Position numbers and translations under genes: made by a program
In this document: piece by piece, positions 1 to 64,000 of the stretch
Numbering within the stretch: the first letter of the stretch is position 1
How the letters are laid out: each line of letters begins with the position of its first letter
From: an uncultured Lachnospiraceae bacterium
Lineage (GTDB): Bacteria > Bacillota > Clostridia > Lachnospirales > Lachnospiraceae
DNA length: 64,000 nt
Direction: 5' to 3'
NCBI GenBank assembly: GCA_946631295.1
Contig: CAMOZY010000001.1
Span: 1-64,000 of the forward strand
Notes under the pieces: generated by a model
Database searches by the model: none
Told to the model about the DNA's origin: nothing
What the model saw: only the letters and a program-made list of their open reading frames with translations

Positions 1-1184
1 ATTACAGCATAGGTGATATAGTTTCTCTGGATTTCAGATTTATAAATGTCCTGTCTTCATTTATTTCCACAAAAGAAATCGAGCTTCCTTTCACTGGCGA
101 TGACAGTGTCCTGACTGAATTCGAAAGAGACAGTTATAACACCATCGTAAAGAAGTACTCTGCATCATCAGATTTAAGAGATCAGGTCAGATCCATCCTC
201 GAAAAATATGACATTACAGGATGGATAGGAAAACCTTCTTCTCCTCCAAAGACTATTGATGAAGACCGTGGCGGTACCGTAAATCAGCTCTATATCAGAT
301 TTTCAAACGGATGCGATGAACTTATTACCTTCAGAGAAGTTCCGGATGAAACCGGCAAAGAGGCTGCTTTTGCTTTGCGCAGGCTGATCCTCGACTCACT
401 CACTGAAGAAAAACTGATATCATCTGAAAAGGTTTTTCCGAAATTATCCGAATGCAAATCTCTGCGCGAAGAGCATGGTCCTGTCTGTAAAATAGAATCA
501 AGGTATTTCTCGACAGGCATGATGGCATTCAGCAATCTTACCATTGTACAGACTATAGAGATGGCAGGTCCAAAATTAAAGGTAACACGGAAAGAGCAGC
601 GCGGAAACGAACCTGAAAAGATCAGCAGTGCAGAGATAGATTCTGACATAATGGACAGGCTTCAGGCTATATCCGATACAGAAAACCTTCCTGTATGGAA
701 TTATGCTGCGATAGATCCTGAGAAGAGGTATAGAAATGACGGTATGATGGATTATTTTCCTCCATCACACGATATAGATATCTATTACGACGATACGCCC
801 GTAACCGGAATCTGGAGAACAAAGTGCTCAATAGGAGACGCTGTTTACTGCCTTGGAGGAAAAGAGATATACGACAGCATCTCCGCCCTTATCACTGAAG
901 CAATGGAGAATGCAGGACTTATTCAGGAAACAGCTCCTCCGAAAATGTCTATGCCAATGGGAATGGCCACTTCAGCCGGATGGGGAGTGTTTGGCGGAAT
1001 GAACACTGCCGAACTGGCCGCACAACAGCAGGCAACTATGGCTTCATTCATGCAGCAAAGTGCAAATCCATCTTCACTAAGCGGCCCGGGAACAGCCCCT
1101 GCAAATAATGATACATGGACATGCACCTGCGGAAGCGTCAACACCACTAATTTTTGTCCGAACTGCGGAGGTGCAAGAATATAA
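1..1184 (+). CDS. Unknown protein with C-terminal zinc ribbon, 5' end outside window
   Basis: The frame is open from base 3 to the TAA at 1182-1184, so the start lies left of the window; about 393 residues are visible. I do not recognise the main part. Near the C-terminus a Gly/Met/Gln-rich linker is followed by a two-knuckle zinc ribbon: the pattern CTCG, about ten residues, then CPNC, ending GGARI. Similar ribbon tails end SPFH/YdjI-type membrane-associated proteins and other bacterial scaffold proteins, but no SPFH domain is visible here. The ribbon probably serves protein binding or structure rather than catalysis. No transmembrane segment or signal peptide is seen in the visible part. 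The gene ends 3 bases before a perfect hairpin shared with the convergent HD-GYP fragment. Confidence 0.75.
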   Translation, partial: YSIGDIVSLDFRFINVLSSFISTKEIELPFTGDDSVLTEFERDSYNTIVKKYSASSDLRDQVRSILEKYDITGWIGKPSSPPKTIDEDRGGTVNQLYIRFSNGCDELITFREVPDETGKEAAFALRRLILDSLTEEKLISSEKVFPKLSECKSLREEHGPVCKIESRYFSTGMMAFSNLTIVQTIEMAGPKLKVTRKEQRGNEPEKISSAEIDSDIMDRLQAISDTENLPVWNYAAIDPEKRYRNDGMMDYFPPSHDIDIYYDDTPVTGIWRTKCSIGDAVYCLGGKEIYDSISALITEAMENAGLIQETAPPKMSMPMGMATSAGWGVFGGMNTAELAAQQQATMASFMQQSANPSSLSGPGTAPANNDTWTCTCGSVNTTNFCPNCGGARI

Positions 1185-1187
1185 AAT

Positions 1188-1217
1188 AATCAGCTTCCAT
1201 GATCATGGAAGCTGATT
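1188..1217. terminator. Bidirectional hairpin between convergent genes
   Basis: A perfect 13-bp inverted repeat (AATCAGCTTCCAT at 1188-1200, its complement at 1205-1217, loop GATC) sits between the zinc-ribbon gene and the convergent HD-GYP fragment. The TGA of the minus-strand gene (1203-1205) lies in the loop. The U-tract is weak on both strands (TGTATTT on plus), so termination strength is uncertain. Confidence 0.6.
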
Positions 1218-1898
1218 GTATTTACGCAGAACATCTTTTATATCTGAGACTGATTCCAAAAACACTTCGACACATTTAGGATCGAATTGAGTACCCTTAC
1301 CCTCTTCGATCATTCTGAGTGCTTCATCAAGAGGAAAAGCAGGCTTATACACACGTGCTGAAGTCAGTGCATCAAAAACATCCGCGACAGCCATTATACG
1401 CGCGGATAATGGTATCTCTTCTTCCTTCAGGCCTTCAGGGTATCCTGTGCCATTCCACTTTTCATGATGATATGCTGCCATATTGCGGGCTTCTCTAAGA
1501 TAACTTCCGCCCTCTATCGTACTCATGGCTTTTTCTATTATCTCCTTGCCCACAGTGGCATGGGTCTTCATAATCTCAAATTCCTCAGCTGTTAGTCTGC
1601 CGGGCTTATTGAGAATTGCATCCGGTATTTTGATCTTGCCGACATCATGAAGCGGTGCTGATTTTTCAACATAGATCATATACTGGGATGTCATCTGCTC
1701 GGAATAATATCCCTTACGTTTCAATCCGTTCAGTATTATACGCACATATGAAGCAGTCTTTTGAATATGGTCGCCTGTATCCGAATCACGGTTTTCAACC
1801 ATATCCGCCATAAGAATGATCAGTCCGTCACGCATCTTCATGGCGATTTCCGAAAACCTGCGTATATCACGGTACTGGTCAGCCATATCGGATTCCAT
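1203..1898 (-). CDS. HD-GYP c-di-GMP phosphodiesterase, catalytic fragment of a broken gene
   Basis: This 231-residue frame holds a complete HD-GYP domain. It has the HD pair in LHDVGKIKIP, the LNKPGRL element, HHEKWNGTGYP (the GYP signature) and the metal Asp in MAVADVFDALTS. Such domains hydrolyse c-di-GMP. The frame stays open upstream to a TGA at 2034-2036. That extra part (including NEIGELYSTISKMESDM) is the second half of a HAMP linker but contains no ATG, GTG or TTG and no ribosome site. The only start, ATG at 1896-1898, also lacks a Shine-Dalgarno. The fragment is therefore probably not translated well on its own. The N-terminal half of the original gene is the next feature, in another frame. 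Confidence 0.7.
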   Translation of the reverse strand: MESDMADQYRDIRRFSEIAMKMRDGLIILMADMVENRDSDTGDHIQKTASYVRIILNGLKRKGYYSEQMTSQYMIYVEKSAPLHDVGKIKIPDAILNKPGRLTAEEFEIMKTHATVGKEIIEKAMSTIEGGSYLREARNMAAYHHEKWNGTGYPEGLKEEEIPLSARIMAVADVFDALTSARVYKPAFPLDEALRMIEEGKGTQFDPKCVEVFLESVSDIKDVLRKYNQLP

Positions 1899-1957
1899 TT
1901 TGCTTATAGTAGAGTACAGTTCACCGATCTCATTTTTAGACTTGATATCAATATCCT

Positions 1958-2470
1958 TCAGCCTTCTGACGCTCTCATCAATCTTCTCCTGATCAGGGAT
2001 GCCGCTGATAAAATCTCTGGCTGAAGCAGAGTCTCATCCTCAAAACTTCCCTCCTCGCAGGGTGTTCCCAGAAGAGTATAAGTGCCGCCGTTTTTCAGTT
2101 CTTCAGAAGTCTTGGTATTGATCGCATACGTAAGACTATGGATATCATTTATATCATCGAAATATATGGCATACAGGTAATCTATTTCGGAACTTTCCTT
2201 AACATGATTCAGTCCTGCCCTCATCTCCTCATATGTATCAGGCATTTCACGGGAAGCTATCATATCTCCGAATGAATAATCATCTGCTACAGTACATGCA
2301 TACTCCAGAACCGTAGTTACATATTTCCTGTAATTTTCCATTACATGGTTTTCATAAAGATTGTATCCGACGATGACTATTACGATGGTCAGCACGATAA
2401 TAACTAACGCCGAATAAATCGCAGTCACTACTTTTATGCTGAGTCCGTTATGCTTTTTCTTTTCCAACAC
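1958..2470 (-). CDS. Membrane sensor N-terminal fragment of the broken HD-GYP gene
   Basis: This 170-residue frame starts at GTG (2468-2470) after a G-rich tract. It has a short basic N-terminus, one membrane helix (about residues 12-35) and an extracytoplasmic sensor region up to about residue 150, then runs into out-of-frame sequence. A normal receptor of this type would continue the sensor domain, cross the membrane again and enter a HAMP linker. Here the second membrane helix and the first half of HAMP are missing, and the frame is lost at about 2024-2040. The likeliest explanation is an out-of-frame internal deletion in an HD-GYP receptor gene. The leader reads ACAGGAT just before the start, a possible CsrA site. 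Confidence 0.6.
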   Translation of the reverse strand: MLEKKKHNGLSIKVVTAIYSALVIIVLTIVIVIVGYNLYENHVMENYRKYVTTVLEYACTVADDYSFGDMIASREMPDTYEEMRAGLNHVKESSEIDYLYAIYFDDINDIHSLTYAINTKTSEELKNGGTYTLLGTPCEEGSFEDETLLQPEILSAASLIRRRLMRASEG

Positions 2471-2500
2471 GCCCCCCCAAATCCTGTATTAACAAAAAGA

Positions 2501-3160
2501 TCAGATTTCCCAGTTTACGAAGTGTTTCTCCTCGCCTCTCCACAGAGCAGTGAAATCCTTTCTGTTGCCGTAAAAGAATAACCCTTCGGTATATCCGCAC
2601 CAGTTTTCTCCATGCCTTCCCGTCTTAAGACCAAAAAGAGCACTTGCAAGGGTTACGACATGACTGTCATGTGAAACAATAATATCAAGACAGTCATGAG
2701 ATTCCGGCACAGCAAAGATCATATCTACTATAGGACGTGCAGCTTCGATAAGTGTCGTTCCGGCAGTCAGTTCAGGCAAGTTATTCTGAAGACCGTAATA
2801 GAAATCGTACCATCCTATCCCGAATTCAGACTGTGCACGGCCAAGTCCCTCAAGATGAGCAAATTCATGAACTGTTTTGATATCCGGATCCATAATGCCT
2901 GCACCTCTGCAGATTTCCGTAACAGTCTGAACGCATCTTCCGACCGGGCTTGAATACAGATAACCTATCTGCCTGTCAAGGTCCTTTCCGATACGGTTTG
3001 CTACGGCAATTCCTTCAGGAGTCAGCAGCAGATTGCTGTAGTCTCCGTCAGGCGGGTTGTCATATCTTATCGAATGACGCATATAAGCCTTGAGATTTCC
3101 TTTTTTGGGGAGTCTTAAGGCATCTGATGTCATCTTTTCACATATTCCGTTAAAGATCAT
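2501..3160 (-). CDS. Histidine phosphatase (phosphoglycerate mutase-like) family protein
   Basis: 219 residues. The N-terminal MRHSIRY contains the Arg-His pair of the histidine phosphatase superfamily (RHG variant). SSPVGRCVQT supplies the second phosphate-binding Arg, and VSHDSHV carries the C-terminal catalytic His. The family transfers phosphate through a phospho-His on varied substrates (sugar phosphates, nucleotides, phosphoproteins); nothing in the sequence fixes the substrate. No signal peptide, so probably cytosolic. The start at 3160 is supported by AGGAG seven bases upstream of ATG. It is followed after 30 bases by the broken HD-GYP gene, so the two were probably one transcript. 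Confidence 0.8.
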   Translation of the reverse strand: MIFNGICEKMTSDALRLPKKGNLKAYMRHSIRYDNPPDGDYSNLLLTPEGIAVANRIGKDLDRQIGYLYSSPVGRCVQTVTEICRGAGIMDPDIKTVHEFAHLEGLGRAQSEFGIGWYDFYYGLQNNLPELTAGTTLIEAARPIVDMIFAVPESHDCLDIIVSHDSHVVTLASALFGLKTGRHGENWCGYTEGLFFYGNRKDFTALWRGEEKHFVNWEI

Positions 3161-3276
3161 GGATTGCTCCTGTCTCTTTACTCTTTTGCGGATCCCTGTA
3201 TTTACCGGATCCGCTTATCATGTTTCAGTGTCCACATATTATAATATCACTCATATTACATTTATGGGTGTATAAG

Positions 3277-3305
3277 TTGCATTTAAACGGTTATTATCCT
3301 ATAAT
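3277..3305 (+). promoter_or_regulatory. Promoter of tRNA-Leu
   Basis: TTGCAT (3277-3282), a 17-base spacer and a perfect TATAAT (3300-3305). The predicted start near 3312 is about six bases upstream of the mature tRNA 5' end. Confidence 0.7.
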
Positions 3306-3317
3306 ACAAGGGCTTCA

Positions 3318-3397
3318 GCGGATGTGATGGAATTGGTAGACATGCAAGATTTAGGTTCTTGTGCGAAAGCGTGCGGGTTCGAGTCCCTTCATCCGCA
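3318..3397 (+). tRNA. tRNA-Leu (anticodon UAG)
   Basis: The 7-bp acceptor stem pairs GCGGATG (3318-3324) with CATCCGC (3390-3396), with A as discriminator. The anticodon arm CAAGA-TTTAGGT-TCTTG gives anticodon UAG, reading CUN leucine codons. A short class II variable arm (TGCGAAAGCG) and a TTCGAGT T-loop follow. No 3' CCA is encoded. The T-stem (GCGGG against CCCTT) contains a G-U and a C-U opposition in its outer pairs. It has its own promoter and is followed at once by an intrinsic terminator. Confidence 0.93.
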
Positions 3398-3400
3398 TAA

Positions 3401-3428
3401 AAAAGGTCCCGAATGGGACTTTTTTTTG
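3401..3428 (+). terminator. Intrinsic terminator of tRNA-Leu
   Basis: GTCCC (3406-3410), loop GAAT, GGGAC (3415-3419), then eight or more T. It separates the tRNA from the diguanylate cyclase gene. Confidence 0.85.
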
Positions 3429-3445
3429 TTATAATCATGTGGAAT

Positions 3446-4456
3446 ATGGAAAGAAAAAAAGTTGAAAAGTTAACATTTATAGTAAACACCCTGATCCTTA
3501 TCACAGTATTCGGACTCATGGGTTTCTTTTACATGATAGATGTACCATTCCTGGTATATTTCAGCATTCCCACGGTATGCATATACCTGATCGGATACAT
3601 TCTAATATCCACAAGACATCTGGACATCTATGTATGGATGGTATATATATGGCTGACTCTCTATATGGGCATCACTACTGTATGTCTGGGATATGATTTC
3701 GGATTCCATCTTTACTGCATGTCGATGATCCCCGTCATGTTCGTTTCGGAATATCTTTCCTACAAACTCGGTGACAGAAGCCTCAAGGCACTCCCCGTAT
3801 GTATCGCAGTCTGCCTTGTATATCTCATATGCACAGGATACACTTCATATAACGGTCCTGTATATGATGTCGATAAGACAGCGGCAGGAGTTTTCTGGAA
3901 TCTCAATTCCATCATCGTATTCGGATTCCTGATCTATTACACCAACTGGATGATAAAACTTGTCATCAATTCAGAAAACAAGCTTAAAGAGATGGCACAG
4001 GTCGATAATCTGACCAAGCTTTATAACCGTCATTACATGAAAGAGATACTGAATGCAAGTGAAAGTGGTGACGGCAGATATCTTGCGATTGCAGACATAG
4101 ACCACTTCAAGAACATCAACGATACCTACGGGCATAACGCAGGTGATCTGGTTTTAAAAAAGCTCGCTCTTATCCTTAAGGAAAATTTTAAAGGTGCGGA
4201 TATATGCAGATGGGGCGGAGAAGAATTCCTGATCCTCGAATCCGGAAATATCGAATCCGGAAAAAAACATTTCGAAGCCTTCAGAGACGCACTGAAAAAT
4301 ACTGATTTTATCTATGAAGACCAAAAGATCACGGTTACTATCACTGCGGGATTATCTGTCAGAGAGCCCGGACATTCAGTGGATAAATGGGTACAGAGTG
4401 CAGATAATAAGCTTTACTACGGCAAAGAACACGGGCGTGATCAGATTGTCATTTAG
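3446..4456 (+). CDS. Membrane-bound diguanylate cyclase (GGDEF)
   Basis: About 336 residues. The first ~175 form about six hydrophobic helices without a large extracytoplasmic domain (resembling 6-TM sensor modules), followed by a short helix and a GGDEF domain. The signature is RWGGEEF, an active GGEEF variant, and the domain opens with DNLTKLYNRHY. The inhibitory site is degenerate (KGAD instead of RxxD). It should make c-di-GMP from two GTP. The start is uncertain: in-frame ATGs lie at 3413 (inside the tRNA terminator), 3437 and 3446, and none has a good Shine-Dalgarno. A perfect TATAAT at 3430-3435 would start transcription only a few bases before the 3446 ATG. The stop overlaps the convergent channel gene by 8 bases. 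Confidence 0.87.
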   Translation: MERKKVEKLTFIVNTLILITVFGLMGFFYMIDVPFLVYFSIPTVCIYLIGYILISTRHLDIYVWMVYIWLTLYMGITTVCLGYDFGFHLYCMSMIPVMFVSEYLSYKLGDRSLKALPVCIAVCLVYLICTGYTSYNGPVYDVDKTAAGVFWNLNSIIVFGFLIYYTNWMIKLVINSENKLKEMAQVDNLTKLYNRHYMKEILNASESGDGRYLAIADIDHFKNINDTYGHNAGDLVLKKLALILKENFKGADICRWGGEEFLILESGNIESGKKHFEAFRDALKNTDFIYEDQKITVTITAGLSVREPGHSVDKWVQSADNKLYYGKEHGRDQIVI

Positions 4457-5915
4457 AAGATTTTCCTATCATATCATCCATGTTCTTTTCATCCTCATCT
4501 ATCAGCTTTTCTATCTCTCTGCGTGTTACACTGCCATAAACTCCGTCTTTTTCTTTTTCGGAAAGAGGCAGATCATCAAATGGAACGAGAAGATTGTGCT
4601 TTCTGCTTTCGTTATCTCTTTCAGGTGCGTAAGTCCAATGGTTGATATAATGGTATCTGCTCCATCTTATATGTTCAATCTGCCAGAATTCCTCTTCCGA
4701 AATATTTCCCTCATCACGGATCCTCATCTCAATCCAGTAATGATCTCCTCTTGCCATGCTGGAAGCTTTCTTGAATCCGGGCAGTGCATTCCATTCCTTC
4801 GCAATTTCAGCCTCATCATAACTGTCTTCAGGCTTATTTCCGTATCTTAGACTATAATCGTAGTTAAACAGTTTTCCGAGTTTATAAAGCCTTTCTTCCT
4901 TGATGTCTTCCTCGGTAAGATATTCGTCAAGATCTCCGAAATATGTCAGATTGTCTCCGACATAGAATCCTCCCCATTTACGCCCTTCCTCGTTAAAATA
5001 GAATATTTCCGCATCCTGGTTACGGTACATTACCTCCTGTGAAATCTGCATGGAATGTTCTTCTTCTGTGATGATCACACGATCAGATTTTGATATTTCA
5101 TCCAGATCATCCTGCCATCTCTTGGAATGCACCACCACCACATCATGGTTCATGGTATTGAGTGAAGCCAGAAAGGCAGCATCCGAATCATTGCATCCCC
5201 AGATGTGATATACAATTTTCTGGTCAAGAGAAAAAATATTATTGAGGTATCCGTATCTGAAGATTGCTCTGCCGATATTCTCATATCCGATTATGGAAAC
5301 AGAATAATCCTTCTTTTCCCTGACTTTATAAAGATGGAATTTCCTCCAGTATTTTCTTGCCATTACCTCGTATATATTAATGATCCTGACACCTTTACGA
5401 TTTATGGCATTCAGAAGAAAAGGATCCATATCCCTTACAAGCAGGCATATTATGCTGTCACCGAATGAATCCCTTCTCTCCTCATAAAACTGAAGAGTCT
5501 TGGTGTCGTCATTCATGAAAATGAGATGATATCTGGCTCTCTCCGCTTTTTTTCTTCCATCCGTGCGGGCATAGAATCCATGCTTCAGCTTGGCTTCGAG
5601 CTTTGCACCATATTCATTGTCGGTATATACGGCAGTCGAATCGTTGAAAAAATACATTAAGATCCTGTCTATGGTCTTGTAGACAGAAGTAAGAAAACTC
5701 AGGACGACGCCTGCTGCGACGAGCAGCGCAGTAAGTTTGGCAAGTGTTATCCAGACATTGCTCACCTCAGTTGTAGGATTAACGAAATAGAGAGCACATG
5801 TCGCATACAGTGCCTCAAAAAAGGGAAGCCCCTCCACGGAATAATATCCTATCATTCCCAAAAGGAGCGGAACCCATGCAAAACGCATTATTATCCGGCC
5901 AATCTTGTCTTCCAT
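4449..5915 (-). CDS. 2-TM channel-like protein with RCK-like and C-terminal RyR domains
   Basis: 488 residues. The N-terminus (1-90) has two membrane helices flanking a pore-loop-like stretch (ALYATCALYFVNPTTEV) at the place of a potassium-channel filter, but without TVGYGD. Next comes an RCK/TrkA_N-like Rossmann region (about 120-285, with SIIGYENIGRAIFRYG). The last ~90 residues match the RyR fold: HIRWSRYHYINHWTYAP at about 415, then KHNLLVPFDDLPLSEKEKD. RyR modules are known from ryanodine receptors and, in bacteria, are attached to TrkA-like proteins, where a ligand-sensing role is suspected; the ligand is unknown. The start at 5915 has GGGAG seven bases upstream. It is divergent from a second channel-like gene. 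Function inferred: ligand-gated ion channel. Confidence 0.72.
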   Translation of the reverse strand: MEDKIGRIIMRFAWVPLLLGMIGYYSVEGLPFFEALYATCALYFVNPTTEVSNVWITLAKLTALLVAAGVVLSFLTSVYKTIDRILMYFFNDSTAVYTDNEYGAKLEAKLKHGFYARTDGRKKAERARYHLIFMNDDTKTLQFYEERRDSFGDSIICLLVRDMDPFLLNAINRKGVRIINIYEVMARKYWRKFHLYKVREKKDYSVSIIGYENIGRAIFRYGYLNNIFSLDQKIVYHIWGCNDSDAAFLASLNTMNHDVVVVHSKRWQDDLDEISKSDRVIITEEEHSMQISQEVMYRNQDAEIFYFNEEGRKWGGFYVGDNLTYFGDLDEYLTEEDIKEERLYKLGKLFNYDYSLRYGNKPEDSYDEAEIAKEWNALPGFKKASSMARGDHYWIEMRIRDEGNISEEEFWQIEHIRWSRYHYINHWTYAPERDNESRKHNLLVPFDDLPLSEKEKDGVYGSVTRREIEKLIDEDEKNMDDMIGKSSK

Positions 5916-5961
5916 ATCTCTCCCGTACAGCAGTCATATGAACGGACTGCACTTTGATGAT

Positions 5962-6007
5962 TTGATAACTGCACACCATAATAATATATTAATCCGCTGT
6001 TGTCCAA
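5962..6007. promoter_or_regulatory. Divergent promoters of the channel locus
   Basis: On plus, TTGATA (5962-5967), 17 bases and TATATT (5985-5990) would drive the RCK channel operon. On minus, TTGGAC (complement of 6002-6007), 18 bases and TATTAT (complement of 5978-5983) would drive the RyR channel gene. The two -10 regions overlap, so the two units may be expressed in a mutually linked way. Confidence 0.5.
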
Positions 6008-6075
6008 ATTCATGATGCCTCTTATTCACTCAAAATATGGAAAAACAGTGAAAAATGCAGTAAAATTATAAATGT

Positions 6076-7260
6076 ATGGGCAAAAATGAAAATGACAATA
6101 AAACAAGGGATAAAAGAAAGCTGTCCGCAAGACTGAAAGACTTTCTTCAGCGATCTCATTTACTGACATCTGCGCTGATCATCATTTTAGTCTTTGTCGT
6201 CTGTTACGCCTGCTACATTTACTCTGACGCAAGGGAAAATGGTCTGAGCTTTCTTGATGTCATCATCTACAATCTCCTCGCTCTTGCCGGCAATGATTAC
6301 GAATTCACGGAAACTCCGGCAGGCAGGATACTCGGTCTGATCGTACTCTCGCTCGGTGTTGTGGCTCTGTCCACCATAACCGGTTACATCTCATCAGCAC
6401 TCGTTGCAAGAAAGCTCAATGTCGAAAGAGGTATTAAGAAAATGCAGAATATGAAAGAGCACATAATCATCTGCGGATTCAAGAATGATATAAAATCCCT
6501 CATCACCGGAATCCTCCGGAAAAATAAGAATCTTTCAGTTTCAGACATCATCCTTATCACTGCAGCCGAAGATGTCAAACTGCAGAACCTCAGAGACGAT
6601 GACGGGTTAAAGGGGCTTCTGATACTCAAGGGTGATTTCACTGAAGAGCAGACTCTTAAGAACGCGAACATATCCAAGGCAGCCAAGGTCCTCATCATAG
6701 GTGAAAACAGCGAAGGGCTCGACGATGAACTTATAGATTCAAGAGTGTTCGTCACAGCCCTCATGGCAAGGAACCTTAATTCAAAATGTCATATCTGCGC
6801 ACAGATCCGTACCGAAAGATACCGTAATTATCTTGAAGCCCAGGGATGTGCTGAAGTCATCTATACTGATGAATATACAAGATACATCCTCACCACCTCG
6901 ACCAATTACAGCGGTATGAGCAAGGTCATGAGTTCATTCCTCGATAACGGTGATGGCATCTCGGTTCAGCTGGAACCCGTTTCAGAAGAATGGATCGGCA
7001 AAAAATACAGTGATCTGTTTGACTGGTATAAGAAAGAGAAAAACATCCTGCTTCTTGGAATTCTTGAGAATATGGGTGTTGAAAAAGAGATCAAACACAG
7101 CATACTTTCGGAAGCCCAGAAATCAACCAATTACGGTGAGATCATACAGAAGCTGAAAACCGTCAAGGATATGGAAACAAATGAGCCCCGCCTGAACCCC
7201 GGTGACGATTACGTCATCCCTTCCAATTCCGGAGCCATTATACTTGGGGAGGAACGCTGA
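6076..7260 (+). CDS. 2-TM channel-like protein with RCK (TrkA_N) domain
   Basis: 394 residues. A basic N-terminus leads to TM1 (31-50), a pore-loop-like segment (LLALAGNDYEFTETPAG, 67-83), TM2 (84-111), and a cytosolic RCK domain from about 128 (KEHIIICGF), with a second lobe at about 290-394 ending in a TrkA_C-like GDDYVIPSNSGAIIL. The layout is that of a Kch/MthK-type or Castor-type channel, but the selectivity filter is not TVGYGD, so ion selectivity cannot be assigned. No Shine-Dalgarno is visible before the ATG. It overlaps the cyclic-nucleotide-binding gene by one base (TGATG), which implies translational coupling. Confidence 0.75.
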   Translation: MGKNENDNKTRDKRKLSARLKDFLQRSHLLTSALIIILVFVVCYACYIYSDARENGLSFLDVIIYNLLALAGNDYEFTETPAGRILGLIVLSLGVVALSTITGYISSALVARKLNVERGIKKMQNMKEHIIICGFKNDIKSLITGILRKNKNLSVSDIILITAAEDVKLQNLRDDDGLKGLLILKGDFTEEQTLKNANISKAAKVLIIGENSEGLDDELIDSRVFVTALMARNLNSKCHICAQIRTERYRNYLEAQGCAEVIYTDEYTRYILTTSTNYSGMSKVMSSFLDNGDGISVQLEPVSEEWIGKKYSDLFDWYKKEKNILLLGILENMGVEKEIKHSILSEAQKSTNYGEIIQKLKTVKDMETNEPRLNPGDDYVIPSNSGAIILGEER

Positions 7261-7742
7261 TGGATTATATCAAAAAATTAAAAGCTTTCCCTCTTTTTGA
7301 AAAGATCTCCGACGAAGATCTGAAAAGCTTCGCAGCGCTGCTTAGTCCCATGACATCTGCTGCAGGTTCGGACATAATCACAGAGGGTGAGACAGGATCT
7401 GATATGTATTTTCTCATTGAAGGATCAGTCGACATTATCAAGACCACCGTTTTTGGAGACAAGTTTGTCTGTGCATCTCTGACAAGTGACATGGGATGCG
7501 TATTCGGTGAGATGGCACTTATCGACAGCGACAAAAGATCCGCAACAGTCAGAGCCAAAACCGACTGCACCTCTCTTTATATCTCACGTGCTGACTTCAA
7601 TTCCTTTGCGGATTCACATCCCGCTGCAGGCGTATCACTCCTGAGGTTCATCGGAGTCAATCTTGTAAGAAACATCCGCAAGGAAAACGAAAATCTCAAC
7701 CTGGTCTATCAGGCACTTATAGAAGAAATAGAATCCAATTAG
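7260..7742 (+). CDS. Stand-alone cyclic-nucleotide-binding domain protein
   Basis: 160 residues made of one Crp-type cNMP-binding beta-roll plus a helical tail (about 125-160). The phosphate-binding cassette is recognisable: FGEMALIDSDKRSATV at 82-97, with Glu84 for the ribose and Arg93 for the cyclic phosphate. Early glycines (EGETGSDMYFLIEG, 42-55) fit the roll. There is no DNA-binding HTH, so it is unlikely to be a transcription factor. It is probably a regulatory subunit acting in trans on the channel or on the downstream enzyme. It is joined to the channel gene by a one-base overlap and followed after 15 bases by the lipase/ATP-grasp fusion. Confidence 0.85.
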   Translation: MDYIKKLKAFPLFEKISDEDLKSFAALLSPMTSAAGSDIITEGETGSDMYFLIEGSVDIIKTTVFGDKFVCASLTSDMGCVFGEMALIDSDKRSATVRAKTDCTSLYISRADFNSFADSHPAAGVSLLRFIGVNLVRNIRKENENLNLVYQALIEEIESN

Positions 7743-7757
7743 TACCGGAGGCTGTAA

Positions 7758-10238
7758 ATGTACAGAACTGACGAACTGCTGCTCATTGAACATCTTACAT
7801 ATATGTCCGATAAGGCACCTATCATCTCCATCCTTGATGCAGAAGGAATGAAAGTAGGTGAATATCTGGATAAGATCGATATTGATGCGCTTGATGACGA
7901 ATACGTCTATTCGACTCAGATGAACGGAGCAGATTTCCGTAATGTCATCCTTGCCATGAAAAAGAATCCGTCAATCGCAAATGCCGAGATTGCATGTTCG
8001 CATCTGGACAATGCATACGGTGCAGGCGGAGGAATTTCCATCGTCCTTATAAGTGATGAAAGTGTAACGGATGAAGAAGGCAGACGTGAAGCAGTAGTTG
8101 CATATCGCGGAACTGCAGAAAATGAATGGACAGACGACTTCGAGGGAGCAAATCAGATAGATTCACTCCAGCAGATCAATGCACTCGAATGGTACAAGCA
8201 GGCATACGATTTTCTTAGTCTCGATCAGTATTACGTGACAGTAATAGGACATTCAAAGGGTGGTAACAAGGCAAAATATGTCACCATCTTAAACGATACT
8301 CCTGACCGCTGTGTTTCCTTTGACGGACAGGGATTTTCCGATAAATTCATCGAATATTACAAGCGTCGCATCATTGAAAGACAGTCTGTGATCGAGAATC
8401 ACAATATCGATTTCGACTATGTCAACATACTGATGAACGATATAGGAAACAAGACCTACTACATCGGTTATGACTATGGCAAAGCCGGTTTTTCCGAAGC
8501 ACATGCACCCAACACATTCTTCGATTTCACCGCGCCCGGAGAATACCAGATGCGCATCAATCCTAACGGTCAGCGCCCGGAGATGCAGATACTGGATCAG
8601 TTCATAAACAGCATGATCCGTTCTGCTGTAAGTGATAATGAAAGCAGTGAGACAAATTATCTTGTGGGATTCCTGGTAGAAAGAGCTTTTGCACTTTCAA
8701 ACGGAAGCAGCACCAATGATTTTATAAGCTTCATGTGTGATATGATCGGCGATCCCAAATACACCGACAACGTTGCTTACCTTCTTGCATATACGATCCT
8801 CTATACCAGGAAGAATCCCGACTTTCTTGATGCGATCAGAGGAATTATGACCGCCTTTCACTCCGAGGAGATCCTTAAGATCATAAATATGGTCGACGGA
8901 CTTGTTAATTCCAGAAAACTGAATGCGATACTAGGCGTTTCCGATTTCCTTGTAGGGCATGTCAACCGCCCGATCGCCAAGACCGCTCAAGGATTCATAA
9001 AGAAAAACTACGATATCGATATACCGGCAGAACAGATAGGAAGCATTCTCCAGATCGTTACTCTTACAAAAGATATGATGGAAACACTTACTCTGAATAT
9101 GAATGGTTCCGATATGACTCCTGATGATGTACCGCTTACAGATGAAGAGCTGCGTGAATTTGTTCTTCCGGGCAACCTTAACATAGTTGTTCTGGCAGGA
9201 GGACTTTCCAATGAACGTAATCTTTCCCTTAAAACAGGCGTCACTGTTGCGGATGTTCTGAGAGGAAGAGGAAACAATGTAATCCTTCTTGACGCATTTA
9301 TGGGATACGGTGAAAAGGAAGAGCTTCTTCCGGATGTTTTCAGCGATGCTAAGAAGTATTCCCTCGCGCCTAAGGATATACCGGATGAGATACCAGATCT
9401 GTGGGCAACAAGAAAACGCCGCAAAGATCAGTCAGGTGCGTATTTTGGTCCCAATGTTCTTCAGATATGCAGACAATCCGATCTGATCTTCATCGCTCTT
9501 CACGGAGCAAACGGAGAAAACGGAAAAGTACAGGCTGCGTTTGATCTGCTCGGACTCGATTATACCGGATGTGATTATTTTTCATCGGCAATCTCATCCA
9601 ACAAAGCTGCTGCAAAGCAGCTTATGCGAACAGCCGGAGTTCCTGTTCCAGACGGATATCTCATCAAGGATATATCAGACATTCCTGATCCGGAGCAGAT
9701 GGGCCTCAGCTACCCCATCATCGTAAAACCCAACAACGGTGGTATTGGTCTTGGAGTTTCAATTGCTTCAGATATCACTGCATATCAGAAGGCTGTTAAA
9801 AATGCATTCCGCTGGGATTCTGAGATACTTGTCGAGGATTATTTTGCAGGAAGGGAATTCGCAGTATGTACCATGGAGGGCAAGGCACTTCCCGTTATAG
9901 AAAAACTTCCTTTCGAGACAAGTGATAAGGAAATGGGACTTAACATGCGTGGAGAAACCGCTATCAAGTGTCCCGCAGACATTCCTGACGAACTCACCAA
10001 AGCACTCCAGAAGGCAGCAGAAGATGCAGCTTATGCTCTCGGTGTAGGTGCTTATGCCAAGATGGACTTCATGGTCGCGCAGGATAATGAATCCTTCGTC
10101 TGCCTCGAATGCGACTCTCTCCCCCAGCTATACCCCGATTCGCATCTTGTTCTGTCAGCCAAGGCATCAGGAAGAAGCTTCGGAGACCTGTGCGACAAGA
10201 TCATGGAGATGTGCCTTGTCAGGAAGGTGAATTCATAA
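7758..10238 (+). CDS. Mbeg1-type lipase fused to D-Ala-D-Ala-ligase-like ATP-grasp enzyme
   Basis: 826 residues. Residues 1-290 form an alpha/beta hydrolase of the Mbeg1 (DUF2974) type, with AYRGTAENEW and the nucleophile elbow GHSKGG (Ser166). A helical linker (290-470) follows. Residues 473-826 match D-alanine-D-alanine ligases: VLAGGLSNERNLSL, LHGANGENGKVQ (581-592), the ATP-grasp lysine strand IIVKPNNGGIGLGVS (654-668), and AYAKMDF with CLECDSLPQ (782-790). Compared with E. coli DdlB, the substrate-phosphate Arg255 is Lys768 and the metal ligand Asn272 is Asp786, so the ligated substrate may not be D-Ala. RBS CGGAGG lies 8 bases before ATG. The gene is co-transcribed with the channel and the cNMP protein. 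Confidence 0.82.
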   Translation: MYRTDELLLIEHLTYMSDKAPIISILDAEGMKVGEYLDKIDIDALDDEYVYSTQMNGADFRNVILAMKKNPSIANAEIACSHLDNAYGAGGGISIVLISDESVTDEEGRREAVVAYRGTAENEWTDDFEGANQIDSLQQINALEWYKQAYDFLSLDQYYVTVIGHSKGGNKAKYVTILNDTPDRCVSFDGQGFSDKFIEYYKRRIIERQSVIENHNIDFDYVNILMNDIGNKTYYIGYDYGKAGFSEAHAPNTFFDFTAPGEYQMRINPNGQRPEMQILDQFINSMIRSAVSDNESSETNYLVGFLVERAFALSNGSSTNDFISFMCDMIGDPKYTDNVAYLLAYTILYTRKNPDFLDAIRGIMTAFHSEEILKIINMVDGLVNSRKLNAILGVSDFLVGHVNRPIAKTAQGFIKKNYDIDIPAEQIGSILQIVTLTKDMMETLTLNMNGSDMTPDDVPLTDEELREFVLPGNLNIVVLAGGLSNERNLSLKTGVTVADVLRGRGNNVILLDAFMGYGEKEELLPDVFSDAKKYSLAPKDIPDEIPDLWATRKRRKDQSGAYFGPNVLQICRQSDLIFIALHGANGENGKVQAAFDLLGLDYTGCDYFSSAISSNKAAAKQLMRTAGVPVPDGYLIKDISDIPDPEQMGLSYPIIVKPNNGGIGLGVSIASDITAYQKAVKNAFRWDSEILVEDYFAGREFAVCTMEGKALPVIEKLPFETSDKEMGLNMRGETAIKCPADIPDELTKALQKAAEDAAYALGVGAYAKMDFMVAQDNESFVCLECDSLPQLYPDSHLVLSAKASGRSFGDLCDKIMEMCLVRKVNS

Positions 10239-10279
10239 TATAGGTCAGAATAAAAATGTTTCTCTAAACCGAATTACAC

Positions 10280-10319
10280 AAAAAGCTCTTCTGCCATACA
10301 TTTGACAGAAGAGCTTTTT
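10280..10319. terminator. Bidirectional terminator between the channel operon and the coiled-coil gene
   Basis: AAAAAGCTCTTCTG pairs with CAGAAGAGCTTTTT across a 12-base loop. A and T runs on both sides make it work for both converging transcripts. Confidence 0.88.
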
Positions 10320-10339
10320 CGTTTTTCTCCGGTTTGTTT

Positions 10340-11479
10340 TCAAATCTGTATATTGAATGAGGAAGTAAAACTCTCAGGTCCTGATACAGATAATCCCCGG
10401 TCAATTGAACCCGCCTGATATTCCACGCCTGCAGTTATACCTGCAGAAACAAATGCAGCAAATCCCGCTGATGACCCATACGGCACTCCTGTCATAACCC
10501 CTGCTTTCATCTGCTGATGCCTGAACGTGTCCTTCAGATAATCCATCTCAGCCTTTATAAGCGCCTTATTCTCGGAATTTCTGTGTTTTTTCTTAAGTTC
10601 CTCGAATTCCTCTTTGGTCATATGAGGGTCTACAACCTCGAGTTCTTCAAAGGCTTCCATGGTTTCTTCGAGCTTTTCGAGTTCTTTTTCGCCAAGGGCA
10701 GAGACCATCTCATTCATCTCTGCAATCTCTTCCTCAGTCAGTTCCTTCTGTCTTTCCTCAGCCTCTTCAACCATCTCTTTCATGGTCGCTTCACGCTCTT
10801 CAAAGATCTCATCTTCTGCCTTTTCTGTCTTTTCCTCCGCAGCAGCAATATAAGCACTCTTTATATCCTGCCTCGCCTCTTCAAGCTTGTCAGCCCTTTC
10901 ATCGGCCTTCTGAGTTCTTGCCACCATCTCTTCAAGTTCAAGATGATGCTTCTTCCTCTGTGCGACCATCTCCATACGTCTTGCATGGGTGAGCTGATAC
11001 TGCATCTCCTCGGGATCACCGTTACCGGATGCCATCTTTCGTCTTATTTCCAGGACTTTTCTTTTTGCGGCAAGAACGGCCTGACCGGCGCTTTCCGAGG
11101 TCTTGGCACGCTGAATCTTATTTGCAACTTCCTTGTAATTATATGTGTCAGCTTCAGGGAGCATATCCTCTTCTTCAGACTTTTCTGTACCATCCGTAAC
11201 AAGCAAGCCGTTCTTTTTATTTTCCGAAACGGCCTGATATGCATTCCTTGCAGATTCCCGGTGCATCTCCCTAAGAAGTTCCCTGACCTGTGCAGACTTG
11301 CTCTTTCTACTGTCCTCGAACACCTCTTCTCCACGGTAATATCCGGTCAGAGACGCACCTGTATTTTTTCCGGACACGTATTGGAAAGTAAGGCCTGAGT
11401 GTTCCGAACGCTCCGCAGCAGTTCCGGGCATATTCTGATACAGCATATATGGATTTGTAGAATTAAAGGATACATTCAT
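10340..11479 (-). CDS. Coiled-coil protein of the DUF6033 operon, motility-linked
   Basis: About 379 residues of unknown function. The start (MNVSFNSTN) is chosen at 11479, where GGAGGT lies 7 bases upstream; the frame extends five codons further. Residues about 120-330 are a long, highly charged Glu/Lys-rich coiled coil. The C-terminus (about 330-379) is small and Gly/Ala/Ser-rich (GVPYGSSAGFAAFVSAG), with no signal peptide. It follows the DUF6033-like gene by 25 bases and shares its sigma-D-like promoter, so a role in or alongside the flagellar export or filament apparatus is plausible but not shown. Confidence 0.7.
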   Translation of the reverse strand: MNVSFNSTNPYMLYQNMPGTAAERSEHSGLTFQYVSGKNTGASLTGYYRGEEVFEDSRKSKSAQVRELLREMHRESARNAYQAVSENKKNGLLVTDGTEKSEEEDMLPEADTYNYKEVANKIQRAKTSESAGQAVLAAKRKVLEIRRKMASGNGDPEEMQYQLTHARRMEMVAQRKKHHLELEEMVARTQKADERADKLEEARQDIKSAYIAAAEEKTEKAEDEIFEEREATMKEMVEEAEERQKELTEEEIAEMNEMVSALGEKELEKLEETMEAFEELEVVDPHMTKEEFEELKKKHRNSENKALIKAEMDYLKDTFRHQQMKAGVMTGVPYGSSAGFAAFVSAGITAGVEYQAGSIDRGLSVSGPESFTSSFNIQI

Positions 11480-11504
11480 AACCTTTACCTCCAAATCCGT
11501 CCGC

Positions 11505-12449
11505 TCATCCCTTAAAGTCTATGTGTCCGCCGATCATACGCTCTGCATCGGTAAGCGCGCGGTCAGAAGCATTTCCGAATGAGTAGGTCTGAACCTTATT
11601 GATGAGGGAACTGATGGAATTGGAAGAAATGGTGACATATTCCTTATTATCCGCAGTTTCTTCTGCATTTACCGCCTCATTAAGCTCGTCTTCTCCATCT
11701 GTCAGCCTTTCTTCAGCAGCCTCGCGCTCGGCCTTTCTCTTTTCGATTGCCTTCTCCCTGCGCTCCTTCTCTGCTGCCTTTGCCTCGGCCTTCTTCTCAG
11801 CCTTCTTAGCTTCCTTCTTTTCAGCTGCCTTCTTTTCAATGCGCTCTTTCTGAGCATCTGCAGATTTCTCTATGGTAGCAAAGTAGTTCTCATTACCGTT
11901 CTCATCCACGGACATACCGAAATTCTTTACTCCGGCGCCGGTGCTGGCCAGAGAATTCTTCATCTCGGCGAGTCTGCTCTGAGACATTGCAATGATGCCC
12001 TCGTACTTATTACGGTAGTTCTCATCAACGGCCATTCTCTCGAGTTTTTCCTCATCAATGAGCACTACCTGTTTGCTTGCATTTCCATACATCGCGGCAT
12101 TGGCCTTTACCTGGGCCTTCATATCCTTGCTCACCACGATGAAATTCATGTTGCCAAACTTCCCCTTCAGCTGGCTGTAATAATCAGCTGCCTTATCGGA
12201 AAGCTTCACATCTCCTATCGTCATGCCGTAATCCGTACTTTTGGGAATAAGACTGCTTCCCTCGCTGACAGGATTCCATGGCTTGATCTCAGGCTTAGAC
12301 GCACTCGAAGAAGATGCCTTGGCCGCATCTGATGTGGCTGACTTTGAATTTTTTACAGCTGCTGATGTTTTGGTCTGATCCGACCCTGCCTTGGACGCTT
12401 TCCAGCTCTCGGCATTCTGCTGATACGCAGAGATCTCATGAATAGCCAT
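11505..12449 (-). CDS. DUF6033-like protein, motility-linked
   Basis: About 314 residues. The start MAIHEISAYQQN at 12449 is fixed by AAGGAGG nine bases upstream. A Ser/Lys/Ala-rich N-terminal stretch leads into a structured middle (about 60-185, GMTIGDVKLSDKAADYYSQL) and a very Lys/Glu/Ala-rich helix (about 200-260), then a conserved-looking tail ending GHIDFKG. It resembles the lineage-restricted DUF6033 family of Lachnospiraceae; I know no established function. It heads a two-gene operon behind a sigma-D-like promoter and a structured leader, which ties it to motility genes. Confidence 0.7.
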   Translation of the reverse strand: MAIHEISAYQQNAESWKASKAGSDQTKTSAAVKNSKSATSDAAKASSSSASKPEIKPWNPVSEGSSLIPKSTDYGMTIGDVKLSDKAADYYSQLKGKFGNMNFIVVSKDMKAQVKANAAMYGNASKQVVLIDEEKLERMAVDENYRNKYEGIIAMSQSRLAEMKNSLASTGAGVKNFGMSVDENGNENYFATIEKSADAQKERIEKKAAEKKEAKKAEKKAEAKAAEKERREKAIEKRKAEREAAEERLTDGEDELNEAVNAEETADNKEYVTISSNSISSLINKVQTYSFGNASDRALTDAERMIGGHIDFKG

Positions 12450-12491
12450 AACTTCTACCTCCTTGTAGTTTACATGTGACACGCCCCAAAG

Positions 12492-12506
12492 CGAATATCC
12501 TTTTCG
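12492..12506 (-). promoter_or_regulatory. Leader hairpin with GGA loop (possible CsrA site)
   Basis: On the minus strand the leader reads CGAA-AAGGATA-TTCG, a 4-bp stem with ANGGA in a 7-base loop, 43 bases upstream of the DUF6033 start, whose Shine-Dalgarno (AAGGAGG) is a second GGA. A GGA hairpin plus a GGA in the ribosome site is the arrangement CsrA uses on B. subtilis hag. A second hairpin with a GAAA loop lies just upstream (12512-12527). CsrA binding is inferred. Confidence 0.4.
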
Positions 12507-12558
12507 TTTCTCATACCCTTTCGGGCATACGGGGGCAATGATAGTTATCTTATTCTGT

Positions 12559-12585
12559 ATATCGGATAAAAAAATAATATCCTTA
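12559..12585 (-). promoter_or_regulatory. Sigma-D (sigma-28)-like promoter of the DUF6033 operon
   Basis: Minus strand: TAAG (complement of 12582-12585), 15 bases, TCCGATAT (complement of 12559-12566). The B. subtilis sigma-D consensus is TAAA-N15-GCCGATAT; this site differs at one base in each element. It lies just downstream of the esterase terminator and about 110 bases before the DUF6033 start. Confidence 0.65.
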
Positions 12586-12618
12586 ACCCTGTTTGGAAAT
12601 ATTTTTCGGAAAAAGACA

Positions 12619-12660
12619 AAAAAAATATCCCCAGTCCTTTAAGAACCGAGGATATTTTCA
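12619..12660 (-). terminator. Terminator of the esterase gene
   Basis: On minus, AAAATATCCTC pairs with GGGGATATTTT across a 15-base loop, followed by a T-rich run. It insulates the esterase from the DUF6033 promoter. Confidence 0.82.
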
Positions 12661-12702
12661 ACAATATAGTTTTCTTAATTATCTAGTTTTTTCTTGATTT
12701 TG

Positions 12703-14304
12703 TTATCTGCTGAACTTCGACACGAAATTCCATGCATTTTCGATGGAATGGTGTCTGCATTCATGCTGCTGGCCGCTTACACTTGCAAATGCGGTCCTGC
12801 ATACTCCGTCCTCACTGTCATAGTAATTGACAGTCAGATAGGAATCACGTTCTTCGTTATAATACTTCTCGGTCCTGTCTCCGGGAACGCCCCAGAACTT
12901 ATCTTCCCACTTATCCTTCTCATCAAACTTAAGTGCCTCTATCTGATCGGCCTTCTTCAGTTTGTTGACACGTGCAAGATACTTGAACCTGTCGAGGCAG
13001 GAATCAGCCTGACTGGGAAGTTCGGGAAGAGGTGATGCCTCTCCGCCTGAGTAGAAAAGAGGAACAGGCGTGTCCTGATTAACCCCGTTAAGAGGATGGC
13101 TGAACATATTGTCCTTGACGGGGAAAAGAGCGCTGCAGGGGCACAGACCTGCAAAATACTCCGGATATTCCTGGAACATATCCTGAGTTTTGCCGCTTCC
13201 CATCGAAAAACCGCCTATATATATACGCTTTTCATCGATGCTGTACTTTGTTTTAAGATGCTCAATAACATCAATGATCTCTGTAGGGGTAATGTTCAGA
13301 TGATCATCGAGTGCAACATACAGGATGTCATGATCATGTGCAACTTCCCAGAATCCGGAAACATATGTCAGGTACATGGAAGAATCTCCGCCACCATGGC
13401 ATCCGACAAGCAGAGGTGCAGGTCCCTTATCAAAGATACCGTTGTTATAATATGCAAAATATCCGACAGTATGCTCGCTCTGATCCTTATATTTTCCGAA
13501 GTTATTAGAAGATGTCTTAACAACAACGCTTCCGGGTTCAGCGGTCATATTCAGTTCTTCATATATGGGCTCATTCTGAAGAACTCCGCACCACATCTTG
13601 AATCTTCTGACAAAGGAATAAAAATCATCCTTATAATCCGCACTGTCCTTGATAAGAACATGCTCACAGCCTTCAAAGGCCTTATTGATCTCAGCGGAAT
13701 TGCCTACGCTGAGTACTGCAATATCCTTTCTCTGAATATCCGGTGTAACGGAAAGTCTTTCCATGGAACATACGGCAGGAGTGATCTCGCCGGGGCCCCA
13801 GAGGAATACACCCTGCTGAGTCTTCAGAAGATTTTTGGCCACATAATCAGCTGACTCGCCATAGCTGTAAATATCCGCTCTGAACTTTGCACCTCTGATA
13901 AAATAACCCTTGAATTCACGTGCGAAGAAATCATGCCACTCATCAAGACCGTCACTGTAATCGGTGTCCATCCTGACTTCAGCGATAACATCCGCATACA
14001 GACTCTCCGGCGCTTCCTTCCATCCGCCTTCATTTGTCGGATAGATGAAAAGTACACTTGCGTCAAATGATGCCGCAATCTCTTCAAGTCCTGTCTTTTT
14101 CGCGAAATCTATCGCTGCATCTTTGTCATGCTTTGTCTCTTCGAAAACAAGAAGAAGCGGTGCCTTGAATCCGTAATTGTTCACCTGACCGTTAAGATCA
14201 TTTGCAGGAACATACGTCTTCACAAAAAAGCTTTCAAATTCGTGCTCCCAATACTTGGAGCCGTCACCAAGAGTGGTAACTTCAGGTCTTTCCTTCATTG
14301 CCAT
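12703..14304 (-). CDS. Alpha/beta hydrolase, esterase/PHB-depolymerase-like
   Basis: 533 residues. The C-terminal half is an alpha/beta hydrolase: oxyanion-side CHGGGDSSMY, nucleophile elbow GGFSMGSGKT, and a late His-rich stretch (SGQQHECRHHS) that may hold the catalytic His. This resembles PHB-depolymerase-like and carbohydrate esterases. The N-terminal ~270 residues have another conserved-looking alpha/beta part of unknown role. There is no signal peptide, so it acts in the cytosol, for instance deacylating imported oligosaccharides. Start at 14304 with GGGGGA seven bases upstream. It is divergent from the GH27 alpha-galactosidase, which supports a role in galactoside-rich glycan use. Confidence 0.7.
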   Translation of the reverse strand: MAMKERPEVTTLGDGSKYWEHEFESFFVKTYVPANDLNGQVNNYGFKAPLLLVFEETKHDKDAAIDFAKKTGLEEIAASFDASVLFIYPTNEGGWKEAPESLYADVIAEVRMDTDYSDGLDEWHDFFAREFKGYFIRGAKFRADIYSYGESADYVAKNLLKTQQGVFLWGPGEITPAVCSMERLSVTPDIQRKDIAVLSVGNSAEINKAFEGCEHVLIKDSADYKDDFYSFVRRFKMWCGVLQNEPIYEELNMTAEPGSVVVKTSSNNFGKYKDQSEHTVGYFAYYNNGIFDKGPAPLLVGCHGGGDSSMYLTYVSGFWEVAHDHDILYVALDDHLNITPTEIIDVIEHLKTKYSIDEKRIYIGGFSMGSGKTQDMFQEYPEYFAGLCPCSALFPVKDNMFSHPLNGVNQDTPVPLFYSGGEASPLPELPSQADSCLDRFKYLARVNKLKKADQIEALKFDEKDKWEDKFWGVPGDRTEKYYNEERDSYLTVNYYDSEDGVCRTAFASVSGQQHECRHHSIENAWNFVSKFSR

Positions 14305-14381
14305 TTCAGGTCCCCCTTTTGTCTTAAAAGATACCGCCGCATAAGCAGTATCACCCCCTTTAAAATACGCCCCTGTTTCTA

Positions 14382-14400
14382 TATAATGAAACTGTTTTCA
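14382..14400 (+). promoter_or_regulatory. Promoter -10 and cre-like operator of the alpha-galactosidase gene
   Basis: A perfect TATAAT (14382-14387) runs straight into TGAAACTGTTTTCA (14387-14400). This matches the CcpA cre consensus TGWAANCGNTNWCA at all defined positions except one (T for C), and is also a near palindrome of the LacI-family type. The -35 (TTTAAA, 14359-14364) is poor. An operator over the start point fits carbon-catabolite or LacI-family repression. A second dyad (TTCAG-ACGC-CTGAA, 14467-14480) lies closer to the gene. Confidence 0.5.
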
Positions 14401-14507
14401 GTATAAACCAAAAGGGCTTTTACCACCCTCTAAATACTGAACAATAGCATTCATTATTTGCTGATTTTCAGACGCCTGAATACTAATCAACGAAAGAGAG
14501 AATCCCA

Positions 14508-16289
14508 ATGGAAAGACCCGAGATCATCACAGAAAAAAAATACCGCTTCGACAGTTTTAAAAACGGAGAATCATTTCCCGGAAAGAAAACAGGAAGGCTT
14601 CCCATGATGGGATGGAACAGCTGGAATGCATTCGGAAGCGGCAATTCCGAAGCACTCACAAAGGCAATGGCTGACTGTATAAAAGAACTTGAACTCGATA
14701 AGCTTGGTTATAAATATCTTGTCCTTGATGACGGATGCTATAAAAGCGAAAGAGTGGATGGTCTTCTTGCAAATGAAGATATTAAATTTCCTTCCGGCTT
14801 CAGGGCTCTTTCCGATTATATCCACTCAAAGGATCTGAAATTCGGAATGTATAATGACATCGGTTCCAATCTCTGCGCGGGTGCTGCAGTAGGAACATGC
14901 GGACACGAGAAGGAAGATGCAAGATCTTATACTGAGTGGGGAGTTGATTTCATCAAGGTAGATAACTGCTACTATCTCTGGGATAATGCAACATTTTCAA
15001 ATGCAGAAAACGCAAAGTATACCTACGCTCCCGGTATCAGTTCCATAACAATTGAAGGCAACGGAATAAGAAAAGAACTTTCTGCCGTAAAGGACGGAAA
15101 ACTCACAGGTGCAGGCGCAGAAATCACAGACGAAGGATTCATCAAAAACATCGGAACATTTGACGGAACAGGGCCCTTGCAGTCACCGGTCGGAGATATG
15201 AGCAGTGAGCTTACATTTAATGCTGATATTCCCGCAGGAGAATATGATCTGTTCGTAACATACACCTCCGGAAAAGAACCCGGACTCGGACAATGGCTCC
15301 AGATTGGAGTAGCTGCCGGTGATGATACAGAAATTTTTTACGATGATCTTCTTCCTGAAAGTGAAGGAGGCGTATTTACCACATCAGAAGCAATCCGGAT
15401 CAATATCAAAAATGACAATGATGTCATAAGACTGATGAATCATCGCAGACAGGAAAATACTCTCTGCTCATACGCCGCACTTCTTGAAGGCTTCCTTGAA
15501 GCAGATAAGAACACTGATATAGTAATGTCCCTGTGTGAATGGGGAAAGACGCAGCCTCAGAACTGGGGATACAAGGTCGGAGATTCATGGAGAATACTCA
15601 ACGATATAACATTCCAGGTTGGAAGTGACGGGAATCCCGGTCATGGAGAATGGGCAAGTGATTATACTCCGGGTGTTGCAGTCCAGTACAACAAAGCAGT
15701 CATCATGGATGAATTTGCAGGACTTGACAAAGGATGGAATGACCCGGATATGCTCATGGTAGGAATGGACGGTCTTGATGAGACAATGTGCCGCACACAC
15801 TTTGCAATGTGGTGTATGATGAATTCTCCTCTCATGCTCGGTCTCGATCTTCGCAGAGTCAAAAAGGATGACTGGATCTATAACATCATAGCAAACGCGG
15901 ATCTGATCGCCCTGAATCAGGATTCTCTCGGAATACAGGCAAAGAGAATATTCACAACAACAGGCTCGGAAAACCCCGATACCGAATACATTCGTAACAA
16001 CGACAGAGCCGACATCCTTGCCAAGCCTCTTGCTGACGGTTCAATTGCGATCGCATTCTTCAATCTTAGTGATAAGGAAATGGCAGATGAACTCAGTATA
16101 AATATTGACACCGCTGTCAGATTTATCGGAAGTAAAATGACATCAGCAGATACCTTCGCCTCTGCATCAGAATTTACATGCAGGGATCTGTGGTCAGGTG
16201 AAGAATCCGTCATCACAGGCAGGGCTGTCAGTGTCAGGAATCTTCCTGCGCATGGCGATGCTGTATTCAAACTCACTCCCGTAAAATAA
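14508..16289 (+). CDS. Alpha-galactosidase, glycoside hydrolase family 27, with inserted beta-rich module
   Basis: 593 residues. GH27 features: MGWNSWNAF (34-42), LVLDDGCY (71-78), the nucleophile Asp152 in DFIKVDNCY, the acid/base candidate Asp366 in WRILNDITF, and GWNDPDML (409-416). It removes terminal alpha-linked galactose. About 170 residues (about 165-335) are inserted between the nucleophile strand and the rest of the barrel; they look like a CBM35-type beta-sandwich (PAGEYDLFVTY and similar strands). A C-terminal beta domain ends the protein. No signal peptide: it should act on imported oligosaccharides. It overlaps the next small gene by one base and is divergent from an esterase. 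Confidence 0.9.
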   Translation: MERPEIITEKKYRFDSFKNGESFPGKKTGRLPMMGWNSWNAFGSGNSEALTKAMADCIKELELDKLGYKYLVLDDGCYKSERVDGLLANEDIKFPSGFRALSDYIHSKDLKFGMYNDIGSNLCAGAAVGTCGHEKEDARSYTEWGVDFIKVDNCYYLWDNATFSNAENAKYTYAPGISSITIEGNGIRKELSAVKDGKLTGAGAEITDEGFIKNIGTFDGTGPLQSPVGDMSSELTFNADIPAGEYDLFVTYTSGKEPGLGQWLQIGVAAGDDTEIFYDDLLPESEGGVFTTSEAIRINIKNDNDVIRLMNHRRQENTLCSYAALLEGFLEADKNTDIVMSLCEWGKTQPQNWGYKVGDSWRILNDITFQVGSDGNPGHGEWASDYTPGVAVQYNKAVIMDEFAGLDKGWNDPDMLMVGMDGLDETMCRTHFAMWCMMNSPLMLGLDLRRVKKDDWIYNIIANADLIALNQDSLGIQAKRIFTTTGSENPDTEYIRNNDRADILAKPLADGSIAIAFFNLSDKEMADELSINIDTAVRFIGSKMTSADTFASASEFTCRDLWSGEESVITGRAVSVRNLPAHGDAVFKLTPVK

Positions 16290-16699
16290 TGGACGAAAAC
16301 ATTACAAGGGAACAGTTTATAAGATTGCTGAGCGGTGCACCCGAAGATAAAGATTGTGATCTTCTTTTACAGGAAGCACTTGAACAGAGATGGATCGAAC
16401 CACAGGATCTGACAGATTCAAGTGCTACGCTCAAGAGAATCGATGCTGCCAGGATCATACATCTGTATATCCGTGAAGTCAGAAAAACTGCAGATCTGCC
16501 CGATATATCAGGTGCAGAGATTCTAAAAGATCTCTATGACTGCAGAGTTTGTGTTAATCATATAGCTCAGGTTTTCCTCAGAGGATATATGGATGCTGTC
16601 AGTATTCCTTCAGGCAAAGAAAGTACATTGATATTTGATTCACAAAGTCCTGTCAAAAAATCCGATATGCTTGCTATAATAAGCAATTTTCGGGTATAA
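16289..16699 (+). CDS. Small SLH-like helical protein of unknown function
   Basis: 136 residues. The ATG overlaps the alpha-galactosidase TAA by one base, so it is translationally coupled. The segment ITREQFIRLL, then LKRIDAARIIHLYIREV, then LKDLYDCRVCVNHIAQVFLRGYMDAV resembles S-layer-homology-like repeats (the DLYDC...HIAQV...GYMDA periodicity), but there is no signal peptide. It may be a partner of the glycosidase or a cytosolic relic of an SLH-type domain; I do not assign a function. Its 3' end contains the sigma-D-like promoter of the downstream chemotaxis receptor. Confidence 0.7.
   Translation: MDENITREQFIRLLSGAPEDKDCDLLLQEALEQRWIEPQDLTDSSATLKRIDAARIIHLYIREVRKTADLPDISGAEILKDLYDCRVCVNHIAQVFLRGYMDAVSIPSGKESTLIFDSQSPVKKSDMLAIISNFRV
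16643..16668 (+). promoter_or_regulatory. Sigma-D-like promoter of the chemotaxis receptor
   Basis: CAAA (16643-16646), 14 bases, TCCGATAT (16661-16668), inside the end of the small upstream gene. Chemoreceptor genes are classic sigma-D targets. The -10 matches GCCGATAT at 7 of 8 bases and the -35 at 3 of 4. TATAAT-like sequences at 16695 and 16707 could give additional vegetative starts. Confidence 0.5.
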
Positions 16700-16748
16700 T
16701 TCCTTATATAATTTGCACCAAAGATAATACAGGAAGGAGTATTATTTT

Positions 16749-18233
16749 ATGGAAACTAACAAAAACAGTATTCAATATCAGGAAGTTGCCCTTGCCAACA
16801 AAAGACTCCTCCAGGCTGATACGATCCTGTGCAGCATCATCACACTGGCATATCTTCTCGAAGTAGCCAAGCATACCAGATCAATAGGATATGTTCTGCT
16901 CGTTGTGGTGCTTGCTCTCACTCCACCCATCATTGGCTGGGGAATCTATAAGAATCAGGAAAATTCTTCCGTGATCAAGCATCTGATCGCTATTGGATAT
17001 GCCGTGATGTACTGCTTTGTTCTTTTCACCACCGAAAATATTCTCGTCTTCACATACGCTATACCGATGCTCGTCATAATCTCTCTTTACGACGATGTCA
17101 AATACATCACCTCGATTGGTGTGGGGGTAGTCGTAGTAAATATCATCTCAATCATAATCTCGCTTAACAAAGGACTTATAATCGATTCAGCCGTTGCGGA
17201 GATTCAGGGACTTGTTACAATCATGATCGTTGTCTATCTGATCATGGTAAGCAAGACCAATCACGCACTGCAGATAATGCGCACGGAGTCTCTTGAAGCT
17301 GCTAACAGCAAAACTCAGGGAATCCTCAATAACGTTCTTGAGGTATCCGCAAGGGTAAGCCAGACTGCCGAGGAACTTGCAGGTGAGATGTCATCCCTTA
17401 AGACATCCATCGATCAGACGATTGATTCAATGGAAGAAGTAAGACAGGGAACCAACGAATCCGCAGAAGCATCCCAGACACAGCTTGTACAGACAACCCA
17501 GATCTCGGATCACATCGAAAATGTACGCGGTTCATCCGATATCATCACTCAGAACGTTGAACTCGCAGCAGAAGCAGTTGAGATTGGTCAGCAGAACATT
17601 CGCAGGATGACCGAGCTCACAAAGGAAGTCGATGCTGAAGGTAAGGATGTTGCAGGTGCTCTTGAGAAGTTCAAGAAGACCGCTGATGAGATGAACTCCA
17701 TCACAGTCATAATCACTGATGTTGCTTCACAGACAAGACTCCTCGCACTCAATGCTTCCATCGAAGCTGCAAGAGCAGGTGAAGCAGGAAGAGGATTTGC
17801 GGTAGTTGCAAGTGAGATTTCCAACCTCGCAGGCCAGACCACAACCGCTACAGAGAACATCAATACTCTTATCTCCGACGTCGTAAAACAAGTTGAGAAC
17901 ATGGTTGTCACCATAGAAAGACTCCTCAAGACAGACGACGAAGAAAGTAAATGTGCCGCAGATACCGCTGAGAGTTTCGAGAAGATCTCAGGAACAGTTG
18001 AGATCATCAAACAGCACACAGCAGATCTTGACAGCCTCGTAGGAAGGCTTTCCAAGGCTAATGATGAGATAGTCAACAGCATCCAGACCAATTCCGCAGT
18101 AGCTGAAGAAGTTACCGCACACGCTACAGAAACCTACGAAGCAAGCAGGCAGAATCAGGATATCGTATACAATATCAACAGTCTTGTAAACAACCTGAAC
18201 GAAGATGCAGAAAAGCTCAAGGCCAGCAGATAA
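16749..18233 (+). CDS. Methyl-accepting chemotaxis protein with multispan membrane sensor
   Basis: 494 residues. The N-terminal ~180 residues are about six hydrophobic helices without a large periplasmic domain, so it probably senses membrane or internal signals rather than binding an external ligand. Residues about 195-494 form the cytoplasmic antiparallel coiled coil. The highly conserved hairpin tip is clear (SQTRLLALNASIEAARAGEA, then GRGFAVVA), the site of CheA/CheW binding. No obvious HAMP domain. RBS AGGAAGGAG lies 8 to 9 bases upstream of ATG. It has a sigma-D-like promoter and its own terminator. Confidence 0.92.
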   Translation: METNKNSIQYQEVALANKRLLQADTILCSIITLAYLLEVAKHTRSIGYVLLVVVLALTPPIIGWGIYKNQENSSVIKHLIAIGYAVMYCFVLFTTENILVFTYAIPMLVIISLYDDVKYITSIGVGVVVVNIISIIISLNKGLIIDSAVAEIQGLVTIMIVVYLIMVSKTNHALQIMRTESLEAANSKTQGILNNVLEVSARVSQTAEELAGEMSSLKTSIDQTIDSMEEVRQGTNESAEASQTQLVQTTQISDHIENVRGSSDIITQNVELAAEAVEIGQQNIRRMTELTKEVDAEGKDVAGALEKFKKTADEMNSITVIITDVASQTRLLALNASIEAARAGEAGRGFAVVASEISNLAGQTTTATENINTLISDVVKQVENMVVTIERLLKTDDEESKCAADTAESFEKISGTVEIIKQHTADLDSLVGRLSKANDEIVNSIQTNSAVAEEVTAHATETYEASRQNQDIVYNINSLVNNLNEDAEKLKASR

Positions 18234-18287
18234 TAAAGTTCAAAAGTACTTAACAGTATAAATTCAAATAATTAAAGCAGACATAAA

Positions 18288-18325
18288 AACCGGCTGAGAC
18301 CCTCATGGTCACAGCCGGTTCTTTC
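18288..18325 (+). terminator. Terminator of the chemotaxis receptor gene
   Basis: AACCGGCTG (18288-18296) pairs with CAGCCGGTT (18312-18320), with an inner GACC/GGTC extension, then TTCTTTC. Confidence 0.8.
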
Positions 18326-18350
18326 ATTCAATATACTCATCATCACCATC

Positions 18351-18382
18351 AATTGCCTCATTCGATCAGAAATGAGGCAATT
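18351..18382. terminator. Inverted repeat downstream of guaA
   Basis: AATTGCCTCATT (18351-18362) is exactly complementary to 18371-18382 with an 8-base loop. It lies 26 bases after the guaA stop. There is no good U-tract on the minus strand, so it may be an RNA 3'-end stabiliser or a weak terminator. Confidence 0.45.
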
Positions 18383-18407
18383 AAAATTGCAGATTATACA
18401 AAATGTA

Positions 18408-20039
18408 TTATTCCAATTCCACCGTCCCGGGAGGCTTCGAAGTAAGATCATAGAGTACTCTGTTGACTCCTCTGACCTCGTTGATGATACGGTTCATGAC
18501 TTTCATCAGCACTTCGTATGGAATCTGAGCTGACTCAGCTGTCATAAAGTCGATGGTCTTGACTGCACGAAGTGCTATGGCACTGTCATAGGTCCTCTCA
18601 TCTCCCATAACGCCTACACTTCTCATATTGGTAAGAGCGGCAAAATACTGATTGGGCATCCAGTCAGGCCAGTAATTTCTGAGAAGAGCATGATCAGGAT
18701 TATTTCTGTCTATAGTAACGCCTGCTGCCTCAGCTGCTTCAAACGCATATTCATTGGCGGCATTTTCAACCTCTTCACGGTAGATGAAATCTGCATCCTG
18801 CACAATGGCAACTTTTTCCGCAGTGATATCACCGATGATACGGATGCCGAGTCCGGGACCGGGGAAAGGCTGTCTGAACACGAGATGATCGGGAATACCG
18901 AGCTCGAGTCCCACCTTTCTTACTTCATCCTTGAAAAGATTACGGAGCGGCTCGATTATCTCCTTGAAATCAACATAGTCGGGAAGTCCGCCCACATTGT
19001 GATGAGACTTGATCACAACGGATTCTCCGCCAAGTCCCGATTCAACCACATCTGGATAAATGGTTCCCTGTACGAGATAATCAACACGTCCGATCTTCTT
19101 AGCTTCTTCTTCAAATACTCTTATGAATTCCTCTCCAATGATCTTACGCTTTCTCTCAGGTTCTGACACGCCTGCCAGTTTTCCATAAAATCTCTCTGCA
19201 GCATTTACCCTGATAAAATTAAGATCATAAGGACCTTCAGGTCCGAAAATAGCTTCTACCTGATCTCCTTCGTCCTTTCTCAGAAGACCGTGATCAACAA
19301 ACACGCATGTAAGCTGTTTTCCGACTGCCTTGGAAAGAAGTACTGCAGCAACCGATGAATCAACGCCGCCCGAAAGCGCGCAGAGAACCTTGCCGTCACC
19401 GACCTTCTCCCTGATAGCCTTAATCTGCTCCTGGGCAAAGGAACTCATAACCCAGTCGCCCTTACATCCGCATACATTCACCAGGAAGTTTCTGAGCATC
19501 TTACTTCCCTCGGGAGTATGAAGCACCTCGGGATGATACTGGAAACCATAGAGCTTCTCATCATCCTTTGCGATAGCGGCATAAGGACAGTTATCCGTTG
19601 TTGCTATCGATTTAAAGCCCGGTGCTATCTGAGAAATATAATCAAAGTGGCTCATCCAGCAGGTTGTATTTTCACTTACTCCCTCAAAAACAGGAGAAGT
19701 GGTATCAACCTTAAGAGCAGTATGTCCGTACTCTCTTACCGGAGCCTTTTCAACCTTTCCGCCGAGCACATGGCTCATGAGCTGTGCACCGTAGCAAAGC
19801 CCAAGAACGGGAACGCCCATTTTGAAGAGGCCCTCATCGCACGAAGCAGCGCCTTCTTCATAACAGCTGGCGGGACCGCCTGTGAGGATTATTCCCTTTG
19901 GCTGCATGGCTCTTATCTGATCAAGCGGTGTCCTGTAGGAGTAGATCTCACAATATACATTGTTCTCCCTGACACGTCTTGCAACCAGCTGATTATACTG
20001 ACCGCCGAAATCAATTACCAAAACGAGTTCTTTATCCAT
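18408..20039 (-). CDS. guaA: GMP synthase (glutamine-hydrolysing)
   Basis: 543 residues. The N-terminal class I glutamine amidotransferase has Cys82 (GLCYGAQ), His169 and Glu171 (QYHPE). The ATP-pyrophosphatase domain has the P-loop [14 protein letters not shown], and the C-terminal dimerisation domain has [10 protein letters not shown] and ends [12 protein letters not shown]. It converts XMP to GMP with glutamine and ATP. At 543 residues it is slightly longer than usual (about 510-525), owing to an insertion around [16 protein letters not shown]. Start ATG at 20039 with AAGGA nine bases upstream. No purine riboswitch is visible before it; a lone TATAAT-like -10 lies at 20064-20069 (minus). 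Confidence 0.97.
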
Positions 20040-20127
20040 ATTTTTTTCCTTTCAATGGAAAAAATTATACAACATAGCCCCCCATTAATGATATAAACTT
20101 TTTTCATAAATTTAGAAGAATAAGGCC

Positions 20128-20155
20128 TAAAATATTTGTCAGAATACTACGATAT
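20128..20155 (+). promoter_or_regulatory. Sigma-D-like promoter of the FliD-like gene
   Basis: TAAA (20128-20131), 16 bases, TACGATAT (20148-20155). The -35 is perfect and the -10 keeps CGATAT. The predicted start near 20162 gives an unusually long leader of about 260 bases. The 381-base gap between guaA and the FliD-like start contains this promoter, a stem at 20200-20232 and the three hairpins listed next. A TTGACA at 20264 without a convincing -10 is also present. Confidence 0.5.
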
Positions 20156-20308
20156 TATTAGTAAATAGTCTGAATTTTGCAGGAAAACTGAAGGATGAAT
20201 GAATTTTTCGGGGGTGAAAATCCCGAAATTCCTTTAAAATACTGAAAAAATCTTCTTGCAAAATTGACATTTCAGTGATACTTTAATCTTAACTAATAGT
20301 CTAATGGT

Positions 20309-20386
20309 GGCAAAGTCTGTACTTTCAGAGTTGCCTTTTGCGAATAAGGGATGGATCCTTTTAGCAAAGCTTAGCCTGCACCGGCT
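20309..20386 (+). ncRNA. Structured 5' leader of the FliD-like gene (three hairpins)
   Basis: Three stems follow one another. 20309-20335: GGCAA with TTGCC plus inner TCTG/CAGA. 20337-20368: TTTGC with GCAAA, inner AAGG/CCTT closing a 7-base loop GATGGAT with ATGGA. 20373-20386: AGCC with GGCT. The Shine-Dalgarno AAAGGGGG follows about 22 bases later. It does not match the c-di-GMP-I, c-di-GMP-II, preQ1, glycine or SAM aptamers. The ATGGA loop could be a CsrA site. This may be a regulatory leader of an unrecognised class or only folded leader RNA. Confidence 0.4.
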
Positions 20387-20420
20387 GTCACACTATTCAT
20401 GGAAGAAAGGGGGCGTGGCA

Positions 20421-21713
20421 ATGAGTGCTGTATCTAATACAATATTCAATAACTATCTGACGGCCTACGGCGCCCCGAAGATATCCAAGTACGACACTCA
20501 CAAGAAGAGTGAGCTTCGAAGTACTTATAATTCCATTGTCAAAGCAAATAAAGATGCTCCCTGGTATCTTCCGGTCAAGGATCAGGAGGCTAAGATTGGT
20601 GCGATCGGACTTAAGGAATCCGCAAGAAATCTTCGCAGTTCACTTGCAGAGATCGGCGGACTTAACGAAGACGGTGCATTTAACAAAAAGCATGCATCAT
20701 CCACGGATCCTGATATTGTATCCGTAGATTATATAGGCGATGACAATTCTGAATCCGTTCCCTCTTTTGACATTGAAGTCAAGCAGCTTGCAGCTCCCCA
20801 GGTCAATATAGGAAAATTCCTTCTGGATATTCCTTCATCCCTTCCGGAGGACAATTATTCCTTCGACGTCGGGATCGGAGACATGAATTACGAATTCCAG
20901 TTCCATATAGGTGATGGCGAATCCAACAGAAGCATTCAGAACAGACTGGTAAGACTTGTAAACAATGCAGGTATCGGTCTCAGCGCTACACTTGAGCAGG
21001 AAGGCTCACAGGCTGCGATAAAGATCACATCCGATTCAAGCGGTGTTACTCTTGGCAGGGAAAGGATCTTCAACATCAGCGATGACCGCACTTCCAAGAC
21101 TTCGGGCTCCGTAGATTACTTCGGGCTCAATACCATTGAATCATATCCGACCAATGCGGTCTTTGGACTAAACGGTGAAGACAGACATGCATCATCAAAT
21201 CACTTTACGATCGGCAAGATGTATGAGGTATCGCTTAACCAGGTAAGTCCTGAAGGAAAGCCTACAACCATCAGCATCAAGGCAGACATCGATTCCGTTG
21301 AGGAAAATGTAGGCAAGCTGATAGGAAGCTTCAATGATTTCCTCAAGGCTGTAAACTCCTACACCGGACAGGGCATCAAGACAAAGCTCCTCGATAATGA
21401 GCTTGAAGGCATTACAGGTTCATACAAGGATGCGCTCGGAGAACTTGGTATCAACATTGAGAGTAACGGATCATTAAGCGTCGATTCTGAAAAACTCAGA
21501 AATGTTGCGGGAGGAAGTGAGGACATCGGAAAGACCTTCAGTACTCTCAAGGACTTTTCAAACTCCATGATGAAAAAGAGTGCGCAGGTTTCTCTCGACC
21601 CTATGCAGTATGTCAACAGAAAGATCGTAGCCTATAAGAATCCCGGTCACAATCTTTCATCGCCGTATACTTCAAGTATCTACAGCGGAATGATGTTCAA
21701 CTTCAGCTGCTAA
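20421..21713 (+). CDS. FliD-like flagellar hook-associated/filament-cap family protein
   Basis: About 430 residues. The start MSAVSNTIFNNY at 20421 is supported by AAAGGGGG upstream; the frame extends 39 codons further but that part is leader. After an unstructured N-terminus (1-70) comes FDIEVKQLAAPQ, typical of the FliD N-terminal core (tv..qLA..q). A middle beta-rich domain and a C-terminal segment (SFNDFLKAVNSYTG, LGELGINIESNGSLSVD) match FliD C-terminal patterns. Canonical FliD ends in a coiled coil; here the end is short (SSIYSGMMFNFSC). It may be the filament cap or a paralogous hook-associated protein. Its sigma-D-like promoter supports a flagellar role. Confidence 0.72.
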   Translation: MSAVSNTIFNNYLTAYGAPKISKYDTHKKSELRSTYNSIVKANKDAPWYLPVKDQEAKIGAIGLKESARNLRSSLAEIGGLNEDGAFNKKHASSTDPDIVSVDYIGDDNSESVPSFDIEVKQLAAPQVNIGKFLLDIPSSLPEDNYSFDVGIGDMNYEFQFHIGDGESNRSIQNRLVRLVNNAGIGLSATLEQEGSQAAIKITSDSSGVTLGRERIFNISDDRTSKTSGSVDYFGLNTIESYPTNAVFGLNGEDRHASSNHFTIGKMYEVSLNQVSPEGKPTTISIKADIDSVEENVGKLIGSFNDFLKAVNSYTGQGIKTKLLDNELEGITGSYKDALGELGINIESNGSLSVDSEKLRNVAGGSEDIGKTFSTLKDFSNSMMKKSAQVSLDPMQYVNRKIVAYKNPGHNLSSPYTSSIYSGMMFNFSC

Positions 21714-21734
21714 GCACAAATTCTGCTAACTAAC

Positions 21735-21771
21735 AAGAGCTGTCACTCATATCTGTGACAGCTCTTTTCTT
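21735..21771 (+). terminator. Terminator of the FliD-like gene
   Basis: AAGAGCTGTCAC (21735-21746) pairs exactly with GTGACAGCTCTT (21755-21766), followed by TTCTTT. Confidence 0.88.
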
Positions 21772-21861
21772 TGACAATTTTCCATTTTTGCTTTTCGGAT
21801 TTAATAGTTTCTCCGGAATATCCTCAGATCAGCATTATCTTCGATCGATCATCTGAAGTTA

Positions 21862-23964
21862 CTATTTACCCGTGATCTTATCTATCAGTTCAACCACCTG
21901 AGTATACTGCTCCATAAGAAGAGGCTGAAGTTTATCTATCTTGGCCTCATCTTTCTGGGCAGATGCGCACTCTGCCTGCTTTGCAAGATTACTGAGTTTG
22001 ACTGCACCGACCATTCTTGATGAACTCTTCAGAGCATGAACCTGGATGTTATAATTCTTCCAGTCCTTCTCAGAATAATATTTTTCAATTTCCTTACTCT
22101 TTATCTCATGCGCATCGGAATACATTATAAGGATCTCGGGATCTGCCAGATACTTTTGTATCTCTTCATATTCGATCAGGCCCGACTCCCTCATCATCCT
22201 GATCTCATCTTCGGTAAACTGCTCCTCGCTTTCATCAGGAGTAATGCTGCTTCCTCCCTCTTCTCCTTCACATATCCTGTAAAGAGGAATGTGCTTTCTG
22301 AGCATGTTATCAAGCTCTCTGACATCTATAGGCTTGGGCAGGAAATCCTGGAATCCGTTTTGAAGGAACATCTCCCTCGCTCCGGATGCGGCATTTGCCG
22401 TAAGTGCCACAACCGTCGTATCCTTGTTGAATGAGTTTCCATCTCTCATTCGTTTTACGACTTCAACGCCATCCATTTCCGGCATCATATGATCCATAAA
22501 GATAAGATCAAACTTCTCCTTATCCATTAGTTCAAGTGCCTCACGTCCGCTGTGTGCCATGGTGATCTTCATTCCGTAGATTTCCATCAGTCCGCTCTCA
22601 ACCATCAGATTGACTTCATTATCGTCAACAAGAAGTATCCTTTCAGTAGGCGCTGTGAATTTCCTGGTCCCAGGATTATTTTCTGATGGATTGTTATCAA
22701 GTATGCGTACCGGTATGGTCAGCGTAAAAACAGAGCCTTTACCATACTCGCTCTCTGCGGTGATAACGCCTCCCATAAGTGATGCGATCTTCTTTGAGAT
22801 AGTAAGACCGAGGCCTGTGCCTTCAGCCTTTCTGTCACTTTTTGTATTGACCTGTTCAAAACTTTTGAATATCTTGTCGAGATCCTGTTCCTTTATTCCG
22901 ATTCCCGTATCCCTGACACTGACAATAAGCATCGGCGATGCAGCCCTGTCAATCCTGACATCAATATACACGCCTCCCTTTGATGTGTACTTGATGGCAT
23001 TATCAACAAGATTCATCACTATCTGAAATATCCTGGCCTGGTCACCGAGGATCAGTCCCGGAAGATCATTCGGCGCTTTGACATCCACTTCAATATTTTT
23101 ATTTCCTTTTTCGGAAACCGCCGAATTCCTTATATCCCTCACAAGGACCTGAGGATCGAATCCGTCCTCGGAAATCTTAAGCTTATCCGCTTCAAGCAGT
23201 GACACATCGAGAATATCATTTATTACACAGAGAAGATTTTTTCCTGCACCGAGTATATCCATGCAATATTGCCTGGCTTTGGGGCTGAGACCTTCTTCGC
23301 GAAGGATCAGTTCCGTAAAGCCGACAATTGAATTCATCGGTGTTCTTATCTCATGACTTGTATTGGCAAGAAATTCCCTCTGCGTCTCATTGGCAAGTTT
23401 TGCTTCCCTGATGGCATCATCCTGTTTTATCTCCGCCTTGACGGTCTGGTACTGCGCAAGCCAGCATACTATCAGCTCTATAAAGAGCATTATGGGAAGA
23501 CGCTGATAATAAAGATCCGGATACAGATACCCGCAAAGATGAAGAGGAGATAACATATAGATTGTCACTTCCAGAAAAAGAATGCCGGTAAATATGGTTC
23601 CGTAGAAAAGATTGTAAAAGAAAAAAGAGACCGGCGCCACGGCAAATAAAAGGAATATACTGGTTCCTCCGGTTCCGCCGGTATAGATTATTATTCCGAA
23701 TGTGAGCCAGTAGACAAAGCACATTGCTGAAACAACGGCATGAACCGGCACCGTACTTTTAATCTTTTTGGATCTGCATGCAGATAATACGATAACTGAC
23801 ACAAGTGTCATAACAGAACACACAAGAGCCACAATACCTATAACAATGTTGCCTCTTCTGATATTATCAAAGCTGAGATAGGCATCATACAGCATGAGTA
23901 CCGCAAACATTGACAGTGCTCTTGTAAGACGAACATCTATATATTTTCTGTTTATTCCGTTCAT
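21862..23964 (-). CDS. Hybrid histidine kinase (7-TM-like sensor, HK, receiver, HPt)
   Basis: About 700 residues. Start ATG at 23964 (MNGINRKYID), chosen for GAGGGAG seven bases upstream. Order: about five to six membrane helices (20-190), HisKA with SHEIRTPMNSI, HATPase_c with N-box VMNLVDNAIKYTSKGG, G boxes DTGIGI and GTGLGL, a receiver domain (ILLVDDNEVNL, phospho-acceptor in FMDHMMPEMDG), and a C-terminal HPt-like helix bundle with HALKSSSRMVG. It can therefore run a full internal His-Asp-His relay. It follows the HD-GYP/receiver gene by 28 bases, whose receiver domain is the obvious phosphate acceptor. Output would be c-di-GMP degradation. Confidence 0.92.
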   Translation of the reverse strand: MNGINRKYIDVRLTRALSMFAVLMLYDAYLSFDNIRRGNIVIGIVALVCSVMTLVSVIVLSACRSKKIKSTVPVHAVVSAMCFVYWLTFGIIIYTGGTGGTSIFLLFAVAPVSFFFYNLFYGTIFTGILFLEVTIYMLSPLHLCGYLYPDLYYQRLPIMLFIELIVCWLAQYQTVKAEIKQDDAIREAKLANETQREFLANTSHEIRTPMNSIVGFTELILREEGLSPKARQYCMDILGAGKNLLCVINDILDVSLLEADKLKISEDGFDPQVLVRDIRNSAVSEKGNKNIEVDVKAPNDLPGLILGDQARIFQIVMNLVDNAIKYTSKGGVYIDVRIDRAASPMLIVSVRDTGIGIKEQDLDKIFKSFEQVNTKSDRKAEGTGLGLTISKKIASLMGGVITAESEYGKGSVFTLTIPVRILDNNPSENNPGTRKFTAPTERILLVDDNEVNLMVESGLMEIYGMKITMAHSGREALELMDKEKFDLIFMDHMMPEMDGVEVVKRMRDGNSFNKDTTVVALTANAASGAREMFLQNGFQDFLPKPIDVRELDNMLRKHIPLYRICEGEEGGSSITPDESEEQFTEDEIRMMRESGLIEYEEIQKYLADPEILIMYSDAHEIKSKEIEKYYSEKDWKNYNIQVHALKSSSRMVGAVKLSNLAKQAECASAQKDEAKIDKLQPLLMEQYTQVVELIDKITGK

Positions 23965-23992
23965 TATGATCTCCCTCATCAGACAATCAGTA

Positions 23993-25939
23993 TCAGCCAA
24001 TGTCAACAGGTCTTATCGCCGCTTCAGATCCGTGAAGGATTCCGTGAACAGCCTCCCTTGTGATTGCTTCATTAAGAGGTTTTGTCACATAATCATCTAT
24101 ATTCAGTTCATCAATTCGTCTTATGGTTTCAGCACTCTTGTCTCCGGTCATGAGGATAACCGAAATATCTTTGTCCTTTCTGATCTTTTCATACAGTTCA
24201 AAGCCGTCCGTATCGGGTAGTTTCAGGTCAAGAAGGATCAGTGATATATCAATATCATTGATAAGCGTCAGTGCGCTCTTTCCGGACTGAGCATCAAATA
24301 TCCTTATATCCTCCATATCCTTGAGGATATGCCTTACTATCTGTATCATTAGCGGATCATCATCAACTATCAGAATATTGCTGACACGATCACCCTTTTG
24401 CTTCAGCTCATAATTCTTGTCTTCATCTATGATGCCAAGCATAACATCGGCAATCTCAGGATCAAACTGCGATCCTTTTCCCTGGAGTATTTCCTTTCTT
24501 ACAACATCCTGAGGGATAGCCTTTCTGTAGCTTCTGTCACTCGTCATTGCATCATAAGCATCCGCAACCGCGATAATACGGGCAACCTCAGGTATATTGG
24601 TTCCGCTGATACCATTGGGATAACCGGCTCCATCATATCTTTCATGATGATACTTGGCACCGTAGCCTATCCTCTCATCATCATGGATTCCGTGAAGGAT
24701 GTGATATCCGCTGACCGCATGGATACGTATGGAGTCAAACTCACCTTCAGTAAGTTTTCCGGGCTTATTGATGATCTCCTCCGGAACACGTATCTTACCT
24801 ACATCATGAAGAAGGCCGGAATAATAAATTATCCTGCAGTCTTCTTCAGATTTACCCATGCGCTGAGCTATCCTGAGAGAGTAATCCGCAACTCTCTGGG
24901 AATGGCCGCTGGTATACCTGTCCTTGGCATCTATCGTTGATGCAAGAGATCTGATAATGCTCAGGTTCATCTGCCTGAGTCTTGCCATACTCCCTTCTTC
25001 ACTTGCTTCAGCCTTGGCTATCTGACTTATCGATATGATACAGAAAAGTACTATGAAAGCATAGATTGCTATCGATGCAAGTATTGCAGCAATGATCTTT
25101 ACATGAAGCCGGTGGTAAAGCTGTTCATTATTTGCAACTATGACCACATACCATGTCCCGCCGGGCCTGTCGGTAAAAACAGTGCATTTCTCACCATCGA
25201 TACTTATCTCGAACTCTTCGCTCTTCTCCTCATAAACCCTGTTCATAAGGTCGTTCCATTCATCCATTTCAAGATAATTCTTACCGACATCAGAAACATT
25301 AGAATGTGCGACAATGAGTCCTTCTCCGTTTGCAATAAATCCATAGCCCACATCACCCATTGTCATTTCTTCGATAATGGACTGGACCTCATTGAGAATT
25401 ATATCGAGTGAAATTACGCTTTCTCCGTCCGAAAGCATCTGGCTATAGGAGATTATGACACTTCCTGTCTGTGCATCAACATAGGGCTCTGAAAGTATCA
25501 TCCTTCCTTTTCCCTCTATAGCATCTATATACCAGTTTCTGGATTTTGGATCATATCCTTCAGGCGGGATCCATCCGGAGCCATCAATATACTCACCGTT
25601 CAGATAACCGTAGATTCCTGTAAAATTCTCATCAAACTGGGATTGCATCTGAGCAGTTTCACCGATCAGATAATCGAGTATCTTCTCATTGGAATCACCG
25701 TCACTCATCATATAGTCCACCGATTCTGCGGCAAACCAGAGAATATTACAGCCCTTGTTCAGATAGTTCTCAATCATGGAAGTCTGGCTCTTCATATTAC
25801 TGAGTCCGAGATCCTTTATATTGCTGACTGAGTTCTTATAGAAATATCCGAGAACATACACAAGCATGATTGCCTGCAGTACGAATATTATTATGATAGT
25901 GGCAACAAAATGCCTAATTACTTTACTCTTCAGCTTCAT
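23993..25939 (-). CDS. dCache sensor - HD-GYP phosphodiesterase - receiver protein
   Basis: About 648 residues from ATG at 25939 (MKLKSKVIRHF), with GAGGG upstream; a second ATG four codons earlier is possible. TM1 (about 10-35), a double-Cache extracytoplasmic domain (about 40-280, with WYIDAIEGKG and YSQMLSDGESVISLDI), TM2 (about 285-310), an HD-GYP domain (LLHDVGKIRVP, HHERYDGAGYP, IIAVADAYDAMTSDRSYR), and a C-terminal receiver domain (ILIVDDDPLM, LLDLKLPDTDGFE). It should degrade c-di-GMP in response to an external small molecule, modulated by phosphorylation from the hybrid kinase encoded next. A membrane receptor with a C-terminal receiver is an unusual order. Confidence 0.9.
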   Translation of the reverse strand: MKLKSKVIRHFVATIIIIFVLQAIMLVYVLGYFYKNSVSNIKDLGLSNMKSQTSMIENYLNKGCNILWFAAESVDYMMSDGDSNEKILDYLIGETAQMQSQFDENFTGIYGYLNGEYIDGSGWIPPEGYDPKSRNWYIDAIEGKGRMILSEPYVDAQTGSVIISYSQMLSDGESVISLDIILNEVQSIIEEMTMGDVGYGFIANGEGLIVAHSNVSDVGKNYLEMDEWNDLMNRVYEEKSEEFEISIDGEKCTVFTDRPGGTWYVVIVANNEQLYHRLHVKIIAAILASIAIYAFIVLFCIISISQIAKAEASEEGSMARLRQMNLSIIRSLASTIDAKDRYTSGHSQRVADYSLRIAQRMGKSEEDCRIIYYSGLLHDVGKIRVPEEIINKPGKLTEGEFDSIRIHAVSGYHILHGIHDDERIGYGAKYHHERYDGAGYPNGISGTNIPEVARIIAVADAYDAMTSDRSYRKAIPQDVVRKEILQGKGSQFDPEIADVMLGIIDEDKNYELKQKGDRVSNILIVDDDPLMIQIVRHILKDMEDIRIFDAQSGKSALTLINDIDISLILLDLKLPDTDGFELYEKIRKDKDISVILMTGDKSAETIRRIDELNIDDYVTKPLNEAITREAVHGILHGSEAAIRPVDIG

Positions 25940-26033
25940 ATCATCCCTCATAAAATACTACAACCGTCAAGAGCAAACTGTATTCAGATAAGCCTCCCTC
26001 TCACCTGGGATGACTTATTTGTATATATGTTCT

Positions 26034-26063
26034 ATTGTATTGTATTTGGGCATATTCAGGCAA
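26034..26063 (-). promoter_or_regulatory. Possible promoter of the HD-GYP/kinase operon
   Basis: Minus strand: TTGCCT (complement of 26058-26063), 18 bases, TACAAT (complement of 26034-26039). It is moderate and lies about 95 bases before the coding start, just after the metK terminator. Confidence 0.35.
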
Positions 26064-26086
26064 CTTTTTTACACAAAAACCGCCCA

Positions 26087-26128
26087 TAAAAATACTGCCG
26101 CAGGAAGAGTTCTGCGGCAGTATTTTTT
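26087..26128 (-). terminator. Terminator of metK
   Basis: TACTGCCGCAG pairs with CTGCGGCAGTA with flanking A and T runs, 23 bases after the metK stop. Confidence 0.88.
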
Positions 26129-26150
26129 CATTCATTTTTATTTCCGGTCA

Positions 26151-27341
26151 TTACTTAAGATATGCCTTCAGCACATCAGCCTTATCCGTCTTTTCCCATG
26201 GAAGTTCAACGTCGGTTCTTCCGAAATGTCCGTATGCAGCGGTAGGTCTGTAGATGGGTCTTCTGAGATCAAGCATCTTGATGATTCCTGCAGGGCGAAG
26301 ATCGAAATTCTCTCTTACTATCTCAACAAGCTTCTCATCATCGATCTTACCTGTTCCGAATGTATCAACCATTACGGAAGTGGGCTGTGCGACACCGATA
26401 GCATATGAAAGCTGGATCTCACACTTGTCAGCAATACCTGCTGCTACGATATTCTTGGCAACATATCTTGCAGCATATGCTGCACTTCTGTCTACCTTGG
26501 TGCAGTCTTTTCCTGAGAAGGCTCCGCCGCCGTGACGTGCATATCCGCCATAGGTATCAACAATGATCTTTCTTCCGGTAAGTCCTGCATCTCCGTTAGG
26601 TCCGCCTATAACAAATCTTCCGGTAGGATTGATGAAGAACTTGGTATTATCATCGATCAGCTCCTTAGGAAGCACTTCGTCAAAAACATACTTTTTGATA
26701 TCAGCATGGATCTGCTCCTGAGATACCTTTTCATCATGCTGTGTAGAAAGTACTACTGCTTCAAGTCTTACAGGCTTGCCCTCTGCATTATACTCGACAG
26801 AAACCTGGCTCTTTCCGTCTGCTCTGAGATAGGGAAGAGTTCCGTTCTTTCTTACTTCGGTAAGCTTTCTGGTGAGCTTATGAGCAAGAGAGATAGGATA
26901 GGGCATAAGTTCGGGAGTCTCGTTAACAGCATATCCGAACATCATTCCCTGGTCACCTGCACCGATAGCCTCAAGCTGTTCATCGGTCATCTGGTTTTCT
27001 CTTGCTTCGAGTGCCTTGTCGACACCCATTGCGATGTCGGGAGACTGCTTGTCAAGCGCAACAAGAACTGCACAGGTGTTGCCGTCGAATCCTTTTTCGG
27101 ATGAGTCATATCCGATATCGGTGATGGTCTTCCTTGCAATAGCCTGAATATCAACATTTGCCTTGGTGGTTATCTCACCTGTGATAAGAACGAATCCTGT
27201 ACATGTTGCGGTCTCGCATGCAACACGGCTCATCGGATCCTGCTCGATCATTGCATCGAGGATTGCATCTGAAACTGCATCACAGATCTTATCGGGATGT
27301 CCTTCAGTTACAGATTCTGATGTGAATAAGATTTTTTCCAT
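26151..27341 (-). CDS. metK: S-adenosylmethionine synthetase
   Basis: 396 residues, full length. It has the family motifs [16 protein letters not shown] at the N-terminus (ATP and metal binding), [12 protein letters not shown], the P-loop-like [19 protein letters not shown], and the C-terminal [14 protein letters not shown]. It makes SAM from methionine and ATP. ATG at 27341 follows AAAGGA. The leader carries a SAM-I riboswitch with its own terminator, so SAM represses the gene by premature termination. Confidence 0.98.
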
Positions 27342-27418
27342 AACAGAAAATCCTTTCCGGGCTCAGGGCCCAACATAAATGTGTATGTATTATCTACAAG
27401 CCTCTGTCCCGATAGCAA

Positions 27419-27450
27419 TAAAAAACCGCTTCCATGAACAAGAAGCGGAT
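27419..27450 (-). terminator. Riboswitch-controlled terminator of metK
   Basis: On minus, CCGCTTC (27442-27448) pairs with GAAGCGG (27426-27432) across a short loop, followed by TTTTTTATT. It lies between the SAM-I aptamer and metK and forms the OFF-state terminator. Confidence 0.9.
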
Positions 27451-27472
27451 TGAAAACATACTATTAACTATC

Positions 27473-27572
27473 CTCTTATTGTTCGAAACATTTCGCTCAG
27501 GTGGGCACCTTCCTTAAAGGGGTTGCCGTGGCTTCACCGGTCCTATGTACCTCTGCCAACTCTGAATAAGAG
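27473..27572 (-). ncRNA. SAM-I (S-box) riboswitch
   Basis: P1 pairs CTCTTATT (5' end, 27572 side) with AATAAGAG (27473-27480). Inside are the S-box core GGTGAAGCCACGGCAACC, then GGTGCC and a GAGCGAAA-type turn in the P4 region. The 302-base gap between murA and metK holds this aptamer, its terminator, and a possible promoter (TTGACA, complement of 27618-27623; TACGTT 17 bases on). Confidence 0.96.
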
Positions 27573-27643
27573 ACTTATAAACTTTTCAAGTAAGAACGTA
27601 CTATATTTCAGGTATTATGTCAACATCATGCGGCAGATAATAT

Positions 27644-28936
27644 TCAGCCCGTCATCAGCTTGAAATCCCTGTAATCGTTATCTCTGTCGACGACCTTGAT
27701 ATCAGCTCCAAGACTTCTGAGCTTTATATCAAAATCCTCATATCCTCTCTGGATATAACGGATATTGTCAACTATGCTCTCGCCCTCTGCGGAAAGTGCG
27801 GCGAGTACAAGCGCAGCTCCTGCTCTGAGGTCCGGTGCAGCGATGCCCGCTCCGGTATATTTCTTAACACCGTCGATGATGGCTGTATTGCCCTCCACCT
27901 TGATGTTTGCTCCCATTCTTACGAGCTCGTCAACATACTTGAACCTGTTTTCAAATATGCTCTCAGTAACGATGCTGGTTCCTTCGGAAAGTCCGAGAAC
28001 TACGGTAATCTGAGGCTGCATATCTGTAGGAAATCCGGGGTAAGGAAGAGTCTTGATATGCGTATGTCTGAGATTTCTCGAACACACTACCCTCACCTGA
28101 TCTCCGGATTCCATTACCTCGCATCCTGTCTCGATAAGCTTGGCTGTAATGGACTCAAGGTGCTTGGGAATAACGTTTCTTACAGTTATATCGCCCTTTG
28201 TAGCAGCTGCTGCCAGCATAAAGGTTCCTGCTTCGATCTGATCGGGAACTATCGTATAATCGCTTCCGTGAAGCTTCTGCACTCCTCTGATACGGATAAC
28301 ATCGGTACCTGCGCCCTTAATGTTTGCACCCATGGAATTCAGGAAGTTAGCCGCGTCTACGACGTGAGGCTCCTTGGCTGCGTTCTCGATTATGGTCTTG
28401 CCTTCCGCCATTGATGCGGCGAGCATGACATTTATCGTGGCACCGACGCTGACAACGTCCATATAAATATGGCTGCCTGTCAGATGATCGGCTCTGGTTT
28501 TGATCATTCCATGTTCAAGGACAACTTCGGCTCCGAGTGCTCTGAAGCCTTTGATATGCTGATCGATGGCTCTGCATCCGATATCACATCCTCCGGGAAG
28601 AGTGACCTCTGCATGCTTGTATTTTCCGAGCATTGCACCGATCAGATAATAAGAAGCTCTGATCTTCTTGATATTATCATCGCATACCACTGTACTGCTG
28701 ATATTAGCTGCATTGATGGTAACGCGGTGACGGTTCTCTTTTTTGATTATGATGCCTACATTTCCCATTGCATCCATGAGCACATTAGTGTCACGGACAT
28801 CGGGAACGTTATCTATATGTACGGTTTCGTCAGTCATGATAGAAGCGGCGAGTATAGGAAGCGCAGCATTCTTTGCTCCGCCAATCTCAACCTCTCCGAC
28901 CAATGAATTTCCGCCGTGAATAAGGTACTGTTCCAT
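27644..28936 (-). CDS. murA: UDP-N-acetylglucosamine 1-carboxyvinyltransferase
   Basis: 430 residues from ATG at 28936 (MEQYLIHGGN), with GGAG ten bases upstream; the frame extends 17 codons further without a better start. The N-terminal GGAKNAALPILAAS and the active-site Cys117 in LPGGCDIGCR are present, so the enzyme should be fosfomycin-sensitive in principle. It transfers enolpyruvate from PEP to UDP-GlcNAc, the first committed step of peptidoglycan synthesis. Full-length EPSP-synthase-like fold with the PGFPTDMQPQ motif. It lies between plsC and the riboswitch-controlled metK on the same strand. Confidence 0.97.
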   Translation of the reverse strand: MEQYLIHGGNSLVGEVEIGGAKNAALPILAASIMTDETVHIDNVPDVRDTNVLMDAMGNVGIIIKKENRHRVTINAANISSTVVCDDNIKKIRASYYLIGAMLGKYKHAEVTLPGGCDIGCRAIDQHIKGFRALGAEVVLEHGMIKTRADHLTGSHIYMDVVSVGATINVMLAASMAEGKTIIENAAKEPHVVDAANFLNSMGANIKGAGTDVIRIRGVQKLHGSDYTIVPDQIEAGTFMLAAAATKGDITVRNVIPKHLESITAKLIETGCEVMESGDQVRVVCSRNLRHTHIKTLPYPGFPTDMQPQITVVLGLSEGTSIVTESIFENRFKYVDELVRMGANIKVEGNTAIIDGVKKYTGAGIAAPDLRAGAALVLAALSAEGESIVDNIRYIQRGYEDFDIKLRSLGADIKVVDRDNDYRDFKLMTG

Positions 28937-29103
28937 GAAAAAAACTCCAGGTGCGCCGTAAAAACGGATCAACACTCGTTCATTCAAGATTTACATACGA
29001 AACCAATTTACCATAAAAAGGGCATTTTGTCCAGTCAGCCCCCTGACAGCAGCATCATCTGCCACGATGAGGAGCATCTTCATCTGTCGACTGCATGGAA
29101 TAA

Positions 29104-29847
29104 TTATCTTCCCTCTTTCCGTATGGAAGCATATCTTTCTTCGATAATGCCTCCGACATATCCGCCGATGTTCTTCAGTGTCTCTTTATCGAGCTGAGCA
29201 GGATCAATTGGATCACTGAATTCCACAGTGATCTTAGTAGACTTTATAAAAGGCATATGGGTAGCCATTATCTTCTCGGTACCGACGATGGTCATGGGCT
29301 GGATGAGCGCACCGCTCTTTGTAGCCACTTTAAAGCTTCCGTTGTGCATCGGAAGAAGCTTGTCAGAGGAGTAATCCCTGTTTCTTGTCCCTTCGGGGAA
29401 AATAAGGATTGATGTACCGTTCTTTGCCATCTCGATAGCCTTCAGGATAACCTCAAGTCCCTTCTTTGTGTTCTTCCTGTCGAGGAAAAGACAGTGAAGG
29501 AGCATCATCCACAGGTTAAGGAGAGGAATTTTTGCTGTTGACTTCTTGGCAATTACTCCCGTAGGGCATTTGCAGAGGGGATAACCCACTACTATATCGA
29601 AAATGCTCCTGTGATTACCGACATAAAGAAGAGCTTTATCGGCAGGAACTTTCTCTCTACCCCTTACATCGATCTTAAGACCGCAAATGAACCATACACA
29701 TCTGAAGCCCCACATTACGGTTGAGTTGGCAATCCTGTCAGCGGCCTTTTTATTGAACTTTCCTATGATGAGCGATGCAAGCATCAGTGGCGTGGTAAGA
29801 ATTAAAAAGAGCGCCACATAAATAACTACCAGTATTAATCTGATCAT
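29104..29847 (-). CDS. plsC: 1-acyl-sn-glycerol-3-phosphate acyltransferase
   Basis: 247 residues. An N-terminal membrane helix (about 4-27) precedes the acyltransferase domain with the HX4D motif NHRSIFD (His79, Asp84) and FPEGTR (150-155). It acylates lysophosphatidic acid to phosphatidic acid at the inner face of the membrane. ATG at 29847 has GGGTGG eight bases upstream. It is 45 bases downstream of the lipoprotein gene and may share its transcript. Confidence 0.92.
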   Translation of the reverse strand: MIRLILVVIYVALFLILTTPLMLASLIIGKFNKKAADRIANSTVMWGFRCVWFICGLKIDVRGREKVPADKALLYVGNHRSIFDIVVGYPLCKCPTGVIAKKSTAKIPLLNLWMMLLHCLFLDRKNTKKGLEVILKAIEMAKNGTSILIFPEGTRNRDYSSDKLLPMHNGSFKVATKSGALIQPMTIVGTEKIMATHMPFIKSTKITVEFSDPIDPAQLDKETLKNIGGYVGGIIEERYASIRKEGR

Positions 29848-29892
29848 TTAAAACCACCCGTTTTCTTATTGAATTTATGTTAATAACGCCGG

Positions 29893-30294
29893 CTATTCTT
29901 CGGTAATCGTAAAATCCTCGGAGCAGCCATATTTATCACATTCCACCCTGTATCTTCCTGAATCCGCCAGATCTGAAAAGTCTGCCTGAAGAACGTCTGT
30001 CATTCCGGTTTCTGAAAATCTGCCCTCGTACACAAGCCTGTCAGTTTCCATATCCCTTATCCGGAAGAATTCCACAGCTTCCTCTCCTTCAGGAATATGA
30101 AGATATGCTGTCTTTTGCGAAGAAGATGAGTACTGCGAATTGTCCGTGACTATATTGGGAAAGCCTGCAGGCACTTCGTAATCAAGCAGCGGAACAGGTT
30201 CCATGGATTCCGGTGCAGTGCCCGGTGCATCGCATCCCGTCATCAGAATACAGCATAAAAACAGTGAAGCGTATGAAATTGTATGTCTTTTCAT
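29893..30294 (-). CDS. Lipoprotein consisting of a lone CelD_N-type Ig-like domain
   Basis: 133 residues from ATG at 30294 (MKRHTISYAS), with GGTGGAG upstream. The signal peptide ends in the lipobox LMTGC. After a short linker, residues about 45-133 match the N-terminal Ig-like domain of family 9 cellulases (CelD_N): KTAYLHIPEG, VEFFRIRDMETDRLVYEG, then QADFSDLADSGRYRV and a final F-T-I strand. No GH9 catalytic domain follows; the reading frame stops at the domain boundary and no continuation is seen in other frames. It may be a deliberate surface binding module or a truncated remnant. Confidence 0.75.
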   Translation of the reverse strand: MKRHTISYASLFLCCILMTGCDAPGTAPESMEPVPLLDYEVPAGFPNIVTDNSQYSSSSQKTAYLHIPEGEEAVEFFRIRDMETDRLVYEGRFSETGMTDVLQADFSDLADSGRYRVECDKYGCSEDFTITEE

Positions 30295-30347
30295 ACGCTC
30301 CACCTTTTCCTCGTATACTAAAACACACGAGATGTATTTTACCACAT

Positions 30348-31514
30348 TCAGCTGACCATATCCACCTGCTGCATGGTACCTGCGCGCCCATCCTCATAAA
30401 GGAACATTCCCGTGGCACGTATCACAGCTTCGGTACGGTTAAGCTTGTCCTTAAGAGAAAATTCTGTCTGAGCCCTGGCGAGGTTTATCGCACCGACGCC
30501 TGCTTCCTTCAGACTGATCAGATTCTCTGTGCCGTCTTCGCTTCGTATCCATATCCTAAGTCTGTCAAAAACATTGTCATCCTCATCGATCCATCCATCG
30601 CCGTCATCGTCATATTTTTCAAGATCTGCAAATCCATCACCGCTCTTCGTCCCAAAAAGCTCGCTTCCGTCATTTACAGTCCCGTCTCCGTTTTTATCAA
30701 GCGCAAGAAATCCGCTGCCCTCTGATAATGACCTGATCTTCTCAGGCTCGCCGTCACAGTCGAGATCAAAATAAAAATCCTGACCTGATACGGAAGTCAC
30801 GCCTTCATTTAAGTTGATGACCAGAGGATCAAGACATTTTACCGGATCAAATTTCATCCTGCTGCGCGTAACCTTTTCAAATTCACGGCTCATATGCGCA
30901 TTAATGTCAAAGGATATCTCACGCCCGTCAGCGCATCTGGCGATACCCTTTGCATGAAAAGAGGTACTTTCCTTTTCACAAAAATAATTCTTCCCGGATA
31001 TCTCGACCCTACATCCCTGGATGTTTCCGGATATATCCGAACCGGCTCCATCTCCTTCCGCTGCCTTCTTCCCTTCATATTCGCTTCTGAGACCTGCCAT
31101 CATATCATCAAGACGGCTTTTAAAATCCTCAAAAAGAATCGAAAAGATATAAAGTACCGACATTCTCCTTACATAGATATCGGTGGCAGGATCCCTGACT
31201 GCATTTTCAGAATCTGTAATGCGGCTTCTTACCATCATGTCATTCATGATGTCACTTACGGATGCAGTCTTTTTTTCGGAAATATCCTCACCTTCATTTT
31301 CCGTTCCTTCCGCTTTCGTACTTCCGCCGTACTTTCCGAGAAGAGTATCCAGAAATCCGGGGGTGTTCCCGTACATGCCTGCATTTCCTCTCATTCCTCC
31401 GCCAGTAAGGCCTTCGCCGGAGGTTCCTGTTACTTTTAAGCTCCTTGCTGAATAGTTCACAGCACTGTAGCTGCGTTCGGACTCCATTCCTGTGACCGAA
31501 CTTTCAATTCTCAC
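30348..31514 (-). CDS. Motility-linked protein with EF-hand-like calcium loops
   Basis: About 388 residues from GTG at 31514 (reads MRIESSVTGMESERSYS), with AAGGAG eight bases upstream. Middle part helical (about 90-160). The C-terminal part carries calcium-loop motifs: YFDLDCDGEPE, LDKNGDGTVNDGSELFG and YDDDGDGWIDEDDNVF. These belong to a family whose D-rich loops recur in RTX-like and surface proteins. No signal peptide, so export, if any, would be by another route such as the flagellar one. The sigma-D-like promoter upstream ties it to motility. Downstream lipoprotein, plsC and murA may be partly co-transcribed since no terminator follows. Confidence 0.75.
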   Translation of the reverse strand: MRIESSVTGMESERSYSAVNYSARSLKVTGTSGEGLTGGGMRGNAGMYGNTPGFLDTLLGKYGGSTKAEGTENEGEDISEKKTASVSDIMNDMMVRSRITDSENAVRDPATDIYVRRMSVLYIFSILFEDFKSRLDDMMAGLRSEYEGKKAAEGDGAGSDISGNIQGCRVEISGKNYFCEKESTSFHAKGIARCADGREISFDINAHMSREFEKVTRSRMKFDPVKCLDPLVINLNEGVTSVSGQDFYFDLDCDGEPEKIRSLSEGSGFLALDKNGDGTVNDGSELFGTKSGDGFADLEKYDDDGDGWIDEDDNVFDRLRIWIRSEDGTENLISLKEAGVGAINLARAQTEFSLKDKLNRTEAVIRATGMFLYEDGRAGTMQQVDMVS

Positions 31515-31665
31515 TAAATCTCTCCTTTCCTCGTAAAAAAGGTAACAAAAATGACGCCCCCGGGATTCCGGAGTTTCCCCCCACCCTTTTACGGGCTTAT
31601 GAATCCTTTCTGCGTCTTTTCCGTTACCGGTGCACAATAATGCACCATATTTAATTGTTGCAAAT

Positions 31666-31700
31666 ACAAAAGAGCAGAGACTTCCGCCTCTGCTCTTTAT
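31666..31700 (-). terminator. Terminator of the SseB-like gene
   Basis: AAAGAGCAGAG pairs with CTCTGCTCTTT across an 8-base loop, followed by TTGTATTTG on the minus strand. Confidence 0.85.
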
Positions 31701-31726
31701 ATCGGATCATTATCACGGATTGATTA
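31699..31726 (-). promoter_or_regulatory. Sigma-D-like promoter of the EF-hand-like gene
   Basis: Minus strand: TAAT (complement of 31723-31726), 16 bases, TCCGATAT (complement of 31699-31706). It lies between the SseB-like stop and the terminator. The predicted start, near 31692, falls inside the 5' arm of that terminator, so transcripts from here would lack half of the stem and read through. Confidence 0.5.
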
Positions 31727-31739
31727 GGATCTTCCGGAT

Positions 31740-32327
31740 TTATTCCGGCTTGTTCTGATCTGCACCAGGGAAGCGGATCACCTTGCCATCCTGAGCCTGC
31801 TGAGGCTGCCCTGCCTGCTGACCCATTTTAGCCATCGTCTGCTCTGCAGTTCTTTTTACCATTTCCATAACCATCGTCTTCGGGATTACGATATTTTCCA
31901 TGAAGGGATTGATCACTATACCAAATGCAGGATTCTCTGATCCGTCGGGATTTCTGGTAAGAAGCATCCTTGTGAGCTCGAAAAACTTGACTGTTGCGGT
32001 ATGCTCAAGAACCGAATCAGGAAGCCTTGAAGGCCCTTCAAGACTCTTGGCCTGCTCAAGTGAGCCGTTATCGGAAAAGACAACGAAAAATCTCTTGCCG
32101 TCACTTCCCGTGAGCATGGGAAAACGAACCGCGGTACGTCCGCCTTCCTTGGGATTGCCGTCCTCATCAAGCTCCTTCTGAACTTCCACGGGAGCAAGGA
32201 GATCTGCTTTGTCGAGCTCCTGCATGAACAATGCCTGATGCTCGGGAACGGGTGTCTTACCATCAGCCTTGATAAGCTGCATTGCACCGGCGAGCATTGG
32301 GTTTGAAACTGTCTTATCTATCTCCAT
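31740..32327 (-). CDS. SseB-like family protein
   Basis: 195 residues. The N-terminal part (SNPMLAGAMQLIKADG, then HQALFMQELDKADLLAPV) and the strand FFVVFSDNGSLEQAKS match the SseB protein N-terminal domain found widely in bacteria, with no agreed function. The C-terminus has a hydrophobic stretch (FGIVINPFMENIVIP) and a Gln/Ala-rich tail. Its Shine-Dalgarno (AGGAG) sits in the last codons of the hydratase gene, one base upstream, so the two are an operon. Followed by a strong terminator. Confidence 0.8.
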   Translation of the reverse strand: MEIDKTVSNPMLAGAMQLIKADGKTPVPEHQALFMQELDKADLLAPVEVQKELDEDGNPKEGGRTAVRFPMLTGSDGKRFFVVFSDNGSLEQAKSLEGPSRLPDSVLEHTATVKFFELTRMLLTRNPDGSENPAFGIVINPFMENIVIPKTMVMEMVKRTAEQTMAKMGQQAGQPQQAQDGKVIRFPGADQNKPE

Positions 32328-32328
32328 C

Positions 32329-34623
32329 TTATCTCCTGTTGTAATTGATCAGGCAGCCCTTGAGGATGATCTCTCTTTCCTCATCGGTGAGACTGCCGAG
32401 GGTCATGGTAAATTCCTTCATTTCTCCGGATCCGCTGTTTACTGTATATGCCTTGACGCTGTCTGCTTTCTCTACAACAGCCTTCTTGATTCCGGGAACG
32501 AAGATGTAATCAAGATTCTTAAAAGGAAGATCTCCTGCAGGGATCATGAAAGGAAGCATACCCCAGTTGATCAGGTTGGATCTGTATCTCTTGGTAGCAT
32601 ACTCATTTGCTATATTAGCCCATCCGCCGAGCACTCTCTGACAGGAAGCTGCCTGTTCTCTTGCGGAGCCGTCTCCGGGCTTTACTGCGAATATGGTGGA
32701 TCCGATACCGGTATTTGCGGCGGAGACATCCGGGAATGCACTCCAGATGGTCTTTACGGCATTTACGATCTCTTCACTCATCTCTTCGAAGGGAACATCT
32801 GCCTCTCTCTTTTCCTCCTGTGCCCTGACTTCCTTGGCACGTCCCACATACTCGGGATCCTTACGTGAAAGGGCAAACTCAGCGAGTCCGAGAGGATTTG
32901 ATCTGTAGCTTGATGTCTCACCTGAAGGGATGAGCTCATCGGTGGTAGTTACGGGATCATGAATCTCGGATACGACCTTAATGAGGAGGTTATCCTGAAG
33001 TGCGGGCATCTTCGGCCAGTCCTTGATATTGGGACCGAGGATGAGCTTTTCATCCGGATCTGCAATATTCTTGGAATCGAATACTCTCTTCTGATAGATG
33101 CCTGCATCGAAATGATACTGATACTTATTGTATGTGCACTCGTAGTTCTCTGCACTTGTGAGAACTCCTCCGTTGGCAGCGGTTGCGGCGATACTTCTTG
33201 CATCCATGAGTGCAACGGATGCAACCTGTCCGTTCTGAACCTTGGAGCCCTCTCTGTTGGGGAAGTTTCTGGTTGAGTGACGGATACTGAATGCATTGTT
33301 GGAAGGAGTATCTCCGGCTCCGAAGCAGGGTCCGCAGAATGCAGTCTTGAGGATTGCACCTGTTTCAAGGATCTTCGCAGCACAGCCGTTTTTGATGATC
33401 TCCATATATACGGGCATTGATGCGGGATATACGCTGAGAGTGAACTCTCTGTCTCCGATCGATGCACCGCTTAAGATATCGGCAGCAGCACAGATATTTT
33501 CAAATCCGCCGCCTGCACATCCTGCTATGATACCCTGATCAACATGGAACTTGCCGTCGCGGAGTTTGGACATAAGCTCGAACTGAACCTTGTCACCGAA
33601 TGAAACCTTGGCTCTTTCCTCGGTCTCATGGATGATGTCTTCGGGATTTGCATTGAATTCGTCGATGGTAAAAGCATTGCTGGGATGGAAAGGCATAGCG
33701 ATCATGGGCTTGATCTCGGAAAGATCAACAACTACCGCTCCATCGTAATAAGCCACAGCACCGGGATTCATCTTGGCATATGCATCGCTGCGTCCGTGGA
33801 TCTCAAGGAATTCCTTAGTATTATCATCGGTCACCCAGATAGATGACAGACATGTCGTTTCAGTGGTCATTACATCGACACCGATACGGAAATCTTCAGA
33901 GAGATTAGCCACACCGGGTCCGACAAATTCCATAACCTTGTTCTTAACGTATCCGTTTCCGAATACCGCACCGATTATGGCAATTGCAACGTCCTGAGGA
34001 CCTACCCCTCTTCTGGGAGCACCTGTCAGATAAATGGCAACAACACCGGGCATTGCAACATCATAAGTCTGTCCGAGAAGCTGCTTAACAAGCTCAGGGC
34101 CGCCCTCTCCCATTGCCATGGTTCCGAGAGCACCGTATCTGGTATGGGAATCGGATCCGAGGATCATTCTTCCGCATCCTGCCATCATCTCACGCTCGAA
34201 CTGGTGAATGACTGCCTGGTGAGGGGGAACATAGATACCACCGTACTTTCTTGCAGCGGAAAGTCCGAATACATGGTCATCTTCATTGATGGTTCCGCCA
34301 ACCGCGCAGAGTGAATTGTGACAGTTGGTAAGGACATAGGGAATGGGAAACTTCTCAAGTCCCGAAGCTCTTGCTGTCTGGATGATACCTACGAAAGTGA
34401 TATCGTGGCTCGCAAGTGAATCGAACTTGATCTTAAGATTCTGCATATTACCGGAGGTATTGTGCTTCTCCAGTATTCCATATGCCATTGTAGCCTTTTT
34501 GGCAGCGTCTTTGTCCGGCTCGGTTCCGGTCATCTGAGCCACTTTTGCCGCAGCTTCGGCTCCATCTTCGACGAGCTCGGTTCCGTTTACAAGGTAAGCT
34601 CCGCCATCTGTTAATCTGATCAT
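32329..34623 (-). CDS. Aconitase-family hydratase
   Basis: 764 residues. Cluster ligands are visible: the first Cys in [12 protein letters not shown] and the CGPCFG pair, the pattern for a [4Fe-4S] cluster. [20 protein letters not shown] matches the conserved substrate/cluster region. The swivel domain carries [10 protein letters not shown], the counterpart of the aconitase GEGSSREHAA. The first cluster motif is not the classic GSCTN, so this belongs to a divergent branch usually annotated only as hydratase; citrate/isocitrate is the best guess of substrate. ATG at 34623 has GAGGAG upstream. Located between glgP and the SseB-like gene. Confidence 0.85.
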
Positions 34624-34672
34624 ATCATTCTCCTCATATGGTCTTTTCGTAAATACTGTCTTTTCATAAAAT

Positions 34673-34703
34673 AACCGGAACCCCGCTTATGCAGGGTCCG
34701 GTA
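34673..34703 (-). terminator. Hairpin after glgP
   Basis: ACCGGACCCTGC pairs with GCGGGGTTCCGGT (one bulge) across ATAA, followed by TATTTTATG on minus. It probably terminates glgP transcripts just before the hydratase gene. Confidence 0.65.
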
Positions 34704-34709
34704 TCATTT

Positions 34710-37220
34710 TTATTTTTCTGTCTTGGATGCTTTTCTCTTGATCACAACCTTGTCAAGATGCCATATCTCGTCAACATACTGCTGAATGGTTCTGTCGGAA
34801 GTGAACTTGCCCGAGCATGCGACATTGAGTATTGCACTCTTTGCCCACGCAGCCTGGTCTCCGTAGTAGTCGACTATCCTTGCCCTGGCATCCGAATAGG
34901 ACTTGAAATCCTTGAGGATGAAATAGGTATCTGCCTTGGAAGTAGACTGTGTATTGAGAAGACTGTTGTAAAGAGGCCTGAAAAGCTCAGTGTCAGGTGA
35001 ATATGTTCCGTTTATCAGCTGCATGAGAACACGTCTGATATCAGGATCATTGTTGAAGATCTGCATGGGATCATATCCGCCGTTATTTTCGAATCCGATA
35101 ACCTCATCAGAACTCATTCCGAAGATGAACGCATTATCTTCTCCGACTTCCTTTACAATCTCAACATTAGCACCGTCCATGGTTCCGAGAGTAAGTGCAC
35201 CGTTCAACATAAACTTCATATTACCGGTTCCGGATGCCTCCTTGGATGCGGTAGAGATCTGCTCCGATACATCGGCTGCGGCAAAGATAAGCTCTGCATT
35301 GGAAACATTATAATTCTCAATGAAGACTATCTTCATAAGTCCCTTTACATCGGGATCGTTGTTAACAACATCCGCAACGGAATTGATGAGCTTGATCGTA
35401 AGCTTTGCATTTCTGTAGCCTGCAGCTGCCTTTGCACCGAAGATAAAGGTTCTCGGTGTAAATTCCATATCGGGATGGTCCTTGATCTCGTTATAGAGAT
35501 ACATGATATGGAGGATGTTCATAAGCTGTCTCTTATATTCATGGAGACGCTTTACCTGAACATCAAAAATGGATCTGGGATCGACCTCGATGCCGTTATG
35601 CTCTGCAATATATTTTGCAAGGCGGACCTTGTTGCGATACTTGATGTTCATGAACTCCTTCTGTGCCTTCTTGTCATCGGCATAGATAGCAAGCTCATGA
35701 ATGTGGGGAAGATCTGTTATCCACTCATCCCCGATATGATCGGTTATCCAGTCTGCAAGGAGAGGATTTCCGTGAAGGAGGAATCTTCTCTGGGTGATAC
35801 CGTTGGTCTTGTTGTTGAACTTCTCGGGGAACATCTCATAGAAATCCCTGAGTTCCTGCTTCTTGAGGATCTCGGTATGAAGCTCGGCAACACCGTTTAC
35901 GGAATAGCCGGATACGATAGCCATGTGAGCCATCTTGACCTGTCCGTCATAGATAACTGCCATCTTGCGGATCTTCTCGTTAACATCAACACCGGGAACA
36001 TTGGAATACTTGGCTCTTACCTGATCGATGAATCTTCTGTTGATCTCCTCAACGATCTGATAGATTCTGGGAAGAAGTCTGCTGAAGAGTTCGATGGGCC
36101 ACTTCTCAAGAGCCTCGCTCATGATGGTGTGGTTGGTATAGGCGCAGGTCTTGGTAGTAACATCCCATGCCTCGTCCCATGTAAGTCCATAATCATCCAT
36201 CAGAACTCTCATGAGCTCTGCGATTGCAACGGTGGGATGGGTATCATTGAGCTGGAATGTAACCTTCTCATGGAACTTCTTAATATCCTTATGAGAGCGC
36301 ATATACTTATCAACCGCTTCCTGAACGGATGCGGAAATAAAGAAATACTGCTGCTTAAGTCTTAATTCCTTACCGGCATAGTGGTTGTCGTTGGGATAGA
36401 GGACCTCTACGATATTTCTTGCAAGATTCTCCTGCTCAACGGATCTCTGATAATCACCCTTGTCGAATGCATCAAGCTGGAAGCACTCAACAGGCTCTGC
36501 GTCCCATATTCTCAGAGTGTTTACGATGCCGTTTCCATATCCTACGATGGGAATATCAAAGGGAATGGCTCTTACCGACTGATAATCCTTCTGGGTAAAG
36601 ATGCCTCTTCCGTTCTCATCAGTATGTACATCAACATATCCGCCGAACTTGATGGTCTTGGCATATTCGGGACGGCGAAGCTCGAAGGGGTTGCCGTTTG
36701 CAAGCCAATTATCGGGAACCTCTACCTGATATCCGTCCTCGATCTTCTGCTTGAACATTCCGTAACGGTAACGGATTCCGCATCCGTAAGCAGGATATCC
36801 GAGAGTTGCAAGCGAATCAAGAAAGCATGCCGCAAGACGTCCGAGACCACCGTTTCCGAGAGCGGCATCCGGCTCCTGATCCTCTACCACATTGAGGTCG
36901 AGTCCCATTTCCTCGCAGGCCTCCTTGACGGATTTGTAAGCCTGCATATTGATAAGGCTGTTTCCGAGAGCTCTTCCCATGAGGAACTCCATGGACATAT
37001 AGTAGACCATCTTGGGGTCTTCCTTTTCGTATGCCTCCTGGGTCTCGATCCACATATCCATGATCTGATCCTTGATAGCATAGCTTACTGCCTGGAAGAT
37101 CTGCTGGGGAGTAGCCTCCTCCATTGTCTTTCTGAAAAGAGTCTTTACATTGTAATTGACGCTTCTCTTAAAAAGTTCCTTATCAAATTTGTCTCTCTTT
37201 GTAGCACCTGAATTCTTCAA
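34710..37220 (-). CDS. glgP: Glycogen/starch/maltodextrin phosphorylase
   Basis: 836 residues, full length. Family signatures include NGGLGRLAACFLDS, the phosphate/substrate residues around KRLHEYKRQLMN, and the pyridoxal-phosphate lysine in ASGTGNMKFMLNG. It releases glucose-1-phosphate from glycogen or maltodextrins in the cytosol. The start appears to be TTG (37218-37220) with GAGG close upstream. It lies 31 bases after ileS on the same strand. Confidence 0.95.
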   Translation of the reverse strand: MKNSGATKRDKFDKELFKRSVNYNVKTLFRKTMEEATPQQIFQAVSYAIKDQIMDMWIETQEAYEKEDPKMVYYMSMEFLMGRALGNSLINMQAYKSVKEACEEMGLDLNVVEDQEPDAALGNGGLGRLAACFLDSLATLGYPAYGCGIRYRYGMFKQKIEDGYQVEVPDNWLANGNPFELRRPEYAKTIKFGGYVDVHTDENGRGIFTQKDYQSVRAIPFDIPIVGYGNGIVNTLRIWDAEPVECFQLDAFDKGDYQRSVEQENLARNIVEVLYPNDNHYAGKELRLKQQYFFISASVQEAVDKYMRSHKDIKKFHEKVTFQLNDTHPTVAIAELMRVLMDDYGLTWDEAWDVTTKTCAYTNHTIMSEALEKWPIELFSRLLPRIYQIVEEINRRFIDQVRAKYSNVPGVDVNEKIRKMAVIYDGQVKMAHMAIVSGYSVNGVAELHTEILKKQELRDFYEMFPEKFNNKTNGITQRRFLLHGNPLLADWITDHIGDEWITDLPHIHELAIYADDKKAQKEFMNIKYRNKVRLAKYIAEHNGIEVDPRSIFDVQVKRLHEYKRQLMNILHIMYLYNEIKDHPDMEFTPRTFIFGAKAAAGYRNAKLTIKLINSVADVVNNDPDVKGLMKIVFIENYNVSNAELIFAAADVSEQISTASKEASGTGNMKFMLNGALTLGTMDGANVEIVKEVGEDNAFIFGMSSDEVIGFENNGGYDPMQIFNNDPDIRRVLMQLINGTYSPDTELFRPLYNSLLNTQSTSKADTYFILKDFKSYSDARARIVDYYGDQAAWAKSAILNVACSGKFTSDRTIQQYVDEIWHLDKVVIKRKASKTEK

Positions 37221-37251
37221 TTTCCTCTTCTCCCTTCAAAGAAATATTTTT

Positions 37252-40200
37252 TCAGATCTTTTCAAGACTGATGGTAACCTTTTCTCCGTTGATATCCCAC
37301 TCTTTTGAGAATGCGAAATCCTTGCCGGAAGTGATCTCATCTGCAAGCAGTTTGGTTGAGATCTGCTGCTTATTCTTTTCTACAATTCCGGAAAGCTTCT
37401 CATTTCCGTTAAGTGAGATACGGATATGATCCATTACTTCGAAGCCGGAATCCTTACGCATGGTCTGAACCTTGGAAACGAGTTCTGCAGCGAATCCCTC
37501 TTCGATGAGTTCCTCTGTAAGATTAAGATCGAGCACTACCGTCATGCCGTGATCTTCGGATGCTTCATATCCTTCCTTCTTGGTCATCTCGATAAGAAGA
37601 TCATCCTTGGAAAGCTCTACTACACTTCCGTTTACGTCAAAGGAAAGAACTCCCTTGGTTTCAAGCTCATCCATTGCAGCATTTCCATCGACTTCCTTGA
37701 GATACTTCTGGATACCGCCGAGGAGCTTGCCATACTTGGGACCTACAGTCTTAAGCTGGGGCTTGAAGATATATGTGGTGAACTCTCTTACATCATCTGC
37801 AAAAAGAACTTCCTTGACGTTGAGCTCATCCCTGACGATATCAATATAGAATTCATCAAGCTTTTCTTCGCTCTTGATAAACATTCTGGAGATGGGCTGA
37901 CGGTTCTTGACAGCGCCTTCGTTACGGCATGCACGTCCAAGTACTACTGCGTCGAGAACTGTCTCCATCTTCTCCTCAAGTTCCCTGTCGATAAGCTTTT
38001 CATCAGCTTTCGGATAATCGCAGAGATGAATGCTCTCGGGAGCTGAAGGATCTGAATTTCTTACAATGTTCTGGTAGATGCTCTCTGTCATGAACGGGAT
38101 CATGGGGGCTGCTGCCTTGGAGATAGTTACAAGAGCAGTGTAAAGAGTCATGTAAGCATTGATCTTGTCCTGCTCCATTCCCTTGGCCCAGAATCTCTCA
38201 CGGCTTCTGCGGACATACCAGTTACTCATCTCATCGACGAACTTCTCAAATGCCGCACCTGCCTCGGGAATCCTGTAGTTTTCAAGATCATCGTCAACTT
38301 CCTTCACGCAGCTGTTAAGCCTTGAAAGAAGCCACTTATCCATGACTGAAAGCTTGTCATATTCAAGTGTGTACTTTCCTGCATCGAAATTATCGATATT
38401 TGCATAAAGTACGAAGAATGCATATGTGTTCCAGAGTGTTCCGAGGAATTTTCTCTGACCCTCGATGACGGAGCCTTCCGAGAATCTCTTGGGAAGCCAG
38501 GGAGCCGCACTTGTATAGAAATACCATCTGATCGCATCCGCACCGAACTTTCCGAGTGCTTCCATGGGATCGACAACATTTCCGAGATGCTTGCTCATCT
38601 TTCTTCCCTGCTCATCCTGAACAAGACCGAGAACGATGACATTCTGATAAGGGGACTTGTTGAAAAGAAGAGTTCCTTCAGCCATCAGTGAATAGAACCA
38701 GCCTCTTGTCTGGTCTACTGCCTCAGAGATGAATGCAGCCGGGAACTGCTGCTCGAACTTTTCTTTATTTTCAAAAGGATAATGGTGCTGAGCAAAAGGC
38801 ATCGCACCGGAATCAAACCAGCAGTCGATAACTTCGGGTACTCTCTTCATGGAGCCGCCGCAGTCAGGGCACTTGCAGGTGATATCATCAATGAACGGTC
38901 TATGGAGCTCGATGGTCTTAGCCCTCTCATCTCCGCTTGCTTTCTCCAGTTCTTCTCTGGAGCCGATGCAGATCCTCTTTCCGCACTCGCACTCCCAGAT
39001 ATTGAGCGGAGTACCCCAGTAACGGTTTCTGGAAAGAGCCCAGTCCTGAATATTTTCAAGCCAGTTGCCGAAACGTCCCGTTCCGATTGATTCGGGCATC
39101 CAGTGAACGGTATTATTGTTCCTTACAAGGTCATCTTTTACGGCAGTGACCTTGATGTACCATGACTCGCGTGCATAGTAAAGGAGCGGAGTATCGCATC
39201 TCCAGCAGAAAGGATAATCGTGCTCGAACTTGGGAGCATCGAACAGCTTGCCATCCTTATCAAGATCCTTAAGCACAAGGGGATCAGCGTCCTTGACAAA
39301 AACTCCCTCATAAGGAGTATCTGCGGTCATATTACCCTTGCCGTCTACAAACTGTACGAAAGGAAGATCATATTCGCGGCCTACACGGGAGTCATCCTCA
39401 CCGAATGCGGGAGCGATATGGACAATACCGGTACCGTCCGTCATTGTTACATAATCATCCTTTACGATGAAATGTGCCTTCTTGTGCTGCTTGTCAGCTG
39501 CCTTGGCTGCTCCTTCAAAGAGGGGCTCATATTCCATTCTCTCAAGGTCACTTCCTACATACTTCTCAAGGATCTCATATGCGGGAGTATCCTCAGTGCC
39601 GAGCTTTCCGAGAACGGTATCACAGAGAGCCTCTGCAAGGATGTAGGTATATCCGTCAGCTGCCTTAACCTTAACATAGGACTCGGAAGGATTAACGCAG
39701 AGTGCAACGTTTGAAGGAAGGGTCCAGGGTGTGGTGGTCCATGCAAGGAAATAGAAATCGCCGTCCTTAGCCTTGAAACGTGCTATTGCGGAACGCTCCT
39801 TAACGGTCTTGTAGCCCTGTGCAACCTCGTGGCTTGAAAGAGGTGTTCCGCATCTGGGGCAGTAAGGAACGATCTTGAATCCCTTGTAAAGGAGCCCCTT
39901 GTCCCAGATAGTCTTAAGAGCCCACCACTCGGACTCGATATAGTTGTCATCATAGGTGATGTAAGGGTTGTCCATATCAGCCCAGAAGCCGATCTTGCCG
40001 GAGAAATCCTCCCACATTCCCTTATACTTCCAGACGGATTCCTTACACTTTGAGATAAAGGGCTCAAGTCCGTAGCTCTCGATCTGTTCCTTGCCGTTGA
40101 TACCGAGAAGCTTCTCAACCTCAAGCTCAACGGGAAGACCGTGGGTATCCCATCCGGCCTTTCTGGGAACCTGATATCCCTTCATGGTACGGTATCTGGG

Positions 40201-40404
40201 AATCATGTCCTTAATAGTCCTGGTCTCAACGTGGCCGATATGAGGCTTTCCGTTCGCAGTAGGGGGTCCGTCGTAGAATGTATATACGGGGCCTTCCTTG
40301 CGCGAATCTATGCTCTTTTGGAAGATATCATTATCATTCCAGAACTTTTCGACTTCGGCTTCCCTCTGGGTGAAGGAAAGGTCAGAACTAACCTGCTTGT
40401 ACAT
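37252..40404 (-). CDS. ileS: Isoleucyl-tRNA synthetase, type 2 (IleS2)
   Basis: 1050 residues from ATG at 40404 (MYKQVSSDLSF), with AGGAGG seven bases upstream. Class I motifs: PHIGH (54-58) and KMSKH. GWDTHGLPVELEVEK and the overall length of about 1050 fit the eukaryote-like IleS2 branch, which is generally less sensitive to mupirocin than IleS1. The editing (CP1) domain and the anticodon-binding C-terminal domain are present. It charges tRNA-Ile. Its leader has a strong promoter and a terminator but no T-box. Confidence 0.96.
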   Translation of the reverse strand: MYKQVSSDLSFTQREAEVEKFWNDNDIFQKSIDSRKEGPVYTFYDGPPTANGKPHIGHVETRTIKDMIPRYRTMKGYQVPRKAGWDTHGLPVELEVEKLLGINGKEQIESYGLEPFISKCKESVWKYKGMWEDFSGKIGFWADMDNPYITYDDNYIESEWWALKTIWDKGLLYKGFKIVPYCPRCGTPLSSHEVAQGYKTVKERSAIARFKAKDGDFYFLAWTTTPWTLPSNVALCVNPSESYVKVKAADGYTYILAEALCDTVLGKLGTEDTPAYEILEKYVGSDLERMEYEPLFEGAAKAADKQHKKAHFIVKDDYVTMTDGTGIVHIAPAFGEDDSRVGREYDLPFVQFVDGKGNMTADTPYEGVFVKDADPLVLKDLDKDGKLFDAPKFEHDYPFCWRCDTPLLYYARESWYIKVTAVKDDLVRNNNTVHWMPESIGTGRFGNWLENIQDWALSRNRYWGTPLNIWECECGKRICIGSREELEKASGDERAKTIELHRPFIDDITCKCPDCGGSMKRVPEVIDCWFDSGAMPFAQHHYPFENKEKFEQQFPAAFISEAVDQTRGWFYSLMAEGTLLFNKSPYQNVIVLGLVQDEQGRKMSKHLGNVVDPMEALGKFGADAIRWYFYTSAAPWLPKRFSEGSVIEGQRKFLGTLWNTYAFFVLYANIDNFDAGKYTLEYDKLSVMDKWLLSRLNSCVKEVDDDLENYRIPEAGAAFEKFVDEMSNWYVRRSRERFWAKGMEQDKINAYMTLYTALVTISKAAAPMIPFMTESIYQNIVRNSDPSAPESIHLCDYPKADEKLIDRELEEKMETVLDAVVLGRACRNEGAVKNRQPISRMFIKSEEKLDEFYIDIVRDELNVKEVLFADDVREFTTYIFKPQLKTVGPKYGKLLGGIQKYLKEVDGNAAMDELETKGVLSFDVNGSVVELSKDDLLIEMTKKEGYEASEDHGMTVVLDLNLTEELIEEGFAAELVSKVQTMRKDSGFEVMDHIRISLNGNEKLSGIVEKNKQQISTKLLADEITSGKDFAFSKEWDINGEKVTISLEKI

Positions 40405-40420
40405 AATTCCTCCTAAGTAA

Positions 40421-40457
40421 TGAAAAAACAAACCTCACCCTTAATCAGAGCGAGGTC
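40421..40457 (-). terminator. Attenuator-like terminator in the ileS leader
   Basis: Minus strand: ACCTCGC pairs with GTGAGGT across an 11-base loop, then TTGTTTTTTC. It lies between the ileS promoter and the ileS ribosome site, about 30 bases into the transcript. Confidence 0.7.
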
Positions 40458-40473
40458 CCGCTTCATTTTCCAT
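40441..40473 (-). CDS. Possible 10-residue leader peptide of ileS
   Basis: ATG (40471-40473) to TAA (40441-40443) encodes MENEAGPRSD. The stop lies in the loop of the attenuator hairpin. There is no clear Shine-Dalgarno and no isoleucine codon, so it cannot sense charged tRNA-Ile directly. It may be chance. Confidence 0.2.
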   Translation of the reverse strand: MENEAGPRSD

Positions 40474-40492
40474 ATATATGTTATCTCACGTG

Positions 40493-40521
40493 ATTTTAGT
40501 TGAAAACCGCCGTATTGTCAA
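40493..40521 (-). promoter_or_regulatory. Promoter of ileS
   Basis: Minus strand: perfect TTGACA (complement of 40516-40521), 17 bases, TAAAAT (complement of 40493-40498). The start near 40486 gives an 82-base leader. Confidence 0.82.
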
Positions 40522-40539
40522 TATTAACGGGGGTTTGGA

Positions 40540-40568
40540 TTGTTTTTTGGGACGCCAAAATATATAAT
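40540..40568 (+). promoter_or_regulatory. Promoter of the second diguanylate cyclase
   Basis: TTGTTT (40540-40545), 17 bases, TATAAT (40563-40568); start near 40575, just upstream of the GCGGAGG ribosome site. Confidence 0.65.
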
Positions 40569-40598
40569 ATACGTAATTTCACTGCGGAGGTCCGCAAA

Positions 40599-42158
40599 GT
40601 GGCAAAAACAGATAAAAAAACAAAAGAAAACAAGGTAAAAAGATCCCGTAAAGGAACGATTTCCGGGCACATGTACGCCCTTGCGATCATACCCGTCGTT
40701 CTCTTTGCCTTAACGATCACCTTCATTGGAATTCCGTTTCTGACAAATATCATGTATGAATCGTCCGAAAAGGAGCTCCGTGATGCATGCCTGAGTACCT
40801 CACTTCTCATGGAAGCCACTTATTATGGTGATTACAGACTCACCGGCAAGGATTCCCTTTACCTGTATAAGGGCGATACCGACATCACAAGGGACTACTC
40901 CGTCGTTGATACGGTGAAGGAAGCCACAGGCCTTGAGATCTCTCTTTTTTACAAGGATACCCGCATCCTCACTACTCTTACCGATGAATACGGTGCAAGA
41001 ATGGTGGGAACGGGAATCGCATCCCAGATATACCAGACAGTCTATACAGACGGAAAAGATGCATTCTATCACAATACGATGATCTTCGGAAAACCGTATT
41101 TCACCTATTACATCCCTCTCGTATCCAGTCACGGCAATATTCAGGGCATCATCGCAGCAGCACGCCCCGCATCCTCGGTAAACCGTACGATCCGCAACTA
41201 TATCCTGATCCTGGCAGCAGTTGCAGTGGCACTGGCAGCCATCATGATATTCATAGTCATAAGGGTCACAAAGCCCATGACCCACGCTGTTGAGAGCATT
41301 TTCAGGTTCATTAAGGATTCTTCTGACGGAAACGAGACAGCCGTTCTTGATGAGAGCGTGCTCAGACGCCATGATGAACTGGGTGAGATGGGAGAAAACG
41401 TCCTTACTCTGCAGCGCTCGATGAGAAACATGATGGAATCCGATCCTCTTACCGGATTGTTCAACAGACGCTCTGCCCAGAGAAAGCTCGGTCCCATCAT
41501 CAGCAAGGCAAGAAACTCTCAGGAATCCTTCTGTATAAGCATTGGAGACATCGATTTCTTCAAGCATGTAAATGACACCTACGGACATGACGCAGGTGAT
41601 GAAGTGCTCGTAAAGGTTGCTGATACCATAAGGGAACATATGAAGAACTGCGGCTTCGTCGCAAGATGGGGTGGCGAGGAGTTCCTGATGGTTTTCGACA
41701 GGATGAGCCTTCTTATGGCTGAAAACTCCCTCTGGAGCCTTCTTGAAAGAATCCGTGCAATGGAGATCCGTTATGATAATTACATCATAAAGGTCACCAT
41801 GAGCTTCGGTATAGGCGAATGGGATAAGGAACAGAGCATTGATACCCTGATAAAGAATGCCGACGACAAGCTGTATTTTGCCAAGAATAACGGAAGAAAC
41901 CGCGTTGTTAGCACGCTTGGTGAAGAAGGTGAAAGTGATACCGGCGAAGACTCCGAGATAGACAAGCTTCTCAAGAGCATCTCCAACGGAGCACAGGAGC
42001 ATATAGGCGGGCCGGACGATGACATGGGACATTTCGAGAACCTCTCTGCGGAAGAGCTCGAGAACATCCTCAGCGGCAAGGCCGATGAAAACGCCGAAGC
42101 ATCCGGTGATAACATGATGACCGGAGGCACGAGTTTCTCGGAGGATTCATTTATCTGA
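40599..42158 (+). CDS. Membrane diguanylate cyclase with single-Cache-type sensor
   Basis: About 519 residues from GTG at 40599 (VAKTDKKTKEN), with GGAGG at 40586-40590. After a basic N-terminus: TM1 (about 25-45), an extracytoplasmic Cache-like sensor (about 50-195, with ISLFYKDTRILTTL and FTYYIPLVSSHGNIQGIIAA), TM2 (about 205-225), a HAMP-like linker, and GGDEF with DPLTGLFNRRSA and RWGGEEF. The I-site RxxD is absent. The C-terminus adds an acidic low-complexity tail of about 80 residues. It should make c-di-GMP in response to an external ligand. Divergent from ileS and followed by a strong terminator. Confidence 0.9.
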   Translation: MAKTDKKTKENKVKRSRKGTISGHMYALAIIPVVLFALTITFIGIPFLTNIMYESSEKELRDACLSTSLLMEATYYGDYRLTGKDSLYLYKGDTDITRDYSVVDTVKEATGLEISLFYKDTRILTTLTDEYGARMVGTGIASQIYQTVYTDGKDAFYHNTMIFGKPYFTYYIPLVSSHGNIQGIIAAARPASSVNRTIRNYILILAAVAVALAAIMIFIVIRVTKPMTHAVESIFRFIKDSSDGNETAVLDESVLRRHDELGEMGENVLTLQRSMRNMMESDPLTGLFNRRSAQRKLGPIISKARNSQESFCISIGDIDFFKHVNDTYGHDAGDEVLVKVADTIREHMKNCGFVARWGGEEFLMVFDRMSLLMAENSLWSLLERIRAMEIRYDNYIIKVTMSFGIGEWDKEQSIDTLIKNADDKLYFAKNNGRNRVVSTLGEEGESDTGEDSEIDKLLKSISNGAQEHIGGPDDDMGHFENLSAEELENILSGKADENAEASGDNMMTGGTSFSEDSFI

Positions 42159-42175
42159 TGATCTGTACATAAAAT

Positions 42176-42228
42176 GACGGTTCTTTATATGTCTGAAATT
42201 GCAGGCCTATAAAGAACCGTCTTTTTTT
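42176..42228 (+). terminator. Terminator of the diguanylate cyclase gene
   Basis: GACGGTTCTTTATA (42176-42189) pairs with TATAAAGAACCGTC (42208-42221), followed by seven T. The minus-strand side may also serve the convergent Enzyme I-like gene. Confidence 0.9.
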
Positions 42229-42231
42229 CAA

Positions 42232-43611
42232 TCAATGTATATTCTTCCTTAGGTATTCCTTTATCTCCCCATCGGACGGTATTTTCAGGATTTCATCAGC
42301 AAGTGCCTTTGCCTTCTCTGTTGTCCATGTCGAAAGAGTTCGTCTGACCTCGGGAACAGAGAGAGGATCAACGCTGAATCTTCTGCATCCAAATCCGGCA
42401 AGCACAGGTATCATAAAGGGTTCCGAAGCTGCCTCTCCGCATATTGAAACTGGAATTCCTGCAGCATTTGCATTTTCTATAGTGCGCGCAATAAGTCTTA
42501 GAACGGAAGGGTGGGTCACAGCCTGCAGATAAGTCAGCTTTGAATTACTCCTGTCCGCACACATCGTATACTGTACAAGGTCATTGGTACCTATTGAGAA
42601 GAAATCACATTCCTCAGCAAGCAGATCAGAGATGACAGCAGCTGCCGGAGTCTCTATCATCGCACCAATCCTTATATCATCATTAAATTCTGCACCTTCA
42701 TCTCTTAAATCTGACTTCACCTCATGGATAAGCGCCTTGACATTTCTTATCTCTTCAATACATGTGACCATCGGGATCATGATTGAAACATTACCTGCAG
42801 CGGACGCCTTCAGTATTGCCCTTAGCTGAGGAATGAAGAAATCCCTGTTGGCAAGGCTGTAACGGATTGCACGAAAGCCAAGGAAAGGATTAGTCTCCTG
42901 CTCTGATTTCATAAAAGGAAGCATCTTGTCTCCGCCGATATCGAGGGTCCTGATCACAACCCCATGTCCATCCATAGCCCTGGCAACACGCATGTAGCTT
43001 CTGGTCTGCTCTTCTTCGGTCGGAGCGGTTTTATTACCCGTGAACAGATTCTCCGTCCTCAAAAGTCCGATGCCTTCTGCACCGTTTTCTATTGCACTCA
43101 TCACACCGATGATGTCACTTACATTACACAGAACCTCTGCACCGCTTCCATCTGCAAGCACAGTTTTCATTCCACGGTATCTTTCAAGATCGGCGCGATC
43201 TTTTATAAATCCCTTTCTCCTTGATGAGAATTCTTCGATGAGAGAAGTATCCGGTCTTTCGTAAACATTCCCGTGTAAACCGTCAACGATCACGGTATCT
43301 CCGTCCTTTATGATATGAGTCGCACCGATTGCTCCATACACTGCAGGTATTCCGAACGATTTTGCGACAAGCGCAGAATGGGAAGTCATACCTCCCGTCT
43401 CACATACGATTGCGGCTACGTTTTTATCTCTGAGAGAAGCTGCCATAACAGGTGTAAAGCTCTCGGCAACGATAACCGCTCCCGGACTGATCCGTGAGAC
43501 AAACGAAGAAAAAGCATTATCTGCCTCATTCTGCCCGGAATATTCTCCTGCAGGCACAATCACCGCAACGCCTATCCCTATTCCCTTTGATACTTCATAT
43601 CCGCTTATCAT
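42232..43611 (-). CDS. PTS Enzyme I-like protein lacking the HPr-binding domain
   Basis: 459 residues against about 570 for normal Enzyme I. The opening strand (SGYEVSKGIGIGVAVIV) passes after about 25 residues directly to PGAVIVAESFTPVMAASL. The ~120-residue helical HPr-binding subdomain that normally sits there is missing. The phosphohistidine domain is intact (His78 in GGMTSHSALVAKSFGIPAV), as is the PEP-binding barrel (LLRTENLF, RTLDIGGDKMLPF, and the Cys in SICGEAASE). It could autophosphorylate from PEP but probably cannot dock HPr normally. It ends an operon of epimerase, cytidylyltransferase and polyol-phosphate dehydrogenase (7-base gap). Confidence 0.85.
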   Translation of the reverse strand: MISGYEVSKGIGIGVAVIVPAGEYSGQNEADNAFSSFVSRISPGAVIVAESFTPVMAASLRDKNVAAIVCETGGMTSHSALVAKSFGIPAVYGAIGATHIIKDGDTVIVDGLHGNVYERPDTSLIEEFSSRRKGFIKDRADLERYRGMKTVLADGSGAEVLCNVSDIIGVMSAIENGAEGIGLLRTENLFTGNKTAPTEEEQTRSYMRVARAMDGHGVVIRTLDIGGDKMLPFMKSEQETNPFLGFRAIRYSLANRDFFIPQLRAILKASAAGNVSIMIPMVTCIEEIRNVKALIHEVKSDLRDEGAEFNDDIRIGAMIETPAAAVISDLLAEECDFFSIGTNDLVQYTMCADRSNSKLTYLQAVTHPSVLRLIARTIENANAAGIPVSICGEAASEPFMIPVLAGFGCRRFSVDPLSVPEVRRTLSTWTTEKAKALADEILKIPSDGEIKEYLRKNIH

Positions 43612-43618
43612 ATATGGA

Positions 43619-44731
43619 TCATATCCTGCACATAACCTTGATATAGTTCTCTGTCTTGTCCCTCATCATCTCGAAGCCCTTCCCTAAATCTTCGAATGGA
43701 AGCAGATGAGTGATAAATTCTTCGGGATGGATCTTTCCCGCCTCAAGTGAAGCTATGACCATATGCCAGTCATCATCGGCCGAATGCCTGTATGATGAAT
43801 TCCAGGTTCCGGTCACTATGAACTGCTGTCTTAATATCTTCCAGTATTCATCCTTGGAAAATGTCATATCAGATGCAGGGTTACCTACTAGCTGGAGTCT
43901 TCCCGAAGCCCCGAGACACTTAAGTCCGAGGGATACTGATTCATTTTTTCCGACGCATTCGAAATAATATGCTGCGCCTTCGCCGTCAGTCATTTCCCTG
44001 ATCATCTCAGAAACATCGTCTTTTTTTGAATCAAGAAAATGTGCATCGTCTATGCCGAGCATGGATGTCTTTTCCTTCTGAAAAGATTTGTTTCCGATAC
44101 AGAAGATATTTTCATAGCCCATGCCCTTAAGATGCATTACAAGAAGCAGGCCTATTGTTCCCATTCCACACACTGCAATCGGAAGATTTTTACTATAGTC
44201 ATCAGGCTGAGTCGGAAGTCCGCACTGCCTTATGGCATGCATTGCAACCGACATTGGCTCCAGCATCGCAGCCTGTTCGAACGTGACATTATCAGGAAGT
44301 TCAATAAGACACTCTGCAGGAACTTTGACATACTCTGCAAAACCGCCGTCACATCTTGATCCAAGATAATTGTAACTGCGGCACATCTCATAATGACCAC
44401 TGCGACATGGTCCGCACTTACGGCACGGGATAAGAGGAAACACACCGACTCTTTTTCCGACAAGGCTGTCAGAAACATTTTCTCCCGCAAGCACCACTTC
44501 ACCGCTGAATTCATGACCTGGTATGAGCGGATGATGATATGCTCCCGTCTTGTAGATCCTCGGTATATCGGATCCGCAGATACCGGCAGCCCTTACGCGA
44601 AGTATTACGCAATCCGCATCAGGAACCGATGTCTGGCCGTTTCTTCCTGCGATTCCCTCTCCGTCAAGTTCGGGCCCATCCGCATCTCTTAATGCGATAT
44701 CTCCTATTCCGTTAAGTACATATGCTTTCAT
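43619..44731 (-). CDS. Zinc-dependent polyol-phosphate dehydrogenase, GatD-like
   Basis: About 370 residues from ATG at 44731 (MKAYVLNGIGD); an upstream TTG at 44761 is less likely. Medium-chain dehydrogenase: catalytic zinc Cys in AAGICGSDIPRIY, GHEFSG, the structural-zinc Cys cluster CRKCGPCRSGHYEMC, and a Rossmann nucleotide fold (AVCGMGTIGLL). The stretch from CGSDIPRIYKTGA to GSRCDGGFAEY is close to galactitol-1-phosphate 5-dehydrogenase (GatD). Next to a cytidylyltransferase and a pentulose epimerase it may instead reduce a pentulose phosphate to a pentitol phosphate, the job of TarJ-type enzymes. Substrate not provable from sequence. Confidence 0.8.
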   Translation of the reverse strand: MKAYVLNGIGDIALRDADGPELDGEGIAGRNGQTSVPDADCVILRVRAAGICGSDIPRIYKTGAYHHPLIPGHEFSGEVVLAGENVSDSLVGKRVGVFPLIPCRKCGPCRSGHYEMCRSYNYLGSRCDGGFAEYVKVPAECLIELPDNVTFEQAAMLEPMSVAMHAIRQCGLPTQPDDYSKNLPIAVCGMGTIGLLLVMHLKGMGYENIFCIGNKSFQKEKTSMLGIDDAHFLDSKKDDVSEMIREMTDGEGAAYYFECVGKNESVSLGLKCLGASGRLQLVGNPASDMTFSKDEYWKILRQQFIVTGTWNSSYRHSADDDWHMVIASLEAGKIHPEEFITHLLPFEDLGKGFEMMRDKTENYIKVMCRI

Positions 44732-44775
44732 GATGTCACCATGTTTTATATATGTCAGCAATACGCAGACAAAAT

Positions 44776-45456
44776 TCAGTTCTTTTCTATGATCTCCAGA
44801 AATCTGTCAAGATCTGCAGGAGTTGTTATCTTAAAATTATTCTCATCTCCGGGGATGCAGGCGATATCCATCCCCACCATCACAGCGGGCTGCATCGATC
44901 CGCTTATCTCCATTATCGCATCAGGAAGAAGTGATTCATTTGCCTTAATGTAAGGTCCGAATCTGAATCCCTCAGGAGCCTGGCCTGCAGCGATGGAGCT
45001 TCTGTCAAGATTAGCAGTAACCTTTCCGTCTCTTACTTCGTAGACGGTATCCTTAAGCGGAAGCACCGGAAGAACCGCTTCGCTTTTTTTCAGAGCTTCA
45101 GAAATATCACTTATCATTTTTTCGGACACAAGAGGTCTTGCTGCATCGTGAATTATGACACAGTCGTCATTTTTCAGAATTCCCTTTAATGCATTTAATC
45201 CCGAGAGTATGGAGAGCTGTCTGTTTGCACCCGGATCTGCGAATCCCGCAAATTTATCCTTAGAAAAAAGAGACCGTATAAGGTCTCTGTACTGCTCCGC
45301 CGCCACGACAATAATGCTGTCAATAACAGACGAAGCTTCAAAAGCCTCAAGACAATACGAGATCACAGGTCTTCCGCCTGCGTTCAGATACTGCTTGGGT
45401 ATATCGCTTCCCATTCTGTTTCCGGTCCCCCCGGATAAAATGATCGCTGATGTCAT
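44776..45456 (-). CDS. IspD/TarI-family cytidylyltransferase
   Basis: 226 residues. SGGTGNRMGSDIPKQYL is the CTP-binding glycine-rich loop; IIHDAARPLVS and APEGFRF-like elements complete the IspD/TarI family. IspD makes CDP-methylerythritol; TarI makes CDP-ribitol from ribitol-5-phosphate. The SGGTGNRMG loop is closer to TarI-type than to typical IspD (AAGxGxRM), and the neighbours (pentulose epimerase, polyol-phosphate dehydrogenase) favour a CDP-pentitol role. If it is the only copy in the genome it could be IspD. Its ATG overlaps the epimerase stop by 4 bases. Confidence 0.78.
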   Translation of the reverse strand: MTSAIILSGGTGNRMGSDIPKQYLNAGGRPVISYCLEAFEASSVIDSIIVVAAEQYRDLIRSLFSKDKFAGFADPGANRQLSILSGLNALKGILKNDDCVIIHDAARPLVSEKMISDISEALKKSEAVLPVLPLKDTVYEVRDGKVTANLDRSSIAAGQAPEGFRFGPYIKANESLLPDAIMEISGSMQPAVMVGMDIACIPGDENNFKITTPADLDRFLEIIEKN

Positions 45457-46118
45457 TTAAACTCCATATTCCGGATATCCCTTATGGTCTCGGCATATCC
45501 TTTTTTCTTTCCGAAAAGGAGTGTGGTTCCGAGAACGAAACCGCTCATTCCCATAGGTGCATATTGTTCAATCTTCTCAGCACTGCACGCACCGTCCCAT
45601 ATAAGATCAAAATGCATTGATTTCTGAAGATCGAGCAATGTGGAAATCTTGGTACCTACATAAGGCAGGAACATCTGGCCCGCATTACCGGGATTGACAC
45701 TCATGACGAGTACCTTGTCCACAATTCTGAGAAGTTCAAGTACGCTCTCCACACTCGTTCCCGGATTGATTGCTATGCCGGGAGTGATTCCCGCATTGAT
45801 AACCTTCTGAAGTGTTGTAGAGGGGTGATACTCTGCTTCGGGATGGATATAAACGATATCTCCCGGACGAAGATGCGACAGGAACATCTCGATATTGTTA
45901 TTGGGATGTTCGAGCATCAGATGAACATCAAGCGGCTTTTTCGTAGCTCCCGCAATGAACTTCATATCATACAGGCTCATCGCAAAATTCGGAACATATC
46001 TTCCGTCCATTATGTCTATATGAAAATAGTCAACGCCTGCTTCCTCAAGATCACGGACCTCCTTTTCGAGATTTCCGAAATTTGCACACATCATTGAAGC
46101 ATGGATATTGAAATACAT
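45453..46118 (-). CDS. Ribulose-phosphate 3-epimerase family protein
   Basis: 221 residues. TIM-barrel epimerase with HIDIMDGRYVPNF (metal His/Asp), the His in DVHLMLEHP, MSVNPGNAGQMF and WDGACS. These match the ribulose-5-phosphate/allulose-6-phosphate epimerase family. The final Asp region (WDGACS) is in the usual place of VDGGI and is divergent, so the sugar may differ from ribulose-5-phosphate. ATG at 46118 with GGAGGG upstream. First gene of the epimerase, cytidylyltransferase, dehydrogenase and EI-like operon, with its own promoter. Confidence 0.85.
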   Translation of the reverse strand: MYFNIHASMMCANFGNLEKEVRDLEEAGVDYFHIDIMDGRYVPNFAMSLYDMKFIAGATKKPLDVHLMLEHPNNNIEMFLSHLRPGDIVYIHPEAEYHPSTTLQKVINAGITPGIAINPGTSVESVLELLRIVDKVLVMSVNPGNAGQMFLPYVGTKISTLLDLQKSMHFDLIWDGACSAEKIEQYAPMGMSGFVLGTTLLFGKKKGYAETIRDIRNMEFK

Positions 46119-46169
46119 AATTCCCTCCGCAAGAAACTGTTCAAATCTTCGTGATACATCCCTAATAGG

Positions 46170-46198
46170 AATATACTATCACGCATGTATTAAATCAA
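46170..46198 (-). promoter_or_regulatory. Promoter of the pentitol-type operon
   Basis: Minus strand: TTGATT (complement of 46193-46198), 17 bases, TATATT (complement of 46170-46175). The -35 overlaps the stop codon of the upstream HAD gene. Confidence 0.65.
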
Positions 46199-46969
46199 CT
46201 TGTAGTGCTTGAACGCCTTGTAGATACCATCCTCATAAATGGAATCGGTAACATACTCGGCAGCCATCAGAAGTTCCGGATTGCCCTGTCCCATTGCAAT
46301 GCTGTGAGCAGCGGCCCTGATCATGGCCATATCATTCATTCCGTCACCGACGGCATAAACGTTCTCAGGCGGAACATCATAATATTTCCTCACGATCTCC
46401 ATCCCCGTTGCCTTGGTATGATCCTTCGGAACAAATTCAACGACAACGCTGTTATGTTTAATGGTATCAAGGAAAGCCAGTTCATCACATACCGCATCAT
46501 AATCTGTCTCTGCCGTAATATCCGCACTGAACTTATTGACAGGATCGTCATCTGTCAGAGCATCAAGACGTCTTGCTCTTTCACCGAGTGATTTCCATAG
46601 TGTGGCAGCAAATGGATCATCGGGAAAATCCTCCGGATCAAAAAAGCAATGCTCTGATCCCTCAAGAACAACCGGCATATGTTCTTTTTTCAGGACCCGA
46701 AGCGATTCCCGGACCTGTTCAGGTGTCATGAGCTTCTGATATATGATCTCGCCGCCTATCTCTATATGGCATCCGCACGCGGCAACAACACCGTCCATTA
46801 CGAGTTCATCAAGTGCTTCATATCTTGTATTGGATCTTGATCTTCCTGTATTGATGAAGACCTTGTTACCCATGACCTTCGCAAGTCTGATGGCATCCTT
46901 TGTACTTTCAGGGATGTGAAGCCTCTCATCCCATATCGTCATATCTATATCAAGAAAAATAAGATTCAT
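46190..46969 (-). CDS. HAD-superfamily (Cof-type, IIB) hydrolase
   Basis: 259 residues. Motif I FLDIDMT (catalytic Asp pair), motif II INTGRS, a cap domain (about 85-180), Lys in DHTKATGM, and motif IV YAVGDGMNDMAMI. Typical Cof/YidA-type sugar-phosphate phosphatase acting in the cytosol; substrate unknown. It lies 10 bases after the first multispan membrane protein gene and just before the promoter of the pentitol-type operon. Confidence 0.87.
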   Translation of the reverse strand: MNLIFLDIDMTIWDERLHIPESTKDAIRLAKVMGNKVFINTGRSRSNTRYEALDELVMDGVVAACGCHIEIGGEIIYQKLMTPEQVRESLRVLKKEHMPVVLEGSEHCFFDPEDFPDDPFAATLWKSLGERARRLDALTDDDPVNKFSADITAETDYDAVCDELAFLDTIKHNSVVVEFVPKDHTKATGMEIVRKYYDVPPENVYAVGDGMNDMAMIRAAAHSIAMGQGNPELLMAAEYVTDSIYEDGIYKAFKHYKLI

Positions 46970-46979
46970 TACCCGGTCC

Positions 46980-48155
46980 CTAACCCCACATCATATATGA
47001 AACTCCGGAAAGGAGTCTTCCGAAGAAAAGCACTCCGCACCATGTATGCCATAACAGCACGCATCCGCTTAAGACGATCCATGCTTTGCTTAATATCTTC
47101 ATCCCTGCAAATCTGTTCTTAATGTCATCCGTCCACTGAACAAGTGAGATCCCGAAGATCAGTATTATCGTAAAAGCATATCCCCAGCTGAGGTTTGCAT
47201 CAAGTGCTCTGGCCCCTTCTTCCGTAAAAAGAAAATACTGCAGATATCCGATGCCTGCGCACAGCCAGGCAAAGAGCATATACCTGTTCTTCGCAAGGTC
47301 TCTGATATGGAAGATCATCACCATAAGCGGAAATGCTATGGATAGTATACTTACCGGGATCAGATAACCTGTATGTGCGCACATTGCCCTTCCGGGTGCA
47401 AATATCAGTCCGGTATCTTCCTTTTGTTCAAAGAGCACATTATTCTGAAGATATATAACAATAAAGCTCGGGATAACTGAAGATGCAAATAGAATAAGTC
47501 TTCCCACAGGTGCTTTTTTTGTTATCAGATCAGCCACAAGAAAAATGAACATGACCGGAGCTGCGGCAAGAAAGAAATTCGGCTTGGCACAGGTGGTCAG
47601 TGTGAGCACAAGCGTAAAATATATGTATGATTTTATTTCAAGCTTATCAGCAATACTCTTTTCAAGTCTGAGATAGATGAGCAGTGTCCAGAGCCCCATC
47701 CACTTCATCATAAGATATGTGGAATTATGCCATATGGACGAGGTATGCATTCCCATATATCTGCCACTCGAAAGTCCTCGTATATAGCATGGCATGAATA
47801 TGTTCAGAAAAAGTGCTGCGATAAGTGTAAATCCTTTATCTGCCTTATGATCCGTTATCTCCTGAATGAGCTTATCCGCAAAAAAGACGGACAATGCGGC
47901 AAAGCCTCCGAGGATCACAGGCAGTGCAATCATGGCTCCTGCGCGGTTCAGGCCCATGATGATAAGTGAGATCAGCGAATATAGCAGACCGTCATTAACA
48001 GCAAGACTGATATGTGCCGGAAGATCCGATTCATAAACAGATCCTGATTCCCAGCCCATGAATCTGTAATAAAGAAAGATACACATGCCCGTATAGACGA
48101 GTACAAGTACAGGAGCAATATATTTAAATGTCGCGGAAAGTTTCTCCCTAGACAT
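46980..48155 (-). CDS. Multispan membrane protein, paralogue of its upstream neighbour
   Basis: About 391 residues from ATG at 48155 (MSREKLSATFKYIAP), with the start inside the end of the upstream gene (8-base overlap). Around ten membrane helices; a large first outside loop contains YESDLPAHISLA. Both this protein and its neighbour have an Asn/Lys-Pro element (TTCAKPNFFLAAAP here, TTLTKPSFTLVLV there) and a similar ending (WHTWCGVLFF versus WHLGCGLAFF), so they are related. They resemble polytopic GT-C-like membrane glycosyltransferases, but I see no catalytic motif I can name. Function unknown. Confidence 0.75.
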   Translation of the reverse strand: MSREKLSATFKYIAPVLVLVYTGMCIFLYYRFMGWESGSVYESDLPAHISLAVNDGLLYSLISLIIMGLNRAGAMIALPVILGGFAALSVFFADKLIQEITDHKADKGFTLIAALFLNIFMPCYIRGLSSGRYMGMHTSSIWHNSTYLMMKWMGLWTLLIYLRLEKSIADKLEIKSYIYFTLVLTLTTCAKPNFFLAAAPVMFIFLVADLITKKAPVGRLILFASSVIPSFIVIYLQNNVLFEQKEDTGLIFAPGRAMCAHTGYLIPVSILSIAFPLMVMIFHIRDLAKNRYMLFAWLCAGIGYLQYFLFTEEGARALDANLSWGYAFTIILIFGISLVQWTDDIKNRFAGMKILSKAWIVLSGCVLLWHTWCGVLFFGRLLSGVSYMMWG

Positions 48156-49530
48156 AGAAATATCCTCCGAGATAGAGCATCTTGAAGAAGGCAAGTCCGC
48201 ATCCGAGGTGCCACAGATACACAGCCCACTCAAACACAAGAACAGGAACTGCCTGCTTTTTTCTTATGGTGTTTTCAACAAGGAGCATGAGTGCTGCGAT
48301 GAATACAAAAAAGATGCCGTACATATATCCCCATGCAAAATTGTTATGTGCAAAGCGTTCACCCTTTTCATACAGAAGAAGGAACTCGAAAAATCCTGCC
48401 ATCATCACTTCCCATGAAAGTCTGAAGACCGCGTGATCCTTAAATCTTTTCAGATTAAGCAGCATCACGACTCCGGGAAATGCGCACGCAAGCATCACTG
48501 CAAGTACAATGTTATCGGTATATACTCCCCATGCTTTACCTATTGCAAAACCCACGCCGCCTTCATTACCGGCATGTGAATCCGAACCAAACACTCCTCC
48601 GAACTGGATCAAAAGTGTGATAAACGTAGGTACTGCTGTAAGCAAAAGCCACACGAATCCTCTCCAGTTCTTACCGCGGGACATGATCAGCCTGACGATC
48701 ATATGAACCGCAGCTGCAGTAACAAGAACAAGTGTGAAGCTTGGTTTGGTGAGTGTTGTAAGAAGGAGGAATACAGCAAAGGCAATATATTCCTTCTTGT
48801 CGATATGCTTCTCGTAATAGGTCAGTATATGTGCAAAGAGGAAAAATGCCACTATCGCAAATCCTCTTGCAGCAAGATAAGTCTGGTTATAGTAAGGATT
48901 TGCCGAATAGACTCCAAGATTCTTAAGAGGAACTCCCGGCAGATATTTTCCCTCGGGCGGATAGAGCATTGATACGAAGAATACCGAAAAAGTAACGAGC
49001 AGTATAAAGCTTTCGTATGCAGCTCTGTTCTTGTTTCTGACCTTCAGAAAGCCTGCCAGATACTTGAGCATGAAATATGATAAGAAAGCAGGTGACAGAG
49101 AATTAAGAAGCGTAGCTGAAAGAGCGGCCCCCATCTTCACATCAGAAAAGAGTGCAAAAAACTTGCCGAGCATAAAATAGACGGGATAGGGAAAATCAAA
49201 ACCGCTGTCCAGTCCCTGCATCTCAAGAAGATATGCATCGACATCCGATCCATATCCAAGATACTCCGTATGGAAGGCCTGATTCTTAAAAAGAACAAAC
49301 AAAAGAATTGTATATGATGCAAGAAGAATTATGAACGCAGCAAGCGTCGTCTTTGCTATATTCACAGAACCTATCTGCATTCTTGATACGCTCACCTTGC
49401 TTCCCGTATCCGCAGCATTGCTTCGCATCGTAACGCTTCTCTTTACTCTTGTCTGCGTATTGTCCGATACATTTCTTACGGACGCTGCTCGTGTTCTTTT
49501 GTCTTTCTTTGCCGATCTTTTTCCGCTCAT
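48148..49530 (-). CDS. Multispan membrane protein, GT-C-like topology
   Basis: About 460 residues from ATG at 49530 (MSGKRSAKKDKR). A ~55-residue basic, disordered N-terminus precedes about eleven membrane helices. The first outside loop holds YGSDVDAYLLEMQGLDSG, an acidic loop like that of GT-C glycosyltransferases (D-x-D type), and a later TLTKPSF element matches the downstream paralogue. It may build or modify a surface glycan from a polyprenyl-linked donor; this is inference from topology only. It is followed by its paralogue with an 8-base overlap and preceded after 40 bases by a MATE exporter. Confidence 0.75.
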   Translation of the reverse strand: MSGKRSAKKDKRTRAASVRNVSDNTQTRVKRSVTMRSNAADTGSKVSVSRMQIGSVNIAKTTLAAFIILLASYTILLFVLFKNQAFHTEYLGYGSDVDAYLLEMQGLDSGFDFPYPVYFMLGKFFALFSDVKMGAALSATLLNSLSPAFLSYFMLKYLAGFLKVRNKNRAAYESFILLVTFSVFFVSMLYPPEGKYLPGVPLKNLGVYSANPYYNQTYLAARGFAIVAFFLFAHILTYYEKHIDKKEYIAFAVFLLLTTLTKPSFTLVLVTAAAVHMIVRLIMSRGKNWRGFVWLLLTAVPTFITLLIQFGGVFGSDSHAGNEGGVGFAIGKAWGVYTDNIVLAVMLACAFPGVVMLLNLKRFKDHAVFRLSWEVMMAGFFEFLLLYEKGERFAHNNFAWGYMYGIFFVFIAALMLLVENTIRKKQAVPVLVFEWAVYLWHLGCGLAFFKMLYLGGYFYV

Positions 49531-49570
49531 GATATTTCCCCAGAATAAATTTACTATAACCCCTTGACCA

Positions 49571-50995
49571 TCATGCCGACTGATCATTCAGTCTGACATA
49601 TTCTTCATACTTTTCGTCCTGCGCAGTACGTTCGTCTTCCTGAGGTATCCTTTTGAAAAACTTTATCAAAAAAGGAATCGAGATAAGTACCGCCGTTATA
49701 TCCGCACACATCTGTGAACACTGTATCCCCGCAAATCCGAAGCAGTAACTGAGTACAAGCAGAAATGGTATGTAACAAAGTCCCGACCTTAATGATGAAA
49801 GGAAGGATGAAATCTTTGATTCTCCTATACTCTGAAACAGCATGTTTGCAACTACTGACATAGGCTGAACTGCAACCGCAACACACATACATCTGAGTGC
49901 CGGTACTCCGTAATAAACAACAAGAGGATCGTCATCCCTGAATATCCTTATGATATCCGCGGTATGTGTAAAGCCCAGTATTGCAAGGCATACCATGATG
50001 ATCGTTCCTGCTCTCCAGGTGACAAACACTGCGCGTCTGAGTCTTGCATATTTTTTCGAGCCGTAATTAAATGCGGAAACAGGCTGGAATCCCTGTCCGA
50101 TACCGATCATCGCACTTCCGATAAACATCATTACTCTTCCGTCTATGGACATTGCCGCTATCGCAGCATCGCCGTACGGCTTGGAGCAGTGGTTCAGAGT
50201 CATATTTGAAAATGCTGCAAAAAGCTGACGGATAAGGCTCGGAAGTCCGACCTTTATTATCGTAATGGCATCCGCAGCAATTTTCTCCACAGGCATCTGC
50301 AGATATGACAGCCTGATGGATGTAATGGTCTTATGTCTGAGATACATCGACAAAAGAATAAAAAAGCTTACATATTGTGACACCATTGTCGATAATGCGG
50401 CACCCTTTATCTCAAGTCCAAGTCCGAACATGAGTATCGGATCAAGGATCATGTTAAGAACACCGCCTGATACAAGTCCGAACATTGCGAAGAATGCCCT
50501 TCCCTCATATCTCATTACATTATTGAGAACGCAGCTCGCACACAGAGCAGGTCCGGAAAGGAGTACGTAAAAAGCATAGGTTCTTGCATATGGATATATT
50601 GTATCCGTACTTCCCAGTGCATATATGATGGGACGCAGAAATATCAGGCCAAAGCACATAAGTATCACGCCTGTGATAAATGCACACATCACACCGACAG
50701 TAAGGAACCTGTCAGCTTCTTCCCTCTTTCCTGCTGCAAGAAGTCTTGCTATCTTGGAACCGCTTCCCTGTCCGTACATAAAGCCGAAAGCCTGGAATAT
50801 GGCATGAACATTAACCAGTATTCCTATCGCAGCACTGGCGCTGGTACCGAGCTTTCCAACGAAGTAAGCATCAACCAGATTGTAGATCATGGTGATCAGC
50901 ATACTTATAACAGTCGGTACTGCCAGTCTGAAGATCAGTCTGCCGGGCGGAGTCAGTATCATTTTTTTATATTGTCTGGCTTCGTCGTCAGTCAT
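49571..50995 (-). CDS. MATE-family multidrug/sodium antiporter
   Basis: 474 residues with twelve predicted membrane helices in two homologous halves. The N-terminal PGRLIFRLAVPTVISMLITMIYN and YGQGSGSKIARLLAAGKREEA are typical of DinF/NorM-like MATE transporters, as is MIGIGQGFQPVSAFNYGSKKY in the second half. It probably exports cationic compounds or metabolites with a Na+ or H+ gradient; substrate unknown. The ATG follows GGGAAAG by about ten bases, 33 bases after the Enzyme I gene on the same strand. Confidence 0.92.
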   Translation of the reverse strand: MTDDEARQYKKMILTPPGRLIFRLAVPTVISMLITMIYNLVDAYFVGKLGTSASAAIGILVNVHAIFQAFGFMYGQGSGSKIARLLAAGKREEADRFLTVGVMCAFITGVILMCFGLIFLRPIIYALGSTDTIYPYARTYAFYVLLSGPALCASCVLNNVMRYEGRAFFAMFGLVSGGVLNMILDPILMFGLGLEIKGAALSTMVSQYVSFFILLSMYLRHKTITSIRLSYLQMPVEKIAADAITIIKVGLPSLIRQLFAAFSNMTLNHCSKPYGDAAIAAMSIDGRVMMFIGSAMIGIGQGFQPVSAFNYGSKKYARLRRAVFVTWRAGTIIMVCLAILGFTHTADIIRIFRDDDPLVVYYGVPALRCMCVAVAVQPMSVVANMLFQSIGESKISSFLSSLRSGLCYIPFLLVLSYCFGFAGIQCSQMCADITAVLISIPFLIKFFKRIPQEDERTAQDEKYEEYVRLNDQSA

Positions 50996-51028
50996 TTTTC
51001 AATTCTTTCCCGTTCCGATATTTATCTC

Positions 51029-52717
51029 TCATCTGTCTTCGAGGATCTTCCGAACCTCTTCCTCGGAAACAGCATTTAATACTTTTAAAGCTGTCTTTTT
51101 ACATGCCTCTGCAGACAAACCCCGTATCTGCTTTTTCACATAGGGAATCCTGGTAGGTTCAACGCTCAGTGCTCCGACACCGAGTCCGATAAACACAGGT
51201 AATATTCCTGCATCGGAAGCAGCTTCTCCGCAGACAGTTACAGGGATTCCTGCAGCTGATGCTTTATCGCACACCATTCTCACAGCCCTTATAACAGACG
51301 GCTGATATATGCTGCACAGTCCTGCCATATGGGGATTTCCCCTGTCAGCACACATCACATACTGTGAAAGATCATTGGTTCCTATCGAAAAGAAATCAAC
51401 CTCATGTGCAAGCTCTCCCGCGCAAAGTACGGCTGCCGGCGTTTCTATCATACATCCTATCTTAATATCGTTCGAATACGGAATCGACTTGCCTCTTAAA
51501 AGTGATCTGCATCCGTCGATAACTCTCTTTACCTGTTCCACCTCTGAAACAGAAGTGACCATGGGTATCATGACGCTGACCTTGCGATTATATGATGCTC
51601 TGAGTATCGCGCAGATCTGATGTGAAAATGATTCCCTGTTCATCAGAGAAAGTCTTACACCCCGGATTCCGAGTGCCGGATTATCCTGCGAATCTTCTTC
51701 CTCATCACCCGGCGTCAGATATTTATCTCCGCCGATATCAAGGGTTCTGATCACTATTTCCTTTTCTGAAAAGGCATCAGCAATTCCGGAATAAACTCTG
51801 TACTGTTCATCCTCAGAAGGTGCCTCACTGTCACCTATGAATAAAAATTCCGTTCGTACAAGTCCTGCACCATCGGAATACCTTGCAATCTCAGGCACAT
51901 CTTCAGATCCGATATTGCACATAACCTGTATCTGCCTGCCATCGGAGGTTGTACATATTTCGCTTCCGGATTCTTCTAAGATAAGCTCGGACTTTTTATC
52001 CGAAGACCTGTCCATATAATCCTTTTTCTCATAGGGTGAAGGATCCGTTATCACCACGCCCTCTGCGCCGTCTACGATAACCTCCTTCAGAGCCTGCGCA
52101 TCATCCGGATCAAAATCCACTCCAAAGACTGCTGCTATTCCCATAGAGCGCAGGATCACCGCAGCATGTGACGTTTTTGATCCAGTGCGCATTACTACCG
52201 CCTTAACACCGGTGCTCTTCAGTCCCACAAGAACAGCTGCAGAAAGCCTGTCTGCAAAAATGACATCTCCGTCAGATTCTTCCTCAGAAGAACCTTCGAC
52301 ATCACCGCCCATCAGAGTAAGGATTCCGTTTTTAACCTCAAGAAGATCATCAAACTTATCAAAGATGAGTTCTTCTCCTGATCCGCTGAGAATATCCTCA
52401 TATTTGGCACACGCCTTATTAAATGCATCCTCTGCACTCAGTCCGGAATCTATCAGATCTATAACCTCATCGGATAAAACAGGATCTCTGGATATCATGA
52501 TCTGTCCGGATATGATATCTCTTCCCTCCGTGCTTGAAGCAGATGATGCTATCTCCTTCATATTGCTTTCAAATTCCAGAAGTGCATCAAAAAAACGCAT
52601 TCTTTCGACATCCGCATCGATCACAGCCGGTTTTGCGGGGCCGGGGACCGAAGCAGACATCTTGCGAATGCGACCGATGACTATTCCTTCATTTATCGGA
52701 AGACCGTTATACTTCAT
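51029..52717 (-). CDS. ptsI: PTS Enzyme I (phosphoenolpyruvate-protein phosphotransferase)
   Basis: 562 residues from ATG at 52717; a TTG one codon earlier is possible. Complete Enzyme I: HPr-binding helical domain (about 30-145), phosphohistidine His184 in GSKTSHAAVILRSMG, PEP-binding barrel with RTEFLFIG, RTLDIGGDKYL and the Cys in TVCGEAASD. It moves phosphate from PEP to HPr. The N-terminal part and the pHis loop (GSKTSH instead of GGRTSH) are divergent. The start overlaps fruK by 11 bases, so the two are translationally coupled. No HPr or Enzyme II is in the window. Confidence 0.9.
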   Translation of the reverse strand: MKYNGLPINEGIVIGRIRKMSASVPGPAKPAVIDADVERMRFFDALLEFESNMKEIASSASSTEGRDIISGQIMISRDPVLSDEVIDLIDSGLSAEDAFNKACAKYEDILSGSGEELIFDKFDDLLEVKNGILTLMGGDVEGSSEEESDGDVIFADRLSAAVLVGLKSTGVKAVVMRTGSKTSHAAVILRSMGIAAVFGVDFDPDDAQALKEVIVDGAEGVVITDPSPYEKKDYMDRSSDKKSELILEESGSEICTTSDGRQIQVMCNIGSEDVPEIARYSDGAGLVRTEFLFIGDSEAPSEDEQYRVYSGIADAFSEKEIVIRTLDIGGDKYLTPGDEEEDSQDNPALGIRGVRLSLMNRESFSHQICAILRASYNRKVSVMIPMVTSVSEVEQVKRVIDGCRSLLRGKSIPYSNDIKIGCMIETPAAVLCAGELAHEVDFFSIGTNDLSQYVMCADRGNPHMAGLCSIYQPSVIRAVRMVCDKASAAGIPVTVCGEAASDAGILPVFIGLGVGALSVEPTRIPYVKKQIRGLSAEACKKTALKVLNAVSEEEVRKILEDR

Positions 52718-53642
52718 CAAACACCTTCATTATCTCTTCATATTCTGGGAGCTTTCCGACGAATACTGCCGCACTTCCGGCAGCAACTCCGAGCTTAAGT
52801 GCATAATCATAATCGTGCTCATCAAGGAAGCCCTTGATAAATCCTGCAGTCATCGAATCACCTGCACCGAACGCTCCAAGTGCCTTGCCTTCGGGTGCCT
52901 TGGTCTTATGAACTTCACCGTTCTTATCAACAAGGATTGCTCCTTCAGGTCCCATGGATACGATAACATTCTCCGCACCTGCTTCCTGAAGTTTCTTAGC
53001 TTCCGCAACTATCTCGTCAATGCTTCCAAGTTCTCTTCCTGCAGCCTGGCACAGTTCCTCGAGATTGGGTTTTATAAGGAAAGGCCTGTACTTAAGAGCA
53101 GTTTTTAGTCTGTCGCCGGTCATATCCACAACCGTCTTAACTCCTTCGGGAACGGAAGAAAGGATCCTGTCCAGCATATTTTCAGGTGCCTGTGTAGGCA
53201 TGCTTCCCGCAAGCACCATGACATCACCGTCAGCAAATCTTTCAACCCTGTCGCAAAGATCGTTGACCGAATCATCACCAACAACAGGTCCTGCAGCATT
53301 CAGTTCGGTCTCCTCGTATCCGCGCTCCTCAGCATTCTCATAAGGAACCCTTATCTTGACGTTGATACGGCTCATTCCGTTCTTAAAGGGAAGCATGATG
53401 AAACCTGTCCTGATACCGATGCTTCTGAGTGTTCCCTCTATCTCATCTCCGGTATTGCCTGCTATAAACCCCAGAGCTCTTGTAGGCACATCAAGATTCT
53501 TCAGCACAACGGAAACGTTTATTCCTTTTCCTCCGGCGCGGATCTCCTCTCTCTGTGATCTGTTTGTTCCGCCCTTCTTGGGGAATGATGCGGGATACAT
53601 TACATAATCCAGTGAAGGGTTGAGTGTCAGGGTGTAGACCAT
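52707..53642 (-). CDS. fruK: 1-phosphofructokinase (PfkB family)
   Basis: 311 residues. Family elements: TLTLNPSLDYVMYP at the N-terminus, GGKGINVSVVLKNL, and the catalytic loop GAFGAGDSMTAGFIKGFL with its Asp base. It phosphorylates fructose-1-phosphate (from a fructose PTS) to fructose-1,6-bisphosphate; tagatose-6-phosphate kinase is the main alternative. AAGGAG precedes ATG at 53642. It is followed by an overlapping Enzyme I gene rather than the usual fruA, which is unusual. Confidence 0.88.
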   Translation of the reverse strand: MVYTLTLNPSLDYVMYPASFPKKGGTNRSQREEIRAGGKGINVSVVLKNLDVPTRALGFIAGNTGDEIEGTLRSIGIRTGFIMLPFKNGMSRINVKIRVPYENAEERGYEETELNAAGPVVGDDSVNDLCDRVERFADGDVMVLAGSMPTQAPENMLDRILSSVPEGVKTVVDMTGDRLKTALKYRPFLIKPNLEELCQAAGRELGSIDEIVAEAKKLQEAGAENVIVSMGPEGAILVDKNGEVHKTKAPEGKALGAFGAGDSMTAGFIKGFLDEHDYDYALKLGVAAGSAAVFVGKLPEYEEIMKVFDEV

Positions 53643-53681
53643 TTTTGTTTATCTCCTTATTGCTAAATGTAAAAACATTTT

Positions 53682-55142
53682 TTATTTCTTGCGGAACCTG
53701 CGGTGTGTGATGCGGGGATTCATCATGCTGAAAAGAAGCAGTACAGGGAACAGTTCAAGTCTTCCGGTAAGCATGTCAAATATAAGTATCACCTTGGAAA
53801 AGCCCGAGAAAAATCCGTAATTGCATGCAGGTCCTACCATCGAAAGACCCGGGCCTATGTTATTGATCGTTGCGGCAACGGCGGTAAATCCCGTTGTAAA
53901 ATCATAATTTTCAACGCTGATAAGGATAAGTGATATGAAAAATATGACAATATAGATTGAAACAAATACATTGGTGGAACGCATGACAGACTCCTTCACC
54001 GTTCCTCCGTCCATTCTCAGAACCTTTACTTCTCTCGGGTGTCTGAGCACCGAAAGTTCCTTCTTAAACTGCTTCATCAGAAGAACAATACGGTAAACCT
54101 TTATACCTCCGGCAGTAGATCCCGAGCACCCTCCTATCATCATAAGGAGAAGCAGGATCATTCTTGAAAGCTCAGGCCATGTATCGAAATCAGCTGTGGA
54201 ATAACCCGTGGTGGTGATAATGGATGATACCTGGAAGAACGCCGTTCTGAGCGCCTCTGAAGGAGAACCGAAAAATCTTCCGATATTGGCAGCTATAACA
54301 AGAGTCGATACTATTATTATCCCAATGTAATATTTTACTTCTTCAATGTGGAATGCCTCCTTAATCTTGCCGGAGATGATGAAGAAATAAAATGTATAGT
54401 TGATACCGCTTGCAGCCATGAAAAATGCGATTATGAGCTGCTGTGCAGAGGTATATGCACCGCATGAAGAATTCAGCAGTCCAAAGCCTCCTGTACCAAC
54501 GCTTCCGAATGTCAGGAGCATTGATGAGTACAGATCCATTCCCGAAATAAGAAGCGAGATTATCTCAGCAAGCGTGATGCCGAAATACATTCCGTACATG
54601 AGTCTTGCAGTGTCACGCACATGAGGAACTATCCTCTCTACGGAAGGACCGGTGGATTCCGCCTTCATAAGATTCATATCGGATGTTCCAAGCATGGGGA
54701 GCACGGCCATCATGAACATGAACACGCCCATTCCGCCGACCCAGTGCATGAAGCTTCTCCAGAACATTCCGGATCTGCTGAGAACCTCAACGTCCGATAA
54801 TATCGATGCTCCGGTGGTTGTAAATCCCGATACCGTTTCAAAAAGCGCATCCAGATAATCCGGAATATCGCCGCTCATGACAAAAGGAAGCGCACCGACC
54901 AGTGAAAGAACCAGCCAGCACAGTGCAACTATTATGTATCCTTCCTTAAGAGAGAGATTCTTGCCGGGCTTGATCCTGGTCAGGGGAAATCCCAGAGCAA
55001 GACAGATACCGGCCGTGATCAGATACCACATCCAGTTGCCGTCCGAATAGATGAATGACACCAGCATCGGAAGCAGCAGGAATGCACTCTCGAACAGCAG
55101 AAGTATTCCGACGATATAGAGTATTATCGAATTCTTTTTCAT
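53682..55142 (-). CDS. trkH: Trk-type potassium uptake membrane subunit
   Basis: 486 residues with about ten to twelve membrane helices. The four filter-like loops of the TrkH/KtrB family are visible: VSGFTTTGAS, GSVGTGGFG, ITTTGYSTADF and INNIGPGLS. They make the quasi-fourfold K+ pore. A charged loop HPREVKVLRMDGGTV is typical of TrkH. It starts 2 bases after the trkA stop on the same strand. Confidence 0.95.
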   Translation of the reverse strand: MKKNSIILYIVGILLLFESAFLLLPMLVSFIYSDGNWMWYLITAGICLALGFPLTRIKPGKNLSLKEGYIIVALCWLVLSLVGALPFVMSGDIPDYLDALFETVSGFTTTGASILSDVEVLSRSGMFWRSFMHWVGGMGVFMFMMAVLPMLGTSDMNLMKAESTGPSVERIVPHVRDTARLMYGMYFGITLAEIISLLISGMDLYSSMLLTFGSVGTGGFGLLNSSCGAYTSAQQLIIAFFMAASGINYTFYFFIISGKIKEAFHIEEVKYYIGIIIVSTLVIAANIGRFFGSPSEALRTAFFQVSSIITTTGYSTADFDTWPELSRMILLLLMMIGGCSGSTAGGIKVYRIVLLMKQFKKELSVLRHPREVKVLRMDGGTVKESVMRSTNVFVSIYIVIFFISLILISVENYDFTTGFTAVAATINNIGPGLSMVGPACNYGFFSGFSKVILIFDMLTGRLELFPVLLLFSMMNPRITHRRFRKK

Positions 55143-55144
55143 GA

Positions 55145-56500
55145 CTATTCGATGATCTCCTTAATGTTCACGATGTGAGCATCCTTCATGATGATGATGA
55201 CCGAATCGCCGACCATCAGCTCATCCTGACCGGTAGGTATGATATTCCTGCCGTTTCTGAAAATATTGCAGACAAGAGAATCCTTACGGAGCTTCAGATC
55301 CTTGAGCTTAACTCCGGTAACGGCGGATTCTTCCTTGATCTTAAACTCTATAGCCTCCGCCTTGCCGTTCTCAAGCTTGTAGAATGATTCAACGTCATCC
55401 GAATCATCCGCACTCATAGTACGTGCGAACTTGACGATATAGTCTGCAGTTATCTTCTGGGGATTGATGATGGTATCCAGATTGAGTGCATCAATTACAG
55501 AACCGAAATTCAGACGCCCGATCTTGGTGATAACCTTGGCTGTAGAATGTTTTCTGGCATATAAGGACAGGAGGATATTCTCCTCGTCAAGTCCCGTAAG
55601 TGCTGCAAAACCCTGGAACGAAGATATGTCTTCCTGGTCAAGCAGATCTCTGTTGGTTCCGTCACCATGGATGATCCTGGCATCGGGAAGCTTACTGGAA
55701 AGTTCCTCGCATCTTTTATAATCTATTTCAACGATAGTCGTATCAATACCATACTTGAGCAGTCTGTCTGCAAGATAATAGGACATTGTTCCGCCGCCGA
55801 CTATCATTGCATTTCTGATCCTGCCCTTTACTTCGCCGAGTCTTCTGAAGAAAGCGAGCGCGTCCTTTCTTGTGGCCGCTATGCTTACGTCATCTTCAGC
55901 CTGAAAAGAAGAATCTCCTTTGGGGATGATGACTTCCTTGCCTCTTCTTATGGTACAGGCGATAATACCCTTCATGATATTCTCACGCAGTACCGAAAGC
56001 GACTGTCCGCATATTGGCATCTCTGCAGTTACGTGGAAATGGAAAAGTTCAATCCTGCCTCCCGAAAATGTATCGATCTTAAATGCAGAAGGGAAAAGGA
56101 ATACACGCGAAATCTCAAGTGCAGCGGTATCCTCTGGATTGATGACCATAGCAAGATTGAATTCTCTCTTAAGAAATTCTATCTCATTGGAATAGATTGG
56201 ATTCCTGACTCTTGCGATAGTCTTACATCTTCCGGCTCTGCCTGCTATAAGGCATGCAAGAAGATTTTTTTCATCAGAATCGGTAACGGCAATAAAGAGA
56301 TCACAATCCGTAATCCCGGCCTCAACGAGCGTCTGGTAACTTACGCCGTTTCCCACTACGCCCATTGCGTCATAATGATTTGTAACAGAAGCAATAGCTT
56401 CACTGTCCTCATCGACAAGAATGATATTATGATCCTCACTGGAAAGCTGTTCAGTGATGACTGCTCCTACCTTGCCGCATCCGACTATTACGATATTCAT
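55145..56500 (-). CDS. trkA: Trk potassium uptake regulatory subunit
   Basis: 451 residues: two tandem RCK units, each a TrkA_N Rossmann domain plus TrkA_C. First dinucleotide motif IVIVGCGKVGAVI at the N-terminus, second MIVGGGTMSYYLADRLL at about 232. Binds NAD(H)/ATP and gates TrkH. GGAGG lies right before ATG at 56500. Gene order trkA-trkH. Confidence 0.96.
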   Translation of the reverse strand: MNIVIVGCGKVGAVITEQLSSEDHNIILVDEDSEAIASVTNHYDAMGVVGNGVSYQTLVEAGITDCDLFIAVTDSDEKNLLACLIAGRAGRCKTIARVRNPIYSNEIEFLKREFNLAMVINPEDTAALEISRVFLFPSAFKIDTFSGGRIELFHFHVTAEMPICGQSLSVLRENIMKGIIACTIRRGKEVIIPKGDSSFQAEDDVSIAATRKDALAFFRRLGEVKGRIRNAMIVGGGTMSYYLADRLLKYGIDTTIVEIDYKRCEELSSKLPDARIIHGDGTNRDLLDQEDISSFQGFAALTGLDEENILLSLYARKHSTAKVITKIGRLNFGSVIDALNLDTIINPQKITADYIVKFARTMSADDSDDVESFYKLENGKAEAIEFKIKEESAVTGVKLKDLKLRKDSLVCNIFRNGRNIIPTGQDELMVGDSVIIIMKDAHIVNIKEIIE

Positions 56501-56556
56501 AAAACCTCCGTGACCGTCAAAACATTACTTCTTAAGACGATCCCTGCATTACCTGA

Positions 56557-59500
56557 TTATTTCTTTTCCGAAAGGACGTCTCTTAATGCCATTTCATAGA
56601 GCTCTTCATCCGTTCCTTCAGTGACGGATCTGAGTGCCGCAAAGGAAGCTGCCCTTATTGTTATGGGATTTCCTTCAACCTCCTTGATTCCTTCAAGGCC
56701 CTTGACGATTTTCTTACGCATTCTTTCAAGGCCCTTCTCCGAATCAACGTGTACGAGAACTGACAGTATGTTGCTTCTTGATCTTGCAACGACACCTGAT
56801 GTTCCTGTGATCTCACGGATCACTTCGCCCATCCTGCGTATAACATTCTCAGTGAATTTTTCTCCGTATGTCTCTGTTATCCTGTCTGCACGCATATTGC
56901 TGAATGACATAATAGCGTAATTGATGGAATTCTTACTGTAATCCTGTGAGAAATCAATTATCGCATCAATGAATGCATGCGCGTTCGGAAGTCCCGTTCC
57001 GGGATCTGTTTTCATCGGAACATCTGCTCCGAGCATTTTCCGGTCTTCTTCCCAATCGAAGAAATAACCTACCAGTCCCGCTATCTCTCCATTCCTGTAC
57101 AAAGGCATCTGACTGAAACGGATCGTACGTATATCTCCGTTTGCAATGATCTTTCCGTATTCGTCAAGATGCTTGTGTCCTTTTTTGATTACGTCCTTCT
57201 CAATCTTGGAGTAACTGTCCGGATCGATCAGCCACCCAAGCTGCTTGGCGCTCTTTCCTACAATATCCTTCTCATCATATATACGGAAATACTCACAAAA
57301 TGCCTTGCTCAATCCAAGATACTTGCCTTTGGTATCCTTCCAGAACACCTTGAATGATGTATAGCGAAGAATATTTTCCAGAACATCCGCATGCTCTATG
57401 GTCTGAGCTGCAACTCCTTCAAGAAGCTTTTCCCTGTCGATATATTCCGTTATCTCCTCAGGCCTGTCGATATTTCTTTCAGTGAACTTCTTGATACATA
57501 CCAAATACTCATTTCCGTCGGTTCCGGGTATCTGCATGATGTAATATTCAGCCCACTTATATCCGCCGTCTTCGCTCTTCACCCTGAAAACATCATCAAG
57601 ATAGCCCTTCTTGGATTTTGATATCCTCTTCTTGAGTGTTTCATACTGCATAAATGCAGAACATCTTCGGATGTCATCGGGATGTATCAGTTCACGGACT
57701 GCAAGTTCCACATTTTTTTGCTTAAGCGATATTTCGTTCTGGTCATCAGTGCTTATCAGTCTGTTGGCACCGATTATTGATTTAAGCGAACGCTCTTTTA
57801 ACTTGAGAAGAAGAACCTCCTCAAAAAGAAGTGAAAGTTCGCGAAGCTTATCATCAAGTTCCATCTCCTCCTGAGCCTGAGGATCGTTACTTATATTTGT
57901 AATGGAGCCCTTAATAAGGAAATGCCCGTCATTTTCCGCAATACACATTCCCGCAAAGCAGTAATAGTTGCTGTTGACGGGATAGAAGAAGGTTTCTTCC
58001 TCACTGCTTATCATCAGTTTTGCGGCTATCTCCATGTAAACACGGAACAATGGAGTTGACGGATCATAAGTCTTCCTGTCTATTTCCTCAAGACTCATAT
58101 CCTTCATGCCAATCTGTTCCCTGTAAGCTGCATTCATGAACAGAGTCTTGAATGTTTTGCCGTCAAATTCAATAATCTCCAGCGGATAATCACTGACTCT
58201 TGCTTCGCTTCCCGCTACCTCGTAGAAGCGTCGCCACTTTCTGGATTCAACAGAAACACCCTTTGCCTCAAGGTGCTCAAAAACATCTTCGATAGGTTCC
58301 GGCTTCCCGTAATAATATCCCTGGATCATTCCGCATCCGATGGTATCGAGGAAATGGAGCTGTTCTTCGGTCTCAACGCCCTCTGCAAGAGTCATGATAC
58401 CGATATTCTTTGCCATGGAAATGGTGGAACTTACGATACTTTTTGACTTGTCGCTCAGATCCGACAAAAACTTCATATCGAGCTTGAGCATATCGAAGTC
58501 GTAATCCTTAAGAAGTGTGAGTGATGAATAACCGCTTCCGAAATCGTCCATCCATACTTCATAACCCGCATCGCGGAACCTGCGGATAATATTCTTCATC
58601 AGTTCCTCATCGGATGCGATCATGCTCTCGGTGATCTCTATGTGCAGGAAATCTCTGGGAATCTCATACTTCTTAACCGCCTTCTCAACAATTGCCGGCA
58701 TGTCGCAGAGAATGAAATCTATGCGTGAGAAATTAATAGATACAGGAACGATCGGCTTTCCTGCCTTGTCCCTTTCATGCAGGATACGGCATACCTGCTC
58801 CACCATATATGAATCAACCTTGTGGATAAGACGTTCATCCTCAAGTGCAGATATAAACTGATCCGGGCGAAGGAATCCCATAACAGGATCTATCCAGCGC
58901 ACCAGTGATTCCATACCACACAGACTGCCTGTAAGGGTTCTTACGACAGGCTGGAAATAAACCTTGATCCATCCGGATTCAAGTGCCTCGTCGAGATTGT
59001 CCACAACATATGTCCTGAGCTGTATCTGTTTTGCAATCTCACTGGAATATTCAATGATATTCTTATTATCATCATTCTTGATATAATCACATGCAAGCTT
59101 TGCAAAATTAAGCGAAGACTCAAGCGGATCTCCGTTAATGAAATCGATCTTATATATTCCGAATTTGCACTTTACGTTAAAATGACTTCCGTAGCTGTGG
59201 TCAAACGCCTTTTCAACATAAGCCACCTTATCAAAAATATCGTCATATACATCAAGTATCGCAAAGTGATCATCAGAAATACGTGCAATGTATCCTCTCT
59301 TAAAGACATCCCTCAAAAGATCCGATATGCGCACCAGGCACTTGTCACCCTCTGCTACACCTTTTTCGATATTGAGGAGTCTGAAATTTACGACATTGAG
59401 ATATACAATGCCATAGTCGGATGCATTGGGAAGTTCGGCCTTTTCCTGAGTAATGCTGTAATATTTTGCAAGACGCAGCTTACCGTACAGACCAGTGATC

Positions 59501-59913
59501 GAATCGAAATCGCTTCCGACAAGATCCTCTTTGTGGAGGAACATATTGGTATAAAAAACTATTCCGACTTCGGGATCTTCGGCAAGAGACCAGTGACATA
59601 CAATACGTCTTGAATTCCCTTTTCTTGTGATGATATTGAAGAAAACATATCCGGATCTTGAAGGAGACTCATTCAGCTGAAGATCGATCTCCCTGCGGAT
59701 ATGCACGTAATCATCTCCGATTGCACCTGAAAAGGTACCTCCGGTATATTCACGGAAATCCTCTTCATCTTCGCACTCGTACAGATTGATGAGATGCCTG
59801 CTTATATAGAGAAAATCATTCGGAGGATCCGCACGCCATATGCATGCGCCTCTGAACAGATTCATCAGGAATTCGTTTCCTACATTTCCATTGTCACGGG
59901 TCGATCCACCCAT
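56557..59913 (-). CDS. Large PAS/GGDEF/EAL protein, probable c-di-GMP phosphodiesterase
   Basis: 1118 residues without membrane helices. Order: N-terminal PAS-like region (about 20-125), a degenerate GGDEF (about 130-295; the signature is SDDHF), an EAL domain (about 305-560), two or three PAS-like regions (about 570-960, with GYKWAEYYIMQIPG), and a second degenerate GGDEF (about 985-1118; SRSNI at the signature place). The EAL domain keeps its key residues: GMESLVRW, SINFSR, HIEITES, WMDDFGSGYSSL, LKLDMKF and LAEGVET. It should degrade c-di-GMP, with the dead GGDEFs as sensors. It follows cpsD by 51 bases, at the end of an exopolysaccharide operon. Confidence 0.9.
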   Translation of the reverse strand: MGGSTRDNGNVGNEFLMNLFRGACIWRADPPNDFLYISRHLINLYECEDEEDFREYTGGTFSGAIGDDYVHIRREIDLQLNESPSRSGYVFFNIITRKGNSRRIVCHWSLAEDPEVGIVFYTNMFLHKEDLVGSDFDSITGLYGKLRLAKYYSITQEKAELPNASDYGIVYLNVVNFRLLNIEKGVAEGDKCLVRISDLLRDVFKRGYIARISDDHFAILDVYDDIFDKVAYVEKAFDHSYGSHFNVKCKFGIYKIDFINGDPLESSLNFAKLACDYIKNDDNKNIIEYSSEIAKQIQLRTYVVDNLDEALESGWIKVYFQPVVRTLTGSLCGMESLVRWIDPVMGFLRPDQFISALEDERLIHKVDSYMVEQVCRILHERDKAGKPIVPVSINFSRIDFILCDMPAIVEKAVKKYEIPRDFLHIEITESMIASDEELMKNIIRRFRDAGYEVWMDDFGSGYSSLTLLKDYDFDMLKLDMKFLSDLSDKSKSIVSSTISMAKNIGIMTLAEGVETEEQLHFLDTIGCGMIQGYYYGKPEPIEDVFEHLEAKGVSVESRKWRRFYEVAGSEARVSDYPLEIIEFDGKTFKTLFMNAAYREQIGMKDMSLEEIDRKTYDPSTPLFRVYMEIAAKLMISSEEETFFYPVNSNYYCFAGMCIAENDGHFLIKGSITNISNDPQAQEEMELDDKLRELSLLFEEVLLLKLKERSLKSIIGANRLISTDDQNEISLKQKNVELAVRELIHPDDIRRCSAFMQYETLKKRISKSKKGYLDDVFRVKSEDGGYKWAEYYIMQIPGTDGNEYLVCIKKFTERNIDRPEEITEYIDREKLLEGVAAQTIEHADVLENILRYTSFKVFWKDTKGKYLGLSKAFCEYFRIYDEKDIVGKSAKQLGWLIDPDSYSKIEKDVIKKGHKHLDEYGKIIANGDIRTIRFSQMPLYRNGEIAGLVGYFFDWEEDRKMLGADVPMKTDPGTGLPNAHAFIDAIIDFSQDYSKNSINYAIMSFSNMRADRITETYGEKFTENVIRRMGEVIREITGTSGVVARSRSNILSVLVHVDSEKGLERMRKKIVKGLEGIKEVEGNPITIRAASFAALRSVTEGTDEELYEMALRDVLSEKK

Positions 59914-59964
59914 TGTTTTTCCTCCGGTAGGTATCTTGTAAATTGCCTGGTTTTGAACGGGTTT

Positions 59965-60705
59965 TTATTTTGCCTCAGCGGATTCTCTGTCTTTCTTATC
60001 GGGATTATCTGAATTCTCATAATTCCCGTAATATTTTCCGTAGTACTTGCCATAGTATTTGCCGTAGTAGCTCTTTCCGGAAAGATCCACCTTGTTGAGC
60101 ACTGCTCCAAGAACCCTTGCTCCTGCAGTATCAAGCTGTTCCTTGATCTTTCTTGCAAACTGATATGATATTGCGCCGCTTGACATAACGACCACAACTC
60201 CATCAGTATTCTTGCTTACGATCGATGCATCGATAACGCTTCCGACAGGGGGAGTATCTATTATCACGAAATCATACTGTTCCCTGAGCTGTGTACAAAG
60301 AGTTGAAAAACGCTCCTGTCCGAGAAGTTCGGAGGGATTGGGAGGTACAGGCCCCGCAAAGACCATATAGAAATTGTCGATATTGGTCTTGCAGAACACT
60401 TCGTCAAATGTCTTTTTTCCGACAAGATAATGAGTCAGTCCGTATTTAACATTTCCTCTGCGATAGTGAGTACGCATTACGGATTTTCTGAGATCAGCAT
60501 CTATGAGGATGGTCTTTTTTCCGGCAACGGCAAATGACTGTGCAAGTTCAAAGGAAATCGAGCTCTTTCCTTCGTTGGGCATCGCCGAAGTTATACAGAT
60601 GACCTTGGTGTTTTCACCGGAAAACTCTATATTGGTCCTCAGAGTCTTGAAGGCCTCTTTTGTTCTGAAATCAAGTTCTCTCTTTTTTATCTCAAATTCC
60701 TGCAT
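59965..60705 (-). CDS. CpsD/CapB-family tyrosine kinase
   Basis: About 246 residues from ATG at 60705 (MQEFEIKKRELDF), with AAGAGG upstream; the frame extends further without a better start. BY-kinase with Walker A SAMPNEGKSSISF, Walker A' ILIDADLRKSVM and Walker B FVIIDTPPVGS. The C-terminal tail has a tandem YYGK repeat (YYGKYYGKYYGKYYGNY), the autophosphorylated tyrosine cluster. It works with the Wzz-like membrane partner (next gene upstream) to control polymer chain length and export, and is switched off by the PHP phosphatase in the same operon. Confidence 0.92.
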   Translation of the reverse strand: MQEFEIKKRELDFRTKEAFKTLRTNIEFSGENTKVICITSAMPNEGKSSISFELAQSFAVAGKKTILIDADLRKSVMRTHYRRGNVKYGLTHYLVGKKTFDEVFCKTNIDNFYMVFAGPVPPNPSELLGQERFSTLCTQLREQYDFVIIDTPPVGSVIDASIVSKNTDGVVVVMSSGAISYQFARKIKEQLDTAGARVLGAVLNKVDLSGKSYYGKYYGKYYGKYYGNYENSDNPDKKDRESAEAK

Positions 60706-60745
60706 TTTGTTCCTCTTGATCAAAAGCGGGTCTGCGTTTTGCCCG

Positions 60746-61468
60746 TTATTTCTTTCCTTTGCTGCGCTGCTGCTTCTTGGAGTTATCACCGTACATCATC
60801 GGTATGATCGCAAGAGTACTCCATCCAAGGTACTTCTCAACATCTTCGGAATACTTGATAGTATCGTCAAAAAGAAATCTGATCACTATGATGAGACTGC
60901 TCAGCACGATACCGACAAATGCTCCGAGTATCGACCACTTGGCAACGGGAGGGCCTGAGGGACGGGTGGGCAGATTGGCTTCATCAACCACATTGACCGC
61001 TTCAACCGCGGTAACGTCCCTGATATGAACTGCTGAAGCCTCTCTGATACTGTCTGCCAGCATTCTTGCGGTTTCGGGATCGTGATCTGTCACAGTGATG
61101 TAAATGATATGTGTGCCGCCCACATTGCTGATTGAAACTCTGGACTTTAAACCTTCATAGGTATCGCTTATTCCGGTCTGATTTATGACAGATTCAAGAA
61201 CCGTTCTGGACTGAATGAGTTCCTCATAATCCTTGGTGAGCTGGCTGGATAACTGTGTATCACTGAGGGTAAGTGAATCGGAGCTCTGTCTGCTCATGAC
61301 ATAGATACCTGTTGTGGATTCATAGGTAGGTGTCAGAACAAATGCCGCATACACAAAACCTATAACAAATGTGAGCATTCCCGTCGGGATAATGATCCAT
61401 ATCTTGTGAAGGAGCAGCTCAAACAGTTCCCTGAGATCTATTTCTATTTCATCATTCTGATTGTTCAT
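60746..61468 (-). CDS. CpsC/Wzz-like chain-length determinant and kinase activator
   Basis: 240 residues. Two membrane helices (about 22-45 and 180-202) flank an external Wzz domain, with PTYESTTGIYVMS and VSISNVGGTHIIYITVTDHDP; the PxxP-like proline-rich motif (TRPSGPPVAKW) sits before TM2. In Firmicutes this membrane protein activates the separate CpsD kinase. Start at 61468 overlaps the end of the PHP phosphatase gene by 17 bases. Part of the cps-type operon. Confidence 0.92.
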   Translation of the reverse strand: MNNQNDEIEIDLRELFELLLHKIWIIIPTGMLTFVIGFVYAAFVLTPTYESTTGIYVMSRQSSDSLTLSDTQLSSQLTKDYEELIQSRTVLESVINQTGISDTYEGLKSRVSISNVGGTHIIYITVTDHDPETARMLADSIREASAVHIRDVTAVEAVNVVDEANLPTRPSGPPVAKWSILGAFVGIVLSSLIIVIRFLFDDTIKYSEDVEKYLGWSTLAIIPMMYGDNSKKQQRSKGKK

Positions 61469-62198
61469 CCGTCTCTGATCCCCTTACTCGTTTATGTTCA
61501 AAAATCGTATCCGCATTTTTATATGCGATCTGCATTACATATTCATCATCATATCGGTCATACAGATCACTGAGGCATTTTCGCACATCAGGTATTCTTT
61601 TACGACAGTCATGTGCATCCGTTCCCAGATAATCTATCGCTTCTTCATCGAGCAGTTCCTGAAGGAATTTCCGGACGTTTCGTCCCATAACTCCCATGTA
61701 ATCAGCAGCATTCATCTGTATCTCGCATCCCATGCTCCTGAGTTCGTAAACTCTTTCGGGATCCGCAACCATGCATTCAACTCTCTCGACATGAGCAAGT
61801 ATAGGAGTAAAGCCCATTCCGATCACATCATCAATGGCGTTTCTGACATACATATAGTCAGCCGTCGGATGAAATTCCACGAGGAGTCTGTCCGTTCCAT
61901 TCAGTGTAAGGATTTTACCTTCATCGTACCGTTCACCCAGTTCACTGAAATACATAACCTCATTGCCGAGCGCCAGTTCAACCTCTATGCCTTCCTCCGC
62001 TGCTTCGCTCTGCAGCTCCTCCATCCTCTTTCGAAGTGTTTCCGGTGAGGCATTATGATGGGATGCTTTGTAATGCGGAGTCAGGATCATCCTGTCAATC
62101 CCGCTCTTTTCCGCAATCCTGAGCATTTCGAGCGATTCGTCCATGTCTTCCGATCCGTCATCAACTCCCGGGAGAACATGGCAGTGAATATCCGTCAT
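61452..62198 (-). CDS. CpsB/CapC-type PHP tyrosine-protein phosphatase
   Basis: About 248 residues if it starts at ATG 62198 (MTDIHCHVLPGVDDG), which matches the usual start of the family; a TTG at 62258 and a GTG at 62240 are alternatives with GGAGG nearby. PHP metal ligands: DIHCHVLPGVDDG, LTPHYKASHH, LAHVERVE and GTDAHD. It dephosphorylates the CpsD tyrosine cluster. Located between the cohesin-like protein and the Wzz-like gene in the cps-type operon. Confidence 0.9.
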   Translation of the reverse strand: MTDIHCHVLPGVDDGSEDMDESLEMLRIAEKSGIDRMILTPHYKASHHNASPETLRKRMEELQSEAAEEGIEVELALGNEVMYFSELGERYDEGKILTLNGTDRLLVEFHPTADYMYVRNAIDDVIGMGFTPILAHVERVECMVADPERVYELRSMGCEIQMNAADYMGVMGRNVRKFLQELLDEEAIDYLGTDAHDCRKRIPDVRKCLSDLYDRYDDEYVMQIAYKNADTIFEHKRVRGSETDEQSE

Positions 62199-62254
62199 CC
62201 GAAGCTCGTAACTGTTTTTTTCATTCCTGAATCTGAACACCCTGCCTCCACGAC

Positions 62255-63406
62255 TCAATGGTCTGTAAGATCTGTATTATCTGTACGATCTGAATTATCT
62301 GTATGATCTGCATGATCCTCAGACCTGTCAGAGCCTTCGGTTTCAATGTTTATGAATTCAATTCCTTCTTCGTCAAAATCAGCAAATTCAAGATTGCCCT
62401 CGGTCAGTTTTTCTTCGATCTCCAGTCTTTCTTCTTCCCTGCGTCTCTTTGACGATCCGGTTCTTCTTGAAAGAAGCATCATGACATCGATCCACAGGAC
62501 AATGAAGATAACTGCGATTATCAAAATGGCAATGGGATTACTGAAAAACGACTTCCTGTTTTCCGTAAGAGGCTGCTCTTCCTCGGTCCAAATGGCACCT
62601 GCGGATTCCTGTACCGCTTCGCCTGTACCGGACTCTTCCTGTGCCTGGAGGTCTCCCACGAATTCACCTGTCTCACCGTCCGAAGTATCGGATTGAACTT
62701 CATCTGTCTGAGTGTCAGATGTCGAAACATTTGTCTGAGCATCTGTTACCTGATCATCTGTCTGGGTTTCAGATGTCTGGTCAGCTGCCTGAACATCCGT
62801 TGTCTGAGCATCAGTCTGGGTATCAGGTGCCGAATTATCTGTCTGAGCATCATCAGCCTGATCATCCGTCTTCGCTCCCGGCTCATTGATGGTAACAGGA
62901 GCCATGGCAAGACCGGTCAATGTATATTCCGTAATTCCCCCTGCAGGTACTGATACCGGAACGCCGTCCGCGCCTAAAGCAATCGTAGTGGGAACGTAAT
63001 GTACCACTGCCGACTCTGCATAAACAACTGCCGATCCGCTGCTGACAGCTTCAAACTTCAGGATTCTCTTTATGCTCGTTCCAAACGTGCTTCCTGATCC
63101 CGTGATCTGAAGTGCACCGTTTGCGGTATCCGCCAGATCGGCACCTTCAACATATATAAGATGCTGAGTATCATATCTGATGATGACGGTGTAATCGCAT
63201 GCACCGAAATCCGACTTTACATATACTCCAAGAGGAAAGGTTTCTCCTCTGTCTGCCTCATACTGATGGGAACCGAATGTCACCGCTGCATTTGCCGCCC
63301 TGACATCCATCGGAAAACACAATACAAGCACCTGCAGCAGCACAAAGCACATAACAGGTCCAATGCATCGGAAGATCTTTTTATTTTTTGCGGATCGGTT
63401 TTTCAC
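62255..63406 (-). CDS. Membrane-anchored protein with cohesin-like domain and repetitive linker
   Basis: 383 residues from GTG at 63406 (MKNRSAKNKK), with AGGAGAG upstream. A signal peptide (about 12-38) leads to a cohesin/CBM-type beta-sandwich (about 40-175: VTFGSHQYEADRGETFPLGVYV, shown here in part as DRGETFPLGVYV). A Thr/Asp/Gln-rich linker with many TDxQ/DTQTD repeats (about 180-270), one membrane helix (about 292-315) and a charged cytoplasmic tail ending in Asp/His/Thr repeats follow. Cohesin-like domains of this type often head exopolysaccharide operons in Lachnospiraceae; the ligand is unknown. First gene of the cps-type operon. Confidence 0.75.
   Translation of the reverse strand: MKNRSAKNKKIFRCIGPVMCFVLLQVLVLCFPMDVRAANAAVTFGSHQYEADRGETFPLGVYVKSDFGACDYTVIIRYDTQHLIYVEGADLADTANGALQITGSGSTFGTSIKRILKFEAVSSGSAVVYAESAVVHYVPTTIALGADGVPVSVPAGGITEYTLTGLAMAPVTINEPGAKTDDQADDAQTDNSAPDTQTDAQTTDVQAADQTSETQTDDQVTDAQTNVSTSDTQTDEVQSDTSDGETGEFVGDLQAQEESGTGEAVQESAGAIWTEEEQPLTENRKSFFSNPIAILIIAVIFIVLWIDVMMLLSRRTGSSKRRREEERLEIEEKLTEGNLEFADFDEEGIEFINIETEGSDRSEDHADHTDNSDRTDNTDLTDH
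62265..62320 (-). repeat. Short tandem repeat encoding Asp/Thr/His tail
   Basis: Degenerate 12-base units of the type (T)CTGTA-GATCTG recur about four to five times and encode the DRTDNTDLTDH-type tail of the cohesin-like protein. Likely prone to length variation. Confidence 0.6.
62690..62880 (-). repeat. Degenerate tandem repeats encoding the Thr/Asp/Gln-rich linker
   Basis: ATCTGTCTGAG-type units are repeated with variation over about 190 bases, encoding the stalk of the cohesin-like protein. Protein-coding; not a CRISPR array, since units are short, contiguous and in frame. Confidence 0.75.
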
Positions 63407-63480
63407 CGGTCTGTTACTCTCCTGATCTCAAATAGAAATTCTCACAACAAAAACACAACCGGGTGTTTTGACAATCCGAC

Positions 63481-63489
63481 TGCTATACT
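63481..63489 (+). promoter_or_regulatory. Extended -10 promoter for the DUF6056-like gene
   Basis: TGCTATACT (TG-N-TATACT) on plus; a TTGACA at 63468-63473 is too close to serve it but could pair with TTATAT at 63492. Confidence 0.45.
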
Positions 63490-63490
63490 A

Positions 63491-63520
63491 ATTATATGTC
63501 TTTCAGGGGGTGTACGTCAA
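63491..63520 (-). promoter_or_regulatory. Promoter of the cps-type operon
   Basis: Minus strand: TTGACG (complement of 63515-63520), 18 bases, perfect TATAAT (complement of 63491-63496). It overlaps the divergent plus-strand promoter. Confidence 0.65.
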
Positions 63521-63640
63521 ATGATTAACATACAAAAAACAGCGTTTTTATGCATGTTTCACGGAATTTTGTGTTGCCGGGCAGAGAGGTTTAACGCTCC
63601 GAATGTCATTGACCTTTTCCGGGCTTCATCATATTATTGA
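63521..63640 (+). CDS. Possible 39-residue leader ORF
   Basis: ATG at 63521 follows AGGGGG by about ten bases and runs to TGA at 63638-63640, ending 5 bases before the DUF6056-like ATG. The peptide starts MINIQKTAFLCMFHG and is Cys/Phe-rich. I recognise no family. It may couple translation to the next gene or be chance. Confidence 0.35.
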   Translation: MINIQKTAFLCMFHGILCCRAERFNAPNVIDLFRASSYY

Positions 63641-63644
63641 TTTC

Positions 63645-64000
63645 ATGGAAAAGAAAACAGACAAAATCACACTGATAAGCCTGTTTCTGCTCGCAGTAAC
63701 AGTGCTTTTCGTCTACATCATAAACTCAAAGATCCCCTTCATGATGGACGATCTGTGGTATTCCACCCTCCTTTATTCAAACGAACCCGTGCGTTCGCTG
63801 TCAGACATCATATCTGCACAGGTCTGGCACTGGAATAACTGGGGCGGACGCAGCATGACACACGGCCTCCTTCAGATCATCCTGATAATGGGAGAAAGGG
63901 CCGCGGATATACTTAATACCATCTTTGTACTCATACTTTCAGCGGTCATAACCCTCACCTCTTCAATCTCTTTCGGAAAAGTACGCAGATTCCCTGTTTA
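63645..64000 (+). CDS. DUF6056-like multispan membrane protein, 3' end outside window
   Basis: 118 residues are visible before the window ends, with no stop. TM1 (about 8-27) is followed by PFMMDDLWYSTLLYSNEP and WHWNNWGGRSMTH, matching the acidic first outside loop of DUF6056 polytopic proteins, which look like GT-C glycosyltransferases. A further helix begins at about 75. The start is uncertain: ATG 63645 has no Shine-Dalgarno, while an in-frame ATG at 63603 follows AGAGAGG by about 14 bases. Divergent from the cps-type operon, so a surface-glycan role is plausible. Confidence 0.75.
   Translation, partial: MEKKTDKITLISLFLLAVTVLFVYIINSKIPFMMDDLWYSTLLYSNEPVRSLSDIISAQVWHWNNWGGRSMTHGLLQIILIMGERAADILNTIFVLILSAVITLTSSISFGKVRRFPV

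Follow-up and report, generated by a model that had tools for sequence, protein, structure and literature searches.

The window, a 64,000-nucleotide stretch of a contig from an uncultured Lachnospiraceae bacterium, carries four genes arranged around a divergent intergenic stretch of 160 bp (5916..6075). P0001, a channel-like protein of 488 aa with two transmembrane segments (2-TM) and an RyR domain, is encoded on the minus strand (4449-5915; open reading frame (ORF), Pfam and alignment). The plus strand encodes P0002, a 2-TM RCK channel-like protein of 394 aa (6076-7260; Pfam, MthK profile and Foldseek), P0003, a stand-alone cyclic-nucleotide-binding protein of 160 aa (7260-7742; Pfam cNMP_binding), and P0004, an 826-aa fusion of an Mbeg1-like hydrolase with a Ddl-derived ATP-grasp (7758-10238; Pfam and Ddl-site comparison). 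The four gene calls and coordinates given in a preliminary description of this DNA agree with the ORF list, and Pfam finds RyR, RCK, cNMP_binding, Mbeg1-like and Dala_Dala_lig on the genes to which these domains had been assigned. The tight coupling described for the three plus-strand genes is likewise borne out: the ORFs of P0002 and P0003 have one base in common, and 15 bases separate P0003 from P0004. Promoter-like matches occur on both strands of the intergenic stretch; the 12 in the region scanned around it are within the range of shuffled sequence (9.4, sd 2.9) and therefore weak.

RyR was the sole Pfam match of P0001 (1.2e-6, 29.1 bits against a curated cut-off of 27.4), and no RCK or pore model of Pfam fired. 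The domain occupies approximately residues 413-457, and in the PDB solved RyR chains were matched, at best with 1.6e-13. The predicted structure, built from a 3-sequence alignment, reached a mean pLDDT of 46. At the position where K+ channels have TVGYGD, P0001 reads ALYFVNPTTEV and thus contains no TVGYG filter, while four members of the 22-row family alignment have TVGYGD there. One further relative, a single protein, combines Ion_trans_2 (2.7e-13) with RyR (1.5e-8). Judged from sequence, P0001 belongs to a family of 2-TM/Rossmann/RyR channels, and its branch has lost the K+ filter that some relatives kept.

For P0002, Pfam returned Slo-like_RCK (2.2e-13) and TrkA_N (3.3e-9), with Ion_trans_2 at only 0.31; a profile match to MthK extended from the pore through the RCK domain (2.9e-4). 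P0002 thus has the 2-TM pore and RCK domain of an RCK channel, the pore being recognized by profile only. Foldseek searches with the P0002 model (mean pLDDT 60.9, with a poorly modelled membrane region) retrieved Slo1, MthK and GsuK at E 3e-12 to 2e-9 over ~380 columns, with poor superposition (TM-scores 0.26-0.32, rmsd ~20-24). The filter reads LAGNDY rather than TVGYGD, and GND was found in 14/14 sequences; seven distant relatives retain TTVGYGD. At the level of sequence, the predicted anatomy of both channel-like proteins stands. P0003 matched Pfam cNMP_binding at 5.1e-18. Its phosphate-binding cassette, FGEMALIDSDKRSATV, contains E84 and R93, which we take to be the Glu and Arg characteristic of CNB phosphate-binding cassettes; both are present in 15/15.

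P0004 consists of an Mbeg1-like alpha/beta hydrolase (residues ~1-460) and the Ddl-derived ATP-grasp (~473-826), as indicated by Pfam matches to Mbeg1-like (PF11187; 1.3e-7, 31.8 bits against a cut-off of 21.1), Dala_Dala_lig_N (2.8e-18) and Dala_Dala_lig_C (3.2e-24). In the hydrolase, G164, S166 (in GHSKGG), G168 and H249 are invariant in 20 aligned sequences. The fused Ddl half presents a different picture at its two sites. Equivalents of the ATP/Mg residues K144, E180, E187, D257 and E270 were kept in 14/14 fusions, whereas those of S150, Y216, R255, N272, G276 and L282 were replaced in 14/14, N272 by Asp throughout. S150, Y216 and R255, presumably the residues of the D-Ala site (the nucleotide and Mg roles are assumed likewise), became I, N/S/T and K, respectively, in 14/14. 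By comparison, 19/19 stand-alone Ddl and 2/2 other Ddl proteins have the original Ddl-site residues, and P0004 scores below the cut-offs of the NCBIfam Ddl models. Because the fused half has lost the residues that Ddl enzymes use for D-alanine, a product resembling D-Ala-D-Ala, as had been expected from its family, should not be assumed. The idea that the fused half is the only Ddl of the cell was also rejected, as another Ddl-type gene is present in all 15 genomes that carry the RCK-cNMP-fusion cassette. Some stand-alone Ddl genes are similar to the fused half; of their 19 solo loci, three were scanned for neighbors (L035, L041 and L044), and in 3/3 the adjoining gene encodes a Mur ligase.

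Rather than an enzyme with a new substrate, the fused half might be a dead enzyme that senses ATP or a peptidoglycan precursor and thereby controls the hydrolase. The disappearance of the amino-acid-site residues alongside retention of the nucleotide residues and 2/3 Mg residues in 14/14 sequences, together with strong purifying selection, is compatible with such a sensor, but the conserved replacements NNGGIG and ECDSLPQLY may just as well indicate a new substrate; we regard the sensor as possible, though not as the favored reading. We prefer a re-tooled Ddl, and the scheme proposed for the cassette below builds on it.

From the observed gene content, conservation, linkage and residue changes, we infer the physiological steps, ligands, ions and triggers of two separate schemes, one for the RyR protein (unit 1) and one for the cassette (unit 2). 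The scheme for the RyR protein draws on RyDEP, a phage counter-defence RyR (PF02026) protein without a channel that binds cADPR signals, according to a preprint (PMC13232231). The cADPR-contact residues H, W, H and D of RyDEP correspond to H415, W418, H440 and D457 of P0001 with the same spacing (3/25/42), and their equivalents are present in 22, 21, 22 and 19 of the 22 family alignment rows. Equivalents of the catalytic residues H75 and D117 of RyDEP are kept; the channel may therefore also degrade the signal it senses and thereby reset.

Beyond the window, a TIR gene lies directly adjacent to the RyR gene in 11/43 RyR loci, on the same strand in 10 of these 11, and within two genes in 14/43. 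These 43 loci include 7 with more distant RyR proteins and two each from G347 and G496; L208 was left out because it has no RyR ORF. At control places, TIR genes were adjacent in 0/42 distinct cases (p 4.7e-4 against 11/43), a comparison that is partly circular, since 9/12 seeds of the TIR profile were taken from RyR loci. The TIRs of L198, L200, L203, L226 and L228 were detected though they are not profile seeds. For the 14 loci where a TIR lies at most two genes away, Pfam TIR_2 was examined in all except L198 and exceeded its cut-off in each of these 13. Against ThsB_TIR, the partners at L211 and L200 scored well over the cut-off, that at L203 just over and that at L098 just under. In G980, a genome of the same genus, the gene of the closest P0001 relative outside the trio in which RyR gene and cassette adjoin (the window, L106 and L119) has 4 bases in common with a TIR gene of ThsB type (ThsB_TIR 7.7e-9), and L226, from outside the class, contains an RyR-TIR-RyR tandem. 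In the trio itself no TIR gene adjoins the RyR gene; four TIR genes are located elsewhere in the window genome.

TIR adjacency was also compared by filter. TIR genes are adjacent in 9/20 filter-lost RyR loci versus 1/16 K+-filter loci when L206, which reads TSVGYGD, is counted among the latter; sorting by the string TVGYG alone, with L206 as filter-lost, gives 9/21 versus 1/15 (p 0.024). Both counts supersede an earlier contrast (8/18 versus 0/14, p 0.004), for which a narrower TIR profile had missed one TIR.

Another reading of the RyR protein is that of a common ion-homeostasis channel responding to a housekeeping adenine metabolite, with TIR neighbors recruited later in a subset. The 29/43 RyR loci with no TIR within two genes (a few on short contigs, e.g., L091 and L196), the single adjacent TIR among the 16 K+-filter loci and the binding of adenine ligands by animal RyR Repeat12 all agree with this view. 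It sits poorly, however, with the adjacent TIRs in nearly half of the filter-lost loci, the window gene's own group, and with the nearest relative in that group, whose gene shares 4 bases with a TIR gene, and we consider it unlikely.

Instead, we infer that P0001 is a Thoeris-like, TIR-signal-gated channel that is an orphan in the window. As a 2-TM channel, presumably tetrameric, it would have a cytosolic part ending in the RyR domain. A trigger, for example a phage, would activate a TIR protein, which would make an ADP-ribose-type signal from NAD+; binding of this signal to the RyR domain would open the channel and depolarize the cell or make it leak, i.e., the Thoeris scheme, except that the effector would be an ion channel. 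P0001 could draw on TIR proteins whose genes lie at other places in the genome. More generally, we put forward, tentatively but as a serious possibility, a bacterial TIR-RyR immune pathway in which a TIR-made cADPR-type signal directly opens a channel with an RyR Repeat12-like domain; it would be a bacterial counterpart of animal cADPR-RyR signaling, in which one channel branch kept the K+ filter and another lost it and became a killing effector. The direct action of cADPR on ryanodine receptors is an old question. If the pathway exists, a small TIR-coupled bacterial channel would make that action testable with two purified proteins, and an ion-channel effector would be added to TIR-based immunity. 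The RyDEP preprint likewise leaves direct cADPR-RyR action open (PMC13232231).

The cassette of RCK, cNMP and fusion genes was found at 15 distinct loci, all in Lachnospiraceae; according to record titles, several carriers come from the rumen, and the record of a cultivable relative, strain AC2028 (L108), also contains the cassette. Across 12 genomes, distances between cassettes track those of the housekeeping Ddl (Mantel r 0.94; L106 is represented by a 298-residue piece of its housekeeping Ddl, L119 is excluded because its RCK is broken, and the genomes of L107 and L111 are excluded because no housekeeping Ddl of that type was available from them), and inheritance looks largely vertical. Within the genus, the cassette was missed in 16/31 genomes, many of them incomplete. 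A mobile or phage origin was rejected: no confirmed relatives of the RyR channel, the fusion or RCK were found in viral contigs and no RCK relatives in plasmids, and RyR gave just one weak phage and one weak plasmid match. The cassette ORFs include no PycC or other pyrimidine cyclase gene and nothing that makes a cyclic nucleotide. A class III cyclase is, however, present in 14/15 cassette genomes versus 48/250 of the family sample, counts that are not corrected for kinship; that of the window genome is of the CHASE2 type. The exception, G574, gave no cyclase match, and G073, of the same genus as G292, has cyclases and lacks the cassette.

We propose that a class III cyclase encoded elsewhere would most likely respond to an envelope or osmotic cue by making cAMP or cGMP, and that the cNMP protein would relay this nucleotide to the RCK channel and the fusion. 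Ions would then move through the RCK channel with its non-K+ filter, while the fusion, hydrolase plus re-tooled Ddl, would act on a lipid or cell-wall precursor. The cassette could alternatively be a Pycsar-like anti-phage system whose hydrolase and channel act on the membrane, since P0003 matches profiles of Pycsar effectors (PycTIR 3.1e-17); on the cyclase PycC it has just a weak match (0.0016). The residues matched by the effector profile, 22-143, are nevertheless the CNB domain alone, and the missing operon cyclase, the apparently vertical inheritance with flanks stable in one clade, the lack of any TIR match in the 17 cassette loci scanned and the lack of confirmed relatives in viral contigs make this quite improbable. 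The cassette is an unusual combination, namely a Ddl repurposed and fused to a hydrolase, beside a cyclic-nucleotide sensor and a channel with a replaced K+ filter.

All four genes had been described as a single candidate system. The RyR gene adjoins the cassette in 3/19 cassette loci, namely the window, L106 and L119, which are near relatives forming one small clade of the genus; in the other 16, six of them from the same genus, it does not. G980 has its RyR gene and cassette on different contigs, with a hydrolase gene upstream of RCK, and across the genus RCK occurs in 15/31 genomes, RyR in 6/31 and both in 4. The expected co-occurrence beyond close relatives therefore fails for the set of four and holds for the three-gene cassette, within Lachnospiraceae. 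Flanking genes on both sides are conserved in the same three species, so co-location there is expected from synteny alone. Synonymous sites between window and L106 are near saturation (pS 0.67-0.72), and the persistence of the RyR gene beside the cassette in the three species leaves room for some functional link there. One divergent system in which the enzyme product gates both channels would fit the close gene spacing and this persistence but is contradicted by the linkage data, the shared flanks and the TIR-overlapping, separately located RyR gene of G980, and we hold it to be highly improbable. Taken with the functions proposed, we consider it probable that the locus comprises two independent units head to head. 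Its initial reading as ligand-gated channels in stress or defence appears right to us.

The four-gene set was thought to be unlike any named pathway, and our literature search, which included no cassette-specific query, found no published match. Prokaryotic RyR domains may have come up in comparative-genomic work on nucleotide-based conflict systems. Beyond the RyDEP preprint, a search that mostly excluded subscription journals found no paper linking an RyR domain with bacteria, an ion channel and TIR, and the available parts of PMC7016017 and PMC8195603 contain nothing on bacterial RyR/TIR channels.

As in Thoeris, relatives of the RyR protein pair a TIR gene with an effector whose domain is related to cADPR-binding proteins. 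Published Thoeris effectors are of the SIR2-SLOG and macro-TM types; by Pfam and PADLOC, P0001 is neither, and four RyR proteins scanned alongside gave no PADLOC match at 1e-3. Unlike those types, the effector here would be a 2-TM Rossmann/RyR channel, and no TIR lies beside the window gene. With animal ryanodine receptors, channel-like P0001 shares a Repeat12-type RyR domain, to which the sequence match is confined; the animal receptors differ from it in size and pore. With RyDEP, P0001 shares the RyR (PF02026) domain, including the same four ligand residues at identical spacing, but it is a host membrane protein rather than a phage counter-defence protein. In contrast to Pycsar, the P0002-P0004 operon has no PycC. 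The ATP-grasp half of P0004 has the fold and ATP site of D-alanine--D-alanine ligase, whereas its substrate-site residues are replaced in 14/14. In P0002, as in MthK, GsuK and Slo, an RCK domain follows the 2-TM pore; the P0002 filter has GND in place of TVGYG. CASTOR/POLLUX/DMI1, for which no direct sequence match was found, are RCK channels without TVGYG and with Gly-Asn in the filter (PMC6697748); they have four predicted TM segments and a larger soluble part, and offer an analogy only.

ORF calling placed all four genes where the preliminary description had them, and Pfam supported its domain assignments: RyR for P0001 (4449-5915, minus strand), RCK for P0002 (6076-7260, plus strand), CNB for P0003 (7260-7742, plus strand), and Mbeg1 plus both Ddl halves for the fusion P0004 (7758-10238, plus strand). 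The idea that the four genes form one system was not borne out. Scanning the named genome collection from a pattern seed, with an RCK alignment of three rows, yielded 14 RCK loci (15 distinct loci with the window); named records carrying this RCK-cNMP-fusion cassette are Lachnospiraceae. The order RCK, cNMP, then fusion was found in 14/14 scanned loci, with a 230-residue gene inserted ahead of the fusion in eight (L109-L116); in L111 a contig end cuts the fusion. In L119 (10001-11099, genome G966) the RCK gene is in two pieces, possibly through a sequencing error, and the cNMP and fusion genes are intact. Adjacency of the RyR gene to the cassette is confined to the window, L106 and L119, and four further genus members (L212, L215, L216 and L217) carry the cassette without an adjoining RyR gene; in total it lies beside 3 of the 19 cassettes read, upstream sequence being short in a few (L117, L212). 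Among 31 genomes of the genus, RCK occurs in 15, RyR in 6 and both in 4, counted at different E limits and including RCK fragments in G963 and G966. G980, which holds the closest RyR relative outside these three loci (55% identity), has its cassette on a separate short contig behind an alpha/beta hydrolase gene, and its RyR gene overlaps by 4 bases a gene for a 1038-residue TIR protein (TIR_2, 6.9e-11; ThsB_TIR, 7.7e-9). Because of this 3/19 linkage and the different contigs in G980, the RyR gene is a unit separate from the cassette.

Other features of the window were also recorded. A membrane GGDEF gene (3413-4456, plus strand), whose 3' end overlaps that of the RyR gene, is preserved alongside RyR in the same three species, and a 533-residue alpha/beta hydrolase (12703-14304, minus strand) is retained where the locus has its RyR gene. 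A SAM riboswitch (RF00162, 71.4 bits) lies at 27473-27572 on the minus strand.

The cassette genes are under purifying selection (pN 0.04-0.11 vs pS 0.67-0.71 for RCK, cNMP and fusion, window to L106). Cassette inheritance looks mainly vertical, because RCK distances track those of housekeeping Ddl (12 genomes; Mantel r 0.94, p 1e-4) and one clade shows stable flanks. In the window's genus the flanks vary between subgroups, and no RCK was found in 16/31 genomes, many of them incomplete. In the family sample (299 genomes), RCK was found in no genomes but G000 and G402, apart from one weak match; in the order sample (295 genomes), G000 and G292 alone had a complete fusion. Downstream of the cassette in L109, L110, L112, L114, L115 and L116, loci of one clade, lie a conserved VWA-type protein, an XRE-M78 regulator and a Schlafen-type helicase-like ATPase, with a further AAA protein in most of them (domains assigned on the L110 copy).

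A profile match of P0002 to MthK spans pore and RCK domain, and its model matches MthK, Slo and GsuK with low TM-scores. The RCK filter reads GND in 14/14; seven distant RCK relatives from other families have TTVGYGD. Non-K+ conductance by P0002 is plausible, since the plant RCK channel CASTOR, bearing AD(S/A)GNHA, is Ca2+-selective (PMC6697748). The Glu and Arg of the CNB phosphate-binding cassette are present in 15/15. A class III cyclase occurs in 14/15 cassette genomes vs 48/250 genomes of the family sample, a count that takes in G000 and G402; the contrast of 14/15 vs 46/248 gives a Fisher p of 3.5e-9, a statistic that ignores kinship. The window genome (2.54 Mb, 95 contigs, ~91% complete) has a CHASE2-type cyclase, the one cyclase scanned for CHASE2.

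Other fusions aside, the closest relatives of the fusion's second half are stand-alone Ddl proteins (19 used, 39-46% identical), whose genes are followed by a Mur ligase in 3/3 loci checked. Our alignment comprised 14 full-length fusions (excluding the truncated L111), the 19 stand-alone proteins, two further Ddl and E. coli DdlB. The fusions retain H63, K144, E180, E187, D257 and E270, and all 14 carry replacements at S150 (I), Y216 (N/S/T), R255 (K), N272 (D), G276 (Q) and L282 (H/Q), as do 13 at K215; the 21 other Ddl retain every residue replaced in the fusions. We take S150, Y216 and R255 to be D-Ala-site residues. Given the residues kept and those replaced at S150, Y216, R255, N272, G276 and L282, the second half is best read as a re-tooled Ddl, or a sensor. 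In the hydrolase half, the GHSKGG serine and a histidine are kept in 20/20 aligned sequences. The 230-residue protein had no Pfam match in a scan of its L033 copy (same contig as L113). In four other loci its relatives directly precede stand-alone Mbeg1 genes, so this protein and Mbeg1 look like an older two-gene pair; in L122-L125 a P0012-like protein lies directly upstream of an Mbeg1-like hydrolase, on stretches from which the cassette genes are absent. A tentative reading of the cassette, given low confidence beside its alternatives, is that cyclic nucleotides control an ion flux to which a lipid or cell-wall enzyme is coupled during envelope stress.

RyR-protein matches occurred in 37/299 genomes of the family sample (cut-off 1e-4). 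An alignment of 22 members separated four proteins with a textbook TVGYGD filter between two TM helices from a second group, the others, including P0001, in which the filter is lost. Outside this alignment, the TVGYGD member L200 combines Ion_trans_2 (2.7e-13) and RyR (1.5e-8) in a single protein, and the more distant L228 combines TrkA_N (4.2e-15) and RyR (6.1e-16). The TVGYGD members and these domain matches support reading P0001 as a predicted pore plus Rossmann protein, which Pfam alone did not give. H415, W418, H440 and D457 of P0001, with equivalents in 22, 21, 22 and 19 of the 22 members, match in kind and in spacing (3, 25 and 42) the ligand residues of RyDEP, a phage RyR-domain protein that binds cADPR signals (preprint PMC13232231). 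In L100, a second ORF with a weak P0001 match (9370-11031, 19.8 bits) lies immediately upstream of that locus's RyR channel gene.

We then considered 43 RyR loci: 38 from all 36 other family genomes (one without a RyR ORF, left out of the 43), three more from the genus and another three from the phylum sample. A TIR gene was the direct neighbour in 11/43 and lay within two genes in 14/43; direct neighbours were found for 9/20 full-length filter-lost, 1/16 K+ filter (counting L206) and 1/7 more distant RyR proteins. Applied to control loci (20 Ddl, 17 cassette and 11 Mbeg1/other), the TIR profile used for these counts detected none; the controls amount to 42 distinct places after removal of duplicates and the three RyR-bearing cassette loci. 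The comparison (11/43 vs 0/42, Fisher p 4.7e-4) is partly circular, as 9/12 TIR-profile seeds came from RyR loci. Both genes lie on one strand in ten of the 11 direct pairs, and the spacing across all eleven ranges from -4 to 140 bases. The partners include TIR-MORN, TIR-TPR, TIR-LRR and TIR-ATPase-TPR proteins, others having propeller-like matches below cut-off, and L087 is a TIR-STAND-RyR operon. The sole full-length member found outside the family (G1107, a distant phylum member of another class; 239 phylum-sample genomes) sits in a RyR-TIR-RyR tandem (L226, 5811-11065), made up of a RyR channel, a TIR and an AAA/RyR protein.

Elsewhere, the window genome encodes four TIR proteins; two share 39-45% identity with RyR-adjacent TIR-TPR proteins, and one matches the G980 partner at 37% identity over 371 residues. 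Our guess is that one of the four serves the orphan RyR channel. We consider it somewhat probable that the RyR protein is a TIR-signal-gated channel, in which a TIR-made signal would open the pore. None of the RyR proteins scanned matched PADLOC at 1e-3, and we found no paper in the open-access literature joining bacterial RyR channels with TIR, an absence that is weak evidence. If it is a TIR-coupled effector, the RyR channel would be a new version of an already known kind.
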